Positions 1 to 64,000 of a stretch of 64,000 nucleotides of DNA are shown here, in pieces; within the stretch, counting starts at the first letter, position 1, and each line of letters starts with the position of its first letter. Location: the NCBI RefSeq assembly GCF_007752935.1, contig NZ_CP036319.1, forward strand, positions 2,914,001 to 2,978,000. The letters are read 5' to 3'. Source of the stretch: Crateriforma conspicua. GTDB taxonomy: Bacteria > Planctomycetota > Planctomycetia > Pirellulales > Pirellulaceae. Under the pieces are notes generated by a model that saw only the letters and a list, made by a program, of their open reading frames with translations, ran no database searches and had not been told where the DNA came from. The position numbers were made by a program, and so were the translations under genes.

Positions 1-219
1 AGCGGATGCACCGTCCATTTTGTCGACAACCATTACGACAATGGGCCGATTCTGTGGCAGCGAAGCTGTCCGGTACGGCCGGGGGATGACGCCGACGCGT
101 TGGCCGACCGAGTCTTTCAGCAGGAATGCCAAGCTTTGCCCGAAGCGATCCGAATGGTACACCAGGATTGGCGTCATTCCGGCGAACCCACTGGCGGTCG
201 CGATACAATGCGTCAGTAG
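1..219 (+). CDS. purN: Phosphoribosylglycinamide formyltransferase, C-terminal part
   Basis: This is the last 72 codons of a gene that begins before the window. The frame is open from base 1 and ends at TAG 217-219. The segment VHFVDNHYDNGPILWQ is the conserved C-terminal active-site region of PurN; its HYDNG aspartate sits where E. coli PurN has catalytic Asp144. The remaining helix-rich tail (ADRVFQQECQALPEAI) also fits the family. PurN transfers a formyl group from 10-formyltetrahydrofolate to glycinamide ribonucleotide in cytosolic purine synthesis. The nucleotide-binding N-terminus and the catalytic Asn and His lie outside the window. A 111-base gap separates it from the NfeD gene on the same strand, and I see no terminator there. 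Confidence 0.85.
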   Translation, partial: SGCTVHFVDNHYDNGPILWQRSCPVRPGDDADALADRVFQQECQALPEAIRMVHQDWRHSGEPTGGRDTMRQ

Positions 220-330
220 GGAAAACGCACCCCCGCAGACTGTGTTTGACGTGTCGCACACGTTGCACCGGTCGATGCCGGTCGGTCCGTCATCGGGTGC
301 ACGTCATGGATTTATAAAACAAAGTCGGTC

Positions 331-2523
331 ATGGGCGTTGTTCGTCGAACGATCGTGATTGCGGTTTGGATCATCGGGGCCATCGGGCTTTCGTCGGCTA
401 TTTCTGCGCAAAATAGCGACGACATCGACCCCACAGCGGGGCAAGGCGTCTGGATCGACATCGCACCCCCGTTTTCGCGTGGGCTGGTTGATGACGTCTT
501 GGCCGGCTTGGATCAGTTGGCACAATCCACCCCCAGCGATTCCCGTCGCACCGTCGTTCTTGCCTTTCGCGAATCCGCGTCAGACGTGCAAACGGAATTC
601 GAAGAAGCGTTGCGTCTGGCCCGCCGGATCAATTCACCGGATTACCGTCGGTTGCGGATCGTCGCGTTTGTCGACGGGCAAATCACCCGGCACGCGGTCT
701 TGCCGCTTGCGGCCGTGGAACGGTTGATGCTTTCCAACAACGCCGTGTTGGTCGGATTCGATTCGAAACAAGATTCGATCGACGAAACGGTCCAGGCCGC
801 TTATCAAGCCATCGCCAAACGTCGCGGTTTGTTTCCCGAATCGTTGGTGTCGGCTCTGGTGGATCCGGATGGCGAATTGGTGCGTCTGACCACGTCCGAT
901 GGCGGGCGACCGCTGGTGACCGGCGACGAATTGCAATCGATGCGGCAAAGTGGCGACGTCATCGAAGAAGACATCTGGAAAGCGTCCGGCGAAGCGTTGT
1001 CGGTGTCTGCCGTCCAGCTTCGTGATCTGCGTGTGGCCACCGACGTCATCGCGACCGGACGACGCGACGATGAAACGACCGCGCAGAAGATTCGCGAAAG
1101 CCTGGCCAGTCGATTGGATCTAAGGGAATTGCGTCCTTTGGCGACTGACGACGGGGCCTCGGATCGACGCGGCGTCTTGTTGGAAATGATCGGATCGGTG
1201 ACGACGGCCAAGTCACAGCGTTGGCAAAGCAATTTGAACGCGACCTTATCCGGCGATGTGAACACTTGGCTGGTTTCGGTGGATTCCGACGGTGGTAGCT
1301 TCGGCGAAAGCATGGGGTTGGCGGGATGGTTTGCCAGCCCGACGCCTCCGCTGCAACGAGTGGTCGGTTTTGTTCCCGGTCGTGCCATCGGTGATGCGTC
1401 CATCATCGCCACCGCTTGCAAGCCGTTGTATCTGTCGCCCGATGCAAAGCTGGGTGGTCCCGGTGCCGATTCGATCCAGCCGGAACAGGTGGCCGATCAA
1501 CGCGAATTGATCGAATTGATTGCCCGACGAACGAACCGATCGGCCGGGTTGTTGATGGGGCTGTTGGATCGTCAACGACAGGTGTTCCGGTACACCAACA
1601 AACAGACCGGACGTGTGCGGTATGCGACGCAGCAACAACTGGTCGACGACGCCGACGATCCGGATTTGGAACGTGACCGTTGGATGCAAGGCGAAGCGAT
1701 CGATTTGTCCAGCGGCCTGACGGCGGAGCAAGCCGTGCAGTTGGGTTTGGCCGATGGCATCGCATCGTCTTTGGATCAGGTGGCGGCACAGGCCGGGTTG
1801 TCCGCGGTGCCCGCACCGGCGGCCGACCGAGGCATCGTGCGGGCGGTCGAAAGTATCGGCCGTCGTCAGGGTCTGGCGTTTCTGGCGTTGATGATCGGCT
1901 TCATGATGCTGTCGACTGAAATGAGTGCGCCGGGGCTGGGGATTCCCGGCTTCGTTTCGATGATCTGTTTCGGTTTCTTTTTCTGGGTCCAGTATCTGAA
2001 CGGGACCGCGGAATGGTTGGAATTGTTGGCTCTGGTGTTGGGGTTGGTTTGTATCGCGATTGAGTTTTTTGTGGTTCCTGGGCTGGGGGTCTTTGGCATC
2101 GGCGGTTTGCTGCTGACGATGTTGGCGGTGGTTTTGATGAGCCAGACGTTTGTGGTGCCGCGAAACGTGTATCAGGTCGAAGTGTTGACCCGCAGCGTTT
2201 GGATGGCACTTGGCGGATTGGCCAGCACGATGGCCGGGTTCGCGCTGATACGCTACTTCATGCCGCATTTGCCGGTGCTGAATACCTTGGTGATGGAACA
2301 ACCCGATGCGCAGTTGATCGACCAGCAGGAACGCTTGGCCCATTTCGAAGACTTGTTGGGACAGACCGGGACGACCATGACGCCGTTGCGGCCGTCGGGT
2401 AAAGCAAGGATCGGTGAACGCGTCGTGGCGGTGGTCAGCGACGGCCAGGCGGTCGAACGCGGCGCGACCGTTCGCGTGATCAAAGTCTTGGGCAATCGGA
2501 TCGTGGTCGAAGAAGCGACGTGA
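331..2523 (+). CDS. NfeD family membrane protein with degenerate ClpP-like domain
   Basis: This 730-aa protein has the long NfeD layout. A signal peptide (residues 1-26, cut near AISAQ) is followed by a ClpP-class domain (about 30-500), a bundle of hydrophobic segments (about 511-640, including AFLALMIGFMMLSTEMSAPG) and a C-terminal OB-fold (about 685-730, GKARIGERVVAVVSDGQ). Long NfeD proteins are membrane proteases thought to act with stomatin-like partners. The stretch GRAIGDASIIATACKPLYLS aligns with the usual nucleophile motif GRAASAGAFIALAC, but glycine stands where the catalytic serine is expected, and I see no clear dyad lysine in the following helix, so the protease part may be inactive. 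Its stop TGA shares one base with the ATG of the next gene, indicating coupled translation. The start at 331 gives a typical signal peptide. Confidence 0.8.
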   Translation: MGVVRRTIVIAVWIIGAIGLSSAISAQNSDDIDPTAGQGVWIDIAPPFSRGLVDDVLAGLDQLAQSTPSDSRRTVVLAFRESASDVQTEFEEALRLARRINSPDYRRLRIVAFVDGQITRHAVLPLAAVERLMLSNNAVLVGFDSKQDSIDETVQAAYQAIAKRRGLFPESLVSALVDPDGELVRLTTSDGGRPLVTGDELQSMRQSGDVIEEDIWKASGEALSVSAVQLRDLRVATDVIATGRRDDETTAQKIRESLASRLDLRELRPLATDDGASDRRGVLLEMIGSVTTAKSQRWQSNLNATLSGDVNTWLVSVDSDGGSFGESMGLAGWFASPTPPLQRVVGFVPGRAIGDASIIATACKPLYLSPDAKLGGPGADSIQPEQVADQRELIELIARRTNRSAGLLMGLLDRQRQVFRYTNKQTGRVRYATQQQLVDDADDPDLERDRWMQGEAIDLSSGLTAEQAVQLGLADGIASSLDQVAAQAGLSAVPAPAADRGIVRAVESIGRRQGLAFLALMIGFMMLSTEMSAPGLGIPGFVSMICFGFFFWVQYLNGTAEWLELLALVLGLVCIAIEFFVVPGLGVFGIGGLLLTMLAVVLMSQTFVVPRNVYQVEVLTRSVWMALGGLASTMAGFALIRYFMPHLPVLNTLVMEQPDAQLIDQQERLAHFEDLLGQTGTTMTPLRPSGKARIGERVVAVVSDGQAVERGATVRVIKVLGNRIVVEEAT

Positions 2524-3116
2524 TGGCATCCACTTACTCCTTCGGCCTGTTGATCCTGTTTTACGTGCTGTTGGTGCTGGAGTTTCTGGTTCCAAGCGGT
2601 GGCCTAATAGGCGTTGCGGCGGTGGCATCGGCGGTCGCCTGTTTGGTGACCGCGTTTTCGCACAGCGTTTTTTTGGGGACGGTTTATTCGTTGGTGATCA
2701 TGGCGTCGACGCCGGTGGTGCTGATGCTGGTGATCAAGTTGTGGCCACACACGCCGATCGGACGCCGCATTTTGAATCGACGCCCCGGTCAAGCCGATCC
2801 GCAGCGACCGCAAAAGGTGACCGAATCGGGGGTGGCCTATCCGGATTTGATCGGACGATCCGGTGATGCGTTGACGGATCTGTTGCCAAGCGGTCGTGCC
2901 AGGATCGGTGGCGACGCCTTGGACGTCACATGTCTGGATGGCCCCGTGGATGCCGGCAAGGCGGTACACGTGGTCGACATCAGCGGCGGTCGAATCCGCG
3001 TCCGTCGTGGTGAAGGTTTCAAAGCGACGCCCGACGAATCGTCGGATCCCAATGTCGTCGACCGCGACTCTCCGGCGGCGTCCGATTTGTCCTTCGACAT
3101 GGACGATTTTGAGTAG
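2523..3116 (+). CDS. Short NfeD-like membrane protein
   Basis: This 197-aa protein resembles the C-terminal half of its upstream neighbour. Two or three hydrophobic segments come first (LILFYVLLVLEFLVPSGGLI, then AAVASAVACLVTAF and a third near residue 60), followed by an OB-fold (about 120-165, LIGRSGDALTDLLPSGRARI). A charged, aspartate-rich tail ends the protein (SFDMDDFE). The LVPSGGLIG turn is the family's PGxxG membrane motif. The start codon overlaps the stop of the long NfeD gene (TGATG), so the two are probably made together, and paired long and short NfeD genes are common in bacteria. The 248 bases after its stop show no gene and no clear terminator before the convergent hsdR gene. 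Confidence 0.75.
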   Translation: MASTYSFGLLILFYVLLVLEFLVPSGGLIGVAAVASAVACLVTAFSHSVFLGTVYSLVIMASTPVVLMLVIKLWPHTPIGRRILNRRPGQADPQRPQKVTESGVAYPDLIGRSGDALTDLLPSGRARIGGDALDVTCLDGPVDAGKAVHVVDISGGRIRVRRGEGFKATPDESSDPNVVDRDSPAASDLSFDMDDFE

Positions 3117-3364
3117 GCTGAATTCGAACCAACGTTGGTACCGCCATTGCAGGCGGCGATTCGCTGCATTGACCCGCCAGCGGAGATTTCGAACCGTTCC
3201 CCGATCATGTAGCGATTGACTTTACGTCGCACAGCAGCAGCGCCGTGAATAAGACTGGCGAAAAGCTTCGAAGGCTCGCCGTGGCTAAAGGCTGGCGAAT
3301 TCAGGTTTGAACTTCGGTAGTTGAATCGTTCGAAATGAGCGGATTGAGTATCGCAAGAGTCGCC

Positions 3365-6300
3365 CTACGATTGTCTCGATCGGTGCTTCTTAAAATTTTC
3401 GGCCTGCTCGTAGATCTCTTTGTAGACCTCGTCACGGTCAACGGGTGGGTAGCCGTGGTCGGCTAGGACGAGGATGAGATCGACTTTGAGTTCAGCTTTG
3501 ATGTCGTCGCGCTGGCTCCAGTCGGTGTATTTGACTTTGTCATCGACGACCAGCTTTACGGCTTTGGATAGTTCGATCAGCTTGTCTTCGGGGTAGGTGA
3601 AGTCGTACTTGATGGCGAGGGCTTTGAGGATGTCGTAGAAGGCTTTTTCTTCGAGGTCGATTCCAAGGTCTGCGAATGAACCTCGTTCATCACCAAGTTC
3701 TCTCGCTAGCTCCGCGAACCGGTTGAAAAGTTCATCCGTGACGTAATCAGTGAAATCACTCGTTACATCGCTGACCAGCACGCTTTCTTCGTCCCGCTCG
3801 TTGTAGCGATCGACCAGTGATTGGAACTTCTTACTGAACTCGATCCCCTTGGATCGATTCGTCTTCTTGAAGTCCTCAATCGCCTTGGCCAGCAACTGCT
3901 GCAGCAACTTGATCTTCGTGTTGGGCAGCTTGATCTTCTCGATCTTGGCGAGGTAGTCATCGTCGAAGATGTCGATGCCGTCGACCGTGCCCATACTGAA
4001 GATCTCTTCGACTCCGTCGCTCTTGAGTGCTTCGGCGATCATCTCTCGGACGCGTGCGTTCATCTGAGCGGCGTCGGGGGCGTTACCCTTGGTCAGCTTG
4101 AACACGATGGAGCGAACGGCCAGATAGAAGTGGATGTGATCACGCTCGCTCTGGGTTAGGCCCTCGCTGCCACAACAAATGTCATAGGCCGCTTTCATAC
4201 GCTGAACCAAAGCCATGAAACGCTTCTCGATCTTGTCCGTAAGCATGACGTATTCGGACGCACGATTGAGGCAAGCGAGCTGGCTGACAGAATCGCCGTT
4301 GAAATAGTCCGAGGTGTCGAACTTTTGTAATAGCTGGCGAAGCAGGTCCAGGTGGTCTTTCACGGTCACGACGGATTGTTGGATGTCCTCGATGTTCCGC
4401 TCGTCGGCTTTGTTGTAGTGAGCCATCGCCAGATTCATCTGAGACTTGATGCCGATGTAATCGATCACCAAACCCTTTTGCTTCGATTCAAACTTGCGGT
4501 TCACTCGGGAAATCGTCTGAATCAAGTTGTGGCGTTTGATCGGCTTGTCGATGTAGATGCTGTCCAGTTCGGGCACATCAAATCCGGTGAGCCACATATC
4601 GACGACGACCGCAATCTTGAAGTTCGATTTCGCGTCCTTGAACTGGCGTGCAAGTTCTTCGCGATACTCTTTGCTGCCCAGCAGGTCGTACAGATCCTTG
4701 TCGTCATCTTTGCCGCGAGTCATGATCATCTTGATCCGCTCCATCGGCTTGATCTTCTTGCGCTCGGTCTCAGACAGTTGGATGCCCTCGGCACACTCGC
4801 GGACTTCATTCCACTCAGGACGCAGAGCGATCACTTCCTTGAAGAAGTCCCAGGCGATCTCGCGTTTGCTGCACACAAACATCGCCTTGCCTTCGACTGT
4901 CGAACCTTCTTCGACTCGTTTCTCGTAATGAGCCACAAAGTCGGCGGCCAGAGCCTTGATGCGGTCGGGATCGCCCAGGATGGCATTCATCTGGGCCGAG
5001 GCTTTCTTGCTCTCCTCGATCTGATAATCGCTGGCCCCTTCGTCGGCGCAGCGCTGGTAGTAAGCTTCGATTTCCTCCAGCTTCTTGTTGTCTAACAGCA
5101 CCCTGGCTGCTCGCCCCTCGTAGACGATCCGCACGGTGATCTCATCTTTCACCGACTCGGTCATCGTGTAGGAATCGACCACCTCGCCAAAAACATCGAG
5201 CGTGGCGTCGATGGGCGTGCCGGTAAAGCCGACATAGGTGGCATTGGGCAGCGAATCGTGCAGGTACTTGGCAAACCCGTAAGTCTTCTTCACTCCCTTG
5301 TCCGTCACCTTCAGCTTTTGGTCCAGATTGATCTGACTGCGATGCGCCTCGTCGGAAATGCAGATCACGTTGCTGCGCTCGGTCAGCAACTGAGCGTCTT
5401 CGGTGAACTTGTGAATGGTCGTCAGGAAAACGCCGCCGCTCTTGCGTCCGGCCAGCAACTCGCGGAGCTTATCGCGGCTTTCGACGCTCACGACAGTTTG
5501 ATCGCCGATGTAGTTCTTGGCGTTGGTGAACTGCTTCGACAATTGATCGTCCAGATCCGTGCGGTCAGTAATCAGCAGGATCGTAGGGCTCTCGAATTCG
5601 AGGCTCTTCATCAACAGCCGCGTCAGGAACAGCATCGTAAAGCTCTTGCCGCAGCCGGTTGCGCCAAAGTACGTGCCGCCCTTGCCGTCGCCATCGGGCT
5701 TGCGAGCTTGCCGGATGTGTTCATACAGCTTGCAAGCCGCGTAGAACTGCGGATACCGACAAACGATCTTCACTTCGGCCTTGGAAACATCCGGAAAGTA
5801 GATAAAGTGCCGGATCACCTGCCGCAAACGCCGTTGGTCAAACAATCCTTGCAGCATCGTATGCAACGAATCGATACCGTCTCGCGTGGCGGACTCTTCG
5901 CCCGTGATTTTCTGCCAGGTGTAGAAGAACTCGTAGTCCGCAAACAGCGAACCCATCTTGTTGTTTACCCCGTCGCTGATCACGCACAGGGCGTTGTACT
6001 TCATCAGTTCGGGAATATCGCGAGCGTAGCGGATCGTCAATTGTTTCCAAGCGTCGTGCAAAGTCGCGTTCTCGCGGATCGCGCTCTTGAACTCCAGCAC
6101 CACCAGCGGCAAGCCGTTGATGTAGAGAATCCCATCCGGAATCCTCAGCTCGCGGCCTTCGATCTCCAGTTGGCTGACGATTCGATAGATGTTCGTGTCG
6201 TCGACTTCGTATCCAACTCTGGCTTCGGCTGCGAGCATCATGTCGCTAGATTGTCGCCTTTCGCTCCGCGAAACTAGCTTCTCCCCGTCTGGAGTTTCTT

Positions 6301-6664
6301 CCGAACGCATCTTTCGCGGAGCGAAAGGCGACTCTGAGTAGTCGATCAGTTGGATGTAGAGATCCTTCTGGTCGCGGTCTTCCCGTTTCAGCAGGAAGCC
6401 GTCCGAGACCCATTTGCAGATCGTTTTGTTGGAGTCGTAAAGATCGGCGGCGTTGAGTGCGTCCAGTTGCCGAAGGATCGAATCGATTTCGCCCGCTGTG
6501 ATGTTGTCGGCGGCGTAACGCTTCGAAAGATAGTCGCGTAGGTCGCTGCGGAACAGTACATCGCTGGGCTCGCGATCAAGCTCGTTGCCAAGTGTGTGCG
6601 GGTAGCCTTGATCACCCAGCAGGCTGATAATGGCTTCTTCGAGTTTCGCTTCGGTGTATTTCAC
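3365..6664 (-). CDS. hsdR: Type I restriction endonuclease subunit R
   Basis: This is the translocase and nuclease subunit of a type I restriction system, 1099 aa from a GTG start. Numbered from that start, the N-terminal nuclease has PDGILYINGLPLVVLEFKS, with Asp177 and the Glu191-x-Lys193 pair of the PD-(D/E)xK fold. The helicase motor follows, with Walker A GATGCGKS (334-341), DEAH (438-441), ending with QTISRVNR. The long C-terminal helical region contacts the methylase. Residues of about 111-137 are encoded by a palindromic repeat inserted in frame between LIDYS and NIYRIVSQLEI, segments that lie close together in most HsdR proteins; the nuclease core is downstream and intact. A TTG at 6685 also opens this frame, but a palindrome covers it and GTG 6664 is preceded by GGAG, so I prefer the latter. 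It is the last gene of the operon. Confidence 0.95.
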   Translation of the reverse strand: MKYTEAKLEEAIISLLGDQGYPHTLGNELDREPSDVLFRSDLRDYLSKRYAADNITAGEIDSILRQLDALNAADLYDSNKTICKWVSDGFLLKREDRDQKDLYIQLIDYSESPFAPRKMRSEETPDGEKLVSRSERRQSSDMMLAAEARVGYEVDDTNIYRIVSQLEIEGRELRIPDGILYINGLPLVVLEFKSAIRENATLHDAWKQLTIRYARDIPELMKYNALCVISDGVNNKMGSLFADYEFFYTWQKITGEESATRDGIDSLHTMLQGLFDQRRLRQVIRHFIYFPDVSKAEVKIVCRYPQFYAACKLYEHIRQARKPDGDGKGGTYFGATGCGKSFTMLFLTRLLMKSLEFESPTILLITDRTDLDDQLSKQFTNAKNYIGDQTVVSVESRDKLRELLAGRKSGGVFLTTIHKFTEDAQLLTERSNVICISDEAHRSQINLDQKLKVTDKGVKKTYGFAKYLHDSLPNATYVGFTGTPIDATLDVFGEVVDSYTMTESVKDEITVRIVYEGRAARVLLDNKKLEEIEAYYQRCADEGASDYQIEESKKASAQMNAILGDPDRIKALAADFVAHYEKRVEEGSTVEGKAMFVCSKREIAWDFFKEVIALRPEWNEVRECAEGIQLSETERKKIKPMERIKMIMTRGKDDDKDLYDLLGSKEYREELARQFKDAKSNFKIAVVVDMWLTGFDVPELDSIYIDKPIKRHNLIQTISRVNRKFESKQKGLVIDYIGIKSQMNLAMAHYNKADERNIEDIQQSVVTVKDHLDLLRQLLQKFDTSDYFNGDSVSQLACLNRASEYVMLTDKIEKRFMALVQRMKAAYDICCGSEGLTQSERDHIHFYLAVRSIVFKLTKGNAPDAAQMNARVREMIAEALKSDGVEEIFSMGTVDGIDIFDDDYLAKIEKIKLPNTKIKLLQQLLAKAIEDFKKTNRSKGIEFSKKFQSLVDRYNERDEESVLVSDVTSDFTDYVTDELFNRFAELARELGDERGSFADLGIDLEEKAFYDILKALAIKYDFTYPEDKLIELSKAVKLVVDDKVKYTDWSQRDDIKAELKVDLILVLADHGYPPVDRDEVYKEIYEQAENFKKHRSRQS
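6253..6332. repeat. Palindromic element inside hsdR
   Basis: Two perfectly complementary 21-base arms (6253-6273 and 6312-6332) enclose a 38-base centre. The same arm sequence, extended to 27 bases, forms the palindrome at 62230-62295 in this window. Here it lies within the hsdR frame and is translated (SPFAPRK on one arm, SRSERR on the other). The element is 80 bases, not a multiple of three, so flanking duplicated or extra bases must restore the frame. The longer inserted protein segment of about 40 residues fits that. Confidence 0.85.
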
Positions 6665-6683
6665 GGTGCTCCAACACTTTTTC

Positions 6684-6774
6684 AACGCAAGGTCGCAAAG
6701 GTGCTGAGGCGCAAAGGGGAGGGACTCATGTCTGAATGTTTCTTTGCGACTCTGCGGCTTCGCGTCTCTGCGTT
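6684..6774. repeat. Imperfect palindrome (ACGCAGAGGCGC family) between hsdR and GxxExxY gene
   Basis: Left arm 6684-6716 begins AACGCAAGGTCGCAAAGG. Right arm ends at 6774 with CGCGTCTCTGCGTT. The arms can pair imperfectly over about 33 bases around a loop of about 25. The element ends one base before the stop codon of the GxxExxY gene and belongs to the same sequence family as 7184-7276 and the three hairpins inside the 205-bp units at 8.7-9.3 kb. Confidence 0.8.
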
Positions 6775-6775
6775 T

Positions 6776-7156
6776 TCATAATTCATGCACGACCCGATGA
6801 ATTCCGTCTTTGACCAGTCTTTCGCCGAAATTAATCACCAGGCCCAGCTTGAGGTTCCTCAGTCGTAGGTATGTCAGTAGCTGCGTGGCGAAGATTGAAT
6901 TGTATTGCGTCACGGCCTTGCATTCGACAATGACGAGGTCGTTGACGAGCAAGTCGATCTTCAGCGGTGTAGCGAGCGTGACGTCCTTGTACTGAATGGG
7001 CGAGGGAACTTGTCGTCGGACGTTGCAGCCCTGTTGTGTCAATTCGTAGGCCAGGGCTTCTTCGTAGACTGATTCAAGCAAACCCGGGCCGCCTAAGGTG
7101 CGATGGACTTCAATGGCCGCGGAAACGATTACCTGGCTGATCTCGTTTTCGGTCAT
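6776..7156 (-). CDS. GxxExxY protein (PD-(D/E)xK_3 nuclease-like family)
   Basis: This 126-aa protein carries the signature GPGLLESVYEEALAYEL that names the GxxExxY family, which Pfam places in the PD-(D/E)xK nuclease superfamily. The core is visible as PLKIDLLVNDLVIVECKAV, with Asp and Glu-x-Lys in the usual spacing, followed by the conserved QLLTYLRLRNLKLGLVINFG. The cellular role is not established. It sits on the same strand between hsdS and hsdR, a place not normally occupied in a type I operon. It is tightly bracketed by related imperfect palindromes (6684-6774 and 7184-7276), as is the second copy at 56712, so gene plus palindromes look like an inserted unit. ATG 7156 is chosen; a TTG one codon earlier also opens the frame. 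Confidence 0.85.
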   Translation of the reverse strand: MTENEISQVIVSAAIEVHRTLGGPGLLESVYEEALAYELTQQGCNVRRQVPSPIQYKDVTLATPLKIDLLVNDLVIVECKAVTQYNSIFATQLLTYLRLRNLKLGLVINFGERLVKDGIHRVVHEL

Positions 7157-7183
7157 CAATCGTTACTCCGAAGTCATTTTTTT

Positions 7184-7276
7184 AACGCAAAGGCGCGAAG
7201 GCGCAAGGACGCAAAGGGGATGCGCGCGACTTTTCAATGTCTTCTTTGCGACTCTGCGCCCTTGCGTCTTTGCGTT
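7184..7276. repeat. Imperfect palindrome (ACGCAGAGGCGC family) between GxxExxY gene and hsdS
   Basis: Arms 7184-7216 and 7244-7276 are complementary at about 27 of 33 positions (AACGCAAAGGCGCGAAGG against CTTGCGTCTTTGCGTT). It fills the gap between the hsdS stop and the GxxExxY start and pairs with 6684-6774 to bracket that gene. As RNA it would form a long hairpin inside the operon transcript. Confidence 0.85.
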
Positions 7277-7293
7277 TTCTTTGTCCGACCGCA

Positions 7294-8721
7294 TCATACG
7301 CTCTCCGCCACCAGTTTTTCAGCCTCAGGAATGCGAAGTTCGCCTGAGAGGAGTTTGGGGAGGAGTGTGTCGCGAAGTTTGGATAACACCGCGGTACTCT
7401 GCCAGTTCTCACTAATCCTGTTGGTTAATGGCACTACCGAGTCGCCGAAAGCGTTTTGCAATTCCACAGATGGAAGAAGGAGTTGAATTGTTCGTAGCTG
7501 ACTCTGCTTGATTCCGATCACCGTCGTACCCGTAGCATGGCCGCGAAGGTCATGCTGAAATTGCGGAGACTGCAAAAGGAATCTGAGGTAGGAATTGTGG
7601 AGCAAGGTCGGTTCCCCCCGCAAAGTTATGATTCGCTGTGCTAATGCAACTTTACGTCCATCCAATTGCGCAACCTCACCTAAAGGTGCCTCCGTTGTCA
7701 TTACGACATCATCACGCTCTGGAATCCCACGCCGCATCCAAGTGTCGTAATCTTCGATAGCAATGTATTCTTGCGGAGGCAGTATTCTTCCGCCCTTAAC
7801 GATCTTAGCCGTAATTAGTGGAACCCCACTCGTTGTTTTCTTCGGCGTTTTGCCTCTGTAATCGATGATTGCTTCCATTGAATCTTCGAGTGGTTTCACG
7901 TCCCATCCCTCAGGGATCCAGCCCATTTCTTCATCGAAGGCGAAGGTGGCGGGGAAGAGGCTGCGGATGTTCTCTGGGAGTGGCTTTCGGGCGGGGCCGA
8001 GGGCGCGGCGGGTTTCGGCTCGGGCGGCCAGTGGCTCGGGGATGGAATGGCCAGCGGCCAAGGCATTGTCGATCACCGGATCAAAATCCACAAACCAACT
8101 CTTGAACAACGCCCGCGCCATCGACTCCAGCGTCTCATTCATCCGACGATTCAAATCGATCTTGTCATCGATTATGGATGCCAGTTCCGTAATTCCTTCG
8201 CGGACATTGTCCGGAGGAATAGGAACAACTACCTCACGAATGTCCTTCAGATTTAGAGTTCGCTGAACCGTTGTATTGAAACGTGAGTTCATGAATTGCT
8301 GAGCTGGGTGGCTCAGCAGTGCAAGCCGCACCCATCGGCGAAGTTCCGGGTTTTCGAGGCGTACAACTGCGATGGCTCGCGCGACGTTCCAATCCGCCAT
8401 TTCCTCTGAGACTAAAGCACAATCGCCGGGATTGCCAACGAGTGTGATGAGTAGCTCGTTACCGGATAATCGAGTTCGCCTGTACTCGTCGTCTTTTTTA
8501 GCACTAATCAAGAAATCTGGCTCACCAAGCACTCGCCCATTCTTGACATCTGAGACTTTGACAAGCGGAACTCCCTCCGCGGTGTTTTTGCCGGGGTACA
8601 TGACTCCAACCGCGAGCGCGTTCCTTGAGTCTTCAAGCAAACTCTCGATTGTTGTAAACCTCCATTCTGCCGGGGCGGTTCCACCGCATAACTCCCACGT
8701 CGCCCGCAAATCACTCTCCAT
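7294..8721 (-). CDS. hsdS: Type I restriction-modification specificity subunit S
   Basis: This 475-aa protein has the two-fold HsdS build. The first target recognition domain (about 20-170, with GVPLVKVSDVKNGRVL) is followed by a central conserved helix (about 175-225, IIDDKIDLNRRMNETLESMA then LFKSWFVDFDPV). The second recognition domain (about 285-430, GWDVKPLEDSM and GVPLITAKIVKGGRIL) is followed by a distal helix (LSKLRDTLLPKLLSGELRIP). It sets the DNA sequence read by the HsdM/HsdR complex. ATG 8721 lies inside the tail of the last 205-bp unit (TATGGAGAGTGA) and is preceded by GGAGG nine bases upstream. An upstream in-frame extension through the repeat is unlikely to be used because the overlap start fits better. 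The 5' end was probably once overlapped directly by hsdM; see the tandem repeat. Confidence 0.93.
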   Translation of the reverse strand: MESDLRATWELCGGTAPAEWRFTTIESLLEDSRNALAVGVMYPGKNTAEGVPLVKVSDVKNGRVLGEPDFLISAKKDDEYRRTRLSGNELLITLVGNPGDCALVSEEMADWNVARAIAVVRLENPELRRWVRLALLSHPAQQFMNSRFNTTVQRTLNLKDIREVVVPIPPDNVREGITELASIIDDKIDLNRRMNETLESMARALFKSWFVDFDPVIDNALAAGHSIPEPLAARAETRRALGPARKPLPENIRSLFPATFAFDEEMGWIPEGWDVKPLEDSMEAIIDYRGKTPKKTTSGVPLITAKIVKGGRILPPQEYIAIEDYDTWMRRGIPERDDVVMTTEAPLGEVAQLDGRKVALAQRIITLRGEPTLLHNSYLRFLLQSPQFQHDLRGHATGTTVIGIKQSQLRTIQLLLPSVELQNAFGDSVVPLTNRISENWQSTAVLSKLRDTLLPKLLSGELRIPEAEKLVAESV

Positions 8722-8926
8722 AACCAAGCACCTCCAGATTCTTCCGGATGGCTTGATCGAGCTTCTCCGTGGGGGCATACAAATCTAAAACGCAGAGACG
8801 CGAAGACGCAGAGACGCAAAGATGTTGTTCTGACTGTCTTCCTTTGCGTCTTTGCGACCTTGCGTCTTTGCGTTGAAACCCATCCCGCAACACCAAAGCA
8901 TCGTCGCCTAGCAAGCTACTCCCCAT
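8711..8926 (-). CDS. Repeat-encoded 71-codon linker ORF, copy next to hsdS
   Basis: The frame opens at ATG 8926, preceded by GGAGG, in one 205-bp unit and stops at TGA 8711-8713 in the next unit. That stop overlaps the hsdS ATG by 11 bases. The product would begin MGSSLLGDDALVLRDGF, run through the translated palindrome and end KLDQAIRKNLEVLGYGE, a copy of the HsdM tail. Seen directly: start, ribosome binding site and overlap are all preserved. Whether a stable peptide is made is unknown; passing ribosomes on to hsdS is my inference. Confidence 0.35.
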   Translation of the reverse strand: MGSSLLGDDALVLRDGFQRKDARSQRRKGRQSEQHLCVSASSRLCVLDLYAPTEKLDQAIRKNLEVLGYGE

Positions 8927-9131
8927 AACCAAGCACCTCCAGATTTTTCCGGATGGCTTGATCGAGCTTCTCCGTGGGGGCATACAAATTTAAAACGCAG
9001 AGGCGCGAAGGCGCAGAGGCGCAAAGATTTTGGTCTTGGTCTCTTCCTTTGCGTCTTTGCGACCTTGCGTCTTTGCGTTGAAACCCATCCCGCAACACCA
9101 AAGCATCGTCGCCTAGCAAGCTACTCCCCAT
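8916..9131 (-). CDS. Repeat-encoded 71-codon linker ORF, middle copy
   Basis: It has the same design as its neighbours. ATG 9131 lies 9 bases after GGAGG, and TAG 8916-8918 overlaps the next linker ATG (8926) by 11 bases. The predicted product shares MGSSLLGDDALVLRDGF and the KLDQAIRKNLEVLGYGE tail, and differs from the copy nearest hsdM only in the part translated from the diverged palindrome. The short cysteine- and arginine-rich middle (LCVSASSRLCVL) is the palindrome read as protein. I infer a coupling role rather than a folded product. Confidence 0.35.
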   Translation of the reverse strand: MGSSLLGDDALVLRDGFQRKDARSQRRKGRDQDQNLCASAPSRLCVLNLYAPTEKLDQAIRKNLEVLGYGE

Positions 9132-9336
9132 AACCAAGCACCTCCAGATTTTTCCGGATGGCTTGATCGAGCTTCTCCGTGGGGGCATACAAATTTAAAA
9201 CGCAGAGGCGCGAAGGCGCAGAGGCGCAAAGATTTTGGTCTTGGTCTCTTCCTTTGCGTCTTTGCGACCTTGCGTCTTTGCGTTGAAACCCATCCCGCAA
9301 CACCAAAGCATCGTCGCCTAGCAAGCTACTCCCCAT
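9121..9336 (-). CDS. Repeat-encoded 71-codon linker ORF, copy next to hsdM
   Basis: ATG 9336 lies inside the last codons of hsdM (TATGGGGAGTAG), so the hsdM stop at 9326-9328 overlaps this frame by 11 bases. It stops at 9121-9123, again overlapping the next linker start. The ribosome binding site GGAGG is part of the hsdM coding end (codons for LEV). This is the first link in the chain hsdM, three linkers, hsdS. There is no similarity to any protein family I recognise other than the copied HsdM tail. Confidence 0.35.
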   Translation of the reverse strand: MGSSLLGDDALVLRDGFQRKDARSQRRKGRDQDQNLCASAPSRLCVLNLYAPTEKLDQAIRKNLEVLGYGE

Positions 9337-10918
9337 AACCAAGCACCTCCAGATTCTTCCTGATCGCTTGATCGAGCTTCTCCGCTTCATCCATCTGCCC
9401 GTACAGCGTGGCGGTCAAGTCAGCCATCTTCGTCTCAAACGGAATGCCGTCGTCTTCCAGCGGAGCCGCGCCGACATAACGTCCCGGCGTGAGCACGTAG
9501 TCGTTGGCTTTGATGTCCTCCAGCGTCGAGCTTTTGCAAAAGCCGGGTTGGTCTTCGTACTCGCCGTCCTTCGATTCGCCTCGCCAAGCGTGATAGGTCC
9601 TCGCAATCTCGTCGATGTCGTCTTCGGTCAACTCCTTGTGCGTGCGGTCCACCATCGTGCCGTGGTTTCGAGCGTCGATGAAAAGCGTTTCGCCGTGACG
9701 GGCGCGGAGGTCGCTACCAGACCGGCGGCTAGCGCCTTGCCGCTCACCTTTATTCTTGGTGATGAACCACAGGCAAACGGGAATCTGAGTCGTGTAAAAC
9801 AACTGCCCCGGCAGCGCGATCATGCAATCGATCAGATCGTTTTCGATCAGCTTTTGGCGAATCTTGCCCTCGCCGCTGGTGCTGGTGGACATCGAACCGT
9901 TGGCCAGCACAAAACCCGCGATGCCATTTTCAGACAGCTTCGACACCATGTGTAGGATCCAGCCGTAGTTGGCGTTGCCGGTGGGCGGCACGTCGTAACC
10001 GCTCCAGCGAGGATCGTCGCTCAGTTCGTCGGCGGCTCGCCACGCTTTCAGGTTGAACGGCGGATTGGCCATGATGTAATCCGCCTTCAGATCCGGATGC
10101 TGATCCTTGAAAAAGGTGTCGGCGGGGACTTCGCCCAGATTGCCCGAGATGCCGCGAATGGCCAGATTCATTTTGGCCAGCTTGTACGTCGTGCTGGTTT
10201 GCTCCTGCCCGTAGATCGAGATGTCTTTCTGGTTGCCGCTATGGCTGGTGACAAACTTGACGGACTGGACAAACATGCCGCCGCTGCCACAGCAGGGGTC
10301 GTAGATCTTGCCGCTGTACGGCTCGATCATTTCCGCGATCAGGTTGACCACGCACTTGGGCGTGTAGAACTCGCCGCCCCCTTTGCCTTCGGTCGCCGCA
10401 AATTTGCCCAGGAAGTACTCGTAGACGCGGCCTACGACATCCTCTTTGGAATCGGCAATCGTGTTGATGTTGTTGATGCTGTCAATCAACGCCGCCAGCT
10501 TGGCAACATCGATGCCCATCCGCGAGAAGTAGTTGTCGGGTAGTGCTCCCTTGAGCGATGGGTTGTTCTTTTCCACGGCATGCAGGGCGCTATCGATACG
10601 AACGGCGATGTCGTCTTGTTTGGCCTGCGCCACGATCGTGGACCACCGCGAGTTCTCTGGCAGATAGAAGACGTTCTTCATCGTGTAGAACTCGACCATG
10701 TCCACATAGTCGCCCTTGCCGTCATCGATGATCGCCTGCCGCCGCTCCTCAAATCGATCGCTGACGAACTTCAGAAAGATCAGCGAGAGGACGACGTGCT
10801 TGTACTCGGACGATTCAACCGTCCCACGCAGCTTGTCTGCGGTGTCCCAGAGGGTTTGCTCGAAGGATTTTTTGGATTCAGTTGCCTTCTTCTTGGATGC
10901 GGTTGATTTCTTTGCCAT
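9326..10918 (-). CDS. hsdM: Type I restriction-modification DNA methyltransferase subunit M
   Basis: This 530-aa N6-adenine methylase subunit has an N-terminal helical domain (about 15-165, SFEQTLWDTADKLRGTVESS). The catalytic domain follows with FYTPKCVVNLI, the AdoMet loop DPCCGSGG (207-214) and the catalytic NPPF (285-288). The C-terminal part ends EKLDQAIRKNLEVLGYGE. With HsdS it methylates host sites; with HsdR added it cuts unmodified DNA. Around residues 395-410 (NKGERQGASRRSGSDLRA) the protein looks slightly longer than is usual before ETLFIDARN, and the DNA there resembles a dispersed repeat. It is the first gene of the operon, with a promoter-like sequence just upstream. Its last 55 bases are the source of the downstream 205-bp repeats. 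Confidence 0.96.
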   Translation of the reverse strand: MAKKSTASKKKATESKKSFEQTLWDTADKLRGTVESSEYKHVVLSLIFLKFVSDRFEERRQAIIDDGKGDYVDMVEFYTMKNVFYLPENSRWSTIVAQAKQDDIAVRIDSALHAVEKNNPSLKGALPDNYFSRMGIDVAKLAALIDSINNINTIADSKEDVVGRVYEYFLGKFAATEGKGGGEFYTPKCVVNLIAEMIEPYSGKIYDPCCGSGGMFVQSVKFVTSHSGNQKDISIYGQEQTSTTYKLAKMNLAIRGISGNLGEVPADTFFKDQHPDLKADYIMANPPFNLKAWRAADELSDDPRWSGYDVPPTGNANYGWILHMVSKLSENGIAGFVLANGSMSTSTSGEGKIRQKLIENDLIDCMIALPGQLFYTTQIPVCLWFITKNKGERQGASRRSGSDLRARHGETLFIDARNHGTMVDRTHKELTEDDIDEIARTYHAWRGESKDGEYEDQPGFCKSSTLEDIKANDYVLTPGRYVGAAPLEDDGIPFETKMADLTATLYGQMDEAEKLDQAIRKNLEVLGYGE

Positions 10919-10955
10919 GCGGGTCGATCGGATAACGAAAAAGGCAGTGCTTCTA

Positions 10956-10985
10956 CTATTAGGATGAAAACCAAGAGTTTAGCAA
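10956..10985 (-). promoter_or_regulatory. Candidate promoter for the hsd operon
   Basis: Read on the minus strand, TTGCTA (10985-10980) and TAATAG (10961-10956) are separated by 18 bases, 38 bases upstream of the hsdM ATG. This is a sigma-70-like match judged by eye only. Confidence 0.35.
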
Positions 10986-11387
10986 TTTGACCTGTTCTTA
11001 ACACGACCGGTTGCACCATCGGTGTGCCCATTCATTGGATTCGGATTCGCAAACAACCCTGGTGCACAGCTCGACGTAATACAATTGTTGCTATTTGCAT
11101 CCAGTGGATGGTGCGTGAAGCTATGCCGTCAAACCGGGGGCTTGTCCATTCCGGCCGTTTCCCCAGACCGAAGAAGTTCTTGGAGTTACTGGAACACAAC
11201 GCTGGATGTGTTGCCGAACCAGAGGTAACTGTGTGACCGAACGCGGAACGAATGGGAACGCGAACATGGCTACGCAAAGGATCAACTCAACTGCCAATAG
11301 ACCAATGCCAATTTCAATCGAGGTGATCGGCCTACAAATGATTCCAGGCCGAAGCAAAGCACGAAATCACTACGTGTAAGTGTGAGC
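10986..11387. other. Intergenic region between hsdM and thiD
   Basis: About 400 bases separate the hsdM promoter region from the end of thiD. Short open frames exist on both strands (for example 11024-11236 plus) but none has a ribosome binding site, family motif or plausible composition. I see no tRNA, repeat or clear terminator. Its base composition is less GC-rich than the thiD side, so it may be the outer edge of the restriction island. Confidence 0.5.
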
Positions 11388-12230
11388 CTAGCAGCGGATC
11401 GTCTTCTTTGACGCTTCCAAGACGTCGATTGCGCTGACACCCCGGCCGATTCGATACGGCGATGCGATGCCGGCGGTGACGAAACGTCGGGCGCGTTCGA
11501 TGGCCGAAACCAAGTCCTTTTGGGACGCCAGACCGGCGGTGATCGCGGCCGACAGCACGCAACCGGTGCCGTGCAGATTGCCGCCGTCGATCCACTGGGT
11601 CGTCCAGGTTTGCGTTTCCGGCCGTCCGCTTTGGCCTGAGCGCAGCGACAAAAAATCGACCGCGTGATTGTCGAATTGGGCTTTGATCAAGACGGCTGGA
11701 ACGCCCTGGTCGTGCAACCGCGTCGCGGCAACGGCCAAATCGTCTTCGCTTTCGATGCTGGTTTCCGCCAGTCGTTCGGCTTCGAATCGATTGGGGGTGA
11801 CCAGGGACGCGACCGGCAACAACTGGGTTCGCAATGCGTCGACGGCGCCGTCATCGATGATCGCGTGGCCGTGTTTGCTGATCATCACCGGGTCGACCAC
11901 GATCGGACATTTCAGTGACGACAAAGCCGCCGCGACCGTGGCGATCATTTCAGCCGTACCCAAAGCACCGGTCTTCACCGCGTCGGGCGGAATGTCACTG
12001 GTCACGCAGTCGAATTGGCTTTGGAAAAAGTCCATCTGCAGCATTTCGACCGCTTCGACGCCTTGCGTGTTTTGCACGGTCAGCAGCGTCACTACCGCCG
12101 AACCATAGACGCCGAAGGCATGCAGCGTTTTCAAATCGGCTTGCATCCCGGCACCGCCCGACGGATCGCTGCCGGCGATGGTCAGTGCGACGGGATGGCG
12201 TGGGCCGAGTGGTGTTTCAGGTTGGTTCAT
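11388..12230 (-). CDS. thiD: Hydroxymethylpyrimidine/phosphomethylpyrimidine kinase
   Basis: This 280-aa kinase of thiamine synthesis phosphorylates 4-amino-5-hydroxymethyl-2-methylpyrimidine (phosphate) in the cytosol. The N-terminal LTIAGSDPSGGAGMQADLK is the ThiD substrate motif, KTGALGTAEMI follows, and IVVDPVMISKHGHAIID is the typical ribokinase-fold strand and loop. Near the end, WIDGGNLHGTGCVLSAAIT contains the GTGC anion hole with the catalytic base region. The length is normal for ThiD. The ATG at 12230 leaves about 20 residues before the conserved core. It is a single gene here, transcribed divergently from the O-antigen-ligase-like gene across a 256-base gap in which I see nothing else. 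Confidence 0.94.
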   Translation of the reverse strand: MNQPETPLGPRHPVALTIAGSDPSGGAGMQADLKTLHAFGVYGSAVVTLLTVQNTQGVEAVEMLQMDFFQSQFDCVTSDIPPDAVKTGALGTAEMIATVAAALSSLKCPIVVDPVMISKHGHAIIDDGAVDALRTQLLPVASLVTPNRFEAERLAETSIESEDDLAVAATRLHDQGVPAVLIKAQFDNHAVDFLSLRSGQSGRPETQTWTTQWIDGGNLHGTGCVLSAAITAGLASQKDLVSAIERARRFVTAGIASPYRIGRGVSAIDVLEASKKTIRC

Positions 12231-12486
12231 CGATCCAGCTTTGGCGAGGGAAGCCCAGTAGTCTGTGACGGTTCGCCGGACGATGGAATGGGGGGATCAC
12301 AGGCACTGTGACGCGGATGCGGGTCCGGTGCGGCACCGATCGGATGACTGGATCGTTTCGCGTGGCTATCGAGATCGCCCAGCGACTAAACTGCGTCGGT
12401 GGTTTCAAGCCATTGTTTGATCGTTTCAAGTCACATCCACTGTGTCGGCCGCTGTTCGGGCCGCCAGCCCCGTTTGCCGTCCGCGA

Positions 12487-13872
12487 ATGTTTTCCGTCGA
12501 AACGTCTTATCTGTTTTTCGTCATCCTCAGTCTCATCGTGGCCGCGATCGCCGCTTGGAAGACGGGCCGTCAATGGGCGTTGGGCGTCGGGGTGGCGGTG
12601 TCCATGTCGGCGGCCAGTTGGTTTGAAATCGATATCGCCGGTTTCCCGGTCGATGTGCTGTCGACGGTTTCCATTGTGTTGTTGGTCGTCGCATCGGCGA
12701 TGTATTGGCGACGATTGTTGTGGCCCATCACCGTTATGGATGTCCTGGTCACGGCTTTGGCGGTGTGGCATGGGGTGGTGGATCTGCAATACGGTGATCC
12801 TGTTGCCACGACGGCCGCGCGAGCCTACGCCGAATGGTGGCTGGCCTACGCAGCTGGCCGTTACGCATTCATGCACCGGAGTTCCCTGTCTGTCTTGGCG
12901 CCCTGGTTTGCCGGGGTCGCGGTCGTGTTATCGGTTGCGGCGATGATCGAATGCTGGACCGGCATCAATTTGTGGGAAGCGATCTTTCATGTGGCCGATG
13001 ATCGAGTGAATCGTCCCCAAGGGCTGCGATTCGATCTGTTCCATCGTGCCATCGCGACGACACGACACCCGATCTTTTTGGGCGTGATCTTGATGCTGTT
13101 GTCACCGTGGGCGTGGGTGACGTGGGATTCGGCGTTGACGCGGCGACGCGCATGGTGGGGCGTCATCGCTTTTGTGCTGATCTTGCTGGGCATTGCCGCC
13201 ACGGTATCGCGTGGGCCGGTGTTGGGGATGGCGGTTGCCGCGGTCTTCTTTGCTTGTGTCCAGTGGCGAATCGCTCGGATCATCCTGGTGCCGGTCATCG
13301 TGATCGCAATCGCGTTGCTGGTTTGGCGGTTCGATGACGTGGTGACCAAATTGGACGAGTCCGTCGGCGTGGAGTCCGCGACGATTGTCGAAGTCGACGA
13401 GGACGCAGAGATTTATACCGGCACGCGGAACCGCATCTTTGTGATGAAGATCTACGGTCCGATCGTCTTGAAAGGCGGCTTGCTGGGGTTTGGGACGGAC
13501 AACACCGACCAGTTCCCGCCGAACGTTCCCGGGTTGCCCGCGGACAAACGCAGCCGGCTGCGACTGAGGATCGTGGACAACTCTTTTGTCTTGGTGGGGC
13601 TGCGTTTCGGGATCGTGGGGCTGACGATCTTCACGTCGCTGTTCGTCGCCGCGGTCGTCGGATGCCTGCGCCTGCGGCGTGCGGCGTCGACGTATCTAAT
13701 CCCCTGTGGTCCGGTCAGTGTGACCGTATTGGCGGCGATGTTCGTCGGGGTCGCATTGGAGTTATTGACCGTGTACTGCGACTATGACTTTGTGCCGGTC
13801 TTGCTGATGCATTTCGGCGTCGTCAGCGGGGTTCAGTTGTCGATCCGCGAAGCGATTCGAAACCCCGCGTGA
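12487..13872 (+). CDS. O-antigen ligase-like polytopic membrane protein
   Basis: This 461-aa protein has about ten or more hydrophobic segments from residue 5 onward (SYLFFVILSLIVAAIAAW, LSTVSIVLLVVASAMYW, SLSVLAPWFAGVAVVLSV and others). A large hydrophilic loop around residues 295-370 contains TGTRNRIFVMKIYGPIVLKG, GFGTDN and RLRIVDNSFVLVGLRFG. That loop and its preceding SRGP segment are typical of the Wzy_C family (O-antigen ligase WaaL or polymerase Wzy), which join or polymerise lipid-linked sugars at the outer face of the inner membrane. The exact substrate cannot be read. ATG 12487 is preferred over a GTG at 12442, which would add a non-membrane leader. The neighbours are not glycosyltransferases, so the context gives little help. 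Confidence 0.7.
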   Translation: MFSVETSYLFFVILSLIVAAIAAWKTGRQWALGVGVAVSMSAASWFEIDIAGFPVDVLSTVSIVLLVVASAMYWRRLLWPITVMDVLVTALAVWHGVVDLQYGDPVATTAARAYAEWWLAYAAGRYAFMHRSSLSVLAPWFAGVAVVLSVAAMIECWTGINLWEAIFHVADDRVNRPQGLRFDLFHRAIATTRHPIFLGVILMLLSPWAWVTWDSALTRRRAWWGVIAFVLILLGIAATVSRGPVLGMAVAAVFFACVQWRIARIILVPVIVIAIALLVWRFDDVVTKLDESVGVESATIVEVDEDAEIYTGTRNRIFVMKIYGPIVLKGGLLGFGTDNTDQFPPNVPGLPADKRSRLRLRIVDNSFVLVGLRFGIVGLTIFTSLFVAAVVGCLRLRRAASTYLIPCGPVSVTVLAAMFVGVALELLTVYCDYDFVPVLLMHFGVVSGVQLSIREAIRNPA

Positions 13873-13897
13873 CGATCCTTCGCGACAGATAGATTCT

Positions 13898-15004
13898 TTA
13901 GGACGACGTCGCGCGGTGAGTCGGGACGGGACGGCCCGGCCGGAATGATTGGATCGATTCAACGCTCAACTGGACGCCGGTCTGATCGGCGACTTGTTTC
14001 AGCGAACGCTGGACGATGGATTCCAACGTTTCCGGTGCGATGGCGACTCGAGCGTTGACGACCATGCGAAACGATGTGGCCGCCAAGCCGCCGGTGGGCA
14101 TCGACAAGGCAACATCGCTGTCGTTGCTGACCAAGTTCGCGACGGCGGAATCCGATTCGGTCTGCACGATGGCTTTGACGTGCGCGACCTCGGCGTCTGC
14201 GGCGGCAAACTGATCCTTCAAGTCGTTCAAGACCGCCGTCAGCGTCTGGTCCAGATCGATCGGTTCGGAATGCTGCCAAGATGTCGTCGCGTTCAGCCAA
14301 CCCAATTCCGCTTCACCGTTGGCATACATGTCATAGTCGACTTCCATGAACAGGTTGTGCTTCGGCGCCGGTTGTTCGATGTGCCGGATCAATTCATCCA
14401 GTCCGTCGCCGGTCTTGGCGGACATGGCGACGATTGGCCGTTCGGGGAAGTTCTTTTCGACGTTCGTTTCAAGCAACTGACGCTGCGATGGATCCAATTC
14501 GTCGATGCGATTGATGACCACGACGTCCGCTTCTTCCAACTGTTTGCGGAAAATGTATTCCGCGTTGGGTGAAAAACCGCGTTGGCCGACGCCCGACAAA
14601 ATCTTTTGCCCGTGGCTAGGTTTCAACAGGACCGCGTACGGGGCGACTTCGAAACGTTCTCCCAGCAACTGCATCATCGGAACGGCGATGGTCGCGATCA
14701 GATCGGTGCAGGATCCCACCGGTTCGGCCAAGATGACGTCGGGCCGATGAGCCTGGGACAGCGATTCCATTTGGCCGACCAAGCCGTCGAAGTTGCAGCA
14801 GAAGCAGGAACCAGCGACTTCGCCGACGTCGAACCCTTGGTTTCGCAACAAGTGCGTGTCGACCAAGTGGTCCGCCTGGTCGTTGGTGACGATGACGACG
14901 TTCTTGCCTTGCGACTGATAATGGCGGGCCAGTCGTGCCAGCGTCGTCGTTTTCCCGGCGCCCAGGAATCCGCCCAGCATCACAAATCGAATCGGTTGGC
15001 TCAT
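13898..15004 (-). CDS. CobW/COG0523-type G3E GTPase
   Basis: This 368-aa protein has the P-loop GGFLGAGKTT near its start, the metal-binding CxCC motif (GSCFCCNFD), a Walker B-type AEPVGSC segment and the NRID variant of the guanine-specificity motif. COG0523 proteins are GTP-dependent metal chaperones or insertases (zinc or cobalt) acting in the cytosol. The C-terminal region (about 225-368) is hydrophilic with few histidines, unlike the canonical CobW C-domain, so the metal cannot be assigned. ATG 15004 is chosen; a TTG seven codons earlier also opens the frame. It ends 25 bases from the convergent O-antigen-ligase-like gene. Confidence 0.85.
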   Translation of the reverse strand: MSQPIRFVMLGGFLGAGKTTTLARLARHYQSQGKNVVIVTNDQADHLVDTHLLRNQGFDVGEVAGSCFCCNFDGLVGQMESLSQAHRPDVILAEPVGSCTDLIATIAVPMMQLLGERFEVAPYAVLLKPSHGQKILSGVGQRGFSPNAEYIFRKQLEEADVVVINRIDELDPSQRQLLETNVEKNFPERPIVAMSAKTGDGLDELIRHIEQPAPKHNLFMEVDYDMYANGEAELGWLNATTSWQHSEPIDLDQTLTAVLNDLKDQFAAADAEVAHVKAIVQTESDSAVANLVSNDSDVALSMPTGGLAATSFRMVVNARVAIAPETLESIVQRSLKQVADQTGVQLSVESIQSFRPGRPVPTHRATSS

Positions 15005-15133
15005 GTCGTGACTGTTCGCTTGCAATGTTCAGGTGGGGTGGGAAGATCGGTGGGCTGCACGCGTGGATCGTGCCGATGCACCAGTTTAATGGTCGGCGCG
15101 ACCCGTCGCCCGCTTCATCTGGCCGGCAAAACC

Positions 15134-16102
15134 TTACTTGTAGTTCGGCGTCGGCGGCCGATAGTCGTCCAGATTGATCGTGCGGAACCACTCGATCGTC
15201 TTCGCCAGGCCGGTGGCCAGGTCGGTCGTCGGCGACCAATTCAGATGCTTCTTCGCCAGCGTGATGTCGGGCTGGCGGCGTGTCGGATCGTCCGCCGGCA
15301 GCGGTTCGGTGGTCAGTGTGGATTTTGATCCGCTGATTTCGATCACCTTTTCGGCCAGTTCACGGATCGTGTATTCGTCTTGGTTGCCGATGTTGGCCGG
15401 GCCGATGAATCCGTCCTCGCAATTCATCAATCGGATGATGCCTTCGATCAAGTCATCGCGGTAACAAAACGATCGGGTCTGGGTGCCTTCGCCAAAGATC
15501 GTGATCGGTTCACCGGCCAAAGCTTGGCGGATGAAGTTGGACACCACGCGTCCGTCGAACGGGTGCATCCGCGGGCCATAAGTGTTGAAGATCCGAACGA
15601 TGCGAACATCGACGTTGTTATAGCGGTGGTAATCCATGAACAACGTTTCGGCGACACGCTTGCCTTCGTCGTAACAGGCTCGGATGCCGATCGGGCTGAC
15701 GCTGCCGCGATAGCTTTCCGGTTGCGGATGGACCTCTGGATCACCGTAAACTTCGCTGGTGCTGGCTTGCAGAATGCGGCCGCCACACCGCTTGGCCAGC
15801 CCCAGCATGTTGATGCTGCCCAACACGCTGGTCTTGATCGTCTTGATCGGATTGAATTGGTAATGGCCCGGGGCGGCGGGGCAAGCCAGGTTGTAGATCT
15901 GGTCGACTTCCAAAAAGACCGGCACCGTGATGTCGTGTCGAATCAATTCGAAATTCGGATAGTCCAGCAAGTGTGTGACGTTGGTCTTTTGGCTGGTAAA
16001 GAAGTTGTCCAGACAAATGACGTCGTGGCCGTCTTTGACCAAGCGTTCGCACAGGTGTGAGCCCAGGAATCCGGCGCCGCCGGTGACAAGAATTCGAAGC
16101 AT
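15134..16102 (-). CDS. UDP-glucuronate decarboxylase (UDP-xylose synthase)
   Basis: This 322-aa extended SDR enzyme converts UDP-glucuronate to UDP-xylose in the cytosol, a donor for cell-surface polysaccharide. The NAD-binding motif [14 protein letters not shown] is at residues 8-21. The subfamily-typical [20 protein letters not shown] follows, then STSEVYGDP, the catalytic pair in [11 protein letters not shown] (Tyr-x3-Lys), and [19 protein letters not shown]. The start MLRILVTGG at 16102 puts the glycine motif where the family has it; about 60 in-frame codons upstream are open but look non-coding. A 331-base divergent gap to the TerB-like gene holds nothing I recognise. Confidence 0.9.
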
Positions 16103-16432
16103 CGGATTGGCCGTTGTCCCCAAGGAAACAAATCGATTCGTCGTGCCGCCAGCCACACGCATCTGTGGCGGCGACCGACCGCAGGTTCTTTTGACGGGGA
16201 TATTAGCGGGAACCCGGCCCAGACGGCACCCGAGAATGCCGGAAAGCACAGCCCCGGCGATCCGGCGATCGGCCGTCGAATTCATCCGTGGATCTCACGG
16301 TGTCGCGGCGCATCGTCTATATGCACGGGCATCCCCCCCCCTCGGTACACCGATGCCGGCGCGTATAGACTGTGCGTCGCGGTGGCGATGTCGCCATCGC
16401 GCGTGACCGTGCACCCAACGCTGTGGAATCTG

Positions 16433-16849
16433 ATGGCCGACGAAAGTTTCATTCGGCGAAAACGCCACCTTCAAAATTTGGTCGTCATGGCCCTGGCCGA
16501 TGGGCAGTTGGGCGAACGCGAAGTCAACGTGGTGGCCGACCGTTGCATCGAGCTGGGCTTAAGCGAAATCGAATTGCACGAAGCGATTCGGTACAGCCTG
16601 AGTGATGATGCGGCGTTGGAATTGCCCGAAGATCCGGACGATCGCGAAGCCTTGATGAAGGATTTGATTCGTGTGATGGCGGCCGACGGTGACTTGCAAG
16701 AAAGCGAAAAAAGGCTGTTTGCACTGGCCGCGGCACGGATGAATCTGACGCCCGAGGATTTGGATCGTCTGTTGGCATCGATGCCGCCGGTCGGTGACGC
16801 GGGGGCTCCGGTGCAAGATTCAGAAACGGACGAAGGTTCAGGATCCTGA
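16433..16849 (+). CDS. TerB-like helical domain protein
   Basis: This 138-aa mainly helical cytosolic protein has ALADGQLGEREVNVVADRC and, about 60 residues later, RVMAADGDLQESEKRLFALA. This pair of acidic DG-x-L-x-x-x-E turns is typical of the TerB/DjlA N-terminal fold. The function of stand-alone TerB-like proteins is not known; metal binding has been proposed for the family. Upstream in-frame starts exist at 16382 (GTG) and 16388 (ATG), but ATG 16433 lies after GGAA and directly before the conserved part. The C-terminus is an acidic, serine-rich tail (QDSETDEGSGS). CoaB follows after 38 bases on the same strand, so they may be co-transcribed. Confidence 0.6.
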   Translation: MADESFIRRKRHLQNLVVMALADGQLGEREVNVVADRCIELGLSEIELHEAIRYSLSDDAALELPEDPDDREALMKDLIRVMAADGDLQESEKRLFALAAARMNLTPEDLDRLLASMPPVGDAGAPVQDSETDEGSGS

Positions 16850-16887
16850 ACCCACCGTGTTTTTTGATTGAAGGAAAGATCGCCGAC

Positions 16888-17532
16888 ATGGCTCGCATCT
16901 TGATCACGTCCGGTCCGACTCGACAATACATCGACCCGGTGCGTTATTTGACCAACGCATCCAGCGGTCGGATGGGCGCCGCGTTGGCATCTGCCGCGAT
17001 CGGCCTGGGCCACGACGTTGTCATCATCAGTGGGCCCGTCCAGGTCGAATATCCGCAGGCCGCCCGGGTCATTCCGGTACGGACCACCGATGAAATGCTG
17101 GATGCCGCGCAAAACGAATTCGCCCGCTGTGACGGCGCGATCGGTGCGGCGGCCCCCTGTGATTACATGCCGCGGGTGGTCAGCGAACAAAAGCTGTCCA
17201 AAACCGGCCACCCGATTCAATTGGAACTGGTCGAAACCCCGGACGTCGTCGCGACGCTGGGCCAGCAGAAACGTGACGACCAATGGGTCGTCGGCTTTGC
17301 TTTGGAAACGGAAGACCACCGGTTTCGCGCGACGGTGAAGCTGCAGAAGAAACACTGTGACTTGATCGTCAGCAACGGCCCCCAAGCAATCGACAGCCAG
17401 GAAAACGAAGTCGAATTGCTGGACGTCCACGGCGACGTGATCGCCGACATCCGCGGCAGCAAAGAAGTCGTTGCGGATGAATTGCTGCGGCACATCGATC
17501 AGCGTCTGGTCGTCGCGCGTTCGGGTGCTTGA
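16888..17532 (+). CDS. coaB: Phosphopantothenate-cysteine ligase (CoaB domain alone)
   Basis: This 214-aa protein matches the C-terminal CoaB half of the usual bifunctional CoaBC. ILITSGPTRQYIDPVRYLTN and ASSGRMGAALASAA open the nucleotide-binding fold, AAAPCDYMPR matches the AAVADY region, and FALETED and DLIVSNGP are the conserved later strands. CoaB couples cysteine to 4'-phosphopantothenate in cytosolic coenzyme A synthesis. The flavin-dependent decarboxylase CoaC is not attached and is not in the window, so it must be encoded elsewhere. ATG 16888 sits directly before the first strand; a TTG eight codons upstream is less likely. The key Asn of CoaB dimers is present in TNASSG. Confidence 0.88.
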   Translation: MARILITSGPTRQYIDPVRYLTNASSGRMGAALASAAIGLGHDVVIISGPVQVEYPQAARVIPVRTTDEMLDAAQNEFARCDGAIGAAAPCDYMPRVVSEQKLSKTGHPIQLELVETPDVVATLGQQKRDDQWVVGFALETEDHRFRATVKLQKKHCDLIVSNGPQAIDSQENEVELLDVHGDVIADIRGSKEVVADELLRHIDQRLVVARSGA

Positions 17533-17665
17533 CGCAACGCAATCGACCGATTGCCTTTGACGACCCACGCATCGGCGCCGCCCTACCGAAGGTCCCGGCC
17601 ATGGCGGTAGACTTCCGTCCCACGCCCCGCCGGCGCGATGCCAATTTCTTGATGACGCCCGTTTC

Positions 17666-18604
17666 ATGACGACACGTTCGATGACGAATTCCATGACGCC
17701 CGATCTGTCAGTTCAACTGGGGCGACTGAAGCTAGGCAATCCGATCATGGTTGCTTCCGGCACGTTCGGTTATGCCCGCGAGATGGAAAAAGTCGTCGAC
17801 CTGTCACTGCTGGGTGGCTTGTTGCCCAAGACGATCACCGCCGAACCAAGGATGGGCAATCCGCCCTGGCGAACGGTTGAAACGTCGGCCGGTCTGTTGA
17901 ACGCGATCGGGTTGGACAATGACGGCGTGGACGCGTTCATCCAGCATCACCTGCCCTACCTGCGACAGTTGCCGACCCCCGTGGTGGTCAGCATCGCCGG
18001 CCGGACACGCGACGATTTCGTTTCGCTGGCAGGGCGGATCGCCGAACAGGGTGGTGCCGCGGCGATCGAGCTGAATTTGTCGTGTCCCAATGTTTCCGGT
18101 GGTATTGATTTCGGTACCGATGCCGACAGTTGCCGGAAAGTCGTCGACCAGGTTCGACAGAATTGTGATCTGCCGATTTTGGCCAAGCTGACGCCGAACG
18201 TGACGCGGATCGCCGACATCGCGGCGGCGGCGGCCGATGGTGGGGCCGACGCGGTTTGTCTGATCAACACCGTGCTGGCGATGGCCGTCAACTGGCGTTC
18301 ACGTCGTCCCATCTTGGGCAACGGGATGGGCGGGCTGAGCGGTCCGGCCATCAAGCCGATTGCACTGCGATGCGTCCATCAAGTCCGACAAGCGGTGGAC
18401 ATTCCGATCATCGGGATTGGTGGCATCGCCAACATCGACGATGTAATGCAATTCTTGGTGACCGGTGCGTCGGCTGTTCAGATCGGTACGGCGAATTACT
18501 ACGACCCTCACGTCTCCACACGTCTGGTCGGCGAATTGCCCGAAGTGCTGCGTGCCGAAGGTGTGGATCGCATCACCGATTTGATCGGCACACTGAAAGT
18601 TTAA
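17666..18604 (+). CDS. pyrD: Dihydroorotate dehydrogenase (class 1)
   Basis: This 312-aa FMN enzyme oxidises dihydroorotate to orotate in pyrimidine synthesis. [20 protein letters not shown] begins the barrel, [14 protein letters not shown] is the substrate and FMN strand, [12 protein letters not shown] carries the conserved lysine, and [11 protein letters not shown] follows. [18 protein letters not shown] and [20 protein letters not shown] form the phosphate-binding end. The cysteine in NLSCPNV is the catalytic base of class 1 enzymes, so it is soluble rather than quinone-linked. A class 1B enzyme would need a PyrK partner, which is not adjacent. The stop is followed by a 399-base gap with nothing recognisable before the DUF1559 array. 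Confidence 0.94.
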
Positions 18605-19003
18605 GCCCGGGGTATTGGTCTGGGCGTCTTCCCTCTCACCCGTCTTTTTCCGCGGCAGCTTGCCGCATGCCGGTGAGGTATCCACGCCGGTGTTTGCCGG
18701 AAAGATTCCCTCCGGTGCAAAGGCATGTCTTTTTGTGTGACAGGCGGATCTCCGGTGCGACGTCCTGTCACGTGCGACGATGTGGACAGTCATTTTGGGT
18801 CGTCTAGTGGCGTGGCATCCAACGCTGCAGATTTAGAATGGCGTTTCGGCTTTCGTGCGAGACCGCTTCAACGTTTCGCCACGGATGCAAGAAACGAAGT
18901 CGGCCGGACGGCAAGGTTGCGGTTGGGGGCACCGGCGGCGCGGACCAACGAAGCCGATTTGGTTCATTCCGTGTTCTGTTACTTTGAAATGGGAGATGTG
19001 ACC

Positions 19004-20182
19004 ATGCGAAACCCACGCAAGGCCTTCACACTCGTCGAATTGTTGGTCGTGATCGCGATTATCGGTGTCCTGGTCGGCTTGTTGCTTCCGGCGGTCCAGT
19101 CCGCTCGCGAAGCCGCACGTCGAATGTCGTGCAGCAACAACGCCAAACAACTGGGCTTGGCGCTGCACAACTATCACAGTGCGTTCAAGCAATTTCCCGC
19201 CCACCGCGCCGGTACGACCGGCCGCAAGGGTTACGGAATCAGCTGGGACAACATGAACGTGTACAGCAATGACACGCACAATTTCCGGCGTCTCAGCATG
19301 CTGGTTGCCCTGACGCCGTTCTTGGAACAACAACCCTTGTGGGACACGATCAGCAATCCCGTCTCGGTGCAGTACAACGGCAACGCGGCACCCAATGGGG
19401 CTTATCCGTCGATGGGCCCCGTTCCCTGGAAAGGGCAATACACGCCTTGGCGGACGCTGGTTTCGGCGCTGCAGTGCCCCAGCGACGCGGGGCCGCCGGT
19501 GACCACCGGGACGACCAACTATGGTGCCTGCATCGGCGATTGCGTGCGAGCGTTGGGATGGGGAAACCCGCCCAAGGAAATCAAACGTGGGTTGTTCCTG
19601 AGCGCCACGGTCACGCGATTCCGTGACATCGTCGACGGAACCGCCAACACGATGGCCATGGCGGAGATCACCAACAGCCTGGGCGACCGTGGGATCAGTG
19701 GTGGCGGCGCCTATGACATCGGCGGCGACATTAACTTGAGCCCGCGAGAGTGCCTGGATACGGCCGATCCGCTGCGTCCGAAGTTCTACGCACCCGGCGT
19801 GTTGCTGTTGGGCTACAGCGGCAACCTTGGCAAATGGGGCGACGCCGGTCGCGGCAATCGATGGTGTGACGGCGGCGGCAACTTTGCCACGTTCAACGCC
19901 ATCTTGCCGCCCAACAGCCCCACCTGTTCCCGCGACGGCGGCGATGCCGGCGATGGGATCTGGAGTGCCGGCAGCTATCACCCCGGTGGTTGCCACATCG
20001 TGATGGGCGACGGATCGGTGCATTTCGTCAGCGAAGCGGTCGATGCCGGTGATCCCTCGATTCCCGCCGTCGGGCAGAATGGCTGGAACGGTTCGCTGGC
20101 CGGCAGCCCCAGTCCCTACGGCATTTGGGGAGCATTAGGGACGATCAACGGTCGCGAACAGATCGATATGGATGAACTGTAG
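19004..20182 (+). CDS. DUF1559 pseudopilin-like protein, array member 1
   Basis: This 392-aa protein starts [19 protein letters not shown], a prepilin-type leader, N-methylation site and hydrophobic helix. It ends with an H-x9-DG motif (HPGGCHIVMGDG, about residue 325-336). The family is exported and processed like a pilin; the function of the planctomycete expansion is unknown. It is the most divergent of the thirteen: the leader has Ala, not Gly, before FTLVE; the segment after [11 protein letters not shown] is GISWDNMNVYSNDTHNFRR; the helix reads LVALTPFLEQ; and the end is NGREQIDMDEL rather than the [11 protein letters not shown] usual elsewhere. ATG 19004 follows GGGAG by seven bases; an upstream in-frame extension to 18725 lacks coding character. 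Confidence 0.9.
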   Translation: MRNPRKAFTLVELLVVIAIIGVLVGLLLPAVQSAREAARRMSCSNNAKQLGLALHNYHSAFKQFPAHRAGTTGRKGYGISWDNMNVYSNDTHNFRRLSMLVALTPFLEQQPLWDTISNPVSVQYNGNAAPNGAYPSMGPVPWKGQYTPWRTLVSALQCPSDAGPPVTTGTTNYGACIGDCVRALGWGNPPKEIKRGLFLSATVTRFRDIVDGTANTMAMAEITNSLGDRGISGGGAYDIGGDINLSPRECLDTADPLRPKFYAPGVLLLGYSGNLGKWGDAGRGNRWCDGGGNFATFNAILPPNSPTCSRDGGDAGDGIWSAGSYHPGGCHIVMGDGSVHFVSEAVDAGDPSIPAVGQNGWNGSLAGSPSPYGIWGALGTINGREQIDMDEL

Positions 20183-20211
20183 AGCCCTGTTCAGCCCTAA
20201 ACGAAGCGCAG

Positions 20212-20247
20212 CCGTGGCCCGGATGGAAATCCGGGCCGCGGTTTTTT
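20212..20247 (+). terminator. Rho-independent terminator after array member 1
   Basis: The stem pairs CCGTGGCCCGGAT with ATCCGGGCCGCGG around a short loop, followed by TTTTTT. The rest of the 593-base gap up to member 2 holds no gene; I see only the GGAG ribosome binding site before ATG 20776. Confidence 0.85.
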
Positions 20248-20775
20248 CGTTTGGTAAACACACCGACATGGTCGTCGCCGCCGGAACGTCGATTTCGGTC
20301 CAGATTGGGGGCGCATCGGGACCTTTCCGGTGGGGATACCGAGTCGGCAACACCCGAAAAACCGGAAAGGTTCGACGTTAAAGCCGAAAATCAGAGAAAA
20401 AATCGAAAAACTTCTGTCTTGCTAACCACCCGTTGGGGCTGGTTTTTTTGAGCGTGGCGTGGTCGCGCCATCCGCATGGCCACTCGGAGCAGTCTTCATA
20501 ATGCGACTTCGGGCACCGTTACGGGTGGTTGTTCGAACAACTCAGTCATCGAAAGTTGGTTTCGCGGAAAATCCTTGTCAACCCGTCGGATGTCGAAAAA
20601 TCCTTGGTTTTCCCGCGTTTTACCGATAGCATGCGACATTAGACCGCCGCTGCGGGGCCGATTTTAACCTTCATTGTCAGGTTTCGCCCGACGGTCAGCT
20701 TGTCGAACCGGATCTCGCCTTGTCTTTCGAGATCCACGTTAATGGTTTTCTTTTTTGCGTTATCGGAGCGTACAC

Positions 20776-21972
20776 ATGCGTCAAAAACGTGCGGGCTTCA
20801 CGCTCGTGGAGCTGTTGGTCGTGATCGCGATCATCGGCGTCCTTGTCGGACTTCTTCTTCCCGCGGTTCAGTCGGCTCGCGAAGCCGCCCGCCGCATGTC
20901 GTGCAGCAACAACGCCAAGCAGATCGGCTTGGCGCTGCACAACTATCACAGTGCTTTCAAGCAGTTCCCCGTTCACCGTGCCGGTACGACGGGCCGCAAG
21001 GGCTACAACGCGAACTGGAACCAGATGACCAGTGCCGACGATGCCGCCGGTGGTGGACGTAACTTCCACAACTTCCGCCGCTTGAGCATCTTGGTCGGCC
21101 TGCTGCCGTTCATGGAGCAACAGCCGCTGTGGGATACGATCAGCAACCCGGTCAGCGTCCAGTTCAACGGCAACGCGGCCCCCGGCGGTGCATACCCCGC
21201 GATGGGCCCGACGCCTTGGAAAGGCCAGTACACCCCGTGGCGCACGATGGTTTCGTCGTTCAACTGTCCCAGCGACAGCGGCCCGGCGACCACCTACGGC
21301 ACGACCAACTACGGTGCTTGTATGGGTGACGGCATCCGCGGTCTGGGATGGGCCAACGTGCCGAAGGAAGTCAAGCGTGGGATGTTCATGGGTGCGACGG
21401 TGACCCGTTTCCGCGACGTTGTTGATGGAACGGCGAATACGATGGCTTTGGCGGAAGTCACCAACAGCCTGGGTGACCGAGGCGTCAGCGGCGGTGGTGC
21501 CTATGACATCGGTGGCGATATCAACCTGAGCCCGCAAGAGTGCTTGGACACGATCGACCCGCTGCGTCCCAAGTTTTACGCTCCCGGCGTGTTGCTGTTC
21601 GGTTACAGCGGCAGCCTTGGAAAGTGGGGCGGATCGGGCCGCGGATCACGTTGGACCGATGGTGGCGGTAACTTCGCCAGCTTCAACGCGATTTTGCCGC
21701 CCAACAGCCCGTCTTGCTCACGTGGTGGCGGTGACGCCGGCGACGGAATTTGGGCGGCCGGCAGTTATCACCCCGGTGGCTGTCACGTCGTGATGGGTGA
21801 CGGTTCGGTCCACTTCGTCAGCGAAGCGATCGACGCCGGTGACCCGACGATTGCCGCGGTCGGCCGTCCCCAGTGGAACGGTTCACCCGCCGGCAGCCCC
21901 AGCCCCTACGGCATCTGGGGCGGCTTGGGAACGACCAACGGTCGCGAACAAGTCAGCATCGACGACCTGTAA
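20776..21972 (+). CDS. DUF1559 pseudopilin-like protein, array member 2
   Basis: This 398-aa protein has the leader MRQKRAG, cut before [12 protein letters not shown]. The first 45 codons are nearly identical in DNA to members 3, 6 and 9. The variable patch is of the long ADD class: [17 protein letters not shown], then RNFHNFRR. Downstream come [19 protein letters not shown], the module [17 protein letters not shown] shared with member 3, and the H-x9-DG motif [12 protein letters not shown]. It ends [14 protein letters not shown] 20776 follows GGAG; an upstream ATG seven codons earlier lacks a leader-like sequence. The Gly at the expected prepilin peptidase site is intact. Confidence 0.93.
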
Positions 21973-22028
21973 TCGACACGGTGCAGCCTGGTTGGCTGCC
22001 GACCGTTGATTCAGATGCAACGCATGGA

Positions 22029-22066
22029 CGGTTGCCCCGGAACGTCACCGGGGCGACCGTTTTTTT
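22029..22066 (+). terminator. Rho-independent terminator after array member 2
   Basis: CGGTTGCCCCGG pairs with CCGGGGCGACCG, followed by a run of seven T. The rest of the 641-base gap to member 3 contains short open frames only and nothing I can name. Confidence 0.88.
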
Positions 22067-22613
22067 GGGCCTCCTGATCACCGGTCAATCGGAGTGCCGG
22101 GGCATTGCGGTTCCAGGCGATCGGATTGGCCGGTTCCTGGCGGATTTGACGTCTCGGTCATTCCGTATGGTCTGGAAATGCCGCCGCGGAATACCTCATC
22201 AGGGTGGCTTCTCTGCTCAACGACCGCAACGCGACGCAAACGGTTCGGAAAATTTCCAGATTTTTTCCAAGAAATGTCGACGTGGACAAGTTTGCACTTG
22301 CCCGCTTTGTTTGGGTGCTCATCGAAAGAGCGACACTTTCACTCTGAAGAAACGCACCGCCTCGCTGATGCGCCTCATGAGCGTCAAATTGTCATGCGAC
22401 ACCCCGCCGCATGGGTGCGGCGATCGAAAGGGGTAATAGGCCGGCGGGATCTGAAGCTTTCATTAACGCGTCTAGTTGCTAGAAAGCATCGTTAGCAGGC
22501 CGTGCGGGGAATCAATCCGCCATTGCGGGTTCCCGAAGGCCTCTTTCGTCTTTTTCCGTTTGGATCGCCGTCATTGGTGGTCCGGTCATTTCTCTTTGGT
22601 TGGGAGCGCATTT

Positions 22614-23810
22614 ATGCGTCAAAAACGTGCGGGCTTCACGCTCGTGGAATTGTTGGTCGTGATCGCGATCATCGGCGTCCTTGTCGGACTTCTTCTTCCC
22701 GCGGTTCAGTCGGCTCGTGAAGCCGCCCGCCGCATGTCGTGCAGTAACAATGCCAAGCAAATCGGCCTGGCTCTGCACAACTATCACAGTGCTTTCAAGG
22801 GGTTCCCCGCCCACCGTGCCGGTACCACCGGTCGCAAGGGTTACAACGTCGGTTGGAACGACATGGTCGCCGCGGACGATGCCGCCGGCGGTGGTCGAAA
22901 TTTCCACAACTTCAATCGCTTGAGCATCTTGGTCGGCCTGCTGCCGTTCCTGGAGCAACAGCCGCTGTGGGACACGATCAGCAACCCCGTCGCCACCCAG
23001 TTCAACGGCAATGCCGCGCCCGGTGGCGGATATCCCGCCATGGGCCCGACGCCCTGGAAGGGCCAGTACACCCCGTGGCGTACCATGGTTTCCGCGTTCA
23101 ACTGTCCCAGCGACAGCGGCCCGGCGACCACCTACGGCACGACGAACTATGGTGCCTGCATGGGTGACGCCGTGCGTGCGTTGGGTTGGTCCAACCCGCC
23201 GAAAGAAATCAAGCGTGGGATGTTCTTGGCCGGTAACGCCACCCGTTTCCGCGACGTCGTTGACGGGACGGCCAACACCATGGCCCTGGCGGAAGTCACC
23301 AACAGCCTGGGCGACCGTGGCGTCAGCGGTGGTGGTGCCTATGACATTGGCGGCGACATCAACCTGAACCCGCGAGAGTGCTTGGACACGATCGACCCGC
23401 TGCGTCCGAAGTTTTACGCTCCCGGCGTGTTGCTGTTCGGTTACAGCGGCAGCCTTGGGAAGTGGGGCGGATCGGGACGTGGTTCACGATGGATGGATGG
23501 TGGCGGTAACTTCGCCAGCTTCACCGCAGTCCTTCCGCCCAACAGCCCGACCTGTTCACGCGGTGGCGGTGACGCCGGTGACGGAATCTGGTCGGCCGGC
23601 AGTTATCACCCCGGTGGCTGTCACGTCGTGATGGGTGACGGTTCGGTCCACTTCGTCAGTGAAGCGATCGATGCCGGTGACCCGACCATTGCCGCGGTTG
23701 GCCAACCCAACTGGAACGGTTCGCCCGCCGGTAGCCCCAGCCCCTACGGCATCTGGGGCGGCTTGGGAACGACCAACGGTCGTGAACAAGTCAGCGTCGA
23801 CGACCTGTAA
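22614..23810 (+). CDS. DUF1559 pseudopilin-like protein, array member 3
   Basis: This 398-aa protein is the closest relative of member 2. The leader is MRQKRAG, cut before FTLVELL. The variable patch [17 protein letters not shown] plus RNFHNFNR belongs to the long ADD class. It shares [11 protein letters not shown] and [17 protein letters not shown] with member 2, but differs by [11 protein letters not shown] (AFKQFP in the others) and by [19 protein letters not shown]. The H-x9-DG motif is [12 protein letters not shown] and the end is [14 protein letters not shown] 22614 follows GGGAG by seven bases; the open frame continues upstream to 22476 without coding character. Its high similarity to member 2 suggests a recent tandem duplication or conversion. 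Confidence 0.93.
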
Positions 23811-23856
23811 TCGACACGCGGCCAGTGTCCGCTGGCCGCCATCATTGAATCTTCGA

Positions 23857-23895
23857 AACGCCGGCGATTGCGAAAGCGATCGCCGGCGTTTTTTT
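23857..23895 (+). terminator. Rho-independent terminator after array member 3
   Basis: AACGCCGGCGAT pairs with ATCGCCGGCGTT around TGCGAAAGCG, followed by a T run. The CGCCGGCGAT stem is shared by members 3 to 6. The other ~620 bases of the gap to member 4 show no gene. Confidence 0.9.
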
Positions 23896-24515
23896 GATGT
23901 AGGGCCGAACCAGACGGACGGGACCGACGGGTTCGGCCGGTGCCGTTTCGTGCACGCTGCAATCAGGGCTCTCGCCGCGGATCACGGCGCGGCAAGCAGA
24001 TTGTGGTGGCGATTCAACACGTCGGCTGACGGAATCGACGAGCGGATAGGATTGCGCGTTTTGCGGGGCATTTCGAACGTCGCGGGCTCGCTGACCTACC
24101 GAATTGGCGAGTGGCGGGCGCGATGTGTCGAACGAGGGTTCACATTTGTCCGCAAAATACAGCAATGTTAATGATAAACCTTCGGGCTTTGAGGGGCTGA
24201 GATGTGTGCGTCGGTGTGGTTGATTGGCGCGTTTGGTTGTAGTGCAAGAACACAATGAGCGTGGCGCTGGGGCGTGGGTGCTTGAGATGAGCGTCCAGGG
24301 GTGATGGGGTGTGAATCTTCCCTACGCGGTCGTGTAGGGGCGAGCTTTTACTTCTGACGAAAGATCATTAGTGTTCTCTTGGCTGCTGATGAAGCGGACG
24401 GCTGTGATTGCGATGCGGCCGGTGCTTTCGCGCAACGGCATCTTTGCGCTCAGGCATACGCGTGCGGCCTGATCTTGCTCCTGCTCTTTCTCTTATCGTT
24501 CGGAGTGATTCTCGT

Positions 24516-25694
24516 ATGCGCACAAAACGTGCTGGCTTCACATTGGTGGAGCTGTTGGTCGTGATCGCGATCATTGGTGTCCTGGTTGGACTTCTTCTTC
24601 CCGCGGTTCAGTCGGCTCGCGAAGCCGCCCGCCGCATGTCGTGCAGCAATAATGCCAAGCAAATCGGCTTGGCGCTGCACAACTATCACAGTGCATTCAA
24701 GCAGTTTCCGGTCCACCGCGCGGGTACGACGGGACTGAAGGGGTACAATATTGCAGGCGGGGATATGCCCCCTGCTAATCAGGACAATTGCAACCGGCGG
24801 CGTCTGAGTATGCTGGTGGGATTGCTACCATTCCTTGAGCAGCAGCCCTTGTGGGACACCATTAGCAACCCGGTCGCCACCCAGTTCAATGGCAATGCGG
24901 CGCCGAACGGCGCGTACCCCGCAATGGGACCCACCCCTTGGCGTACCCAGTACACGGCTTGGCGAACAATGGTTTCGGCGTTGCAGTGCCCCAGCGACTC
25001 GGGCCCGGCGGTAACGACTGGCACAACGAACTATGGCGCCTGTATCGGTGACACCATTCGCGGTTTTGGCTGGACGAATCCGCCGAAAGAAATCAAGCGT
25101 GGGATGTTCATGGGCGTCACCGTGACAAGGTTCCGTGACGTGGTCGATGGCACAGCCAACACCATGGCATTAGCGGAGGTCACGAACAGCCTAGGAGATC
25201 GTGGCGTAAGTGGTGGTGGTGCCTACGACATCGGTGGCGATATCAACCTGAGTCCGCGAGAGTGCTTGGATACGATCGATCCGCTGCGGCCGAAGTTCTA
25301 CGCACCGGGTGTCATGCTATTTGGCTACAGCGGAAATTTGGGCAAGTGGGGGAATGCCGGACGCGGCAACCGTTGGGCGGATGGCGGTAGCAATTTTGGG
25401 ACTTTCAACTCGGTGCTTCCGCCCAACAGCCCGACTTGCTCACGTGGTGGCGGTGACGCCGGTGACGGTATCTGGTCGGCCGGCAGTTATCACCCCGGTG
25501 GCTGTCACGTCGTGATGGGTGACGGTTCGGTCCACTTCGTCAGCGAAGCGATCGATGCCGGTGACCCAACGATCGCCGCGGTTGGCCGTCCCCAGTGGAA
25601 CGGTTCACCCGCCGGTAGCCCCAGTCCCTACGGCATCTGGGGCGGCTTGGGAACAACGAACGGTCGCGAACAAGTCAGTGTTGACGACATCTAG
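24516..25694 (+). CDS. DUF1559 pseudopilin-like protein, array member 4
   Basis: This 392-aa protein has the leader MRTKRAG, cut before FTLVELL. Its patch is unlike any other in the array: [19 protein letters not shown], followed by [10 protein letters not shown]. In this middle part codons end in A or T more often than in the neighbours, while the first 45 codons and the last third match them closely, so the centre may have a different history. It carries [16 protein letters not shown] where most have GQYTPWRT, and [15 protein letters not shown]. The H-x9-DG motif is [12 protein letters not shown] and the end is [14 protein letters not shown] 24516 lies ten bases after GGAG. Confidence 0.92.
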
Positions 25695-25741
25695 TTGGCG
25701 CTCGATTCAGATCGAGACCCACCGTCACGATTCTTTAGCTG

Positions 25742-25778
25742 CAGCGCCGGCCTCGCTCACGCGATCGCCGGCGTTTTT
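25742..25778 (+). terminator. Rho-independent terminator after array member 4
   Basis: A GC-rich stem (AGCGCCGGC against TCGCCGGCGT) is followed by TTTTTCATGCGC, a tail repeated after members 6 and 7. The rest of the 589-base gap contains the candidate promoter of member 5. Confidence 0.8.
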
Positions 25779-26083
25779 CATGCGCTTGGCCGGCTGTCTG
25801 GGGCGTGGATCCCCGCATTGTCGTGGCACTATCCTCCAAGAATCCGGCACGTTTGTGCTTGTCGTCCTGTCGTGTTCGATGGGTTTCGAAAATTCCAGCG
25901 GAAACGACGGAAAAGTTTTGGTCGAATCGGACACCGTGTCGTCCGCCTGGCGAATCACGTGTTCCCGGCACTGTCTTGCAATAAAACCCCGCAATTCGCC
26001 TGCTGAATCGTTATCGACCGCCGTTACAACGGGCGCGATTTTGAAGTGCCAGGCGATCGGGCGATGCGAAATCTGAGCGTGCG

Positions 26084-26112
26084 TTGGCTCAGAAATGTCG
26101 TGGCAATATAAG
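26084..26112 (+). promoter_or_regulatory. Candidate promoter for array member 5
   Basis: TTGGCT (26084-26089) and TATAAG (26107-26112) are spaced by 17 bases, leaving a leader of about 165 bases before ATG 26284. This is a visual sigma-70-like match. Confidence 0.4.
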
Positions 26113-26283
26113 GCTTGTTCGCTATCCCTGTTACAGGCACGCGAGTGCAAGTTTTATCAGTCTTTGGGTTTTGAGATTCTCCGGCAGCGGCCTTCAGCGT
26201 TGCGACGACGGGCGGCCGGAGATCGACGACCGAGGGCGAAATTCCCTTCTTCTTCTCAGTCTTCGTTTCGGGAGTGTTGATCC

Positions 26284-27450
26284 ATGAAAAGACAACGCGC
26301 AGCTTTCACGCTGGTCGAGCTGTTGGTCGTGATCGCGATCATCGGCGTCCTAGTCGGCCTACTTCTTCCCGCGGTTCAGTCGGCTCGTGAAGCCGCCCGC
26401 CGGATGTCATGCAGCAACAACGCCAAGCAAATCGGCCTGGCCCTGCACAACTATCACAGTGCTTTCAAGCAGTTTCCCATCAACTTGGGCGGCACCACCG
26501 GCAAAAAGGGCTATCAGGGGGCCTTGGTCGGAAACGCCCAGCAGAGCAATCGTCGCCGATTGAGCATGCGGGTCGGCCTGTTGCCGTTCCTGGAGCAACA
26601 ACCGCTGTGGGACACCGTCAGCAATCCGGTCACGTTGCAATTCAACGGTAACGCGGCACCCAACGGCGCGTACCCTTCGATGGGACCGACACCGTGGCAG
26701 GGCCAGTACACATCGTGGCGGACCATGGTTTCGGCGTTCAACTGTCCCAGCGACAGTGGCCCGCCGGTCACCACGGGAACCGCCAACTACGCCGCCGTCG
26801 TCGGTGATTGCGTCCGTGCGTTGGCATCGGGTAACCCGCCGAAGGAAATCAAGCGTGGCATGTTCCTGGTCGGTACCGCGACCAAATTCCGCGACGTCGT
26901 TGACGGAACAGCCAACACGATTGCGTTGGCCGAAATCACCAACAGCCTGGGTGACCGTGGCATCAGCGGCGGTGGTGCCTACGACATCGGTGGCGACATC
27001 AACCTGGCCCCGCGCGAATGCTTAGACACGGCCGATCCGTTGCGACCCAAGTTTTATGCCCCGGGCGTGCTGCTTTTCGGTTACAGCGGCAGCCTTGGCA
27101 AGTGGGGTAACTCGGGTCGCGGCAATCGCTGGGCCGATGGTGGTGGTAACCACGGAATGGTCAACACCGTGTTGCCGCCCAACAGCCCCACCTGTGCTCG
27201 TGCCGGTTGGGATGCCGGTGACGGAATCTGGTCGGCAGGCAGCTATCACCCCGGTGGATGTCACGTCGTGATGGGTGACGGTTCGGTCCACTTCGTCAGC
27301 GAAGCGATCGACGCCGGCAGCCCCGACACCCCTGCCGTCGGCCGTCCGCAATGGAATGGTTCGCCGGCCGGCAGCCCCAGCCCGTACGGCGTTTGGGGTG
27401 GCTTGGGGACGACCAACGGTCGCGAACAGGTCAGCATCGACGACGCTTGA
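26284..27450 (+). CDS. DUF1559 pseudopilin-like protein, array member 5
   Basis: At 388 aa it is one of the two shortest members. The leader MKRQRAA places Ala at the residue before FTLVELL, where most members have Gly. The conserved HRAGTTG is replaced by [12 protein letters not shown], and the patch is QGALVGNAQQSNRRR, followed by LSMRVGLLPF. It also differs at GTANYAAVVGDCVRALASGN and [20 protein letters not shown]. The H-x9-DG motif [12 protein letters not shown] is intact and the end is [11 protein letters not shown], unique in the array. ATG 26284 follows GGGAG by ten bases. A candidate promoter lies at 26084-26112. Confidence 0.93.
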   Translation: MKRQRAAFTLVELLVVIAIIGVLVGLLLPAVQSAREAARRMSCSNNAKQIGLALHNYHSAFKQFPINLGGTTGKKGYQGALVGNAQQSNRRRLSMRVGLLPFLEQQPLWDTVSNPVTLQFNGNAAPNGAYPSMGPTPWQGQYTSWRTMVSAFNCPSDSGPPVTTGTANYAAVVGDCVRALASGNPPKEIKRGMFLVGTATKFRDVVDGTANTIALAEITNSLGDRGISGGGAYDIGGDINLAPRECLDTADPLRPKFYAPGVLLFGYSGSLGKWGNSGRGNRWADGGGNHGMVNTVLPPNSPTCARAGWDAGDGIWSAGSYHPGGCHVVMGDGSVHFVSEAIDAGSPDTPAVGRPQWNGSPAGSPSPYGVWGGLGTTNGREQVSIDDA

Positions 27451-27500
27451 TCGTCAGCCGAATCAGCCAACGTAGGCTGAACACCAGTCGAGTCAACGCC

Positions 27501-27538
27501 ACGCCGGCGGTCGCACTTCTGCGGTCGCCGGCGTTTTT
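27501..27538 (+). terminator. Rho-independent terminator after array member 5
   Basis: ACGCCGGCGGTCGCA pairs with TGCGGTCGCCGGCGT around CTTC, followed by TTTTT. The rest of the 634-base gap to member 6 contains no gene or repeat I recognise. Confidence 0.88.
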
Positions 27539-28084
27539 GTTGTCAGGCACTCGATCGTTGGGGGACGGCCCCCTACCAAGGTGACTGCGTGAGGATGTTC
27601 ACCGAAAGCATTTGCTTCAGCACTTGCGGGTTGACTCATGCTCCACCTGAGAGGGGCTGGCGTTGCTCAAAGTGAGCATCCCTGTTTCCAGGTCGAACAA
27701 AAAAATCTGAAAATTCTCAGAAATCTCGCAGTTCGTTCGTTGGGTGACAGGTGTGAGCCTTTGGGGCGGTTGAGACACTCGTATTGAGCGAATCGGCGGC
27801 GTCGTCTTCAGAGAGGGGATTCGGGGGGGGATGCAAAGTTAGCGGTTGATCGTCACGCGACGGCGTGTCGCAGTGTGTTCGTGGACGCCCGTATTGGGAT
27901 CGTTCTGGTGGCATGAGGCTTCCTTTCACGCATTGGGTAGATAGAAAGTCAACAGTGTGAAACCGATGCCGGGCATTTGTCAGCTTTGGCGACCGCCCGT
28001 TGAGGCCCGATTTCACAGTCTTTCTCAGGGTCCGCTTCATTTTTCCCGTCGGACCGATTGTTTCCCACTCCGGAGTGAACTTCT

Positions 28085-29263
28085 ATGCGTCAAAAACGTG
28101 CGGGCTTTACGCTCGTGGAGCTGCTGGTCGTGATTGCGATCATCGGCGTCCTTGTCGGCCTTCTTCTTCCCGCGGTTCAGTCGGCTCGTGAAGCCGCTCG
28201 CCGCATGTCGTGCAGCAACAACGCCAAGCAGATCGGTTTGGCACTGCACAACTACCACAGTGCATTCAAGCAGTTCCCGGTTCACCGTGCCGGCACCACC
28301 GGCAAGAAAGGCTACAACGCCAACTGGGCCGAGCTGAGTGCTTATTCGACGGACCAGCACAACTATCGCCGGCTCAGTATGCTGGTGGGGCTGTTGCCTT
28401 TCATCGAACAACAGCCGCTGTGGGACACGATCAGCAATCCCGTTAGCGTGCAGTTCAACGGAAACGCCGCCCCCAACGGTGCGTATCCCGCGATGGGGCC
28501 GACCCCTTGGCGTGGCCAGTACACACCTTGGCGTACGTTGATTTCGTCGTTCAATTGCCCCAGCGATTCGGGCCCCGCGGTGACCTACGGCACGACCAAC
28601 TATGGTGCGTGTTTGGGTGACGTCGCCGGCGGCTTGGGCTGGGCGAACCCGCCGAAGGAAGTCAAGCGAGGCATGTTCCTTGGTGCAACCGTCACCCGAT
28701 TCCGTGACGTGGTTGACGGAACGGCCAACACGATTGCCGTTGCCGAGATCACCAACAGCCTGGGCGACCGCGGCGTCAGCGGCGGCGGTGCCTATGACAT
28801 CGGTGGCGACGTGCGTCTGAATCCGCAAGAGTGTGCGGACCAAATCGATCCGCTGCGTCCCAAGTTCTTCGCACCCGGCGTCATGCTGTTCGGCTACAGC
28901 GGGAGCCTGGGCAAGTGGGGCGATGCCGGCCGCGGTAACAAATGGATGGACGGCGGCGGAAACACCTGTAGCGTCAACACCATCCTGCCGCCCAACAGCC
29001 CGTCCTGTTCACGTGACGGAAACGATGCCGGTGACGGGATCTGGACCGCCGGCAGTTATCACCCCGGTGGATGCCATGTCGTGATGGGAGACGGTTCGGT
29101 CCACTTCGTTAGCGAAGCGATCGACGCCGGTGACTCGACCGTCGCCACGGTGGGCCCGCCCGGCTGGAACGGTTCGCCCGCCGGCAGCCCCAGCCCCTAT
29201 GGTGTCTGGGGCGGTCTTGGCACGCGAAACGGTCGCGAGCAAGTCAGCATCGACGACCTGTAA
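28085..29263 (+). CDS. DUF1559 pseudopilin-like protein, array member 6
   Basis: This 392-aa protein has the leader MRQKRAG, cut before FTLVELL. The patch NANWAELSAYSTDQHNYRR belongs to the AYSTD class with members 8 and 13. Its downstream half, [20 protein letters not shown] then GRGNKWMDGGGNTCS, is instead nearly the same as member 9, whose patch is of another class. [15 protein letters not shown] and VRLNPQECADQIDPLRPK are further differences. The H-x9-DG motif is [12 protein letters not shown] and the end is [14 protein letters not shown] 28085 follows CCGGAG by nine bases. This member is the clearest partner for a recombination test with member 9. Confidence 0.93.
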   Translation: MRQKRAGFTLVELLVVIAIIGVLVGLLLPAVQSAREAARRMSCSNNAKQIGLALHNYHSAFKQFPVHRAGTTGKKGYNANWAELSAYSTDQHNYRRLSMLVGLLPFIEQQPLWDTISNPVSVQFNGNAAPNGAYPAMGPTPWRGQYTPWRTLISSFNCPSDSGPAVTYGTTNYGACLGDVAGGLGWANPPKEVKRGMFLGATVTRFRDVVDGTANTIAVAEITNSLGDRGVSGGGAYDIGGDVRLNPQECADQIDPLRPKFFAPGVMLFGYSGSLGKWGDAGRGNKWMDGGGNTCSVNTILPPNSPSCSRDGNDAGDGIWTAGSYHPGGCHVVMGDGSVHFVSEAIDAGDSTVATVGPPGWNGSPAGSPSPYGVWGGLGTRNGREQVSIDDL

Positions 29264-29309
29264 TCGACATCGGGTCGGCCTGGGCTGACCCTGACGACGG
29301 AAAAGGCGA

Positions 29310-29350
29310 AAACGCCGGTGGTCGCATTCACGCGATCGCCGGCATTTTTC
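29310..29350 (+). terminator. Rho-independent terminator after array member 6
   Basis: AACGCCGGTGGTCGC pairs imperfectly with GCGATCGCCGGCATT, followed by TTTTTCATGCGC as after members 4 and 7. The rest of the 512-base gap to member 7 includes a perfect TTGACA (29533-29538) without a convincing -10 partner. Confidence 0.8.
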
Positions 29351-29775
29351 ATGCGCGGTTAGTCTGTTGCGAGCACGGAGGCCGCGTCGGTTGCCCAAAT
29401 CGAAACGAAAATTTCAAAAAGCCGAAGAAAAGCTCGTTCGTGTTCAAGCGAGCAGTGTCGACATGGAAAAATGATCGAAATTTGGGCGTTATTGTCGTCT
29501 TTTGCACTGCTCTGGGCTGATCTGGTCTTGTGTTGACAATTAGTCTACTCGTTTCGGGGGTTTCGATTTCGCTGTTTGGGTGGTTTTCTGCGTTCGCCTT
29601 GGCACCTTGCGCTTTGAATCGAGCGAATCTTTGCTAGAAAAGAGCACTGAGGGCATGATTGGGGCAGATTCTGATCCTTTGAGGCTCTCAGATCTGTACG
29701 CATGCTCCGTTGGATCTGCTCGTCGATCTCGTCGACGAAGCACTCGTCATTCGCTTTTTTTCTGGAGCGCAGTTT

Positions 29776-30942
29776 ATGCGTAGTCAACGTTCGGGCTTCA
29801 CGCTCGTGGAGCTGTTGGTCGTCATCGCGATCATCGGCGTCTTGGTGGGATTGCTTTTGCCGGCGGTGCAGTCGGCACGTGAAGCGGCCCGCCGCATGTC
29901 GTGCAGCAACAACGCCAAACAAATGGGTTTGGCACTGCACAATTACCACAGTGCATTCAAACAGTTCCCCGCCCAGCGTGCCGGCACGACCGGGTCGAAG
30001 GGCTACACCGGCACGATCAATGCGGACAACAACGCCAGCAACAAATGCCGGCTAAGCATGTTCGTCGGGCTGTTGCCGTTCATCGAACAGCAGCCGCTGT
30101 GGGATCAAATCAGCAACCCTGTCAGCGTTCAGTTCAACGGCAACGCGGCCCCCAACGGTGCTTACCCCGCCATGGGCCCGGTGCCGTGGACCGGCCAATA
30201 CACGCCGTGGCGGACGATGGTTTCGTCGCTGCAGTGTCCCAGCGATAGCGGCCCCGCGGTGACGACGGGCACGATCAACTATGCGGCTTGCGTCGGTGAC
30301 GTGGTCGACCAGTTGGGATCACGAAACCCGGCCAAGGAAACCATCCGTGGTTTGTTCATGGTCGCGAAGCATCGTCGGTTCCGTGACGTTGTCGACGGGA
30401 CCGCCAACACGATTGCGCTGGGTGAAATCACCAACAGTCTGGGCGATCGCGGTGTCAGCGGTGGCGGTGCCTATGACGTCGGATTCAACGTGCGGCTCGA
30501 GCCGAACAATTGTGCCGGCTTGATCGACCCGTTGCGTCCGAAGTTCTATCATCCCGATGCACAGCTGCTGGGCTACAACGCGCCGTTGGGCAAGTGGGCT
30601 GGTGCCGGCCGCGGTAATCGCTGGGCCGACGGCGGCGGTAACCTGTCGAGTTTCAATACGATCTTGCCGCCCAACAGCCCCAGTTGCTCCGCCGATGGTG
30701 GTGACGCGGGCGCTGGCATTTGGTCCGCCGGCAGCTATCACCCGGGCGGTTGTCACGTGGTGATGGGCGACGGCTCGGTTCACTTCGTCAGCGAAGCGAT
30801 CGACGGTGGTGACAACACGGTGGCCACGGTTACGCGTCCGAACCAAAACGGTTCACCGGCCGGTATCGCCAGCCCCTATGGCGTTTGGGGCGGCTTGGGA
30901 ACGACCAACGGTCGCGAACAAGTCAGCATCGACGACATCTAA
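29776..30942 (+). CDS. DUF1559 pseudopilin-like protein, array member 7
   Basis: This 388-aa protein has the leader MRSQRSG, cut before FTLVELL. The patch is of the NASNKC class, [15 protein letters not shown], shared only with member 12. It also shares with that member a distinct later section: [35 protein letters not shown] and GDAGAGIWSAG. Here the segment YDIGGDINL of the other members is replaced, and an extra cysteine is present in the patch. The H-x9-DG motif is [12 protein letters not shown] and the end is [14 protein letters not shown] 29776 follows TGGAG by seven bases; open frame upstream of it is not leader-like. Confidence 0.92.
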   Translation: MRSQRSGFTLVELLVVIAIIGVLVGLLLPAVQSAREAARRMSCSNNAKQMGLALHNYHSAFKQFPAQRAGTTGSKGYTGTINADNNASNKCRLSMFVGLLPFIEQQPLWDQISNPVSVQFNGNAAPNGAYPAMGPVPWTGQYTPWRTMVSSLQCPSDSGPAVTTGTINYAACVGDVVDQLGSRNPAKETIRGLFMVAKHRRFRDVVDGTANTIALGEITNSLGDRGVSGGGAYDVGFNVRLEPNNCAGLIDPLRPKFYHPDAQLLGYNAPLGKWAGAGRGNRWADGGGNLSSFNTILPPNSPSCSADGGDAGAGIWSAGSYHPGGCHVVMGDGSVHFVSEAIDGGDNTVATVTRPNQNGSPAGIASPYGVWGGLGTTNGREQVSIDDI

Positions 30943-30971
30943 GTCGCGACGACTGTCCTGTAAGAATCTTT

Positions 30972-31009
30972 AACGCCGCGGATCGAGTGATCGGTCCGCG
31001 GCGTTTTTC
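30972..31009 (+). terminator. Rho-independent terminator after array member 7
   Basis: AACGCCGCGGATCGA pairs with TCGGTCCGCGGCGTT, followed by TTTTTCATGCGC. The CCGCGG stem with loop GAGTGATCGG recurs after members 9, 10 and 11. The rest of the 658-base gap to member 8 shows no gene. Confidence 0.9.
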
Positions 31010-31600
31010 ATGCGCAAGGTCGCTTTGCGAAAGCGGCACCAACGAACCGGGGCGTTCTGTCAAACCAGGTCATTCTTTGGCGACGATTGGGGCAGACGAT
31101 CCTTCCGACCTGCGTCTCCAAGCACTTCGGGTGCTTGGCCGGACCATTCCGCCGCTAGGTGGCCGCAAGGTCGGCGACCCGGCCCTCGTCCGATGTCCCA
31201 TTCGGTGAAGAAAATTAAGAAGTTTTCCAAAAATTTTCTTTAGAGCTTCGGACAAGCCATTGAATCCCCCCTGACGGCCGCGTGATAGCATAAAACACGG
31301 CAATTCCTGCTATCGAATGACTGTTGACAGTAGACGGGGCGTGGTGGGCTTGCCCCGCCGGCCGGTTCTGTCAACGAATTTTGAGCCCCCTGCGACAGAA
31401 GAGACTGTACGGAAGACTGTTCGCTTTGGATATTATTGAAACGCTGGGTGCTCAATAGGGCGTGTTCGCAATCCTTGTTTGCGTATATTGAGCTTTCGGC
31501 AGTGTCGAAGGGTGTACGTGGGGATAGTTTTCTCGGCCGGCACCTTCGCGACGAACAAGCCAACTGTCTCTTCGTCATTTTTTCCATGGAGCGCAATTCT

Positions 31601-32779
31601 ATGCGTCAACAACGTGCGGGCTTCACGCTCGTCGAACTCTTGGTCGTGATCGCCATCATCGGTGTCCTGGTCGGTCTGCTTCTTCCCGCGGTGCAGTCGG
31701 CACGTGAAGCCGCCCGCCGTATGTCGTGCAGCAACAATGCCAAGCAAATCGGCCTGGCCCTGCACAACTATCACAGTGCGTTCAAGCAGTTCCCCGCCCA
31801 CCGCGCGGGAACCACGGGCAAGAAAGGCTATCTGGCCAATTGGACGGAAATGAGTGCTTACAGCACCGATACGCACAACTATCGCCGGCTTAGCATGCTG
31901 GTTGGATTGTTGCCGTTCATCGAACAGCAACCGCTTTGGGACACCATCAGCAATCCCGTCACCGTCCAATTCAACGGCGATGTGGCTCCCAACGGTGCCT
32001 ATCCCGCGATGGGCCCGACCCCGTATCGATCCCAGTACACGCCGTGGCGGACGCTGATTTCGGCGTTCAATTGCCCCAGCGACTCGGGACCTCCGGTCAC
32101 CTACGGCACGACCAATTACGGTGCCTGCATTGGTGACACCGTGCTGGCACAGGCATGGGCCAACCCGCCCAAGGAAGTCAAGCGTGGCGTGTTCACCGGC
32201 GCGACGGTGACCCGTTTCCGCGACGTCGTTGACGGAACGGCCAACACGATTGCCGTCGCCGAATTGACCAACAGCCTGGGTGACCGTGGCGTTGGCGGCG
32301 GTGGTGCCTATGACATCGGTGGCGACATCAACCTGAACCCGCAAGAGTGCTTGGACACTCGCGACCCGCAACGGCCGAAGTTCTACGCACCCGGCGTCCT
32401 GCTATTCGGCTACAGCGGCAACTTGGGCAAATGGGGCGATGCCGGACGAGGCAACAAGTGGGCCGATGGCGGTGGCAACACCTGTGCCGTAACCACGATT
32501 CTGCCTCCCAACAGCCCCTCGTGTGCGCACCGTAGCAATGACGCCGATGACGGCATCTGGAGCGCCGGCAGTTACCACCCCGGTGGCTGTCACGTCGTGA
32601 TGGCGGACGGTTCGGTCCATTATGTCAGCGAAGCGATTGACGCTGGAGATCCGTCGATCCCGGCTGTCGGACAACCCAGCTGGGGCGGTTCGGTCGCCGG
32701 CAGCCCGAGCCCCTACGGCATCTGGGGCGGACTGGGCACGATCAACGGTCGTGAACAAGTCAGCATTGACGACATTTAA
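31601..32779 (+). CDS. DUF1559 pseudopilin-like protein, array member 8
   Basis: This 392-aa protein has the leader MRQQRAG, cut before FTLVELL. The patch LANWTEMSAYSTDTHNYRR is of the AYSTD class. With member 13 it also shares [30 protein letters not shown] and DADDGIWSAG, marking the two as true sisters although four other genes separate them. [11 protein letters not shown] replaces DPLRPK. The motif near the end is [20 protein letters not shown], where MAD and HYV differ from the common MGD and HFV but the H-x9-DG spacing is kept. The end is [14 protein letters not shown] 31601 follows GGAG; an in-frame ATG five codons upstream is less leader-like. Confidence 0.92.
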   Translation: MRQQRAGFTLVELLVVIAIIGVLVGLLLPAVQSAREAARRMSCSNNAKQIGLALHNYHSAFKQFPAHRAGTTGKKGYLANWTEMSAYSTDTHNYRRLSMLVGLLPFIEQQPLWDTISNPVTVQFNGDVAPNGAYPAMGPTPYRSQYTPWRTLISAFNCPSDSGPPVTYGTTNYGACIGDTVLAQAWANPPKEVKRGVFTGATVTRFRDVVDGTANTIAVAELTNSLGDRGVGGGGAYDIGGDINLNPQECLDTRDPQRPKFYAPGVLLFGYSGNLGKWGDAGRGNKWADGGGNTCAVTTILPPNSPSCAHRSNDADDGIWSAGSYHPGGCHVVMADGSVHYVSEAIDAGDPSIPAVGQPSWGGSVAGSPSPYGIWGGLGTINGREQVSIDDI

Positions 32780-32858
32780 TCGTCGAAGATTCGCCCAGCG
32801 AGCTGGACATCCGGCCGCGGCGAAAAATAAATCGACAAAAAATTTGAAAAGAATCGGA

Positions 32859-32893
32859 AGGCCGCGGGTTGAGACATCGACCCGCGGCCTTCT
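32859..32893 (+). terminator. Rho-independent terminator after array member 8
   Basis: AGGCCGCGGGTTGA-type arm pairs with TCGACCCGCGGCCT, followed by TCTTCGTTTT. The rest of the 453-base gap carries the candidate -10 of member 9 at 33049. Confidence 0.75.
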
Positions 32894-33048
32894 TCGTTTT
32901 TGCCGTGTTTTTCGCCAGTTGTGCTCGAAATGAGCGTTCTTGATGACGCCAATAGGCACCTTCCTGTGGGTGGATTTTGTGTACCCCACGAGTGTCTCTG
33001 ATGTTCACCTTCAGGGCGTTTTGTGGGTTCAGATGGCTCCTTTATGCG

Positions 33049-33054
33049 TATAAT
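33049..33054 (+). promoter_or_regulatory. Candidate -10 element for array member 9
   Basis: A perfect TATAAT lies 178 bases before ATG 33233, at a distance similar to the candidate promoter of member 5. No good -35 is visible at normal spacing. Confidence 0.3.
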
Positions 33055-33232
33055 GCGGTGTAGTGTCGCACAGCAAGGCGATAGGGGTGGCTCCTTCTGA
33101 GCGTGAGCGGCTTGCTTTTGTGCGTCTCTTTGCTTCACGGATTTCGGTGACCCACCGGATTCGTGGATTTCTTGCCGGCTTTTTCTTTGTCGCCGGCTCG
33201 AGTTCTTGTTGATGTCATTTCGGAGAGTTTCT

Positions 33233-34420
33233 ATGCGTCAAAAACGTGCGGGCTTTACGCTCGTGGAATTGTTGGTCGTGATCGCGATCATCGGCGTCCT
33301 TGTCGGACTTCTTCTTCCCGCGGTTCAATCGGCTCGTGAAGCCGCCCGCCGCATGTCGTGCAGCAACAACGCCAAGCAAATTGGTTTGGCCCTGCACAAC
33401 TACCACAGTGCTTTTAAGCAGTTCCCCACACACCGTGCCGGCACGACCGGTCGCAAAGGCTACAACGTTAGCTGGGACGACATGGTGGCCGCCGACGACG
33501 GCAACCGGAACATGCACAACTTCAACCGCTTGAGTTTCCTGGTCGGCCTGCTGCCGTTCGTCGAACAACAGCCGTTGTGGGACCAAATCAGCAACCCGGT
33601 CAGCGTCCAGTTCGACGGTAACCCCGCCCCCAACGGTGCGTATCCTGCGATGGGCCCGACGCCTTGGAAAGGCCAGTACACGCCTTGGCGTACGATGGTT
33701 TCCGCATTCCAATGCCCCAGTGATAGCGGTCCCGCCGTGACCTATGGCACGACCAACTATGGTGCATGTTTGGGTGACGTCGCGCGTGGCTTGGGCTGGG
33801 CCAATCCGCCCAAGGAAATCAAGCGTGGTGCATTCTTGTCGGCGACCGTTCGTCGTTTCCGCGACTTCGTCGACGGGACGGCCAACACGATCGCGGTCGG
33901 CGAAATCACCAACAGCCTGGGTGACCGAGGCGTCAGCGGTGGTGGTGCCTACGACATCGGCGGCGACGTCAGCTTGAGCCCCCAAGAATGCTTGGACACG
34001 ATCGATCCGCTGCGTCCGAAGTTCTTCGCACCCGGCGTCATGCTGTTTGGTTACAGCGGCAACCTCGGCAAGTGGGGCGATGCGGGCCGCGGAAACAAGT
34101 GGATGGACGGCGGCGGGAACACCTGCAGCATGGCCACCATCTTGGCACCCAACAGTCCCTCGTGTTCACGTGACGGTAACGACGCCGGTGACGGAATCTG
34201 GACCGCCGGCAGCTATCACCCGGGCGGCGTTCACGTCGTGATGGGTGACGGCTCGGTCCACTTCGTCAGTGAAGCGATCGATTCGGGCGACCCGACGATT
34301 CCGACGGTCACCGCACCCAACCACGGCGGTTCGCCCGCCGGTATCGCCAGTCCGTACGGTGTCTGGGGTGCACTGGGAACCGTCAACGGTCGCGAACAGG
34401 CCAGCATCGACGACATCTAA
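33233..34420 (+). CDS. DUF1559 pseudopilin-like protein, array member 9
   Basis: This 395-aa protein has the leader MRQKRAG, cut before FTLVELL. The patch NVSWDDMVAADDGNRN, then MHNFNR, is of the ADD class, closest to member 3. The C-terminal half matches member 6 ([28 protein letters not shown]), so the gene looks mosaic. Two changes occur together here and in member 11: ILAPNSP replaces ILPPNSP, and the cysteine of the H-x9-DG motif is lost (HPGGVHVVMGDG). The end is NGREQASIDDI. ATG 33233 follows CGGAG by eight bases. Confidence 0.92.
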   Translation: MRQKRAGFTLVELLVVIAIIGVLVGLLLPAVQSAREAARRMSCSNNAKQIGLALHNYHSAFKQFPTHRAGTTGRKGYNVSWDDMVAADDGNRNMHNFNRLSFLVGLLPFVEQQPLWDQISNPVSVQFDGNPAPNGAYPAMGPTPWKGQYTPWRTMVSAFQCPSDSGPAVTYGTTNYGACLGDVARGLGWANPPKEIKRGAFLSATVRRFRDFVDGTANTIAVGEITNSLGDRGVSGGGAYDIGGDVSLSPQECLDTIDPLRPKFFAPGVMLFGYSGNLGKWGDAGRGNKWMDGGGNTCSMATILAPNSPSCSRDGNDAGDGIWTAGSYHPGGVHVVMGDGSVHFVSEAIDSGDPTIPTVTAPNHGGSPAGIASPYGVWGALGTVNGREQASIDDI

Positions 34421-34449
34421 TCGTCGAACGCTGTTACTGAAGACATGCG

Positions 34450-34484
34450 AAACCGCGGGCCGAGTGATCGGTCCGCGGTTTTTT
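34450..34484 (+). terminator. Rho-independent terminator after array member 9
   Basis: AAACCGCGGGCCGAGTGATC forms a stem with GGTCCGCGGTTT, followed by TTTTCG. It carries the same GAGTGATCGG loop as member 7. The rest of the 518-base gap to member 10 shows no gene. Confidence 0.87.
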
Positions 34485-34938
34485 CGTGAGCCCATGTTGG
34501 CGCCGAAATCGAAACGGTGCCCCGCAAAACTGTGGGCCAACATAGCCCCGATGAAGGTCCGTCAGTGGAGGCGTGGCGGGTGATGATCGGTTGCTAGGGT
34601 GAATAAAATGTGCGTTAAAAACGAAAAATGGAAGCATGGTGCGCACCAGTCCGCTAACATGCGTCGGTCTGCCACCCTCTTGTGGGTAGTTTCCGGCCGC
34701 AAGTTGACGGTTAGCTGAGGACGTATTGAGACGCCGAATCGGCAGGGCCATCGCCTCGATTCCATCAAACGCTTCATCGACCGCACGACTTCCGCGACGT
34801 CACGACGCCTGGCGATCCATTCGGTTTCGCTAGGCCGCAGCGGGTGAGCAGACAGGAGTGTCGCGGTAGGGCGTCGGTCCGATCGGGCCGAAGACGCGGG
34901 GCTCCCAGACTCATCCCTTATTTTCTGGAGTTCTTCGG

Positions 34939-36147
34939 ATGCAACAAAAACGCCATGGATTCACCCTGGTGGAGCTGTTGGTCGTGATCGCGATCATCGG
35001 CGTGTTGGTCGGGCTGCTTTTGCCCGCCGTTCAATCGGCACGCGAAGCGGCGCGACGGATGGCGTGCAGCAACAACGCCAAGCAAGTCGGCTTGGCACTG
35101 CACAACTATCACAGCGCTTTCAAACAGTTCCCCGCTCACCGTGCCGGCACGACCGGCGTCAAAGGATACGACGCGACGTGGAATCAAATGACGTCGGCCG
35201 ATGACGGGGCCGGCGGCGGACGCAACTTCCACAACTTTCGTCGGCTCAGCATGCTGATCGGATTGTTGCCGTTCATCGAACAGCAACCCCTGTGGGACAC
35301 GATCAGCAACCCGCTTTCGACCCAGTACAACGGCAATGCCGCGCCCGGCGGTGCCTATCCTGCGATGGGGCCGACCCCGTGGAAGAACCAGTACACGCCG
35401 TGGCGGACCCTGGTCGGAACGTTCCAGTGTCCCAGTGATTCGGGGCCGCCGGTGACTTACGGCACGACGAACTATGCCGCCTGTGTCGGCGATGTTGTTC
35501 GCGGTCTTGGTTCGCGGAATCCGCCGTCGTCGATTCAGCGTGGGATTTTCATGTCCGCTTCGGCGCGTCGTTTCCGTGACATCGTCGACGGCACGGCGAA
35601 CACGATCGCGGTCGGCGAAATCACCAACAGCCTGGGCGACCGTGGCATCAGCGGCGGTGGCGCCTATGAAGACAGCGGGCCGGCGTTTGGTGACATCAAC
35701 ATCACGCCCCAGAATTGTGCCGACCAAATTGATCCGCTGCGTCCGAAGTTTTTCAAGCCCGGCGTGTTGCTGTTCGGCTACACCGGCAATCTTGGGAAAT
35801 GGGGTGCCGAAGGCCGTGGGGGCAAGTACATGGATGGTGCGACCAACCAAACGTCGATGAACACCATCCTGCCGCCCAACAGTCCGTCGTGTTCCTACAA
35901 CAACCAGGACAATGCCGACGGGATCTGGAGCGCCGGCAGTTATCACCCCGGCGGATGTCATGTGGTGATGGGCGACGGCTCGGTCCACTTTATCAGCGAA
36001 GCGGTGGATGCCGGCGACGCAACGATCAGCGCGGTCGGCCAGCCGGGATGGAACGGGTCACCGGCCGGTGCCGCCAGTCCCTATGGCGTCTGGGGCGGTT
36101 TGGGAACGACCAACGGTCGCGAACAAGTCAGCATTGACGACCTGTAA
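34939..36147 (+). CDS. DUF1559 pseudopilin-like protein, array member 10
   Basis: This 402-aa protein has the leader MQQKRHG, cut before FTLVELL; members 10 and 11 share this His-containing leader. The patch [17 protein letters not shown] is of the ADD class, close to member 2. It reads RRMACSNNAKQVG where most have [13 protein letters not shown], and has an insertion-bearing section, AYEDSGPAFGDINITPQNC. It also has GGKYMDGATNQTSMN and CSYNNQDNADGIWSAG. The H-x9-DG motif is [20 protein letters not shown] and the end is [14 protein letters not shown] 34939 follows TGGAG by ten bases. Confidence 0.93.
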   Translation: MQQKRHGFTLVELLVVIAIIGVLVGLLLPAVQSAREAARRMACSNNAKQVGLALHNYHSAFKQFPAHRAGTTGVKGYDATWNQMTSADDGAGGGRNFHNFRRLSMLIGLLPFIEQQPLWDTISNPLSTQYNGNAAPGGAYPAMGPTPWKNQYTPWRTLVGTFQCPSDSGPPVTYGTTNYAACVGDVVRGLGSRNPPSSIQRGIFMSASARRFRDIVDGTANTIAVGEITNSLGDRGISGGGAYEDSGPAFGDINITPQNCADQIDPLRPKFFKPGVLLFGYTGNLGKWGAEGRGGKYMDGATNQTSMNTILPPNSPSCSYNNQDNADGIWSAGSYHPGGCHVVMGDGSVHFISEAVDAGDATISAVGQPGWNGSPAGAASPYGVWGGLGTTNGREQVSIDDL

Positions 36148-36200
36148 CGCGTCACTTTCACACGGCTGTCCGTCTTGAGTGCGGGCTTCGTTCGACCGCC

Positions 36201-36240
36201 AAACGCCGCGGACCGAGTGCTCGGTTTGCGGCGTTTTTTC
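36201..36240 (+). terminator. Rho-independent terminator after array member 10
   Basis: AAACGCCGCGGACCGAG pairs with CTCGGTTTGCGGCGTTT, followed by T residues. The rest of the 533-base gap to member 11 is without a recognisable gene. Confidence 0.9.
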
Positions 36241-36680
36241 GTCGTCGAATGCTGCAATGACACTGGCTTTCGCGGTCATGGTCGCCGTCCTGACCGATGT
36301 TCCTGGCTCGGCCCTTTGGCTGCATTGGGGGTCGTTGTTGCGCCTTCTTTGCGAAAAAGGCGTATTTTTACCGCATTGATTGCGACTTGTGAGCATGCCG
36401 TGTGTTAGGTTGAGTCAAAGTGTCGCCCCCTGGTGGGGTCTTTTCGACTAGTTCGCTGACGTCATTTCATACGCCGGGTCGGGACCACCGAGCGGGCCAA
36501 GACGTGGGCCGGATCCCTGGCCGACGGAATCCCCGATTCATGGGCGTTGTGATGCATGGGCTTAGCGATCAAGTCGGGCACGGTTTGCATCATTCGGAGC
36601 CGAATTTCGACGCCGGACGGAAAGCCGTCGGGGGTTCGTGTGGCTCCAGCAACTTTTCCTTATCACGCGGAGAAATCCCC

Positions 36681-37877
36681 ATGCAACGAAGGCACCATGG
36701 ATTCACCCTGGTGGAGCTGTTGGTCGTGATCGCGATCATCGGCGTCCTGGTTGGTCTGCTTTTGCCCGCCGTTCAATCGGCACGCGAAGCCGCCCGCCGC
36801 ATGTCGTGCAGCAACAACGCCAAACAAATCGGCTTGGCGCTGCACAATTATCACAGTGCGTTCAAGCAATTCCCCGTCCACCGCGCCGGCACGACGGGAA
36901 AGAAGGGCTACAACGCCAATTGGAACGATATGGTCAATGCCGACGACGGCAGCCGTAACACTCACAATTTCCGCCGGCTCAGCATGCTGGTCGGCCTGTT
37001 GCCGTTCATCGAACAGCAGCCTCTGTGGGACACCATCAGCAATCCGGTTGCGGTCCAGTTCAACGGCAATCCGGCGCCCAACGGTGCCTACCCGGCAATG
37101 GGGCCGGTGCCTTGGAAAGGCCAGTACACGCCGCACCGGACGATTGTTCCCGCCTTCCAATGCCCCAGCGACGCGGGTCCGCCGGTGACGTTCGGCACGA
37201 CCAACTATGCCGCATGTATCGGCGACGTCGCGTTCGGCATCGGCTGGGCGAACCCGCCCAAGGAAGTCAAACGCGGGATGTTCTTGTCCAGTCAGATTCG
37301 ACGTTTCCGTGACGTCGTCGATGGGACGGCCAACACGATCGCGATCGGTGAAATCACCAACAGCCTTGGCGACCGTGGCATCACCAGCGGGGGCGCCTAC
37401 GACATCGGCGGCAGCGTGTATTTGAATCCGCAAGAGTGCTTGGACACCAAGGACCCGTTGCGGCCCAAATTCTTTGCACCCGGCGTGTTGTTGTTGGGTT
37501 ACAGCGGCAACCTTGGCAAAGGCGGCAACGCGGGACGCGGGAACCGTTGGATGGACGGCGGCAGCAACTTCACCACGATGGCCACGATCCTGGCGCCCAA
37601 CAGTCCGTCGTGTGCCCAGGTCGCCGGTGACGCGGGCGATGGGGTATGGAGCGCCGGCAGTTATCACCCCGGTGGCATTCACGTCGTGATGGGGGACGGT
37701 TCGGTTCACTTCGTCAGCGAAGCCATCGACGCGGGCGACCCGACGGTGCCGACCGTGTTCAACGGTAACAACAACAATCCGGCGGGTTCGCCGGCCGGTA
37801 TCGCCAGCCCCTACGGCGTTTGGGGCGGCTTGGGAACGACTAACGGTCGCGAACAGGTCAGCGTCGACGACATCTAA
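36681..37877 (+). CDS. DUF1559 pseudopilin-like protein, array member 11
   Basis: This 398-aa protein has the leader MQRRHHG, cut before FTLVELL. The patch [16 protein letters not shown], then THNFRR, is of the ADD class. [18 protein letters not shown] contains His where nearly all others have Trp. With member 9 it shares ATILAPNSP and the cysteine-free motif [12 protein letters not shown]. An asparagine-rich insertion ([14 protein letters not shown]) precedes the C-terminal IASPYG segment, and the end is [14 protein letters not shown] 36681 follows CGGAG by eight bases; the frame is open upstream to 36420 without leader-like or coding character. Confidence 0.92.
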
Positions 37878-37909
37878 GATCGCGAACTCTCAGTGAATCG
37901 AATTCAGCA

Positions 37910-37945
37910 GCGCCGCGGATCGAGTGATCGGTCCGCGGCGTTTTC
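37910..37945 (+). terminator. Rho-independent terminator after array member 11
   Basis: GCGCCGCGGATCGA pairs with TCGGTCCGCGGCGT around GTGA, followed by TTTCG. It is almost a copy of the terminator of member 7. The gap to member 12 is the shortest of the array (289 bases). Confidence 0.82.
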
Positions 37946-38166
37946 GTGCGCAAAGTCGACGGTTGGGGGTTTCTTGTTCACTGGATGGTCGGTGCCGGGC
38001 TGCTTGTAGGCTAAAAATGAAAGTTTGGGCATTAAAAATGAAACCCATGCCTTTCGTCGGGTTTTAGGAATGCAGTGGCCAAATCGACCGGCTGCGTGAG
38101 CGTCGCAATGAGTCGCCGATTTGGCCTGCTTTTCGTTTTTGTTCCATTCCGTGAAAGACCCTGACC

Positions 38167-39381
38167 GTGAAAACTTTCGATTCCTCTTCGGATGGTTGTC
38201 CATCCCCGCGACGTACACGACAAGTCCGTTCGGCATTCACGCTTGTCGAGTTATTGGTCGTCATTGCGATCATCGGCGTCCTTGTTGGACTTCTTCTTCC
38301 CGCGGTTCAGTCGGCTCGTGAAGCCGCCCGCCGGATGTCTTGCAGCAACAACGCCAAGCAAATCGGCTTGGCGCTGCACAATTACCACAGTGCTTTCAAG
38401 CAGTTCCCCGCCCAGCGTGCCGGCACGACCGGGTCGAAGGGCTACAACGGCACGATCGATGCGGATAACAACGCCAGCAACAAGTGTCGGCTGAGCATGT
38501 TCGTGGGGCTGATGCCGTTTCTGGAGCAACAGCCGCTGTGGGACACGATCAGCAATCCTGTGGCCGTTCAGTACAACGGCAACGCGGCCCCCAACGGTGC
38601 TTATCCCGCGATGGGCCCGGTGCCGTGGACCGGCCAGTACACGCCGTGGCGGACGGTCGTTTCGTCGCTGCAGTGCCCCAGTGACAGCGGGCCGCCGGTG
38701 ACGACCGGGACCATCAATTACGCCGCATGTGTCGGCGATGTGGTCGATCAAATCGGATCGCGTGCCCCGGCCAAGGAGGTTATTCGTGGGTTGTTCATGG
38801 TTGCGATGCATCGCCGTTTTCGTGACGTGGTCGATGGCACGGCCAACACGATTGCGATCGGCGAAATCACCAACAGCCTGGGCGACCGTGGCGTCAGCGG
38901 TGGTGGTTCGTACGACGACGGATTCAACGTCCGGTTGGAACCCGACATGTGTGCGGCCAACATTGATCCGCTGCGTCCGAAGTTCTATCGCGACGGTGCG
39001 ATGTTGTTGGGGTATGCCGCGCCGCTGGGGAAATGGGAAGGCGCCGGACGTGGTAATCGCTGGGCCGATGGTGGCGGTAACCTGTCCTGCTTCAATACGA
39101 TTTTGCCGCCCAACAGCCCCAGTTGCTCGGCCGACGGTGGCGACAGCGGCCCCGGGATCTGGAGCGCCGGCAGCTATCACCCCGGCGGTTGTCACGTCGT
39201 GATGGCCGACGGGTCGGTGCACTTCATCAGCGAAGCGGTGGATGCCGGTGACAACACCGTTCCCACCGTCACGCGGCCCAGCCAGGGCGGATCAGCCGCC
39301 GGCATTCCCAGCCCGTACGGTGTCTGGGGTGGTTTGGGCACGACCAACGGTCGCGAACAAGTCAGCATCGACGACATTTAA
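38167..39381 (+). CDS. DUF1559 pseudopilin-like protein, array member 12, aberrant 5' end
   Basis: From GTG 38167 this frame codes 404 aa with a long leader, ending [10 protein letters not shown] before FTLVELLVV, so Ala replaces Gly at the cleavage position. Unlike all twelve others there is no ATG a few codons before the leader cut and no GGAG before the start; the only nearby ATG (38193) is in another frame. The body is intact: the patch [15 protein letters not shown] and the section [16 protein letters not shown] are of member 7 type, the H-x9-DG motif is [12 protein letters not shown], and the end is [11 protein letters not shown]. The 5' end may have been displaced by recombination, leaving weak or altered expression. 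Confidence 0.8.
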
Positions 39382-39420
39382 TCGGCCCAGATCCGCCGTT
39401 CCATCCGCAGATTCGCATCG

Positions 39421-39454
39421 ACGCCGCAGTCCGAAACCATCGGGCTGCGGCGTT
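39421..39454 (+). terminator. Rho-independent terminator after array member 12
   Basis: ACGCCGCAGTCCGA pairs with TCGGGCTGCGGCGT, followed by TTCGTCG, a weak T run. Nothing else is recognisable in the 360-base gap to member 13. Confidence 0.65.
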
Positions 39455-39741
39455 TCGTCGTCATGGGCGTCGTATCGCGACGATTTGCCGCTGCAATCCT
39501 CTGCCACACCGTCTGGCCAAGTGTGCAGCAGATACCGTGTTTCATGCGGCGAACGAAGTGTGGTGTGGCTGTGTGTACAGTACGCGTTGTGTTAAGGGGT
39601 GATGGATTCGCGTATTTCATTCGCAGCGGTGGACGAATACACTTTGCCCGACATGCGAAGTGCCAACAGTTTATCTGGTTATTGTAGGACAAGATGACGG
39701 CTCTTCGCGATTCGTTCTCTTCTCTCGGAGTGTGAACCATC

Positions 39742-40920
39742 ATGCGAAGCAAAAAATCTGGCTTCACGTTGGTCGAACTGTTGGTCGTGATCGCGATCAT
39801 TGGTGTCCTTGTCGGCCTTCTTCTTCCCGCGGTACAGTCGGCTCGTGAAGCCGCCCGCCGCATGTCGTGCAGCAACAACGCCAAGCAAATCGGTTTGGCC
39901 CTGCACAACTATCACAGTGCTTTTAAGCAGTTCCCCGCTCACCGCGCCGGCACCACCGGCAAGAAGGGCTACCTGGCCAGCTGGGGTGAAATGAGTGCTT
40001 ACAGCACCGACACTCACAACTATCGCCGGCTGAGCATGTTGGTCGGTTTGTTGCCTTTTATCGAGCAGCAACCTTTGTGGGACACCATTAGCAATCCGGT
40101 ATCGACCCAGTTCAACGGCAATGCGGCACCCAACGGTGCTTATCCCGCGATGGGCCCGACCCCGTATCGCAACCAATACACTGCATGGCGAACGCTGATC
40201 TCGGCATTCAATTGCCCCAGTGATGCCGGCCCGCCGGTGACCTTCGGCACGACCAACTACGGTGCCTGTATTGGTGACACCGTGCGTGCACAGGGCTGGG
40301 CCAACATGCCCAAGGAAGTCAAGCGTGGGATGTTCACGCCCGCCAACAAGACGCGATTCCGTGACGTCGTCGACGGGACGGCCAACACGATCGCGATCGC
40401 CGAATTGACCAACAGCCTGGGTGACCGCGGCGTTGGTGGCGGTGGTGCCTATGACATCGGTGGCGATATCAACCTGAACCCGCAAGAGTGCTTGGACACC
40501 CGCGACCCGCTGCGTCCGAAGTTCTACGCACCCGGCGTGATGCTGTTCGGCTACAGCGGAAACTTGGGCAAGTGGGGCCAAGCCGGCCGTGGTAACAAGT
40601 GGGCCGACGGTGGCGGAAACATGAGTGCCGTCACCACGATCTTGCCGCCCAACAGTCCTTCCTGTGCACGCGGCGGCAACGACGCCGATGACGGGATCTG
40701 GAGTGCCGGCAGTTACCACCCCGGTGGCTGTCACGTCGTGATGGGTGACGGTTCGGTCCACTTCGTCAGTGAAGCGATCGATTCCGGCGACTCGACCGTT
40801 GCCGCGGTTGGCGCACCCGGATGGAACGGTTCGCCCGCCGGCAGCCCCAGCCCGTATGGCATCTGGGGCGGCTTGGGAACGATCAATGGTCGCGAACAAG
40901 TCAGCGTGGACGATCTGTAA
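39742..40920 (+). CDS. DUF1559 pseudopilin-like protein, array member 13
   Basis: This 392-aa protein has the leader MRSKKSG, cut before FTLVELL. The patch LASWGEMSAYSTDTHNYRR is of the AYSTD class. It shares with member 8 [30 protein letters not shown] and NDADDGIWSAG. GMFTPANKTRFRDVV is particular to it. The H-x9-DG motif is [12 protein letters not shown] and the end is [14 protein letters not shown] 39742 follows CGGAG by ten bases. It closes the array; the next gene is a small lipoprotein. Confidence 0.93.
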   Translation: MRSKKSGFTLVELLVVIAIIGVLVGLLLPAVQSAREAARRMSCSNNAKQIGLALHNYHSAFKQFPAHRAGTTGKKGYLASWGEMSAYSTDTHNYRRLSMLVGLLPFIEQQPLWDTISNPVSTQFNGNAAPNGAYPAMGPTPYRNQYTAWRTLISAFNCPSDAGPPVTFGTTNYGACIGDTVRAQGWANMPKEVKRGMFTPANKTRFRDVVDGTANTIAIAELTNSLGDRGVGGGGAYDIGGDINLNPQECLDTRDPLRPKFYAPGVMLFGYSGNLGKWGQAGRGNKWADGGGNMSAVTTILPPNSPSCARGGNDADDGIWSAGSYHPGGCHVVMGDGSVHFVSEAIDSGDSTVAAVGAPGWNGSPAGSPSPYGIWGGLGTINGREQVSVDDL

Positions 40921-40967
40921 TCGGCCCGCCGCCTGAATCTGGGCGGCCGACGACCAACCATTCGCAG

Positions 40968-41006
40968 ACGCCGCGAGTCATTGCCCGACTCGCGGCGTTT
41001 TTTTTT
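40968..41006 (+). terminator. Strong rho-independent terminator closing the array
   Basis: ACGCCGCGAGTC pairs with GACTCGCGGCGT around ATTGCCC, followed by eight or more T. It is the longest T run of the array terminators. Confidence 0.92.
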
Positions 41007-41127
41007 GTCAGCGTTGCCCAATCTTCCCGAACGTTAGACGCGACCTTCGCGAGCGTCAGACGCGACAATTCGGCCAACCCGAGTATGCAAATCTTTTACC
41101 GGGGCTGTGCAACAAACGGGTGGTCCT

Positions 41128-41136
41128 TGTTACAAT
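41128..41136 (+). promoter_or_regulatory. Candidate extended -10 promoter of the small lipoprotein gene
   Basis: TGTTACAAT (extended -10, TGNTACAAT) lies 104 bases before ATG 41240. No strong -35 is visible. Judged by eye. Confidence 0.35.
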
Positions 41137-41239
41137 TTCCAGTGGAATTCGGGCGGAACGTTCCGTCATCAAGATGGCTGCCTTCGCAGTCCCCGTCTTG
41201 TCTCCACCCCTAATTAGTTTGAATTGCAAGGAACTTACG

Positions 41240-41401
41240 ATGAAGTGGTTGAACCTCATGATGGCGGCTTTGTTCTGCTTCGCGATCGCTGGCTGTGATT
41301 CGCAAGAAGGCGTCGTCGAGCAAACCGACGAAGCTGCTGAAGCTGCGATGGAAGCTGAGTACGAAGCCGAGTACGAACAGTACGCTGAAGAAGAAAACTG
41401 A
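41240..41401 (+). CDS. Small acidic lipoprotein
   Basis: This 53-codon gene begins MKWLNLMMAALFCFAIAGC, a lipoprotein signal peptide with a lipobox (AIAGC, acylated cysteine 19). The mature part is only about 35 residues and almost all Glu, Asp, Ala, Tyr and Gln (AAMEAEYEAEYEQYAEEEN), with a short repeat EYEAEYEQYAEE. It would be tethered to a membrane and be strongly negative. ATG 41240 follows AAGGAA by five bases, and the gene has its own strong terminator, so it is a real transcription unit rather than a chance frame. I do not recognise a family. It lies directly after the pseudopilin-like array, but nothing shows a functional link. Confidence 0.75.
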   Translation: MKWLNLMMAALFCFAIAGCDSQEGVVEQTDEAAEAAMEAEYEAEYEQYAEEEN

Positions 41402-41473
41402 GCTTGATCGCTTCGTTTGTGTGCCAAAGTGTCCGGTCGATCACCCGGCTGGACCTGAAGTACACGCAGCCCA

Positions 41474-41512
41474 TGATGCCGGTCGGATCCATGATCCACC
41501 GGCATTTTTTTT
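41474..41512 (+). terminator. Rho-independent terminator of the small lipoprotein gene
   Basis: ATGCCGGTCGGATC pairs with GATCCACCGGCAT, followed by eight T. The next 100 bases are without a feature until the nested palindrome at 41616. Confidence 0.9.
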
Positions 41513-41615
41513 GTACCCACAGGATTCGCTAGTAACGTGGGAACTTTGAACGCATGATCGCGTCGTTACAGTTTCGCATGCTTGCCGCTGGACGTGCGAA
41601 GCGGATGCGTAAGTC

Positions 41616-41736
41616 TTGAAGTTGCGCTTGTCTGGTAACTCGACGCGTGAGCGAGGAAAAAATGATGTCGACATCGCCTCGCTCACGCTTCGGGTTACCC
41701 AAAAAACAATGCCACGGGTAAAAGCGCAACTTCGAA
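41616..41736. repeat. Nested palindromic repeat upstream of the VPEP protease
   Basis: The inner arms 41634-41656 and 41677-41699 (23 bases, two mismatches, containing GCGTGAGCGAGG) enclose 20 bases. A second perfect 12-base pair (GAAGTTGCGCTT at 41618-41629 and its complement at 41722-41733) encloses the first. The whole can fold into a two-stage hairpin. The inner GTAAC...GAGCGAGG arm resembles an intergenic repeat I associate with Rhodopirellula-type genomes; that comparison is from memory. Confidence 0.8.
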
Positions 41737-41812
41737 ATGCGTGTGCCAGCTGCGAAACGTTTCGTCGATTCTCTTTGGTTTTTCGTCTCTTTGGCTTTTC
41801 GGTGGTGCAGTG

Positions 41813-42739
41813 ATGGCGAATCGTTCCCGGGCGTCGGTTTGGTGGTCGCTGGTGATTTCCTTCACAGCGGTTGCGCTGAATGGAGGTCCAGCCCGGGCGG
41901 CAATCATCATCTCGGGGTACACCGACGCGACGAACGATCGCTTCACCGATTCAGGCTCGTTTCTGCTGTCCGGCTTTGACTTGTCGGGGATCGGCCAAGA
42001 TGCCAGCGGCCGCTGGGCGACGGCCATCGGTCGCAACGTGGTGATCAGCGCCGCGCACTTGGCACCCACCGGATCGGTGACGTTCTATCCGGCAAACGAT
42101 CCGGGGGACGTGCCGGTGACGATCGGCATCGCTGGTGGGCAAAAGATCACGGGGACCGATTTGTGGATCGGGACGTTGGAATCGAATCTGCCCGAAGCGA
42201 TCACCGATTATGCATTCGCGACGGAGATGCTGTCCGGACCGTCCGAGGCACTGGTCAGTGCGGGGACTTACCAAGGCGTGACGGCATTCACCTTTGGCCG
42301 ATCCCAGGCAGTCCATCCAGCGACCCGCGACCAAGCCGTGGGCCAAAACCGAATCACGGGCTATGTGGAGAATGTCGATTTCCTGGGAAACTCAGACAAC
42401 GACAGCCTGTTGATGCAGCGTGACGATCCCGGCGACACAAACTTTGTGACCTATGAATCGTTTTTTCAAGGTGGTGATTCCGGCGGACCGACGTTTGTCG
42501 ACGATTCGGGCCAGTTGGTTTTGATCGGCACCAACGCGTTCCGGTACGACGCGGACGATCCATTCGCTGAAGACCCGATTACCGGCAGCGGGATCAACTA
42601 CATCGCTAACCAGTCGGCGTTTATCAACCAGTACATCGAAGCGGCCGCGGTCCCCGAACCATCCAGTTTGGCGTTACTGACCGGTGTGACGGCGTTGATG
42701 GTGCGTTGTCGAAAACGAAAGTCATCGTCGCGACGTTGA
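41813..42739 (+). CDS. Secreted trypsin-like serine protease with VPEP (PEP-CTERM) sorting tail
   Basis: This 308-aa protein has a signal peptide (1-29, ending NGGPARA) and a chymotrypsin-fold domain. His82 lies in VVISAAHLAP, Asp116 in TGTDLWIGTL and Ser223 in QGGDSGGPTF, a complete catalytic triad. The C-terminus is AAAVPEPSSLALLTGVTALM followed by an Arg/Lys-rich end, i.e. VPEP, hydrophobic segment and positive tail, the substrate signal of exosortases. It would be exported, cut after the PEP motif and passed to the cell surface. An exosortase gene lies 6 kb away (48799). ATG 41813 gives a normal signal peptide; a GTG at 41741 would add 24 residues that include part of the upstream palindrome. 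It is a single-gene unit. Confidence 0.82.
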   Translation: MANRSRASVWWSLVISFTAVALNGGPARAAIIISGYTDATNDRFTDSGSFLLSGFDLSGIGQDASGRWATAIGRNVVISAAHLAPTGSVTFYPANDPGDVPVTIGIAGGQKITGTDLWIGTLESNLPEAITDYAFATEMLSGPSEALVSAGTYQGVTAFTFGRSQAVHPATRDQAVGQNRITGYVENVDFLGNSDNDSLLMQRDDPGDTNFVTYESFFQGGDSGGPTFVDDSGQLVLIGTNAFRYDADDPFAEDPITGSGINYIANQSAFINQYIEAAAVPEPSSLALLTGVTALMVRCRKRKSSSRR

Positions 42740-42832
42740 TTTCCAACGGGCATCCCGGACGTTGTTTCGCCAGGCATCAAAAAATCATCGCGGGCACCGA
42801 TGATCATGATCGGATTGAGGTTCGCTGCACGT

Positions 42833-43915
42833 TCAGGGAATTTCGGTCACCGATGGTTTGTGCACTCTTTCCACGTCGCCGCCGATCAAGTGGATGACCT
42901 GCTTCATATCATCCGGCAACGGAGCGTGGAACGTCATCGCTTGCCCCGATTGTGGGTTGGTGAAGGTCAGCCGGTGTGCATGCAGGGCTTGCCGCGAAAG
43001 GAAAACCTTGGCGTCTGGAGCGTCGGTCAATTCGGCTGTCGGCCCGCCAGCCTGGTCGATGCCGCGGCGCAGCGACTCGGCTCGGATCTCACTGTGCCCG
43101 GCGTAAAGCTTGTCGCACAAGATGGGGCTGCCGATGTGGGCCAAGTGGACCCGGATCTGATGAGTGCGTCCCGTTTTGGGGAACAACCGGACGACGCAGT
43201 ACCGACCGTGGCGCGAGATGACTTCGTAGAACGTCGACGCGGTCTTGCTGGATTCGTGGCCTTCGCGGATCGCCTGTTTGTCGCGCTGGTAGGGATGTCG
43301 GCCGATCGCCGCATCGATCCAGTCGCGGTCACGATCGATCGGTGCGGTGGTGATCGCCACGTATTCCTTTTTGACGTCACGTGACTGCCACTGATCGGCC
43401 AAGTGCAAATGGACCGCATTGGTCTTGGCGACCACAATCACACCGGACGTATCGCGGTCCAGCCGGTGGACAATGCCCGGTCGCGTCGGGCCGCCGACGT
43501 CGGACAGCGACTGGAATCGATAGGCCAGAGCACTGGTCAGTGTTCCGGTCCAGTTGCCGCGTGCCGGATGGACGACCATTCCGGCGGGCTTGTTGACGAC
43601 GACCAATCCGTCGTCCTCGTACAAGATGTCCAGCGCGATCTTTTCCGGGATCGTTTCGTCGCTGAACTCGTCCGGAACTTGAAAGCGGATTCGTTGGCCC
43701 GCTTTGACTTTATAGCTGGGGCGGATGATCCGACCGTCGGCTTCGCAGCCGTCGTCCTGGACCGCCGCGCGGATTTGGGACCGGCTGTATCCGTCGCAGA
43801 CACTAGTCAGAAATAAATCAATCCGTTGGCCGCCCGCGGATTCCGGGACGACCAATTCACGGATTCCCGGCCCGGCCGACGACTCGGGCGGGGAGGCTTC
43901 AGCGTCGGACGTCAA
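42833..43915 (-). CDS. RluA/RluD family 23S rRNA pseudouridine synthase
   Basis: This 360-aa protein has an S4 RNA-binding domain (about 25-90, GGQRIDLFLTSVCDGYSRSQ). The synthase domain follows with LYEDDGLVVVNKPAGMVVHP, the catalytic motif GIVHRLDRDTSGVIVV (Asp of RLDRDTSG) and FPKTGRTHQIRVHLAHIGSP. It isomerises uridine in rRNA. The S4 domain and length point to RluD rather than RluA, but the site cannot be decided from sequence alone. The start is TTG 43915, which overlaps the TGA of the upstream TPR-like gene (TTGA), so translation is coupled; no in-frame ATG lies before the conserved part. The 93-base gap to the convergent protease gene shows no clear hairpin. Confidence 0.9.
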   Translation of the reverse strand: MTSDAEASPPESSAGPGIRELVVPESAGGQRIDLFLTSVCDGYSRSQIRAAVQDDGCEADGRIIRPSYKVKAGQRIRFQVPDEFSDETIPEKIALDILYEDDGLVVVNKPAGMVVHPARGNWTGTLTSALAYRFQSLSDVGGPTRPGIVHRLDRDTSGVIVVAKTNAVHLHLADQWQSRDVKKEYVAITTAPIDRDRDWIDAAIGRHPYQRDKQAIREGHESSKTASTFYEVISRHGRYCVVRLFPKTGRTHQIRVHLAHIGSPILCDKLYAGHSEIRAESLRRGIDQAGGPTAELTDAPDAKVFLSRQALHAHRLTFTNPQSGQAMTFHAPLPDDMKQVIHLIGGDVERVHKPSVTEIP

Positions 43916-44856
43916 GGCGTTTCCGATTCCTGGGCATCGGCTTCGGCATCAACGTCGGCTTCGGGTGCATCCGGCTCGGTGGCATCCGAATCCGCGGCTT
44001 CCGGCTCGGTGGCTTCTGCTTCGGCAGCGTCGCCCGCTGTGTCTTCCGCGGAAGTGTCCGTCTGTTCGGCCGGTTCAGCGTCGGTCATTTCTTCGGTGGC
44101 TTCGTCGGCCGGATCCGTGGTCGGTTCTTCGGTTTCCAATCCCAAGCCAAGATCGGGCAGTTCCATGTCGGGCGACTCGGGCAATTCCGAGGCGTCCGGC
44201 AACGCGGGCGGCAGCGAAGGCTCGGCCGGGGCGAAGTCTTGTTCGCCGAACCAGGTCAAGAAGTCTTGGGTCGCCGGGCTCTCCAGTGCTTCGATCCGGT
44301 CGGCGGCCAATTCGGTCATGGCTTCCGATTCATCGGCTTCCATCACGGACTTGTATTCCGCGATGGCTTCGTCGACGTTCCCTTGTGCTTCGGCGATCCG
44401 GGCCAGCCCATAATGGGCTCGTGAACGCAACGTCCGCGAAGTGATCGTGTTTTCCGCGGGGGCTTTCAAAGCTTGTCCGTAGGATTCGGCGGCGTCGCCC
44501 AGCAGGTTCAGGGCTTCTTCGCGGTCTTCGAACAACTGGGCCATGCCGTCCGCCATCAGTTGGTCGGCGGTGTACAGTCGCGCCCAGTGTGCCGCGGCGG
44601 TGTCGGGGTATTTTTCGGCGACGCGGGCGAAGACTTCGGGGTCCCCGGATCCGCCGGCTTGCAGCAATTGCAGCGTCGCATCGCTGCGAGTTTCGGTCCG
44701 CGTGGTGGAGTAGAAGCTCAGACCGAAAACCAGGGCGATGACAGCGATCACGCCGGCCAACAGCCACTTCGAATAGGGCTCGATCTGTTTGCTGAAGCGA
44801 GCGAGTGAGTTGGCGAGTTCGTTTTCCTGCAGCTCGTGCCGGCGTTCGCTATTCAT
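43912..44856 (-). CDS. TPR-like membrane-anchored protein with acidic tail
   Basis: This 314-aa protein begins MNSERRHELQENELANSLAR, followed by one membrane helix (about 32-50, WLLAGVIAVIALVFGLSFY). A helical repeat region runs from about 55 to 205 (DPEVFARVAEKYPDTAAAHW, YGLARIAEAQGNVDEAIAEY). After residue 215 comes a long tail made mostly of Glu, Asp, Ala, Pro and Thr (ESPDMELPDLGLGLETEEP onward), probably disordered. The N-terminal half resembles the YfgM/BamD-like tetratricopeptide proteins that act at the membrane in envelope protein handling. Its stop overlaps the RluD-type start. The frame continues upstream of ATG 44856 only as an antisense shadow of the kinase gene. Confidence 0.75.
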   Translation of the reverse strand: MNSERRHELQENELANSLARFSKQIEPYSKWLLAGVIAVIALVFGLSFYSTTRTETRSDATLQLLQAGGSGDPEVFARVAEKYPDTAAAHWARLYTADQLMADGMAQLFEDREEALNLLGDAAESYGQALKAPAENTITSRTLRSRAHYGLARIAEAQGNVDEAIAEYKSVMEADESEAMTELAADRIEALESPATQDFLTWFGEQDFAPAEPSLPPALPDASELPESPDMELPDLGLGLETEEPTTDPADEATEEMTDAEPAEQTDTSAEDTAGDAAEAEATEPEAADSDATEPDAPEADVDAEADAQESETP

Positions 44857-45573
44857 TGGGGGCTTTTTGGGGGCTGTCGGCGGCGAAGGGATCGCGCCAG
44901 CGGCATCGACGATTTTGGGCCCCGCAAGGCGCTCCTTCGGCGGTACCGGGCGAAGCGGCGAAGTATAGAAATCACTTGGACTTAACGTCAATACATGCGG
45001 CCAGTGCGTGCCGGGTACCGTGGTCTCGGGCGGATCCAGGATAACGGTGCTCCGGATTGACCCGCAGGCGAACGTTTCGTTTGACCAAGCGTCCGCCTGG
45101 ACGTCAAACTTTGTCAGCCAGCCGAATCGAATCGGCACTCTTTGCATGACCCGCAAAGTCGGATGAGTTCGTGGGCGTTTGATGAGAGTTTTGTGAATTG
45201 ACGCGACGGGGCTGATTTTTTTCCGGCCGCGGCGGTCAAATTGCGTCGCCAAACGCGGGGAAACAGCCTCCGACTTGCGGCTCGGGCACAACAAAATCGC
45301 GTCAGACCGGGGCGGGGAATGCAGAAATTCGAAATCGGCTGATGGGCATTGCCGGTCGTCCGTTTCGGAGCGTCCAAGGTGGGACGTGGCGACTTTGAGG
45401 GATGCGTGCATTGTGGCGCGCCGCAAGTCGGGAAACCGCCAGGAAGTGGCCACATTTGCTGGTCTGGTTTGCCACCCCTCTGTAATATGAATCGCCAGTT
45501 CAGTGTCCTCTCCCCCCCAAGCGAGCGAACCCCCAGCTGCGGCGGGATCTTGTACTACTTCAACGAAATTCGC
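44857..45573. other. Divergent intergenic region
   Basis: This stretch of 717 bases between the TPR-like gene and the tyrosine kinase gene must hold both promoters. I see no gene, repeat or clear hairpin. The open frame that reaches back to 45349 on the plus strand has no ribosome binding site or family similarity. Confidence 0.5.
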
Positions 45574-48147
45574 ATGAGCACGAACGAACTTTCGAATCGC
45601 CCGTATTCCAATTCGCCTGCGATGATGCAGGCGCCGATCGCGATGATGGATCGCGATGGAGCCGACGGCGGCAAAAATGAAATGCCCAACATCGGTGCGG
45701 CCATGTGGCGTTACCGCTGGGCGGTGGCTCTGCCGACCATGCTGGGCATGGTGGCGGGATTCTTGTTGTTCCTGCGGACCAACGAAACATTCCGGGCAAC
45801 GACCCAGATCATGATCGAGTCCAATCGCCCCGCAGTGATGGACACGATGACCGGCGAAATGGTCGGCGGCGTGCCGAGCATTGAAATCGTCCAAGCCCAA
45901 TTGTTCAGCGATGAGGTCATTCGAGGGGCTTTTGAAAACCCCGAGATGATCCAATACCACGAAACGTTGGACGAGGGCGACGGTCCCTGGGCACGCTTCG
46001 TCGAAATGGTGAAGAAAGACGAGGTGCTGGAATTGGAGCCCGAGGTTTCCGATGTGAAGACGGCTCAATCCGTCGTCGCACTTCTGCACTTCGACAGCCC
46101 TAATCCTGATTTGTCGACCGCGGCGGTGACAGCGTTCAGCCAGTCGCTGCAGCAGTATTACAACAAAAAGTACAGCAACAGCCGTGATGAGCTGAAACGA
46201 TTCATCAACGAGGCGACGGATAAGGTCCAACCGCAACTGGACAAATATGAGTCCATCTACGCTCAATTCCGCAAGGAATCCGATCTCTTCTTCGACGAAC
46301 AGGGCAACGCGATCAACCCTCACCGTGTGCGTGTCCAGGAACTGATGGCGGATCGTGGCAAACTGGTGCAGGAATATGTCGATTCCGAACTGACGTATCG
46401 ATCGATCAAACAAACCGTCGAAGGCGCTGAAGATCCACGACTGGCTTTCACGATTGTTTCGCAACTGCTGGATCGTCCGCTCAGTCTGCCTAAGGAATTG
46501 GACGCCACACGCCTGGCCATGGGAGCCGACGACGGCGAACTGGCGTCGATGGAAGTCCAAGAAGAACTGGCTCCGTTGAAAGCCGATCGCGATGCACTGG
46601 CCGCGGAACTCGGCAAGGGTCACCCGCACGTCAAAGTGCTGGACAACAAAATCGCGTCGTTGGAAAAGGCCTTGGACCGCCTGGGGCAAAGTCGTTCCAG
46701 TCGTATCGGGCAGCTGATGGATGATGAAGAACGCAAGACCAAGCAGGCCTTGCAAGCCATCGATGCGGTTCAAGCCACCGCGAAGACCAAGGTCGACATG
46801 TTGAAGCAACGCTTGGATCTGCTGACCAAAGAAATCGAATCCGAAGCCGCCAAAGGACGTTTGCTTGCAGACAAAGAAGTCGACTACATCGCACTGCAAA
46901 ACAAGATTGAGGGGACTCGTGAATTGGTCACGCAAGTCAGCGAAAGCATGGCTCGCGTCGACATGTCGACCAGTACCGAAAGCGAAACGCGTGTCGTTGA
47001 ATTGATCGCCGCGAAAGGCGCTTACTTGGTCGCACCGATCTTATGGAAACTGGTTGGCATCGGCGGCTTCCTGGGATTGGCGTTGGGTGCCGGCATGGCA
47101 TTCTTGTTGGAAAAGAACGCCAACACCTTCCGCGACCCGGACGAAATCGCCGCCAGCCTGGGCACCAGTGTTCTGACGCACGTCCCGTTCTTCAAAAAGC
47201 GACTGACAAAACGTGGAAGCGGTCAAAACGCAGACAAGGACAGTCCCTACAAAGAACTGGATCCCTGTTTGGCCGTCCTGCACTCGCCGTCGTCCGTCGC
47301 CGCCGAATCGGTCCGGTCGCTTCGAACGGCAACCTACTTCGAATTGGCGGGGGTCCAAGGCGGCAAGATTTTGCAAGTCACGAGCCCGTTGCCCGGGGAT
47401 GGTAAGAGTACGATCGCGGGCAACTTGGCGTGTGCCATCGCACAGAGTGGCAAGAGTGTTCTGGCAATCGACTGTGACCTTCGGCGTCCCCAGTTGACCG
47501 ATAACTTTGTGATGCAAGATCAGCTTGGGCTGACCAATGTTCTGAACGGTGAATGTGAGTGGCAGGAGGCATGCCACACGACGCCACTGGGGCACCTGGA
47601 CGTCATGCCCAGCGGTCCAATTCCGGCCAACCCGGCCGAAGCGTTGACGTTGCCAGAGATGGCCGAAATGCTGGAACAGCTTCGCGAGCATTACGACTAT
47701 GTGATCGTCGATACGCCGCCGCTGTTGGTCGTGACAGACCCCAGCATCTTGGCCAGCCTGGTCGACGGCGTCTTGCTGACACTGCGTGTTCGCCGCAAGA
47801 GTAAGTTGAACGCTCGCGAAGCGGTCAACATTCTCAACAGCGTCGGCGGCAACTTGATTGGTACCGTGATCAACAACTCCGACGAAGCGTCCAGCAGTGA
47901 TGGCTACCGCGGATACGGCTACTACCGCTACAGCCGCTATGCCAAGAAGTACTACCGACGCGGCGGCAACGCCGGCGAAGTGGTGCCCAAGGGCAGCAAG
48001 AAACGAAGTGGCATGGTCGTCAGTGGACGCAGCACACAAAACCGCGTCCGCCCGTCCGAAGCGATGCCGCCTCAAAACGAAGCCGTCGCCGCCGCCGCGC
48101 CCGTCACACGCCCCAGCGTGCCAAGCGATCACCAGGCTGATTCGTAG
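45574..48147 (+). CDS. Wzc-type polysaccharide co-polymerase/bacterial tyrosine kinase
   Basis: This 857-aa inner-membrane protein has a first membrane helix (about 50-65, MLGMVAGFLLFL), a large extracytoplasmic Wzz domain with coiled coil (about 70-480), and a second helix (about 490-515). The cytosolic BY-kinase follows: Walker A SPLPGDGKSTIAGN (about 605-618), Walker A' VLAIDCDLRRPQ and Walker B YVIVDTPPLLVV (about 709). A C-terminal tyrosine cluster follows (DGYRGYGYYRYSRYAKKYY, about 777-795), the autophosphorylation sites. Such proteins control chain length and export of exopolysaccharide through cycles of phosphorylation. The exosortase-EpsI and TPR genes downstream on the same strand fit an exosortase-linked polysaccharide locus. 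ATG 45574 gives the usual short cytosolic leader. Confidence 0.92.
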   Translation: MSTNELSNRPYSNSPAMMQAPIAMMDRDGADGGKNEMPNIGAAMWRYRWAVALPTMLGMVAGFLLFLRTNETFRATTQIMIESNRPAVMDTMTGEMVGGVPSIEIVQAQLFSDEVIRGAFENPEMIQYHETLDEGDGPWARFVEMVKKDEVLELEPEVSDVKTAQSVVALLHFDSPNPDLSTAAVTAFSQSLQQYYNKKYSNSRDELKRFINEATDKVQPQLDKYESIYAQFRKESDLFFDEQGNAINPHRVRVQELMADRGKLVQEYVDSELTYRSIKQTVEGAEDPRLAFTIVSQLLDRPLSLPKELDATRLAMGADDGELASMEVQEELAPLKADRDALAAELGKGHPHVKVLDNKIASLEKALDRLGQSRSSRIGQLMDDEERKTKQALQAIDAVQATAKTKVDMLKQRLDLLTKEIESEAAKGRLLADKEVDYIALQNKIEGTRELVTQVSESMARVDMSTSTESETRVVELIAAKGAYLVAPILWKLVGIGGFLGLALGAGMAFLLEKNANTFRDPDEIAASLGTSVLTHVPFFKKRLTKRGSGQNADKDSPYKELDPCLAVLHSPSSVAAESVRSLRTATYFELAGVQGGKILQVTSPLPGDGKSTIAGNLACAIAQSGKSVLAIDCDLRRPQLTDNFVMQDQLGLTNVLNGECEWQEACHTTPLGHLDVMPSGPIPANPAEALTLPEMAEMLEQLREHYDYVIVDTPPLLVVTDPSILASLVDGVLLTLRVRRKSKLNAREAVNILNSVGGNLIGTVINNSDEASSSDGYRGYGYYRYSRYAKKYYRRGGNAGEVVPKGSKKRSGMVVSGRSTQNRVRPSEAMPPQNEAVAAAAPVTRPSVPSDHQADS

Positions 48148-48798
48148 AGTTTGGACGCGGGGCAGACCCGTCCGACGGAATTTTAGGTAACACGACCGGC
48201 CGTGATCCCGATGGGTTTGCGGCCGGTGCGTTTACTGCGGTCTTGAATCCTAAAAGAGTGTGAAGTCGCCGTGTGTGAAGCTTGCAATGCCGGGGACTGC
48301 TAGTTCAGAATGCCAAGTCGGTGCTTCGACACGTGAACATTGTTCCAATGGTTCGGTCGCTGCATCGCACCGAAGTCCCAAAAATGGCCAGCTGATCGGA
48401 TGTGCTGCAACCTTTTGGGCTTCGCGAAACCCAACCGCCATTGTCCCGCCCGCCGGTGAAACCACGGACGAGACGGCGGAAAACTTGGATCCCGAATCCG
48501 CGTGACCTCGACGTCCACGGTGGTTTTCAGGGTCGGCCGGATCATCAGCCTTGCTTCCCACAACTTGGCCGACCCGACCGCCGCTGGGCGTTAGGATGAC
48601 AGGATTCGGTTCTGGCACGGCTGCCAACCACCCCTATTACGCGGTCGCCATGGCCGTTGCGTGGGGACCACGGTGCGAATTATTTGTAACGCCAGCTCAT
48701 TTGGGCGTGATGGAAAATTCGCATCCAGGCGACGGATCCGACCGCGATTCAAAGCCAACGTTTCGACAAAGCACGTTTCCAACGTCCCACCAGATAGT
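48148..48798. other. Intergenic region before the exosortase gene
   Basis: 651 bases. An inverted pair (GACCGGCCG and CGGCCGGTGC near 48193-48230) after the kinase could be a weak terminator without a good T run. Short frames on both strands, including a minus-strand frame at 48250-48627, lack support. Nothing else is seen. Confidence 0.45.
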
Positions 48799-50592
48799 AT
48801 GTCCACGATCGAATCTGAAACTCCGGTCGCCGTTGATGCACCGGTTACGTTCGACCAACCCGAAAGCGACCAACCGTCGCGATCCTTCTTCGATCGCACG
48901 TCCAAGTGGATGTGGTTCTGGGGAGGTCTGTTCGCGGCGTGTGTGCCGCTGTTGATTCCCTACTTTGCCGACATGTGGGCGGCACCGCACTATCAATACT
49001 TCCCCTTCGTGTTCTTGGCCGTCGGTGCTTTGATCTACACACGAAGCGATCGCCAGTATTATCCGCCGGCGGGATGGCTCGGGTGGTCGTTGGTTGTCTT
49101 GGGGATTGCCACGTTGGCATTGGCGATCGTCAACCAAGCGGTTTGGTTGGGCGGGTTCGCTTTCGTCTTGATCGGCATCGCGTTTGTCGCGTCATTGCGT
49201 GGCGACGAAGACATTTCACTGCTGGCGCTCGGATTCCCATTGCTGATGCTGGTGAAGTTGCCGCTGAACTTGGACACCTTGCTGATCCAAAACTTACAGA
49301 ATTTGACCACCGAACTGTCCAGCGTGATGTTGGACGTGTTCGGCGTCTCGCACGCGATCGAAGGCAACATCATCAAGCTGGCCGATCGCGAGTTGTTTGT
49401 GGCCGAAGCCTGCAGCGGAATCCAGTCGGTTTTCACCCTGGCCTTTTTGGCATCACTGTTGGTCGCGTTTTTGCGACGTCGTTTGTGGTTGGCACCGTTC
49501 TACCTGGCCATTGCGATTTTGTTGGCGGTCGCCGGAAACGTCGTTCGCGTCACCACCGTTGCTCTGGCTGCGGTTTGGAACGGCACGGACCTTTCGTCCG
49601 GCATCTCGCACGACATTTTGGGGTACACGACTTTGGCGCTGGCGGCGGCACTGTTGTTGTCCTTTGATCAGTTGATCATCACGTTGTTGCACCCGGTCGA
49701 ATTCACTTCCGACGGCATGCTGGACAACCCGCTCGTACGGTTTTGGAACTTCTTGGTCAGCGACGCGCCTCAGCCCGACCAACGATCCAGTTACCGTTCG
49801 TTTGATGAAAGCGAAAGCCGCCGGTATCGCAATCAACAATTGCCCGGTTGGATGCAATCGGCCATCGAGAATCCTTTGGTCCGCTATGGGTTTGTCGGCG
49901 TCGCCGGTTTACTGATGTTGGCATCGATCGGCCAGTTGGTTCGCATGCAATCGCGTGCTCCCACCCAGACCGTCCACTCCTCGGACGCTCTGTTCGCACC
50001 AGCGCCTGACATGTGGGGCGATGGATTCGAGATTTTCCAGTTTTCGGATCACACCACCGCGCGTGACGGAAACAATCCGCGACTGGGCGAGAACGCGGAT
50101 TTGTGGCAAGTCCAAGTCGGCGAATTGGTCGGCCAAGTCGTGCTGAGCCAGCCGTACAGCGGATGGCACGAACTGTGTGTCTGCTATCAAAACCTGGATT
50201 GGGAACTGGTCAATCGTGACGTCGTCGATGACGTCGATATCAAAGTCATGCCGGAACTGAGTGATGATGAATCGTTCGTCACCGCTCGGTTCAAACGTCC
50301 CGGCGGCCAAGAAGGTCTGCTGATGTTTTCGGCCGTCTCCTATGACGGTTCGATCCCATCATCGCCCGGCAGTTTTGGTGCGTTTGGTTCGCGGTTGTTT
50401 GGTCGGCTGGATCGAAACGGCATCATCGATCAAACCGACATCATGATGTTCCAGTTCTGGCTGCCCACGCCCAAGAAGCTGGACAACAAAGTCATTCGTC
50501 AGTTGCAAGAAGAGTTCGTCAAGGCGCGAGCCGTTGTTGCGAAGAACGTTGTGAATCCCGATTCGGCATCGGTTGCCAAGCCAGAAGCCTGA
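48799..50592 (+). CDS. Exosortase with C-terminal EpsI-like domain (XrtU-type)
   Basis: This 597-aa protein has a cytosolic leader of about 40 residues, then eight or so membrane helices (about 45-330) with the exosortase triad: Cys205 in VAEACSGIQSVF, Arg250 in GNVVRVTTVAL and His271 in SGISHDILGY. These transpeptidase-like enzymes cut PEP-CTERM-type tails and pass the protein to the surface. After one more helix (about 355-375) the periplasmic part has YSGWHELCVCYQNLDWEL and FQFWLPTPKK, resembling EpsI (DUF3485), which in other bacteria is often separate. The fused layout matches what I recall as exosortase U of planctomycetes; the subclass is an inference. ATG 48799 starts the protein; open frame upstream to 48661 has no membrane or family character. 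Confidence 0.85.
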   Translation: MSTIESETPVAVDAPVTFDQPESDQPSRSFFDRTSKWMWFWGGLFAACVPLLIPYFADMWAAPHYQYFPFVFLAVGALIYTRSDRQYYPPAGWLGWSLVVLGIATLALAIVNQAVWLGGFAFVLIGIAFVASLRGDEDISLLALGFPLLMLVKLPLNLDTLLIQNLQNLTTELSSVMLDVFGVSHAIEGNIIKLADRELFVAEACSGIQSVFTLAFLASLLVAFLRRRLWLAPFYLAIAILLAVAGNVVRVTTVALAAVWNGTDLSSGISHDILGYTTLALAAALLLSFDQLIITLLHPVEFTSDGMLDNPLVRFWNFLVSDAPQPDQRSSYRSFDESESRRYRNQQLPGWMQSAIENPLVRYGFVGVAGLLMLASIGQLVRMQSRAPTQTVHSSDALFAPAPDMWGDGFEIFQFSDHTTARDGNNPRLGENADLWQVQVGELVGQVVLSQPYSGWHELCVCYQNLDWELVNRDVVDDVDIKVMPELSDDESFVTARFKRPGGQEGLLMFSAVSYDGSIPSSPGSFGAFGSRLFGRLDRNGIIDQTDIMMFQFWLPTPKKLDNKVIRQLQEEFVKARAVVAKNVVNPDSASVAKPEA

Positions 50593-50661
50593 ATCTTTTC
50601 CCCCGGTATCGTTGTTCACGACTTCGCCAAACATCCAATCATCAACCCGACCTGATCGAAC

Positions 50662-52200
50662 ATGAAATACTTGAACCCGGTCAATTGGTTCCGCTGGATC
50701 GGACAATTCATCAGCGCTTACCTGTACTCGATTCCGTGGAAGGAAGCGCCGCGTGCGATTCCCGCGATCATCTTGATTTTGGCACTGGTCGTCATTGCCG
50801 GCGTGGCCTTCACCGATGATTCGAACTGGCGAAGCAGTTTGATTGCACGCCAATTGGCCGACGCCAGCGAACAAGACGATTATGAAACGATGGAATTGGT
50901 GCTGCGACGCCAACTGCGGGCCGAGCCGAATGACAATGATTTGAATTTTCGCTTGGCGTTGGTCTTGCACGAACAGGAACGTGACGACGAAGCCAAGTCG
51001 ATCATGACCCAGTTGGCGACCCAAAAACGATTCGAACAGGCCGCACGCTGGCTGGTCGCCGAGGATTTCGTCGGCAAGTCATGGGGCAATCTGGACGACG
51101 ACGAAAAGGAGATGTTTGGGTATCTGTTGAAGCTGGTCAACGAAAAGACGCCTGATGATGTGAACTTCAAACAACTGTACGCCGACTACTTGATCGCCAG
51201 TGACCGGATGAAGGACGCGGCGGGATTGTTGGAACAATTGTCGACGGCTTTCCCGATGCGGGGATTACAGGCGGCCGCGATTTACCGGCGGCTGGGCGAC
51301 GAACAAAAGGCGGATGAACTGGGACGCCACACGCTGAAGCACGTCTCGGGCATGCTGGACGATGACCCGACCAACACGGTGTTGGCCCTGGCCGTCGCGC
51401 AAACGCAACTGTTTGATAAGCAATACATGCCGGCGATCCAAACGATCAAACGAGCCGTCGATCGTGCAAAGACCGACCAAGAACGTCAACGTGCCCGTTC
51501 GGCGATGGGCGAAGCGATCGTGGCTTGGATCATGCACATGAAGGAAACGGCAACCGATACGCCGGAATCCCAGGCTGATTTGATGCGCAAGCTGTCGGTC
51601 GCGGTCCGCTTCGCACCCGACAATCCACGTGTCTTGACGCTGGTTGCCGACATGGTTCTGTCGACCGCACAGTCGAATAACCCCGAAGTCCAAAAGCTGC
51701 AACGCACCTTGGTCGAAGGATCGTCGCCCGGCGTGTCGCACTTCATCTTGGGGACCGGTGCTTTGATGCGTGGCAACCGAGAATCAGCGATGAAGCACTT
51801 GAAGATCGCGGCGGAACTGCTGCCGCAAAGTGCAGCGATTCTGAACAACTTGGCCGTCGCGATGACGACCCGCGACGACGCCGAATTGGAAGACGCACTG
51901 GAACTGATCGAACGAGCGATCGAGCAGACGCAGCCCAAGACGACGCCCCACTTCTACGAAACGCGCGGCCAGATTCTGTATCGGTTGGAACGTTACGACG
52001 AAGCGATTCCGGATCTGTTGCGCGCCTTGGCTGTCGATTCGTTGAAGCTGAACGCGCACAAAGCGTTGGCCGTTTGTTACGAGAAGATCGACATGGAAGA
52101 AACCGCCCAAGGCCACCGCGATCAGATCGAAGCCATGGAATCCGAATCGGAATCTGATGCCGAAGGTGACGACGAAAAAGAATTCGATCTGGGACTGTAG
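50662..52200 (+). CDS. Membrane-anchored tetratricopeptide repeat protein
   Basis: This 512-aa protein has a leader of about 32 residues and a membrane helix (about 33-50, IPAIILILALVVIAGVAF), then helical TPR-type repeats to about residue 490 (ADASEQDDYETMELVLRRQL, FRLALVLHEQERDDEAKSIM, AILNNLAVAMTTRDDAELED, TRGQILYRLERYDEAIPDLL). An acidic tail ends the protein (ESDAEGDDEKEFDLGL). It starts 69 bases after the exosortase on the same strand, and TPR proteins are regular partners in exosortase/EPS loci (compare PrsT), so a scaffold role in that pathway is likely but not proved. There is no enzyme motif. Confidence 0.75.
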   Translation: MKYLNPVNWFRWIGQFISAYLYSIPWKEAPRAIPAIILILALVVIAGVAFTDDSNWRSSLIARQLADASEQDDYETMELVLRRQLRAEPNDNDLNFRLALVLHEQERDDEAKSIMTQLATQKRFEQAARWLVAEDFVGKSWGNLDDDEKEMFGYLLKLVNEKTPDDVNFKQLYADYLIASDRMKDAAGLLEQLSTAFPMRGLQAAAIYRRLGDEQKADELGRHTLKHVSGMLDDDPTNTVLALAVAQTQLFDKQYMPAIQTIKRAVDRAKTDQERQRARSAMGEAIVAWIMHMKETATDTPESQADLMRKLSVAVRFAPDNPRVLTLVADMVLSTAQSNNPEVQKLQRTLVEGSSPGVSHFILGTGALMRGNRESAMKHLKIAAELLPQSAAILNNLAVAMTTRDDAELEDALELIERAIEQTQPKTTPHFYETRGQILYRLERYDEAIPDLLRALAVDSLKLNAHKALAVCYEKIDMEETAQGHRDQIEAMESESESDAEGDDEKEFDLGL

Positions 52201-52340
52201 GCAGCACACCGGCGGTGCGCGTACACCGCTCTGTCGCACGTCGTATGTGGTGATCTGATATCTTGATGCGCTGACGCTGCCGGGGGCGTCTTCTTTGGCC
52301 CCGGCCCCTTTCCAACTGATTTGGGGCGTTTGCGCATCGA

Positions 52341-52760
52341 ATGGAACCCACCGCACCCACACACGACGATCGGGTTGTCGGCCCGTCGGATGACAGCCCG
52401 CATCACCACGGCGAACCTGATCGCGGGGACGGTGCTATCGAAGCATCGTTCCAACCGATCCAGCGAAGCCGCTTGGTGCCACAGATTTCGATCCGCTGGC
52501 TGTTTGCCGCCACGCTGGTGGGAGCGATTCTGTACGCGATTGCCAGACAAGCCGGCGAAGGCGTGGCCATCGCGATCGCCTTCATGTCAGTGGCTGGGTA
52601 TCTTGCGGCGTTCTTCGCAACACTGGGGCTTTTTTTCTTGATCGCATGGAGCTTTGCGGTCTTCTTTCGACGCGAAGATCCGGATGCGTTGGTCGGCAGC
52701 CCCTTCGCCGATGGCCAGCTGCCGCCTCAGTGGTTGCCGCCGCGGGATCGTTCTTCCTAA
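52341..52760 (+). CDS. Small two-helix membrane protein, unknown function
   Basis: This 139-aa protein has a hydrophilic, His- and Asp-rich leader (about 1-48), two or three hydrophobic segments (about 50-110: RWLFAATLVGAILYAIARQA, AIAIAFMSVAGYLAAFFATL, GLFFLIAWSFAVFFRR) and a short Pro-rich cytosolic end (GQLPPQWLPPRDRSS). I do not recognise the family. ATG 52341 is the first in frame. The gene precedes the 882-aa protein by 41 bases on the same strand, so the two and the ABC ATPase probably form one operon. Confidence 0.6.
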   Translation: MEPTAPTHDDRVVGPSDDSPHHHGEPDRGDGAIEASFQPIQRSRLVPQISIRWLFAATLVGAILYAIARQAGEGVAIAIAFMSVAGYLAAFFATLGLFFLIAWSFAVFFRREDPDALVGSPFADGQLPPQWLPPRDRSS

Positions 52761-52801
52761 GTCTGCAAAGAACCCGTCGGGACCCTGTCGCAGAAAACTG
52801 C

Positions 52802-55450
52802 ATGCCCATGAAATTGAACCGAGTCAAAACAGGTGGTCGTCCAGGCGATCGGTGGCGGAGCAGTGTGATCGCGTCATTGATTTTCCTGGCATGCGGTTGC
52901 GTCGCGTCCATTGTCCATGGCCAGTCCAATAACGCTTACGCGGTCACCAAGCCAACGATGCCCGGCATCCGGGTGTCCAATCAGCGTTTTCAACGCATCA
53001 ACATTCCACCCACAGCCACCGCCGCATTGGGCTTCAACGTGGTGGTGACGATCCCCGAATTCAATGACGCCGGTTACCTGCCTGTCGACGTGACGCTTCG
53101 ATCAGCACGCGCGTTTCCGGCAGATCGAAATTTTGTCTTGCGGCTGGAACAACAACCCGCCGATGTCATCCCCGCCACGAATTTGGTGCAGATCGACATT
53201 CCGATTCGTGTTGCCGAGCGTTCGCGGTTGGTCAACGTCGCTCACGCCGTGCCGCGATACACCTGGAACCGGCCGATGACGGTGACGCTGATGGAATCAG
53301 GGATGCCGATTCCTGGTTGCCAGGCGACGCTAGCCGGACCGGTCAATGGTCAAAGCCAGATGATTCGCGAAGCCACCTCGCGGGAACGTTTGGTGCGGCC
53401 CCTGTGGATCAGTCCTTCGGCGTCCGGCCCCAACAACCAATGGATCGAATCATCGCCCTACGTCACCGATGATGTCGCCCCCGATTCGACGCGTGGCCGA
53501 CTGATGCGTTTGTTGGCAATGCGAAGTCGGATGCCGCTGGATCGATGGGGTTGGACGCGAATCGATGCCGCGATGGCGTTTGCGGACTGGCGAATCTACA
53601 ACCGGTTTTCCTGTGTCACGCTCAGTGATGCGACCCTGGGCACTTTGGCACAGGATCGCGTCGACCGCATCACGCCACTTTCCGATTGGGTCCTGTCCGG
53701 CGGCGCGTTGGTGGTCTTGGATTCGGCCAACGTCCAGGAAACTCTTGCGACGCTTGGGCTGGGCGACGGCCGCGTGGCTGAACGCGATCCGCCGTCGGTT
53801 GATTGGACACCGGTCAATGCGGCCAAGTCCGCCGCGCAGCAAATGCTGGAACCGTCGATTGAAAACTGGGTTTCGCTGACCGGCGGATTGCCGCCGCAGG
53901 CCGATGCGATGCAAACCGACAGCCAAATGAATCCCGCGCCATATGGGCAGTACACCGAAGCGGACAATCCGATGGTCCCGATGGCGGGTTTCGAGGCATT
54001 CGGCGGTCGCGCCTTGCCCGTCTTGGACAAACAAGGCCGACGCATCCGTTTGCCGGCGGACGTGCGCGACGCCGCAATTGCGTTGCAATCTGATATCGAT
54101 GCCGACCACCAGCTTTTCCGTCAATCCGGCGATACAAAGTGGTTTCGCGTCGGAGCCGGGCAACTGGTGGTGATCCCAGTCAAGCAAAGAGCCTATTCCG
54201 CGATCGATTTGTCGTGGCCCGTCGTCCAAGCACAGTTGGCAACACTGGACCACGTTCCGATCGTTCGCCGAGGCGTGGACCCACTGATCGGCGATCAGCG
54301 TTACTTTCGATGGTTGATTCCCGGCGTATCCCAGCCGCCGGTGTACGCGTTCATTGGCTTTTTGTCGGTCTTCGTCATTTGCGTCGGACCGCTTTCCTAT
54401 TATTGGACCAGCAAGACAGGTCGTTTGCATTTGATGTATGCGATTGCTCCGGTGCTTGCACTTGGAACCACGGGTGCGCTGTTGGCTTATGGGGTGATCA
54501 GCGACGGGTTCGATGTGACCGCTCGTGCCCGCCAGATCACCGTCGTCGATGGAGTCACGGGGCACGCCACCCAGCGTGATCGCGTGACGTACTTTGCCGG
54601 GATGCAGCCCTCGGATGACCTGAAGTTCTTGGCCAGCGATGAAGTCTATCCGTATCGCCAAGGCGGTCAGCGTACGATGCACCAGATCGCCCAAGACGCG
54701 GTCCGGAATGTTCCGGCGTTGGTGATTGATGACGAATATCAGCGTTTCGACAGTCAATTCTTGCCGTCGCGAGATCAACGCCAATTCGTCGCCCACCGTG
54801 TGGTCCGCGATTTGGGGAACCTGTCCTGGGTGCGTCCCCCCGGACCCGAGGTTCGTCCCGTGCTGGAGGTGCTGGAAACGGTCCAGCAACAGCTTGACCC
54901 GATGTCTTATAACGGCGGCGATGAAGGCGAATCACTGCCCGACGTTCAGCCCGCGGAACCGATACGGGCCTCTCCGCCACCGGTGCTGTCCAACGGGCTT
55001 CCCTGGAAACTGCAGAACTTGGTGGTCCGTGGCGACGACAATCGTTATTGGTACGTTCCGGTGGTCAAAGCCGGCGAAGAAATCGAACTCCGGCAATTGA
55101 AAGATTCCGAAATTGGCAAAGCGTTGGGGATGGTCTTTCGCCAACAGCGCTTAAGTGGCAGCTATGAAATGGTGGATTGGAGTCGTTCCAGTTCCACTTA
55201 TGGTCGCACCGCCACTCGGTATCGGGATCTGATTTATGATGTTATCCAGTCGGGCGTGTTCGGTCGTGCCGACATGACACGGTATCAAGACGGGGCGATG
55301 GAACGTGAACTGCAAGAACAATTGTTGTTTCAAAGTGCATTGCAACCCAATCAGTTTGTCGCCCTGGCACCCATCACCCGATCCGCCATCGTGTTGGACG
55401 ATGTGGAGGTGGTTGAAAGCATCCACTTTGTGATGGGGACGTTGCCGTGA
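52802..55450 (+). CDS. Large exported membrane protein of unknown function, ABC-linked
   Basis: This 882-aa protein has a signal peptide (about 1-40, IASLIFLACGCVASIVHGQ), a long extracytoplasmic part (about 40-510) and two close membrane helices (about 517-562, AFIGFLSVFVICVGPLSYYW and LMYAIAPVLALGTTGALLAY). A second hydrophilic part of about 320 residues follows. The segment DWVLSGGALVVLDSANVQ resembles the class of membrane proteins with a glutamine-amidotransferase-like fold found near ABC-2 and MoxR genes, but this is a weak resemblance. Its stop overlaps the GTG start of the ABC ATPase (GTGA), which argues that the two work together. There is no enzyme motif. An open frame to 52646 upstream overlaps the previous gene and is not coding. 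Confidence 0.65.
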   Translation: MPMKLNRVKTGGRPGDRWRSSVIASLIFLACGCVASIVHGQSNNAYAVTKPTMPGIRVSNQRFQRINIPPTATAALGFNVVVTIPEFNDAGYLPVDVTLRSARAFPADRNFVLRLEQQPADVIPATNLVQIDIPIRVAERSRLVNVAHAVPRYTWNRPMTVTLMESGMPIPGCQATLAGPVNGQSQMIREATSRERLVRPLWISPSASGPNNQWIESSPYVTDDVAPDSTRGRLMRLLAMRSRMPLDRWGWTRIDAAMAFADWRIYNRFSCVTLSDATLGTLAQDRVDRITPLSDWVLSGGALVVLDSANVQETLATLGLGDGRVAERDPPSVDWTPVNAAKSAAQQMLEPSIENWVSLTGGLPPQADAMQTDSQMNPAPYGQYTEADNPMVPMAGFEAFGGRALPVLDKQGRRIRLPADVRDAAIALQSDIDADHQLFRQSGDTKWFRVGAGQLVVIPVKQRAYSAIDLSWPVVQAQLATLDHVPIVRRGVDPLIGDQRYFRWLIPGVSQPPVYAFIGFLSVFVICVGPLSYYWTSKTGRLHLMYAIAPVLALGTTGALLAYGVISDGFDVTARARQITVVDGVTGHATQRDRVTYFAGMQPSDDLKFLASDEVYPYRQGGQRTMHQIAQDAVRNVPALVIDDEYQRFDSQFLPSRDQRQFVAHRVVRDLGNLSWVRPPGPEVRPVLEVLETVQQQLDPMSYNGGDEGESLPDVQPAEPIRASPPPVLSNGLPWKLQNLVVRGDDNRYWYVPVVKAGEEIELRQLKDSEIGKALGMVFRQQRLSGSYEMVDWSRSSSTYGRTATRYRDLIYDVIQSGVFGRADMTRYQDGAMERELQEQLLFQSALQPNQFVALAPITRSAIVLDDVEVVESIHFVMGTLP

Positions 55451-56514
55451 ACACACCCACGCCACCTGGGGCAAGCAACGCGGCCGCATCCGCACCGCCA
55501 GCGGTCGATGATGGTCAACCCAGCACCACGCCAGACCATCGGCCCAGCAATCGAATCGTTCCCAGCGTCCACACGGGCACCGGGCCGTGTATCGAACTGA
55601 GGCGACTGCACCGGTTTTTCGGCAAAACCAAAGCGGTCAATGACATCTCGTTTTCGGTCGACCCGGGCCACGTGTTCGGATACATCGGACCCAACGGCGC
55701 CGGAAAAACGACGTCGATGCGGATTTTGGCGACGCTGGATTTGCCCAGCTATGGCGACGCCTTTGTCGACGGCTTCAGCGTGGTCAACGACCCCGAATAT
55801 GTCCGTCGTCGGCTGGGGTTCATGCCTGATTCGTTCGGCACCTATCGTGATGTGAACTGTCGCGAGTACTTGGACTTCTTTGCACGAGCGTATGGGTTGT
55901 CCGGGGACGATCGACTGCGGCGTTTGCGTTGGGTGTTGAACTTCACCGGCACCGAGGGCATGGCCGAAAAACCCATTCGTGGGCTCAGCAAAGGCATGAA
56001 GCAACGTTTGTGTTTGGGACGTGCCCTGATTCATGATCCGGCTGTCTTGATTTTGGACGAACCGGCGGCCGGGTTGGACCCGCGAGCACGCATTCAATTG
56101 CGACGGATGATTCGTGAATTGGCCGATCGAGGAAAAACGATTCTGATCAGCAGTCACATTTTGACCGAACTGGCGGAAATCTGTGACACCGTTGGCATCA
56201 TCGAACAAGGACAATTGTTGGCAACCGGGTCGGTCGAACAGATCCAACACCAACAGGCGTCGCACCGCGACTTGAAAATTCGAATTCTACAACGTGCCGA
56301 TCAGGCCGCCCGTTGGCTGGAACCTTTGGACCAAGTGGATTCCGTGGTGGTCGACGGCGAACTCGTCCGATTTGAATTTCACGGTGACATTCAAGAACAA
56401 GCAGATTTGGTGGCCAAGTTGTGCGGTGAGGGATTCTTGGTCGCCGAGATCGAATCTCATAAGAAAAGTCTGGAAGACGTCTTTCTGCAAGTCACCGAAG
56501 GATTGGTGCAGTAG
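55447..56514 (+). CDS. ABC transporter ATP-binding protein
   Basis: This 355-aa protein has a Pro/Ala-rich leader of about 48 residues, then an ATPase domain with Walker A GPNGAGKTTSMRIL, Q-loop region FMPDSFGTYRD, signature LSKGMKQRLCLG, Walker B VLILDEPAAGLDP and switch His in ILISSHILTEL. After residue 265 comes the extra C-terminal domain common in ABC-2 type exporters. It would power export or membrane remodelling together with a membrane partner. No ABC-2 permease is encoded in the window; the overlapping 882-aa gene is the nearest candidate partner. The start is GTG 55447 within the GTGA overlap. Confidence 0.9.
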   Translation: MNTPTPPGASNAAASAPPAVDDGQPSTTPDHRPSNRIVPSVHTGTGPCIELRRLHRFFGKTKAVNDISFSVDPGHVFGYIGPNGAGKTTSMRILATLDLPSYGDAFVDGFSVVNDPEYVRRRLGFMPDSFGTYRDVNCREYLDFFARAYGLSGDDRLRRLRWVLNFTGTEGMAEKPIRGLSKGMKQRLCLGRALIHDPAVLILDEPAAGLDPRARIQLRRMIRELADRGKTILISSHILTELAEICDTVGIIEQGQLLATGSVEQIQHQQASHRDLKIRILQRADQAARWLEPLDQVDSVVVDGELVRFEFHGDIQEQADLVAKLCGEGFLVAEIESHKKSLEDVFLQVTEGLVQ

Positions 56515-56613
56515 ACCCACATCCAAACACCGGCAGATTCATGCGAAAGAAAGCTGCCCACTCTTTTTTTCCTGAGTTGCCGAAACCAGGTGCCAAGTGG
56601 GTTTCGGAAAGCA

Positions 56614-56685
56614 AAACACGGAGGCACCGAGGACACAGAGAATCCGTCCCCGTACCAGCTCTGTGATCTTTGTGGCTCCGTGTTT
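56614..56685. repeat. Imperfect palindrome (ACACGGAGGCACCGAGG family), left of GxxExxY gene
   Basis: Arms 56614-56640 and 56659-56685 are complementary at about 22 of 27 positions, with loop AATCCGTCCCCGTACCAG. It has the same length and layout as 57114-57185 on the other side of the gene. Confidence 0.88.
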
Positions 56686-56711
56686 CAAACTCGATCACGG
56701 AAAGGATAACG

Positions 56712-57092
56712 ATGAGTGAAGTGGACCGATTGACTGAAGCAATCATCGGTGCCGCGATCCAAGTCCACAAACGACTTGGTCCCGGTCTATTAGAATCGGC
56801 CTACCGAATCTGCTTGGCGTACGAACTCCGCAAGCGAGGTCTCGAGGTCGTTGAAGAAATGCCGGTCCCTGTTATCTACGACGATGTGAAACTCGAGTGC
56901 GGGTTTCGAGCTGATCTGATTGTGAACGGTCAGGTTGTCGTTGAGCTAAAGGCAAAATCTGCAATTCATCCGGTCGATAAGGCGCAAGTTTTATCGCATC
57001 TTCGTTTGTTGAAATTTCGGTTTGGTTTGCTCATCAATTTCCACGAGCAGCGCGTCGTTGATGGCATCAGCCGGATCGTCAATGGGTACTGA
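56712..57092 (+). CDS. GxxExxY protein (PD-(D/E)xK_3 nuclease-like family)
   Basis: This is the second copy of the family in the window, again 126 aa. The signature is GPGLLESAYRICLAYELRKR. The nuclease-like core reads ECGFRADLIVNGQVVVELKA, with Asp and Glu-x-Lys kept, followed by HLRLLKFRFGLLINFHE. It is only distantly alike in sequence to the copy at 6776, so the two are not a recent duplication. ATG 56712 follows AAAGGA by six bases. It lies between the ABC ATPase and the TPR peptidase on the same strand and is framed by two 72-base palindromes of one family, which are different in sequence from those around the first copy. Confidence 0.87.
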   Translation: MSEVDRLTEAIIGAAIQVHKRLGPGLLESAYRICLAYELRKRGLEVVEEMPVPVIYDDVKLECGFRADLIVNGQVVVELKAKSAIHPVDKAQVLSHLRLLKFRFGLLINFHEQRVVDGISRIVNGY

Positions 57093-57113
57093 AATGAATC
57101 GTGAATGAGTTGA

Positions 57114-57185
57114 AAACACGGAGGCACCGAGGGCACAGAGAATTCGTCCCCGTACCTGCTCTGTGATCTCCGTGCCTCCGTGTTT
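57114..57185. repeat. Imperfect palindrome (ACACGGAGGCACCGAGG family), right of GxxExxY gene
   Basis: Arms 57114-57140 and 57159-57185 are complementary at about 24 of 27 positions. The sequence is a close copy of 56614-56685 in the same orientation. The 300 bases after it, up to the next gene, show nothing further. Confidence 0.88.
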
Positions 57186-57489
57186 CAAACTCTCGCTCAC
57201 TCCATCCAGGCTCAGTTTTTGAAAACAATGAGGGCAGGACTCAATTACTTTTCTCCGTCAGACAACGTGTGGGCTTGGTGTGATCGATCGTCATGACCCG
57301 GACGACGATTTGCTCCGCACAGGCGGTCGGTGTGACTCGGGTAAACTTGACGAGTGATCCGAATGTGAAATTGGTCCTCCATTGGGTTCAGTGGCCTGCG
57401 AAGTTTCCGAAACGCGAAAATTGGCGGTCCCGGCAGTCCGGTGGCGCTTCGGTGGGGTTGAACACGATAAACTGGACCGGATCGATTTC

Positions 57490-60261
57490 GTGTTCGCCCA
57501 GACCCGGAGCCTCCGATTGTCGTCGAGTTCTTTTTCGTCCCGAAGTATCGAAACCCGTCGAAACACGGCCCGTTGGCCCCACGCTGTGGCGGTGACGCTG
57601 GCGATCCTGTTGGCTCTCGTTTCGTCGGTCGACGCCGCGGATCTGGCCACCGCCGAACTGCTGTACCGCACCGGTGATTTGAAGGGAGCCCAGGAGATTG
57701 CCGATGCAGAAGTCCAGCGTGGCGTGTGGAACGAACGCTGGTCGCGTCTGCTGATGCGATGCCAAATGGATCGCGGACAGTACGCCCAAGCGGTACAGAC
57801 GTACGAAAAGGCGATCTTGCGGTATTCCGGCAGCCTGGTTTTGCGACAACTGGGCATCGACGCCTATCAGTACACGGGCAACCAGGAGAAAGCCCGACAG
57901 GCCCAGGCGGCGTTCATGGACGTTTTGCGTCGTAGTTCGCGGTACGCCACCGGCGACAATGTGATCGCGGCCGGTCGGTTCTACGTCCGACGTGGCGAAG
58001 ACGCTCGATTGATCTTGGAGCAGTTTTACGACCGCGTCCGCGATGCCGACCCCAAGTACGTCGAATCGTATATCGCAACGGCGGAATTGGCGATCACCAA
58101 GGGAGACTTCAAAGTCGCGGCCGACACGCTGCGGGCGGCCGAGAAGCTTGCCGAATCCGATCCGCGCATTTACTACCTCCTGTCTCGATCGTTGCAATCG
58201 TCCGATCGTGCGGCGGCCGCCGAAGCATTGGAAATGGCACTGTCGATCAACCCACGGCATGTTGACAGTTTGCTGTTGGATGCCGAACGTTCGATCGATG
58301 CCGAACAATTCGATGCAGCGGAGGATCGCATCACCGAGATCTTACAGATCAATGTCCATGAGCCTCGTGCTTGGGCCTTGTTGGCGGTGCTGGCCAATTT
58401 GGACGGTCGATACGAAGTCGAAAAACTGATGCGGGCGGCGGCGCTTTCGACTTGGCCGACCAACCCGGAAGTCGATCATTTGATCGGTCGCAAACTTTCC
58501 GACAAATACCGCTTTGCCGAGGGCAGTGAGTATCAACGGGCCGCTTTGGCGTTCGACACGGGGTATGGCCCGGCAAAGTTCCAGCTTGCCCAAGACTTGT
58601 TGCGTCTGGGGTTTGACGACGTCGGCTGGGCTTTGGCCGAACAGGTCAACGAATCAGACCCCTACAACGTGACCGCGTACAACTTGATCAGTCTGTATGA
58701 TTCGATCAAAGACTTCTCCACTCTGTCGGCGGACAATCTTCACGTCCGCATGGACGCACGCGAAGCTGCGGTGTACGGCGGCGATGTTTTGGAACTATTG
58801 ACCGAAGCCCAAGCGGTGCTGTGTAAGAAATACGGCGTGACGCTGGATCAGCCGGTCGTTGTCGAGATCTTTCCCAAGCAGGAGGACTTTGCGATTCGCA
58901 CCTTCGGGCTTCCGGGCGGGGCCGGGTTCTTGGGCGTGTGTTTTGGCAATGTTGTGACGGCGAACAGTCCGGCATCACAGGGGGCGACGCCGTCGAATTG
59001 GCAAGCCGTTTTGTGGCACGAATTTTGTCACGTCGTGACGTTGAACAAGACCAAAAACCGCATGCCGCGTTGGCTTAGCGAAGGCATTTCGGTCTATGAG
59101 GAACGTCAACGCGACCCGTCTTGGAGCGAACAAATCACGCCGACTTACAAGATGATGGTTCGCGACGGCGAATTGGTTCCGATCAGCCAGTTAAGCGCGG
59201 CGTTTTTGGCACCCAAGTCACCGGTTCATCTGCAGTTCGCGTATTACCAATCGTCACTGGCGGTGGAGTACCTGATGGATCAATACGGTCAAGAAAAAGT
59301 GAACGCCGTGTTGGAAGATCTCGGCAATGGTCGATCGATGAACGACGCGTTGCAGGCCAATTTGGGATCGCTGGCCAGGTTGGACCAGGGGTTTTTGACC
59401 TACGCCACGTCGGTCGCCGAAGATTTCGGCAAGGGCGTCCAGTGGGATCCCGATGGACCGCCCGAAGGCGGCGATCCGGATGCGATTGCGGAATGGATGA
59501 AGCAACATCCGCAAGATTATCGAAGTCTGCGGTTGCAAGCGGACACCTTGGCCGAGGCGGGCCAGCGGGAGGAAGCGATCGAGATCTATCAACAACTGTT
59601 GGATGCCGGTGTCGATCATGGGGATCGCGGCGGCGTGTTGGCTGCGTTGGCGTCGATGTATCGCAAAGAGGGCGATGTCGAAAAGGAAACCGAAACGCTG
59701 CGCCGGCAAGTGTCCAAGAACGATGACCTGTGGCCGGCACACGTGCGACTTGCGGAGTTGGCGGCCGAGCGGGATGACTGGGAAGAAGTCCATGAACAGG
59801 CCCGGCGAATTTTGGCGATCAACCCGCTGATGGCCGTGGGCCACACATGGGCGGATCGCGCGGCAAAGGAGTTGGAGCGGCCCGCTGATCGGATCGCTCC
59901 GTTGAAAGCCCTGTTGGAACTGGACCCCATCGATCCGGTCGGGTTGCACTATGAACTGGCGACGTGCTGGGAACAGTTGGACAATACGGTGGCGGCAAAA
60001 CGATCGGTCTTAAAATCTCTCCAGGACGCGCCACGGTTTCGCGATGCTTTGGCGCTGCTGGTTCGCGTCAGTCGCGCGGACATCGAGGATGCGAATGACG
60101 AGGCGTCAGCGGATTCGGATGTCAGCGGCACTGGCAATACCGGCGCTGATAATACGTCCGCATCTGATGAAACAGACAAACGGGTCGAATCGGAAACCGG
60201 CGGTCCCGGTGGGGGCAGACGCGCCGATCAACCCGCACCCGTCGAAGGAGCCCGACCATGA
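57490..60261 (+). CDS. TPR protein with gluzincin (peptidase MA-like) domain
   Basis: This protein of about 923 aa has a signal segment (HAVAVTLAILLALVSSVDAAD) about 35 residues from the chosen start, TPR repeats to about residue 410, then a zinc-peptidase domain: WHEFCHVV (His510, Glu511, His514) and PRWLSEGISVYEE (third ligand Glu531). More TPR repeats follow (about 650-860), and the end is low-complexity Asp/Ser/Gly-rich. It is likely exported and membrane-associated; the substrate is unknown. The start is uncertain: GTG 57490 gives a normal leader, while TTG 57382 would add 36 residues. The last four bases overlap the ATG of the DUF4159 gene (ATGA), and MoxR follows, so the three are probably one unit. 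Confidence 0.8.
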   Translation: MFAQTRSLRLSSSSFSSRSIETRRNTARWPHAVAVTLAILLALVSSVDAADLATAELLYRTGDLKGAQEIADAEVQRGVWNERWSRLLMRCQMDRGQYAQAVQTYEKAILRYSGSLVLRQLGIDAYQYTGNQEKARQAQAAFMDVLRRSSRYATGDNVIAAGRFYVRRGEDARLILEQFYDRVRDADPKYVESYIATAELAITKGDFKVAADTLRAAEKLAESDPRIYYLLSRSLQSSDRAAAAEALEMALSINPRHVDSLLLDAERSIDAEQFDAAEDRITEILQINVHEPRAWALLAVLANLDGRYEVEKLMRAAALSTWPTNPEVDHLIGRKLSDKYRFAEGSEYQRAALAFDTGYGPAKFQLAQDLLRLGFDDVGWALAEQVNESDPYNVTAYNLISLYDSIKDFSTLSADNLHVRMDAREAAVYGGDVLELLTEAQAVLCKKYGVTLDQPVVVEIFPKQEDFAIRTFGLPGGAGFLGVCFGNVVTANSPASQGATPSNWQAVLWHEFCHVVTLNKTKNRMPRWLSEGISVYEERQRDPSWSEQITPTYKMMVRDGELVPISQLSAAFLAPKSPVHLQFAYYQSSLAVEYLMDQYGQEKVNAVLEDLGNGRSMNDALQANLGSLARLDQGFLTYATSVAEDFGKGVQWDPDGPPEGGDPDAIAEWMKQHPQDYRSLRLQADTLAEAGQREEAIEIYQQLLDAGVDHGDRGGVLAALASMYRKEGDVEKETETLRRQVSKNDDLWPAHVRLAELAAERDDWEEVHEQARRILAINPLMAVGHTWADRAAKELERPADRIAPLKALLELDPIDPVGLHYELATCWEQLDNTVAAKRSVLKSLQDAPRFRDALALLVRVSRADIEDANDEASADSDVSGTGNTGADNTSASDETDKRVESETGGPGGGRRADQPAPVEGARP

Positions 60262-61124
60262 TGCTGCGACGGCCAAGAACGGTTTTCGTTTCCGCGATTT
60301 TGCTGGTGATGCTATCTGCAGTGGCGTTCAGCCAGTCACGGCGTTGGCGTGGCGGATCTGGATATGGCTGGGGCGGTCGCGATTGGCGCGATGCCGGACG
60401 CAATGGCGTCCCGGAATGGGAGACCGACCCGGACTTTGAAACGGATTTGTTCACGTTTGTGCGGATCCGATACGAATCCTGGGGTGGTCGCGGCGGTCGA
60501 TGGGCAACGGATTATCGCGACAGCGATTTGAATTTCTCACTTCGGCTGCATCAGTTGACTTCGCTGAAGGTGAACCCGGAACCCATTGTTCTGGATTTGA
60601 CCGACGATCGTTTGTTCGACTATCCGTTCATCTACATGATCGAACCGGGCGAATTGTACTTTCGTGATGATGAGGTCACCGCACTGCGAAAGTACTGCTA
60701 CAACGGCGGCTTTCTGATGGTGGACGATTTTTGGGGTGATCGCGAGTATCAGAATCTTGCTGAACAACTGCGACGTGTGTTTCCCGATCGAACGCCCAGC
60801 GAAGTTCCCCTGGAACACGAGATCTTTCACAACGTTTACGATTTGAAGGAAAAGCCGCAGGTGCCAGCGATCGGACAGGCACGTCGCCGCGCCGATGGTT
60901 CAATCGAAACGTGGGAACGGTCTTGGAATAACGACACCGAGACGCCCCACTATCGCGCGATTTACGATGACGCGGGTCGCATCATGGTTTTCATTTGTCA
61001 CAACACGGATTTGGGTGACGGATGGGAACGCGAAGGCGAAGACCCGTGGTACTTCAACGAGTTTTCCGTCAAGAAGGCTTACCCGTTGGGGATCAACATC
61101 GTCACCTATGCGATGACCCACTGA
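60258..61124 (+). CDS. DUF4159 domain protein
   Basis: This 288-aa protein has a signal peptide (about 1-25, VFVSAILLVMLSAVAFSQ), a Gly/Arg/Trp-rich linker (RRWRGGSGYGWGGRDWRDAG) and the DUF4159 domain (about 60-285). The domain includes DLFTFVRIRYESWGG, YPFIYMIEPGELYFRDDEV, GGFLMVDDFWGD and GRIMVFICHNTDLGDGW. The GGFLMVDD segment suggests a class I glutamine-amidotransferase-like fold, without catalytic residues that I can identify. The function is unknown; DUF4159 genes commonly sit with MoxR ATPases, as here (61224). The ATG overlaps the stop of the TPR peptidase gene. Confidence 0.85.
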   Translation: MMLRRPRTVFVSAILLVMLSAVAFSQSRRWRGGSGYGWGGRDWRDAGRNGVPEWETDPDFETDLFTFVRIRYESWGGRGGRWATDYRDSDLNFSLRLHQLTSLKVNPEPIVLDLTDDRLFDYPFIYMIEPGELYFRDDEVTALRKYCYNGGFLMVDDFWGDREYQNLAEQLRRVFPDRTPSEVPLEHEIFHNVYDLKEKPQVPAIGQARRRADGSIETWERSWNNDTETPHYRAIYDDAGRIMVFICHNTDLGDGWEREGEDPWYFNEFSVKKAYPLGINIVTYAMTH

Positions 61125-61223
61125 ATCCAACCCCATGCCGATCAACGTGATTCGGCCCATCGCTGGCATCAAACCCGCCGGGACGCTTCCCCGCCCAACC
61201 ATCCTTCAACAAGCAATCCCATC

Positions 61224-62213
61224 ATGATGAACGTCGAAGAAGAAGGCCGCGTCGTCCAACAATTGCGCGACGGTCGCACCCAGATCGAAGCCGAACTGTC
61301 CAAGACGATCGTCGGCCAAAAGGATGTGATCGAACAGTTGTTGATTTGTTTGGTCGCCGGTGGGCATTGTTTGATCACCGGTGCACCCGGCCTGGCAAAG
61401 ACGTTGCTGGTGCGCAGTGTTGCCCAAGTCTTTCGGCTGAAGTTCCAGCGGATCCAGTTCACGCCCGATCTGATGCCGGCGGACATCACGGGAACGGAAA
61501 TTTTGGAAGACACCCACGACGGACATCGTCAGATGCAGTTCGTCAAAGGCCCGATTTTTGCCAACGTGATTCTGGCGGACGAAATCAACCGGACGCCGCC
61601 AAAGACGCAGGCGGCGTTGTTGGAAGCAATGCAGGAGCATCAGGTCACCGCGGGCGGTCAAAAGTACACGTTGGACGAGCCGTTCTTTGTCTTGGCGACT
61701 CAGAACCCGATCGAAATGGAAGGCACTTATCCGTTGCCCGAGGCACAGTTGGATCGATTCATGTTCAACGTGTTGATCGACTACTTGCCGCCGGCGGACG
61801 AATTGGCGGTGGTGCTGCAGACGACCGCGTCAAAGCCGGAACCGATCGAAGCACTGTTCAGCGGGGAAGACGTGATCAACTTTCACGAAGCGGTGCGCCG
61901 TGTGCCGATCGCCGACGAAGTGGCAAAGATGGCGGTCAAACTGGTCGACAGCAGCCGACCGGGGCGCGACGGGACGCCGGACTTTGTGAATCAATACGTC
62001 AGCTGGGGCGCGGGCTTGCGCGCCGCACAGACGTTGGTGTTGGGCGGTAAGGCAAGGGCATTGCTGCGTGGCAACGCACACGTCAGCTTCGACGACATTC
62101 GCGCGCTCGCACAGCCGACTTTGCGGCACCGCGTTCTGCTGAGTTACAAAGCGGAAGCGGAAGGCTTGAGCGTCGAAAACGTGGTCGACCGATTATTGGA
62201 ACACGTCGGCTAA
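61224..62213 (+). CDS. MoxR family AAA+ ATPase
   Basis: This 329-aa protein has the P-loop GAPGLAKTLLVRSVA, Walker B with following segment VILADEINRTPPKTQAALLE, sensor 1 LATQNPIEMEGTYPLPEAQL and the arginine-finger region DRFMFN. The C-terminal lid contains RPGRDGTPDF and LRHRVLLSYKAEAEG. MoxR ATPases act as chaperones that load metal or assemble vWA-domain partners. Usually DUF58 and BatA-type genes follow; here the next gene is on the opposite strand, so these partners must be elsewhere. The upstream genes (DUF4159, TPR peptidase) are on the same strand 99 bases away. ATG 61224 is followed by a second ATG. Confidence 0.92.
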   Translation: MMNVEEEGRVVQQLRDGRTQIEAELSKTIVGQKDVIEQLLICLVAGGHCLITGAPGLAKTLLVRSVAQVFRLKFQRIQFTPDLMPADITGTEILEDTHDGHRQMQFVKGPIFANVILADEINRTPPKTQAALLEAMQEHQVTAGGQKYTLDEPFFVLATQNPIEMEGTYPLPEAQLDRFMFNVLIDYLPPADELAVVLQTTASKPEPIEALFSGEDVINFHEAVRRVPIADEVAKMAVKLVDSSRPGRDGTPDFVNQYVSWGAGLRAAQTLVLGGKARALLRGNAHVSFDDIRALAQPTLRHRVLLSYKAEAEGLSVENVVDRLLEHVG

Positions 62214-62229
62214 CCAGCTTTCGACCATC

Positions 62230-62295
62230 GTCGCCTTTCGCTCCGCGAAAGTTGCGGAGGGCATGGAACGCAACTTTCGCGGAGCGAAAGGCGAC
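62230..62295. repeat. Perfect 27-bp palindrome between convergent genes
   Basis: Arms 62230-62256 and 62269-62295 are perfectly complementary around a 12-base loop (GAGGGCATGGAA). The first 21 bases of each arm are the same as in the element inside hsdR (6253-6332). Placed between the ends of moxR and the propeller gene, it could also work as a two-way terminator, though it lacks long T runs. Confidence 0.92.
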
Positions 62296-62325
62296 AATTT
62301 GTTTCGCGATGCGATCGAAGGCGAT

Positions 62326-63561
62326 TTACCAGGCCAGCCTTTTTAGCGTTTCTTTGTCTTTGACTAGCACACCGTCGCTTAGCAAGACCGGGGGTGCCCA
62401 GGTGGGTTGATCTGACACGTCATAGCGTTTGACTTCGCGATAATCGTCCGGCGTCGCTTCAGCGATCACCAGTTTGCCGGTGTCCAACAGTGCGACGATG
62501 TGGCCGTCGGCTGCCAACAACATGACGTTGTCGCCGGTACGCGGCGGTCCCGTCCAACGCACTTCGCCACTGGCGGGATCCAAGCAAAACAGCCGGCCGC
62601 GGTCGTACTGCGAAAACCCATACACGTTGCCTTCATAGGCGATGGCCGAACTCATGTTCAACGCCACGTCGTCTTGATGCCAAACGGACTTTGCCGACCA
62701 GAATTCCCCGTCGTGTTCAATCGACAAGCCATGCGCACCACGGTTTTCACCGCTTAAGAAAATGGTCGAACCGATGATCGTCGGTGTGGGCATGTTTTGG
62801 TCGCTGCCGACGTGAGGAAACGGGTACGACCACAATGGTTGTCCATCGGTCAAGCGGACACCGACCAGCGATTGATGATTCCACTGAACGACTTGTTCGG
62901 TCCCATCGATGGTGGCGATCAGCGGCGATGAATAAGACGCCCCTTCGGTTCCCGATCGCCAAACCGTTTCGCCAGTTTCCGCGTTGAACGCGAACAACGC
63001 CCCGTCGTCGTCGCCGCCCAAGTGCAACACGACCAAGCCTTCGGCAACGACCGGCGATGCACTGGCACCCCAGTACGGGTACGGTGCGGAGAAGTCTTTG
63101 GTCAGATCCCGTTGCCACAGTTGACGACCGCTGGACGCATCAAAGGAGGACAAGACCGATGTGATGCTGTGCGTAAAGACGCGGCCGTCGGCATAGGCTG
63201 GCGACGCTTTGGGGCCTTTGCCATGCCACTCACCGCCGTTGCCGATCTTGAACGGGACCGGCGTCGACTGTTTCCAAACCACATCGCCGGAATCGACACG
63301 GATGCACCACAACACTTCGGCGTCGTTCTGGCGTGCGTGTTGAAACACATGATCCCCGACCAACAAGGGCAACCCATACCCGGTGCCGACATTGATCGAC
63401 CAACGCTCGTTCAGTTCGTCCGGCAGCGAATCGGGCAATTCCACCCCACGGGCAATCCCGTCGCGTTGTGGCCCCAGCCAACCGGTCCAGTCATCCTGGG
63501 CCGGCACCGTGTCGGCCCACATCAGCCCGATCAAAAACAGAGCAGCAAAGTGTTTTGTCAT
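62326..63561 (-). CDS. Exported PQQ-type beta-propeller repeat protein
   Basis: This 411-aa protein has a signal peptide (about 1-22, HFAALFLIGLMWADTVPAQ) and then repeated blades with the pattern A-x-(S/D)-G-x-x-x-W: RVDSGDVVWKQ, DASSGRQLWQRD, NAETGETVWRSG, LTDGQPLWSYP and DPASGEVRWTG. The opening DWTGWLGPQRDGIARG is typical of planctomycete outer-membrane-biogenesis-like (BamB-type) propellers. I see no PQQ catalytic residues, so a scaffold or binding role is more likely than dehydrogenase. ATG 63561 gives the signal peptide; the frame stays open to 63945 upstream but that part is antisense to the sulfatase leader. A 198-base gap separates it from the divergent sulfatase. Confidence 0.85.
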   Translation of the reverse strand: MTKHFAALFLIGLMWADTVPAQDDWTGWLGPQRDGIARGVELPDSLPDELNERWSINVGTGYGLPLLVGDHVFQHARQNDAEVLWCIRVDSGDVVWKQSTPVPFKIGNGGEWHGKGPKASPAYADGRVFTHSITSVLSSFDASSGRQLWQRDLTKDFSAPYPYWGASASPVVAEGLVVLHLGGDDDGALFAFNAETGETVWRSGTEGASYSSPLIATIDGTEQVVQWNHQSLVGVRLTDGQPLWSYPFPHVGSDQNMPTPTIIGSTIFLSGENRGAHGLSIEHDGEFWSAKSVWHQDDVALNMSSAIAYEGNVYGFSQYDRGRLFCLDPASGEVRWTGPPRTGDNVMLLAADGHIVALLDTGKLVIAEATPDDYREVKRYDVSDQPTWAPPVLLSDGVLVKDKETLKRLAW

Positions 63562-63759
63562 CACGTGAATCTTTTGTTTGGATGGGACCAAGGAACCAGC
63601 CGGTCGTGTCGTGACCTGTTCACAACGCCACACGCGTGCCCTAAGTCTGCATCGACTATAAAGGAGCCTCCAACGGCTTGGCAAAACCGTATGCCGTGAA
63701 AATAGCGGCCTCGCCGCGACGCCCGCCTGATCGCATCCCACCTGAACGCGTCCCCCATC

Positions 63760-64000
63760 ATGCCACTCAGCTTGCTCCATCGGTCTTTTTGCCCCGCGAA
63801 TCGCGTCGGGGCCGGTATCCGGTTTGTTGGGTTCGTCGTCGGCTGTCTGTTTGGCGCAGGGTCGTTCCAGGCGGTGGCCGAACCGCTTCCCAACATCGTC
63901 ATCGTGTACGCCGACGACATGGGTTATGGAGATTTGGCGGTCCAAAATACTGATTCCAAAATTCCGACGCCGAATCTGGATCGGCTTGCCAGCGAGGGGA
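63760..64000 (+). CDS. Sulfatase, N-terminal part
   Basis: The first 80 codons of a gene cut by the window end. It has a signal peptide (about 1-42, [20 protein letters not shown]) followed by [20 protein letters not shown]. Its Asp pair (ADDMG) provides two of the calcium ligands in the alkaline-phosphatase-fold sulfatases, and [11 protein letters not shown] continues the family pattern. The C/S-x-P-x-R motif that becomes formylglycine lies beyond the window. Such enzymes remove sulfate esters, in planctomycetes often from algal polysaccharides; the substrate cannot be told from this part. ATG 63760 is the first in-frame start giving a signal peptide. Confidence 0.88.

Follow-up and report, generated by a model that had tools for sequence, protein, structure and literature searches.

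REPINs in two linkers of the type I restriction subunit HsdR of Pirellulaceae: probable repeated insertion into permissive loops

The window, by which we mean the whole stretch of 64,000 nucleotides of Crateriforma conspicua DNA analysed here (contig NZ_CP036319.1, positions 2,914,001 to 2,978,000), carries a type I restriction operon with hsdM, hsdS and hsdR, whose coordinates are collected in Table 1 together with those of the other features. The assignment of HsdR is based on its HSDR_N nuclease motif (D184 and E198-x-K200), on a SWI2/SNF2 motor with Walker A (residues 341-348) and a DEAH box (445-450), and on the adjoining hsdM and hsdS. The genus-mate G001 has about 175 bp in place of the island that holds the operon, with flanks about 94% identical to those of the window. 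Between hsdS and hsdR lies a gene (6776-7159) for a GxxExxY (PDDEXK_3) protein. The gap between hsdS and hsdM contains a tandem array (8713-9384) with a 205-bp unit in 3.3 copies (96% matches), each of which re-encodes the HsdM C-terminus (EKLDQAIRKNLEVLGYGE) and bears a AACGCAGAGACGCGAAG-type palindrome. Imperfect palindromes of short periodic units (CTTTGCGT; CACGGAGG-like) are found at 7184-7276, 8789-8874, 56614-56685 and 57107-57192, and palindromes resembling them occur between the hsd genes of G176, G284 and G347.

Table 1. Features discussed in the text; positions are those of the window unless another locus is named.
Feature	Position	Strand	Remarks
Island with the hsd operon	3010..11404	.	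missing from genus-mate G001
hsdR, type I restriction subunit R, host of the insertion	3365..6685	-	1106 aa; Pfam HSDR_N, SWI2_SNF2, T1RH-like_C; TIGR00348 hsdR
Site B of HsdR	4778..4792	-	residues 632-636, AEGIQ; empty in the window gene
REPIN-encoded HsdR linker	6251..6334	-	residues 118-145, ESPFAPRKMRSEETPDGEKLVSRSERRQ; predicted disordered; transcript with a predicted 21-bp stem
REP unit 1 (arm) of the hsdR REPIN	6253..6273	+	GTCGCC-TTTCGC-TCC-GCGAAA; one of the 39 exact copies of its repeat family
Spacer between the hsdR REP units	6274..6311	.	38 nt
REP unit 2 (inverted arm) of the hsdR REPIN	6312..6332	-	
hsdS, same operon	7294..8778	-	without intragenic REPIN
hsdM, same operon	9326..10918	-	without intragenic REPIN
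Intergenic REPIN, same family	62230..62295	.	arms 62230-62250 and 62275-62295, 24 nt between; conserved in genus-mate G001
RAYT-like ORF	L155:16097-16867, at 2719.6 kb	-	between two REPINs of the family of the hsdR element

Within hsdR, positions 6253-6332 form an element of 80 bp made of two perfect 21-nt arms, 100% complementary to each other, and a spacer of 38 nt. The first arm reads GTCGCCTTTCGCTCCGCGAAA, and each arm alone is a short imperfect palindrome (a stem-loop, TTTCGC-TCC-GCGAAA) with GTCG at its outer end. As the first-pass annotation of this DNA had it, the inverted repeat is perfect, is translated in frame in the minus-strand ORF between LIDYS and NIYRIVSQLEI, and precedes the nuclease core. 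Its figure of about 40 inserted residues has to be lowered: the 80 bp account for about 28 residues, and about 40 is the excess of the whole linker over short-linker relatives. In the predicted structure residues 121-160 have a pLDDT of 39-47, with confident strands on either side, and the linker is probably a disordered, length-variable segment just ahead of the nuclease motif; the exposed loop suggested earlier thus agrees with a structure prediction. A 120-nt stretch of the transcript with the element is predicted to fold at -53.8 kcal/mol (z -6.0), with a stem of 21 bp. A chance palindrome is ruled out by the four arm matches with up to three mismatches, against zero expected from the shuffled window sequence, and by the genome-wide copies set against a control of 0.

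These copies were counted along the 7.18-Mb genome, a single contig, as exact places and places with up to two mismatches, using the reversed arm as control. The arm has 39 exact copies and 81 with at most two mismatches, the control none, and the exact arm is present in 65 of 241 Pirellulaceae genomes, reaching 508 copies in one of them. In the source genome the family occurs as isolated units, as direct tandem arrays and as inverted pairs, of which there are four; two of these pairs flank a Y1-type transposase gene, one lies in hsdR and one is the intergenic palindrome at 62230-62295, where the identical 21-mer is found, as had been noticed. Of 44 near-perfect copies, 28 carry GTAGCG after the stem; the motif thus stands on the inner side, the reverse of the usual polarity. 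A census of 94 copies (every place with up to two mismatches, and poorer matches in the stretches that contain these) placed 92 outside genes by codon-usage scoring, the hsdR pair being the only intragenic one. In G007 three of 85 exact copies were flagged as intragenic by the same scoring; on reading, about one REPIN is convincing and two copies lie at ORF ends. The in-frame REPIN of G007 is found at L265 3750-3850 (about 2394049-2394149 of G007), and its host gene presumably encodes a large DUF1549-like protein.

All copies of the family in the source genome are confined to 2.41-4.14 Mb and 6.68-7.05 Mb. Single REP units are mostly on the plus strand before about 2.98 Mb and mostly on the minus strand between that point and 3.63 Mb, although some deviate from this pattern; concerning a link with the replication strand, the GC skew of the stretches around the REPs does not switch along with their orientation. 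A further 23-nt inverted repeat (91%) of the window, at 41634-41699 (GGTAACTCGACGCGTGAGCGAGG), resembles another REP family.

The protein encoded by the ORF between two REPINs of the family scores 25.7 bits with Y1_Tnp (cut-off 23) and has the HVH and Y motifs; its best NCBIfam match is NF047646, REP-associated tyrosine transposase, with 50 bits, under the cut-off of 80 for that model. REP unit 2 of hsdR with its flank (AGA..GATGCGTTCGGA) shares 36 identical nt with a REP adjoining this gene. Inverted pairs, dispersed copies and a flanked Y1 transposase gene together make up a REPIN family and its RAYT. The element in hsdR is therefore a REPIN, an inverted pair of REP units, non-autonomous and probably mobilised by a transposase of the RAYT type (HUH, Y1).

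We compared the linker between LIDY and NIY in HsdR homologues of many phyla, where it measures roughly 5-46 residues and has no strong palindromes. In about 80 HsdRs, the majority from other phyla, a palindrome comparable to that of the window was not found in this linker; homologues of distant species with the same segment, which the first-pass annotation had named as refuting evidence, did not turn up among them, and in the close HsdRs of G110 (Blastopirellula marina), G080, G347 (Rubripirellula obstinata) and G348 the linkers are also without palindromes. The segment is therefore not ancestral protein sequence, a reading that these palindrome-free linkers, mostly non-planctomycete, rule out; among the HsdRs compared, the sole other carrier of the window's family is also from Pirellulaceae (G307:C177). 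Together with the dispersed family and the RAYT-like link, its absence from the nearest HsdRs bears out the earlier view of a small mobile palindrome that landed in the gene. That the segment is ordinary protein sequence or an assembly artefact has a negligible probability: nothing was found in its favour, and it is opposed by a multi-copy repeat with a control of 0, by the single-contig genome and by the absence from homologues. The exact insertion is reconstructed from relatives at 78-89% DNA identity, which define no target duplication; the window linker differs from an empty linker plus 80 bp, and some native residues seem missing.

The same linker (site A) is occupied in several relatives, mostly by other families. 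It holds a different palindrome in G176 (GTAGCTGGACTCGCCAG / CTGGCGACTCCGGCTAC) and another in G307:C46 (GTAGGATGGACACTCTTGTCC / GGGCAAGAGTGCCCAATCTAC), while G283, G284, G280 and G271 share GATAGGCTKCCAGCCTGT and its inverse (GATAGG type), and G307:C177 has the window's own REPIN family at the same codon. These sequences are repeats too, in their own genome or in that of a relative: in G307, an incomplete genome (77%) that is apparently metagenome-assembled, 51 places match the G307:C46 type, and the GATAGG type has 14 places in G283, 52 in G284, 33 in G280 and 20 in G271. For the G176 type there are 12 places in G307 but, allowing up to one mismatch, none in G176 besides the two hsdR arms, so that this REPIN probably arrived with the gene. 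An inverted-repeat scan of the REPIN linkers against codon shuffles gave scores of 23, 21, 20, 17, 12 and 10, the two lowest belonging to G176 (p 0.01) and G307:C46 (p 0.04), whose identification rests mainly on the repeat-family evidence. A second linker, site B near residue 634, is filled in G307:C177 by a REPIN of the G176 type and in G176 by GTCGCTCAACTTTCCAAGTTGA, a unit that occurs at 21 places in that genome and at 23 in G307.

Four REP families are thus found at site A and two at site B, five overall. Three pairs of sister genes on the tree, window/G176, G307:C177/G307:C46 and G284/G348, differ in REPIN content within each pair. Since each family requires its own event, at least four insertions would be needed at site A (five should the window gene and G307:C177 have been hit independently), and two at site B. 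Across nine loci no strong palindromes were found in hsdM or hsdS, and hsdR alone has them. Repeated hits on one gene family are far more than the rarity of intragenic copies would lead one to expect; we claim no formal probability for this recurrence, because the starting case was picked for its insertion and the sample is small.

HsdR seems to have remained a working protein. The dN/dS of the window gene against relatives is 0.07-0.12; two sister pairs with REPINs in both genes gave 0.12 and 0.16, other pairs 0.04-0.10, and the low values in the REPIN-carrying pairs indicate that HsdR is still under purifying selection, although part of the history that they record may predate the insertions. 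The protein looks functional, and we infer that the REPIN-bearing HsdR still restricts DNA. Among the GATAGG-type genes, those of G283, G280 and G271 contain stop codons within the stretch searched, while that of G284 is open throughout.

The reading that we prefer, with a probability of nearly 0.8, is REP transposition into permissive HsdR loops, where the insertions are tolerated and from where horizontal transfer sometimes takes them to other hosts. A REPIN of a REP family spread through the Pirellulaceae would have inserted in frame into the length-variable linker, between two strands ahead of the nuclease motif, where it would be read as about 28 added residues. The reason that we infer for the recurrence is that these loops are most likely permissive, in a gene moving between REP-rich hosts, with insertions elsewhere being purged. 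Some REPINs would probably ride inside hsdR when the operon is transferred, because the site A family of G176 has no other place in that genome at up to one mismatch; the HsdR case thus suggests that REPINs travel inside genes by horizontal transfer. An effect of the hairpin on HsdR expression is possible, given the strong predicted 21-bp stem of the transcript.

Permissive loops alone leave the high frequency of hits on hsdR unexplained, and a preference of the transposases for their target is the other serious alternative, even if we consider it unlikely. RAYTs of several families would favour some DNA feature of this part of hsdR (its sequence, a locally single-stranded state or a REP already present), and the hotspot would then arise at insertion and not through selection. 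In its favour are the presence of five REP families at two sites of a small number of genes, the differences between sister genes, the spared hsdM and hsdS and a published precedent, the recB gene of two Xanthomonas species with different REPs at approximately the same site (Di Nocera et al. 2013, PMC3733652). However, counted from the LIDY codons the families start at different points, a shared flanking motif was not found by eye, and empty homologues have no palindrome at the linker. The number of insertions of the window's family, as distinct from the identity of the element, could also come down to one: an ancestral insertion may have been inherited by, or exchanged between, the window gene and G307:C177 and then replaced or lost in G176, G347, G110, G080 and G307:C46. 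The two genes do agree in codon position, orientation and the 38-nt length of the spacer, and the spacers, of mostly different sequence, have a weak similarity (p about 0.01 in a single test). Such a history appears rather unlikely, as it requires several losses or replacements on the tree, the arms match the consensus at 42/42 and 41/42 positions despite the diverged spacers, and the other families at the linker demand separate insertions anyway.

A recruited function, finally, would make the mRNA hairpin or the longer linker a means to lower or tune restriction that is under selection, for instance because it shields a host that has newly received the operon. The predicted stem and its folding energy, the repeated recruitment with the restriction subunit alone affected, and arms that are perfect or nearly so although the spacers differ all fit with this; but many homologues, close ones included, have no hairpin at the linker, and a recent insertion could equally give perfect arms, so that we hold this explanation to be distinctly improbable. 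Docking and function might be combined, with the two HsdR loops of Pirellulaceae as preferred docking sites for REPINs of many families, where a useful hairpin tunes the expression or activity of the restriction subunit, and selfish hairpins repeatedly recruited and exchanged. We regard this combination as quite doubtful; if true, REPIN hairpins would belong to the regulatory equipment of mobile type I restriction operons.

Concerning known systems, REPINs, or REP doublets (BIMEs), and the RAYT transposases associated with them have been described by Bertels and Rainey 2011 (PMC3116915) and by Di Nocera et al. 2013 (PMC3733652), and the family described here resembles them in its inverted REP hairpins with a short spacer, its mainly intergenic dispersal and a RAYT-like gene that has copies of the repeat on both sides. 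It appears to differ from REPINs whose units bear a conserved GTAG (or CGTC) tag at one end, such as a 5' GTAG tag, having GTCG at the outer end and the GTAG motif on the inner side of the stem, and the hsdR copy departs from the mainly intergenic habit by lying inside a gene. The Rickettsia palindromic elements, to which the first-pass annotation had likened the palindrome, are a corresponding case from another phylum, palindromic selfish DNA translated in frame within working genes (Ogata et al. 2000, 2002, via PMC10969869). The parallel is a good analogy, since the hsdR palindrome also lies in frame inside a conserved gene, but the element is a REPIN and not a Rickettsia element: those measure about 150 bp and occupy many unrelated genes of one genome (PMC10969869), while the hsdR element, compared by length and host, has about 80 bp and its family has rare intragenic copies (one pair among 94). 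It should be noted that some Rickettsia palindromic elements have been assigned to the broader REP class in the survey PMC3733652. The host protein shares the fold of the N-terminal nuclease domain and the D..E-x-K motif order with EcoR124I HsdR (PDB 2W00, 4BEB), which is distant (about 17% identity over the nuclease domain) and stands outside the REPIN-carrying subfamily.

The survey by Di Nocera et al. 2013 (PMC3733652) also reports that the planctomycete R. baltica has several REP families, and it describes intragenic in-frame REP dimers that encode 20-30 residues, often in DNA-metabolism genes, and proposes that REPs in flexible linkers may be neutral. Its main text makes no mention of restriction genes, and beyond this paper the literature that we searched yielded nothing on REPs in hsdR or on those of Rhodopirellula. 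Intragenic REPs are usually catalogued singly, as curiosities, whereas HsdR offers a natural series in one protein family, from empty linkers to one linker with four REPIN families across relatives and a second with two occupations. Such a series can be used to test whether these REPINs are survivors in permissive loops, the result of target choice by RAYTs, or recruited parts. Intragenic REPs were therefore already known (Di Nocera et al. 2013), and, judged against the literature searched, it is the repeated occupation of HsdR loops by several families that appears to be new.

Follow-up and report, generated by a model that had tools for sequence, protein, structure and literature searches.

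Copies of the hsdM 3' end accompany many insertions at the hsdM/hsdS junction of type I restriction-modification operons, among them a tandem array of three 205-nt units

We believe that insertions between hsdM and hsdS are probably tolerated only when they come with a duplication of the hsdM tail, so that selection can keep the translational coupling of the two genes, and that the array described here is the case in which a hairpin element was tandemly amplified. The array lies between hsdM and hsdS at 8711-9325 on the minus strand of the window (the whole 64,000-nucleotide stretch of DNA that was analysed) and consists of three head-to-tail units of exactly 205 nt. The genes around it form a type I restriction-modification operon, as hsdM, hsdS and hsdR are all present with their domains. 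The minus-strand order is hsdM, the three units, hsdS, a PDDEXK_3 (GxxExxY) nuclease gene and hsdR:

9326-10918, minus: hsdM, 530 aa (N6_Mtase 2.8e-108, HsdM_N 2.6e-24); its 3' end holds a Shine-Dalgarno sequence (GGAGG) and the start codon (ATG) of the frame that follows
9121-9336, minus: linker frame 1, 71 aa, 11-nt overlap with hsdM
9121-9325, minus: unit 1, 205 nt
9199-9284, minus: REP-like imperfect palindrome of unit 1 (equivalents at 8994-9079 and 8789-8874)
8916-9131, minus: linker frame 2, 71 aa, 11-nt overlap with linker 1
8916-9120, minus: unit 2, 205 nt, identical in sequence to unit 1
8711-8926, minus: linker frame 3, 71 aa, 11-nt overlaps with linker 2 and with hsdS
8711-8915, minus: unit 3, 205 nt, 14 differences from unit 2, ending in TGA like the ancestral hsdM/hsdS junction
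7294-8721, minus: hsdS, intact, 475 aa counted from the coupled ATG (Methylase_S 3e-11)
7175-7279, no strand assigned: palindrome of the same family at the hsdS/PDDEXK_3 junction
6776-7159, minus: PDDEXK_3 (GxxExxY) nuclease gene (PF13366 1.9e-36), with palindromes on both sides
6675-6777, no strand assigned: palindrome of the same family at the PDDEXK_3/hsdR junction, whose arm at 6741-6776 pairs with the unit arms at 92-94% complementarity
3365-6685, minus: hsdR, 1106 aa

A first-pass annotation of this DNA had described three 205-base units, a copy of the hsdM tail with GGAGG and ATG in each, and a chain of 71-codon frames joined by 11-base overlaps, and all of this holds. Tandem Repeats Finder gives a period of 205, 3.3 copies and 96% matches. 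Each unit is made of a spacer, a REP-like palindrome with 33-nt arms that are 85% complementary (8789-8821 and 8842-8874 in unit 3) and a copy of the hsdM 3' end (EKLDQAIRKNLEVLGYGE*); only about 57 nt are hsdM-derived, and the remainder is palindrome and short spacer. The stop/start overlap is 11 nt at all four junctions from hsdM through the linkers to hsdS, and at each of them GGAGG stands 5' of the ATG (CCTCC at 9346-9350, 9141-9145, 8936-8940 and 8731-8735). The frame from each tail ATG is open for 71 codons and terminates in the next copy of the HsdM C-terminus (9336-9121, 9131-8916 and 8926-8711). The earlier description did not include the composition of the unit as a hairpin element plus a tail, the element family that also brackets the PDDEXK_3 gene of the operon, or the recurrence of tail duplication across phyla.

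The array could be an artefact of assembly, but the sequence of unit 3 is not that of the other two, and the genome is a single contig. The identity of units 1 and 2 means that they were recently duplicated. A structured RNA in the unit was considered and rejected: one unit with its junction folds no more stably than its shuffles (z -0.79), so that claim was dropped although the DNA palindrome is clear, and an Rfam scan of 6000-12000 found no family reaching its gathering score. As for the open frame, dinucleotide-shuffled versions of the insert are open in 18% of trials, which with the frame requirement of 1/3 comes to about 6% per unit. One open unit by itself would be a mild surprise at most; what gives the pattern weight is its recurrence in other operons.

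The same layout is seen in three further small inserts between hsdM and hsdS. In G075 a palindrome unrelated to that of the window (CACGGAGACACAGAG type, against CGCAAAGACGC type in the window's Pirellulaceae-type genome) stands with an hsdM tail copy at a spacing of 169. L047 and L045 carry a GTAGGGTGCGG-type palindrome at spacings of 169 and 127, and the tail of L045 is reduced to the Shine-Dalgarno sequence and the overlap. Like the 205 of the window, all three are 3n+1, open, and overlapped by 11 nt at each end, which bears out the claim that the coupling layout is kept across the insert. The chance of being open and in frame, from dinucleotide shuffles times 1/3, is 0.06 for the window, 0.12 for G075, 0.08 for L047 and 0.21 for L045; the joint chance is about 1e-4 if the four are independent, a figure to be used only as a guide since L045 and L047 share an element type. 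A scan of 241 genomes of the family for a tail-gap-tail pattern found only G075 and G233, the 205-nt spacing being outside the range of the pattern, and in 392 genomes of the phylum the same scan gave no match. The 241 family genomes hold only three small-insert cases, and only one multi-unit array was found. Of the two pattern matches, G075 (169 nt) is 3n+1, and G233 (177 nt, 3n) is the frame counter-example among the small inserts.

G233 is worth considering closely. It was found in a family search with the unit as query, and its HsdM, PDDEXK_3 protein and HsdR are 97%, 94% and 88% identical to those of the window. Its junction holds one related unit of 177 nt where the window has three. The chain is broken there, as the ATG frame runs for 37 codons before it closes. 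Its hsdS is a pseudogene with a nonsense codon and a frameshift. A relative with a broken frame and a well expressed hsdS had been named as the observation that would count against the chain; the only broken-frame relative has a disrupted hsdS. This fits the chain being needed without proving it, and G233 is a single data point. The comparison does show that unit number differs between orthologous operons. The claim that the array lengthens and shortens gains indirect support from this difference and from the two identical units.

The same two observations are what favour the idea that unit number tunes dosage, with successive imperfect reinitiations setting the ratio of HsdS to HsdM. We consider this quite improbable: the window holds the sole multi-unit array found, the 241 family genomes have only three small-insert cases, and each unit has its own Shine-Dalgarno sequence, so the loss per step may be small.

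The state before insertion can be read from relatives in many phyla, in which hsdS starts inside the end of hsdM. These loci were sampled by similarity to the HsdM of the window, and about 54 of 65 directly joined ones have an overlap of exactly 11 nt, typically ATGGGGAGTGA. The window insert is therefore derived, and the direct 11-nt overlap proposed earlier as its former state stands. The hsdM stop is TAG or TAA at the five small-insert loci (the window, G233, G075, L045 and L047) and the stop overlapping hsdS is TGA, as expected if the HsdS frame now constrains just the final copy. The stop codons at the insert junctions (9316-9336 in the window, and equivalents) look as if entry had been between T and GA.

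The coupling account would work as follows. The Shine-Dalgarno sequence and start of hsdS lie within the last 30 or so nucleotides of hsdM, with the 11-nt overlap, and this would couple their translation. Because they lie inside hsdM, DNA can enter without damage to either gene only if the hsdM tail is duplicated; the duplication would give hsdM its proper end and hsdS its own leader, and the insert would best be read through, in the ATG frame of the first tail, into the second. In the window a REP-like palindrome with a tail copy (3n+1) would have entered the junction and been tandemly amplified to three units, two of them recent. A ribosome ending hsdM would then reinitiate at each overlapping ATG and be passed via the three 71-aa linkers to hsdS. 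We infer the reinitiation itself, selection for coupling as the cause, and the mechanism of insertion. Points against this account include the strong Shine-Dalgarno sequence of every unit, so that independent initiation at hsdS could make the open frame incidental, and the chance for a single insert, which is only 6-21%.

Insertions of whole genes extend the argument, as they too keep the chain. The tail search began after the first cases had been seen. Genes found between hsdM and hsdS include KilA-N (L048, L104), ORF6N (L082, L091), DUF1016 (L049, L096), PIN (L053) and AlbA_2 (L079), and in most of these cargo loci a full or truncated hsdM tail stands directly 5' of hsdS or of the inserted gene. 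The tail is fused to the cargo ORF in L015, L073, L082 and L091. Otherwise it forms a mini-ORF with a possible start from -14 to +3 relative to the cargo stop; all nine tail mini-ORFs fit, and the product of their shuffled chances is about 7e-5, leaving out L096 and L104, whose mini-ORFs were chosen by that very feature. Additional downstream tail copies are found in L173, L177, L183 and L211. No tail copy was found at the insertions in L014, L065, L113 and L119, and these four loci count against the coupling account. Open-access literature that we searched gave no description of hsdM-tail copies at this junction.

Some of these loci have other peculiarities. L065 (about 5960-7643) and L113 (about 6060-7700) have long HsdS-containing ORFs of 542 and 546 aa, whose N-terminus resembles a nucleotidyltransferase (MNT) and which are preceded by a small partner-like ORF; an antitoxin-HsdS fusion is possible from these resemblances. 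In L088 a 181-aa ORF at 8128-8674 follows the last hsdM tail and seems to combine a DUF1016-type N-terminus with the C-terminus of an HsdS. It is probably a remnant.

The codon changes tell us which part of the insert is constrained. Compared with its own hsdM, the tail has changed at 3 codons in the window, at 6 in G233 and at 4 in G075, always synonymously (about 13 to 0, where random expectation is 22-35% synonymous). In the linker body 7 of the 8 codon changes between units 2 and 3 are non-synonymous. The tail is thus constrained and the linker peptide is not. This weakens a peptide role, which the first-pass annotation had left as an alternative and in which linkers ending in the HsdM C-terminus would act as decoys or assembly aids. 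The strict conservation of tail residues, the fused tail at the end of some cargo proteins and the position of the HsdM C-terminus beside HsdS in the enzyme model (PMC3510504) would suit such a role; the freely changing bodies, linker bodies unrelated from operon to operon, and tails cut to the Shine-Dalgarno sequence and overlap would not, and we think it very unlikely indeed. The tail may be constrained because it is translated now or because it was, until recently, the end of a donor hsdM.

This last point leads to a different reading, that the array is the scar of recombination. Here the present hsdS would have come from a different hsd operon, bringing the tail of the donor hsdM along as its leader, next to a hairpin that promotes recombination. 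That the linkers are open and in frame would be incidental, and the array would have grown by slippage afterwards. Synonymous-only tails, which could reflect a recent donor hsdM and not linker translation, weigh against coupling in the same way. In favour of a scar, the tails show synonymous differences from the hsdM of their own operon, with 5 residues changed in L047, the target-recognition regions of hsdS differ between the window and G233 despite hsdM being 97% identical, and hsdM tails of unlike sequence stand within one operon at several loci (L048, L049). The 5 residues by which the L047 tail departs from its own HsdM support a donor origin there, and in at least that locus the insert is likely to have arrived by recombination with the hsd operon of a donor. 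However, a scar gives no reason for four small inserts to be 3n+1 with open linkers, or for tail mini-ORFs to begin at the cargo stop or beside it, and as a rival to coupling we regard it as unlikely. Recombination may explain the origin of the inserts and coupling their retention.

The full 205-nt unit is confined to this array in the genome, and the remaining genomic matches are to the palindrome alone. All four PDDEXK_3 genes of the genome are flanked by palindromes, one family per gene (in the window at 6675-7279 and about 56610-57200). Matching repeats on both flanks (score at least 13) are found at 25 of 31 PDDEXK_3 loci of the bacterial family, the surveyed loci including L125, L126 and L212-L240, versus 0 of 24 PIN-domain controls, whose highest score is 11 (Fisher p 2e-10). 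In the window, G233 and G075 the insert palindrome belongs to the family adjoining the PDDEXK_3 gene of the same operon, which suggests that the junction element derives from the palindromes beside that gene. Mobilisation of the palindrome by the PDDEXK_3 nuclease is a hypothesis. More broadly, the hsdM 3' end could be a reusable translational adaptor across phyla, by which anything that comes to lie between hsdM and hsdS is chained through a fresh copy of the hsdM tail. The planctomycete small inserts would be palindromes spread by the GxxExxY (PDDEXK_3) nuclease whose gene they flank, and the window array would be one of the products, with a copy number that could vary. We put this forward as a tentative and still doubtful idea; if true, it would be a nuclease-palindrome mobile system previously undescribed.

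How operons of overlapping genes accept insertions has been little studied, though such overlaps are common in bacterial operons. Here the sequence itself gives an answer: the upstream gene has its 3' end copied and the coupling is restored, and this has happened repeatedly in independent cases. Tail copies can also be used to locate accessory genes that sit within type I operons. The variants of this operon (0, 1 or 3 units; 3n versus 3n+1) are ready-made constructs for studying reinitiation chains over hundreds of bases and for asking whether repeat number sets the subunit ratio of a type I enzyme.

Among known systems, EcoKI has an hsdM that overlaps its hsdS, as in the family of the window; translational coupling of the two EcoKI genes is reported, and in the enzyme model the C-terminal helices of HsdM run along HsdS (PMC3510504). 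However, the EcoKI overlap is 1 nt and nothing lies between the genes, so it has neither tail copies nor linker frames. Other type I operons likewise carry KilA-N, ORF6N, DUF1016, PIN or AlbA_2 genes between hsdM and hsdS, but the open-access literature searched gave no description of a tail copy that restores the coupled start of hsdS behind the cargo. REP and BIME sequences resemble the palindrome of the window, which is imperfect, about 100 bp long, intergenic, and present in several copies and in many genomes of the family. Unlike them, it lies inside an open frame, is fused to an hsdM tail and brackets a PDDEXK_3 gene with others of its family. Mycobacterial interspersed repetitive units (MIRUs) vary in tandem copy number and target stop/start junctions. 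The window array likewise sits at such a junction with an ORF that overlaps the next gene, a likeness that here is one of overlap architecture. MIRUs are short repeats inserted in operons, where their small ORF is coupled to the gene that follows, and they disturb expression little (PMC12548453). The MIRU overlap is 4 nt and that of the window 11 nt at every junction; MIRUs are one dispersed family, whereas the full unit of the window is found only in this array; and the unit carries a copy of the 3' end of a host gene, as unrelated palindromes also do at the hsdM/hsdS junction. The array would work on the MIRU principle but is not classed as a MIRU, given its overlap length, content and genomic distribution.
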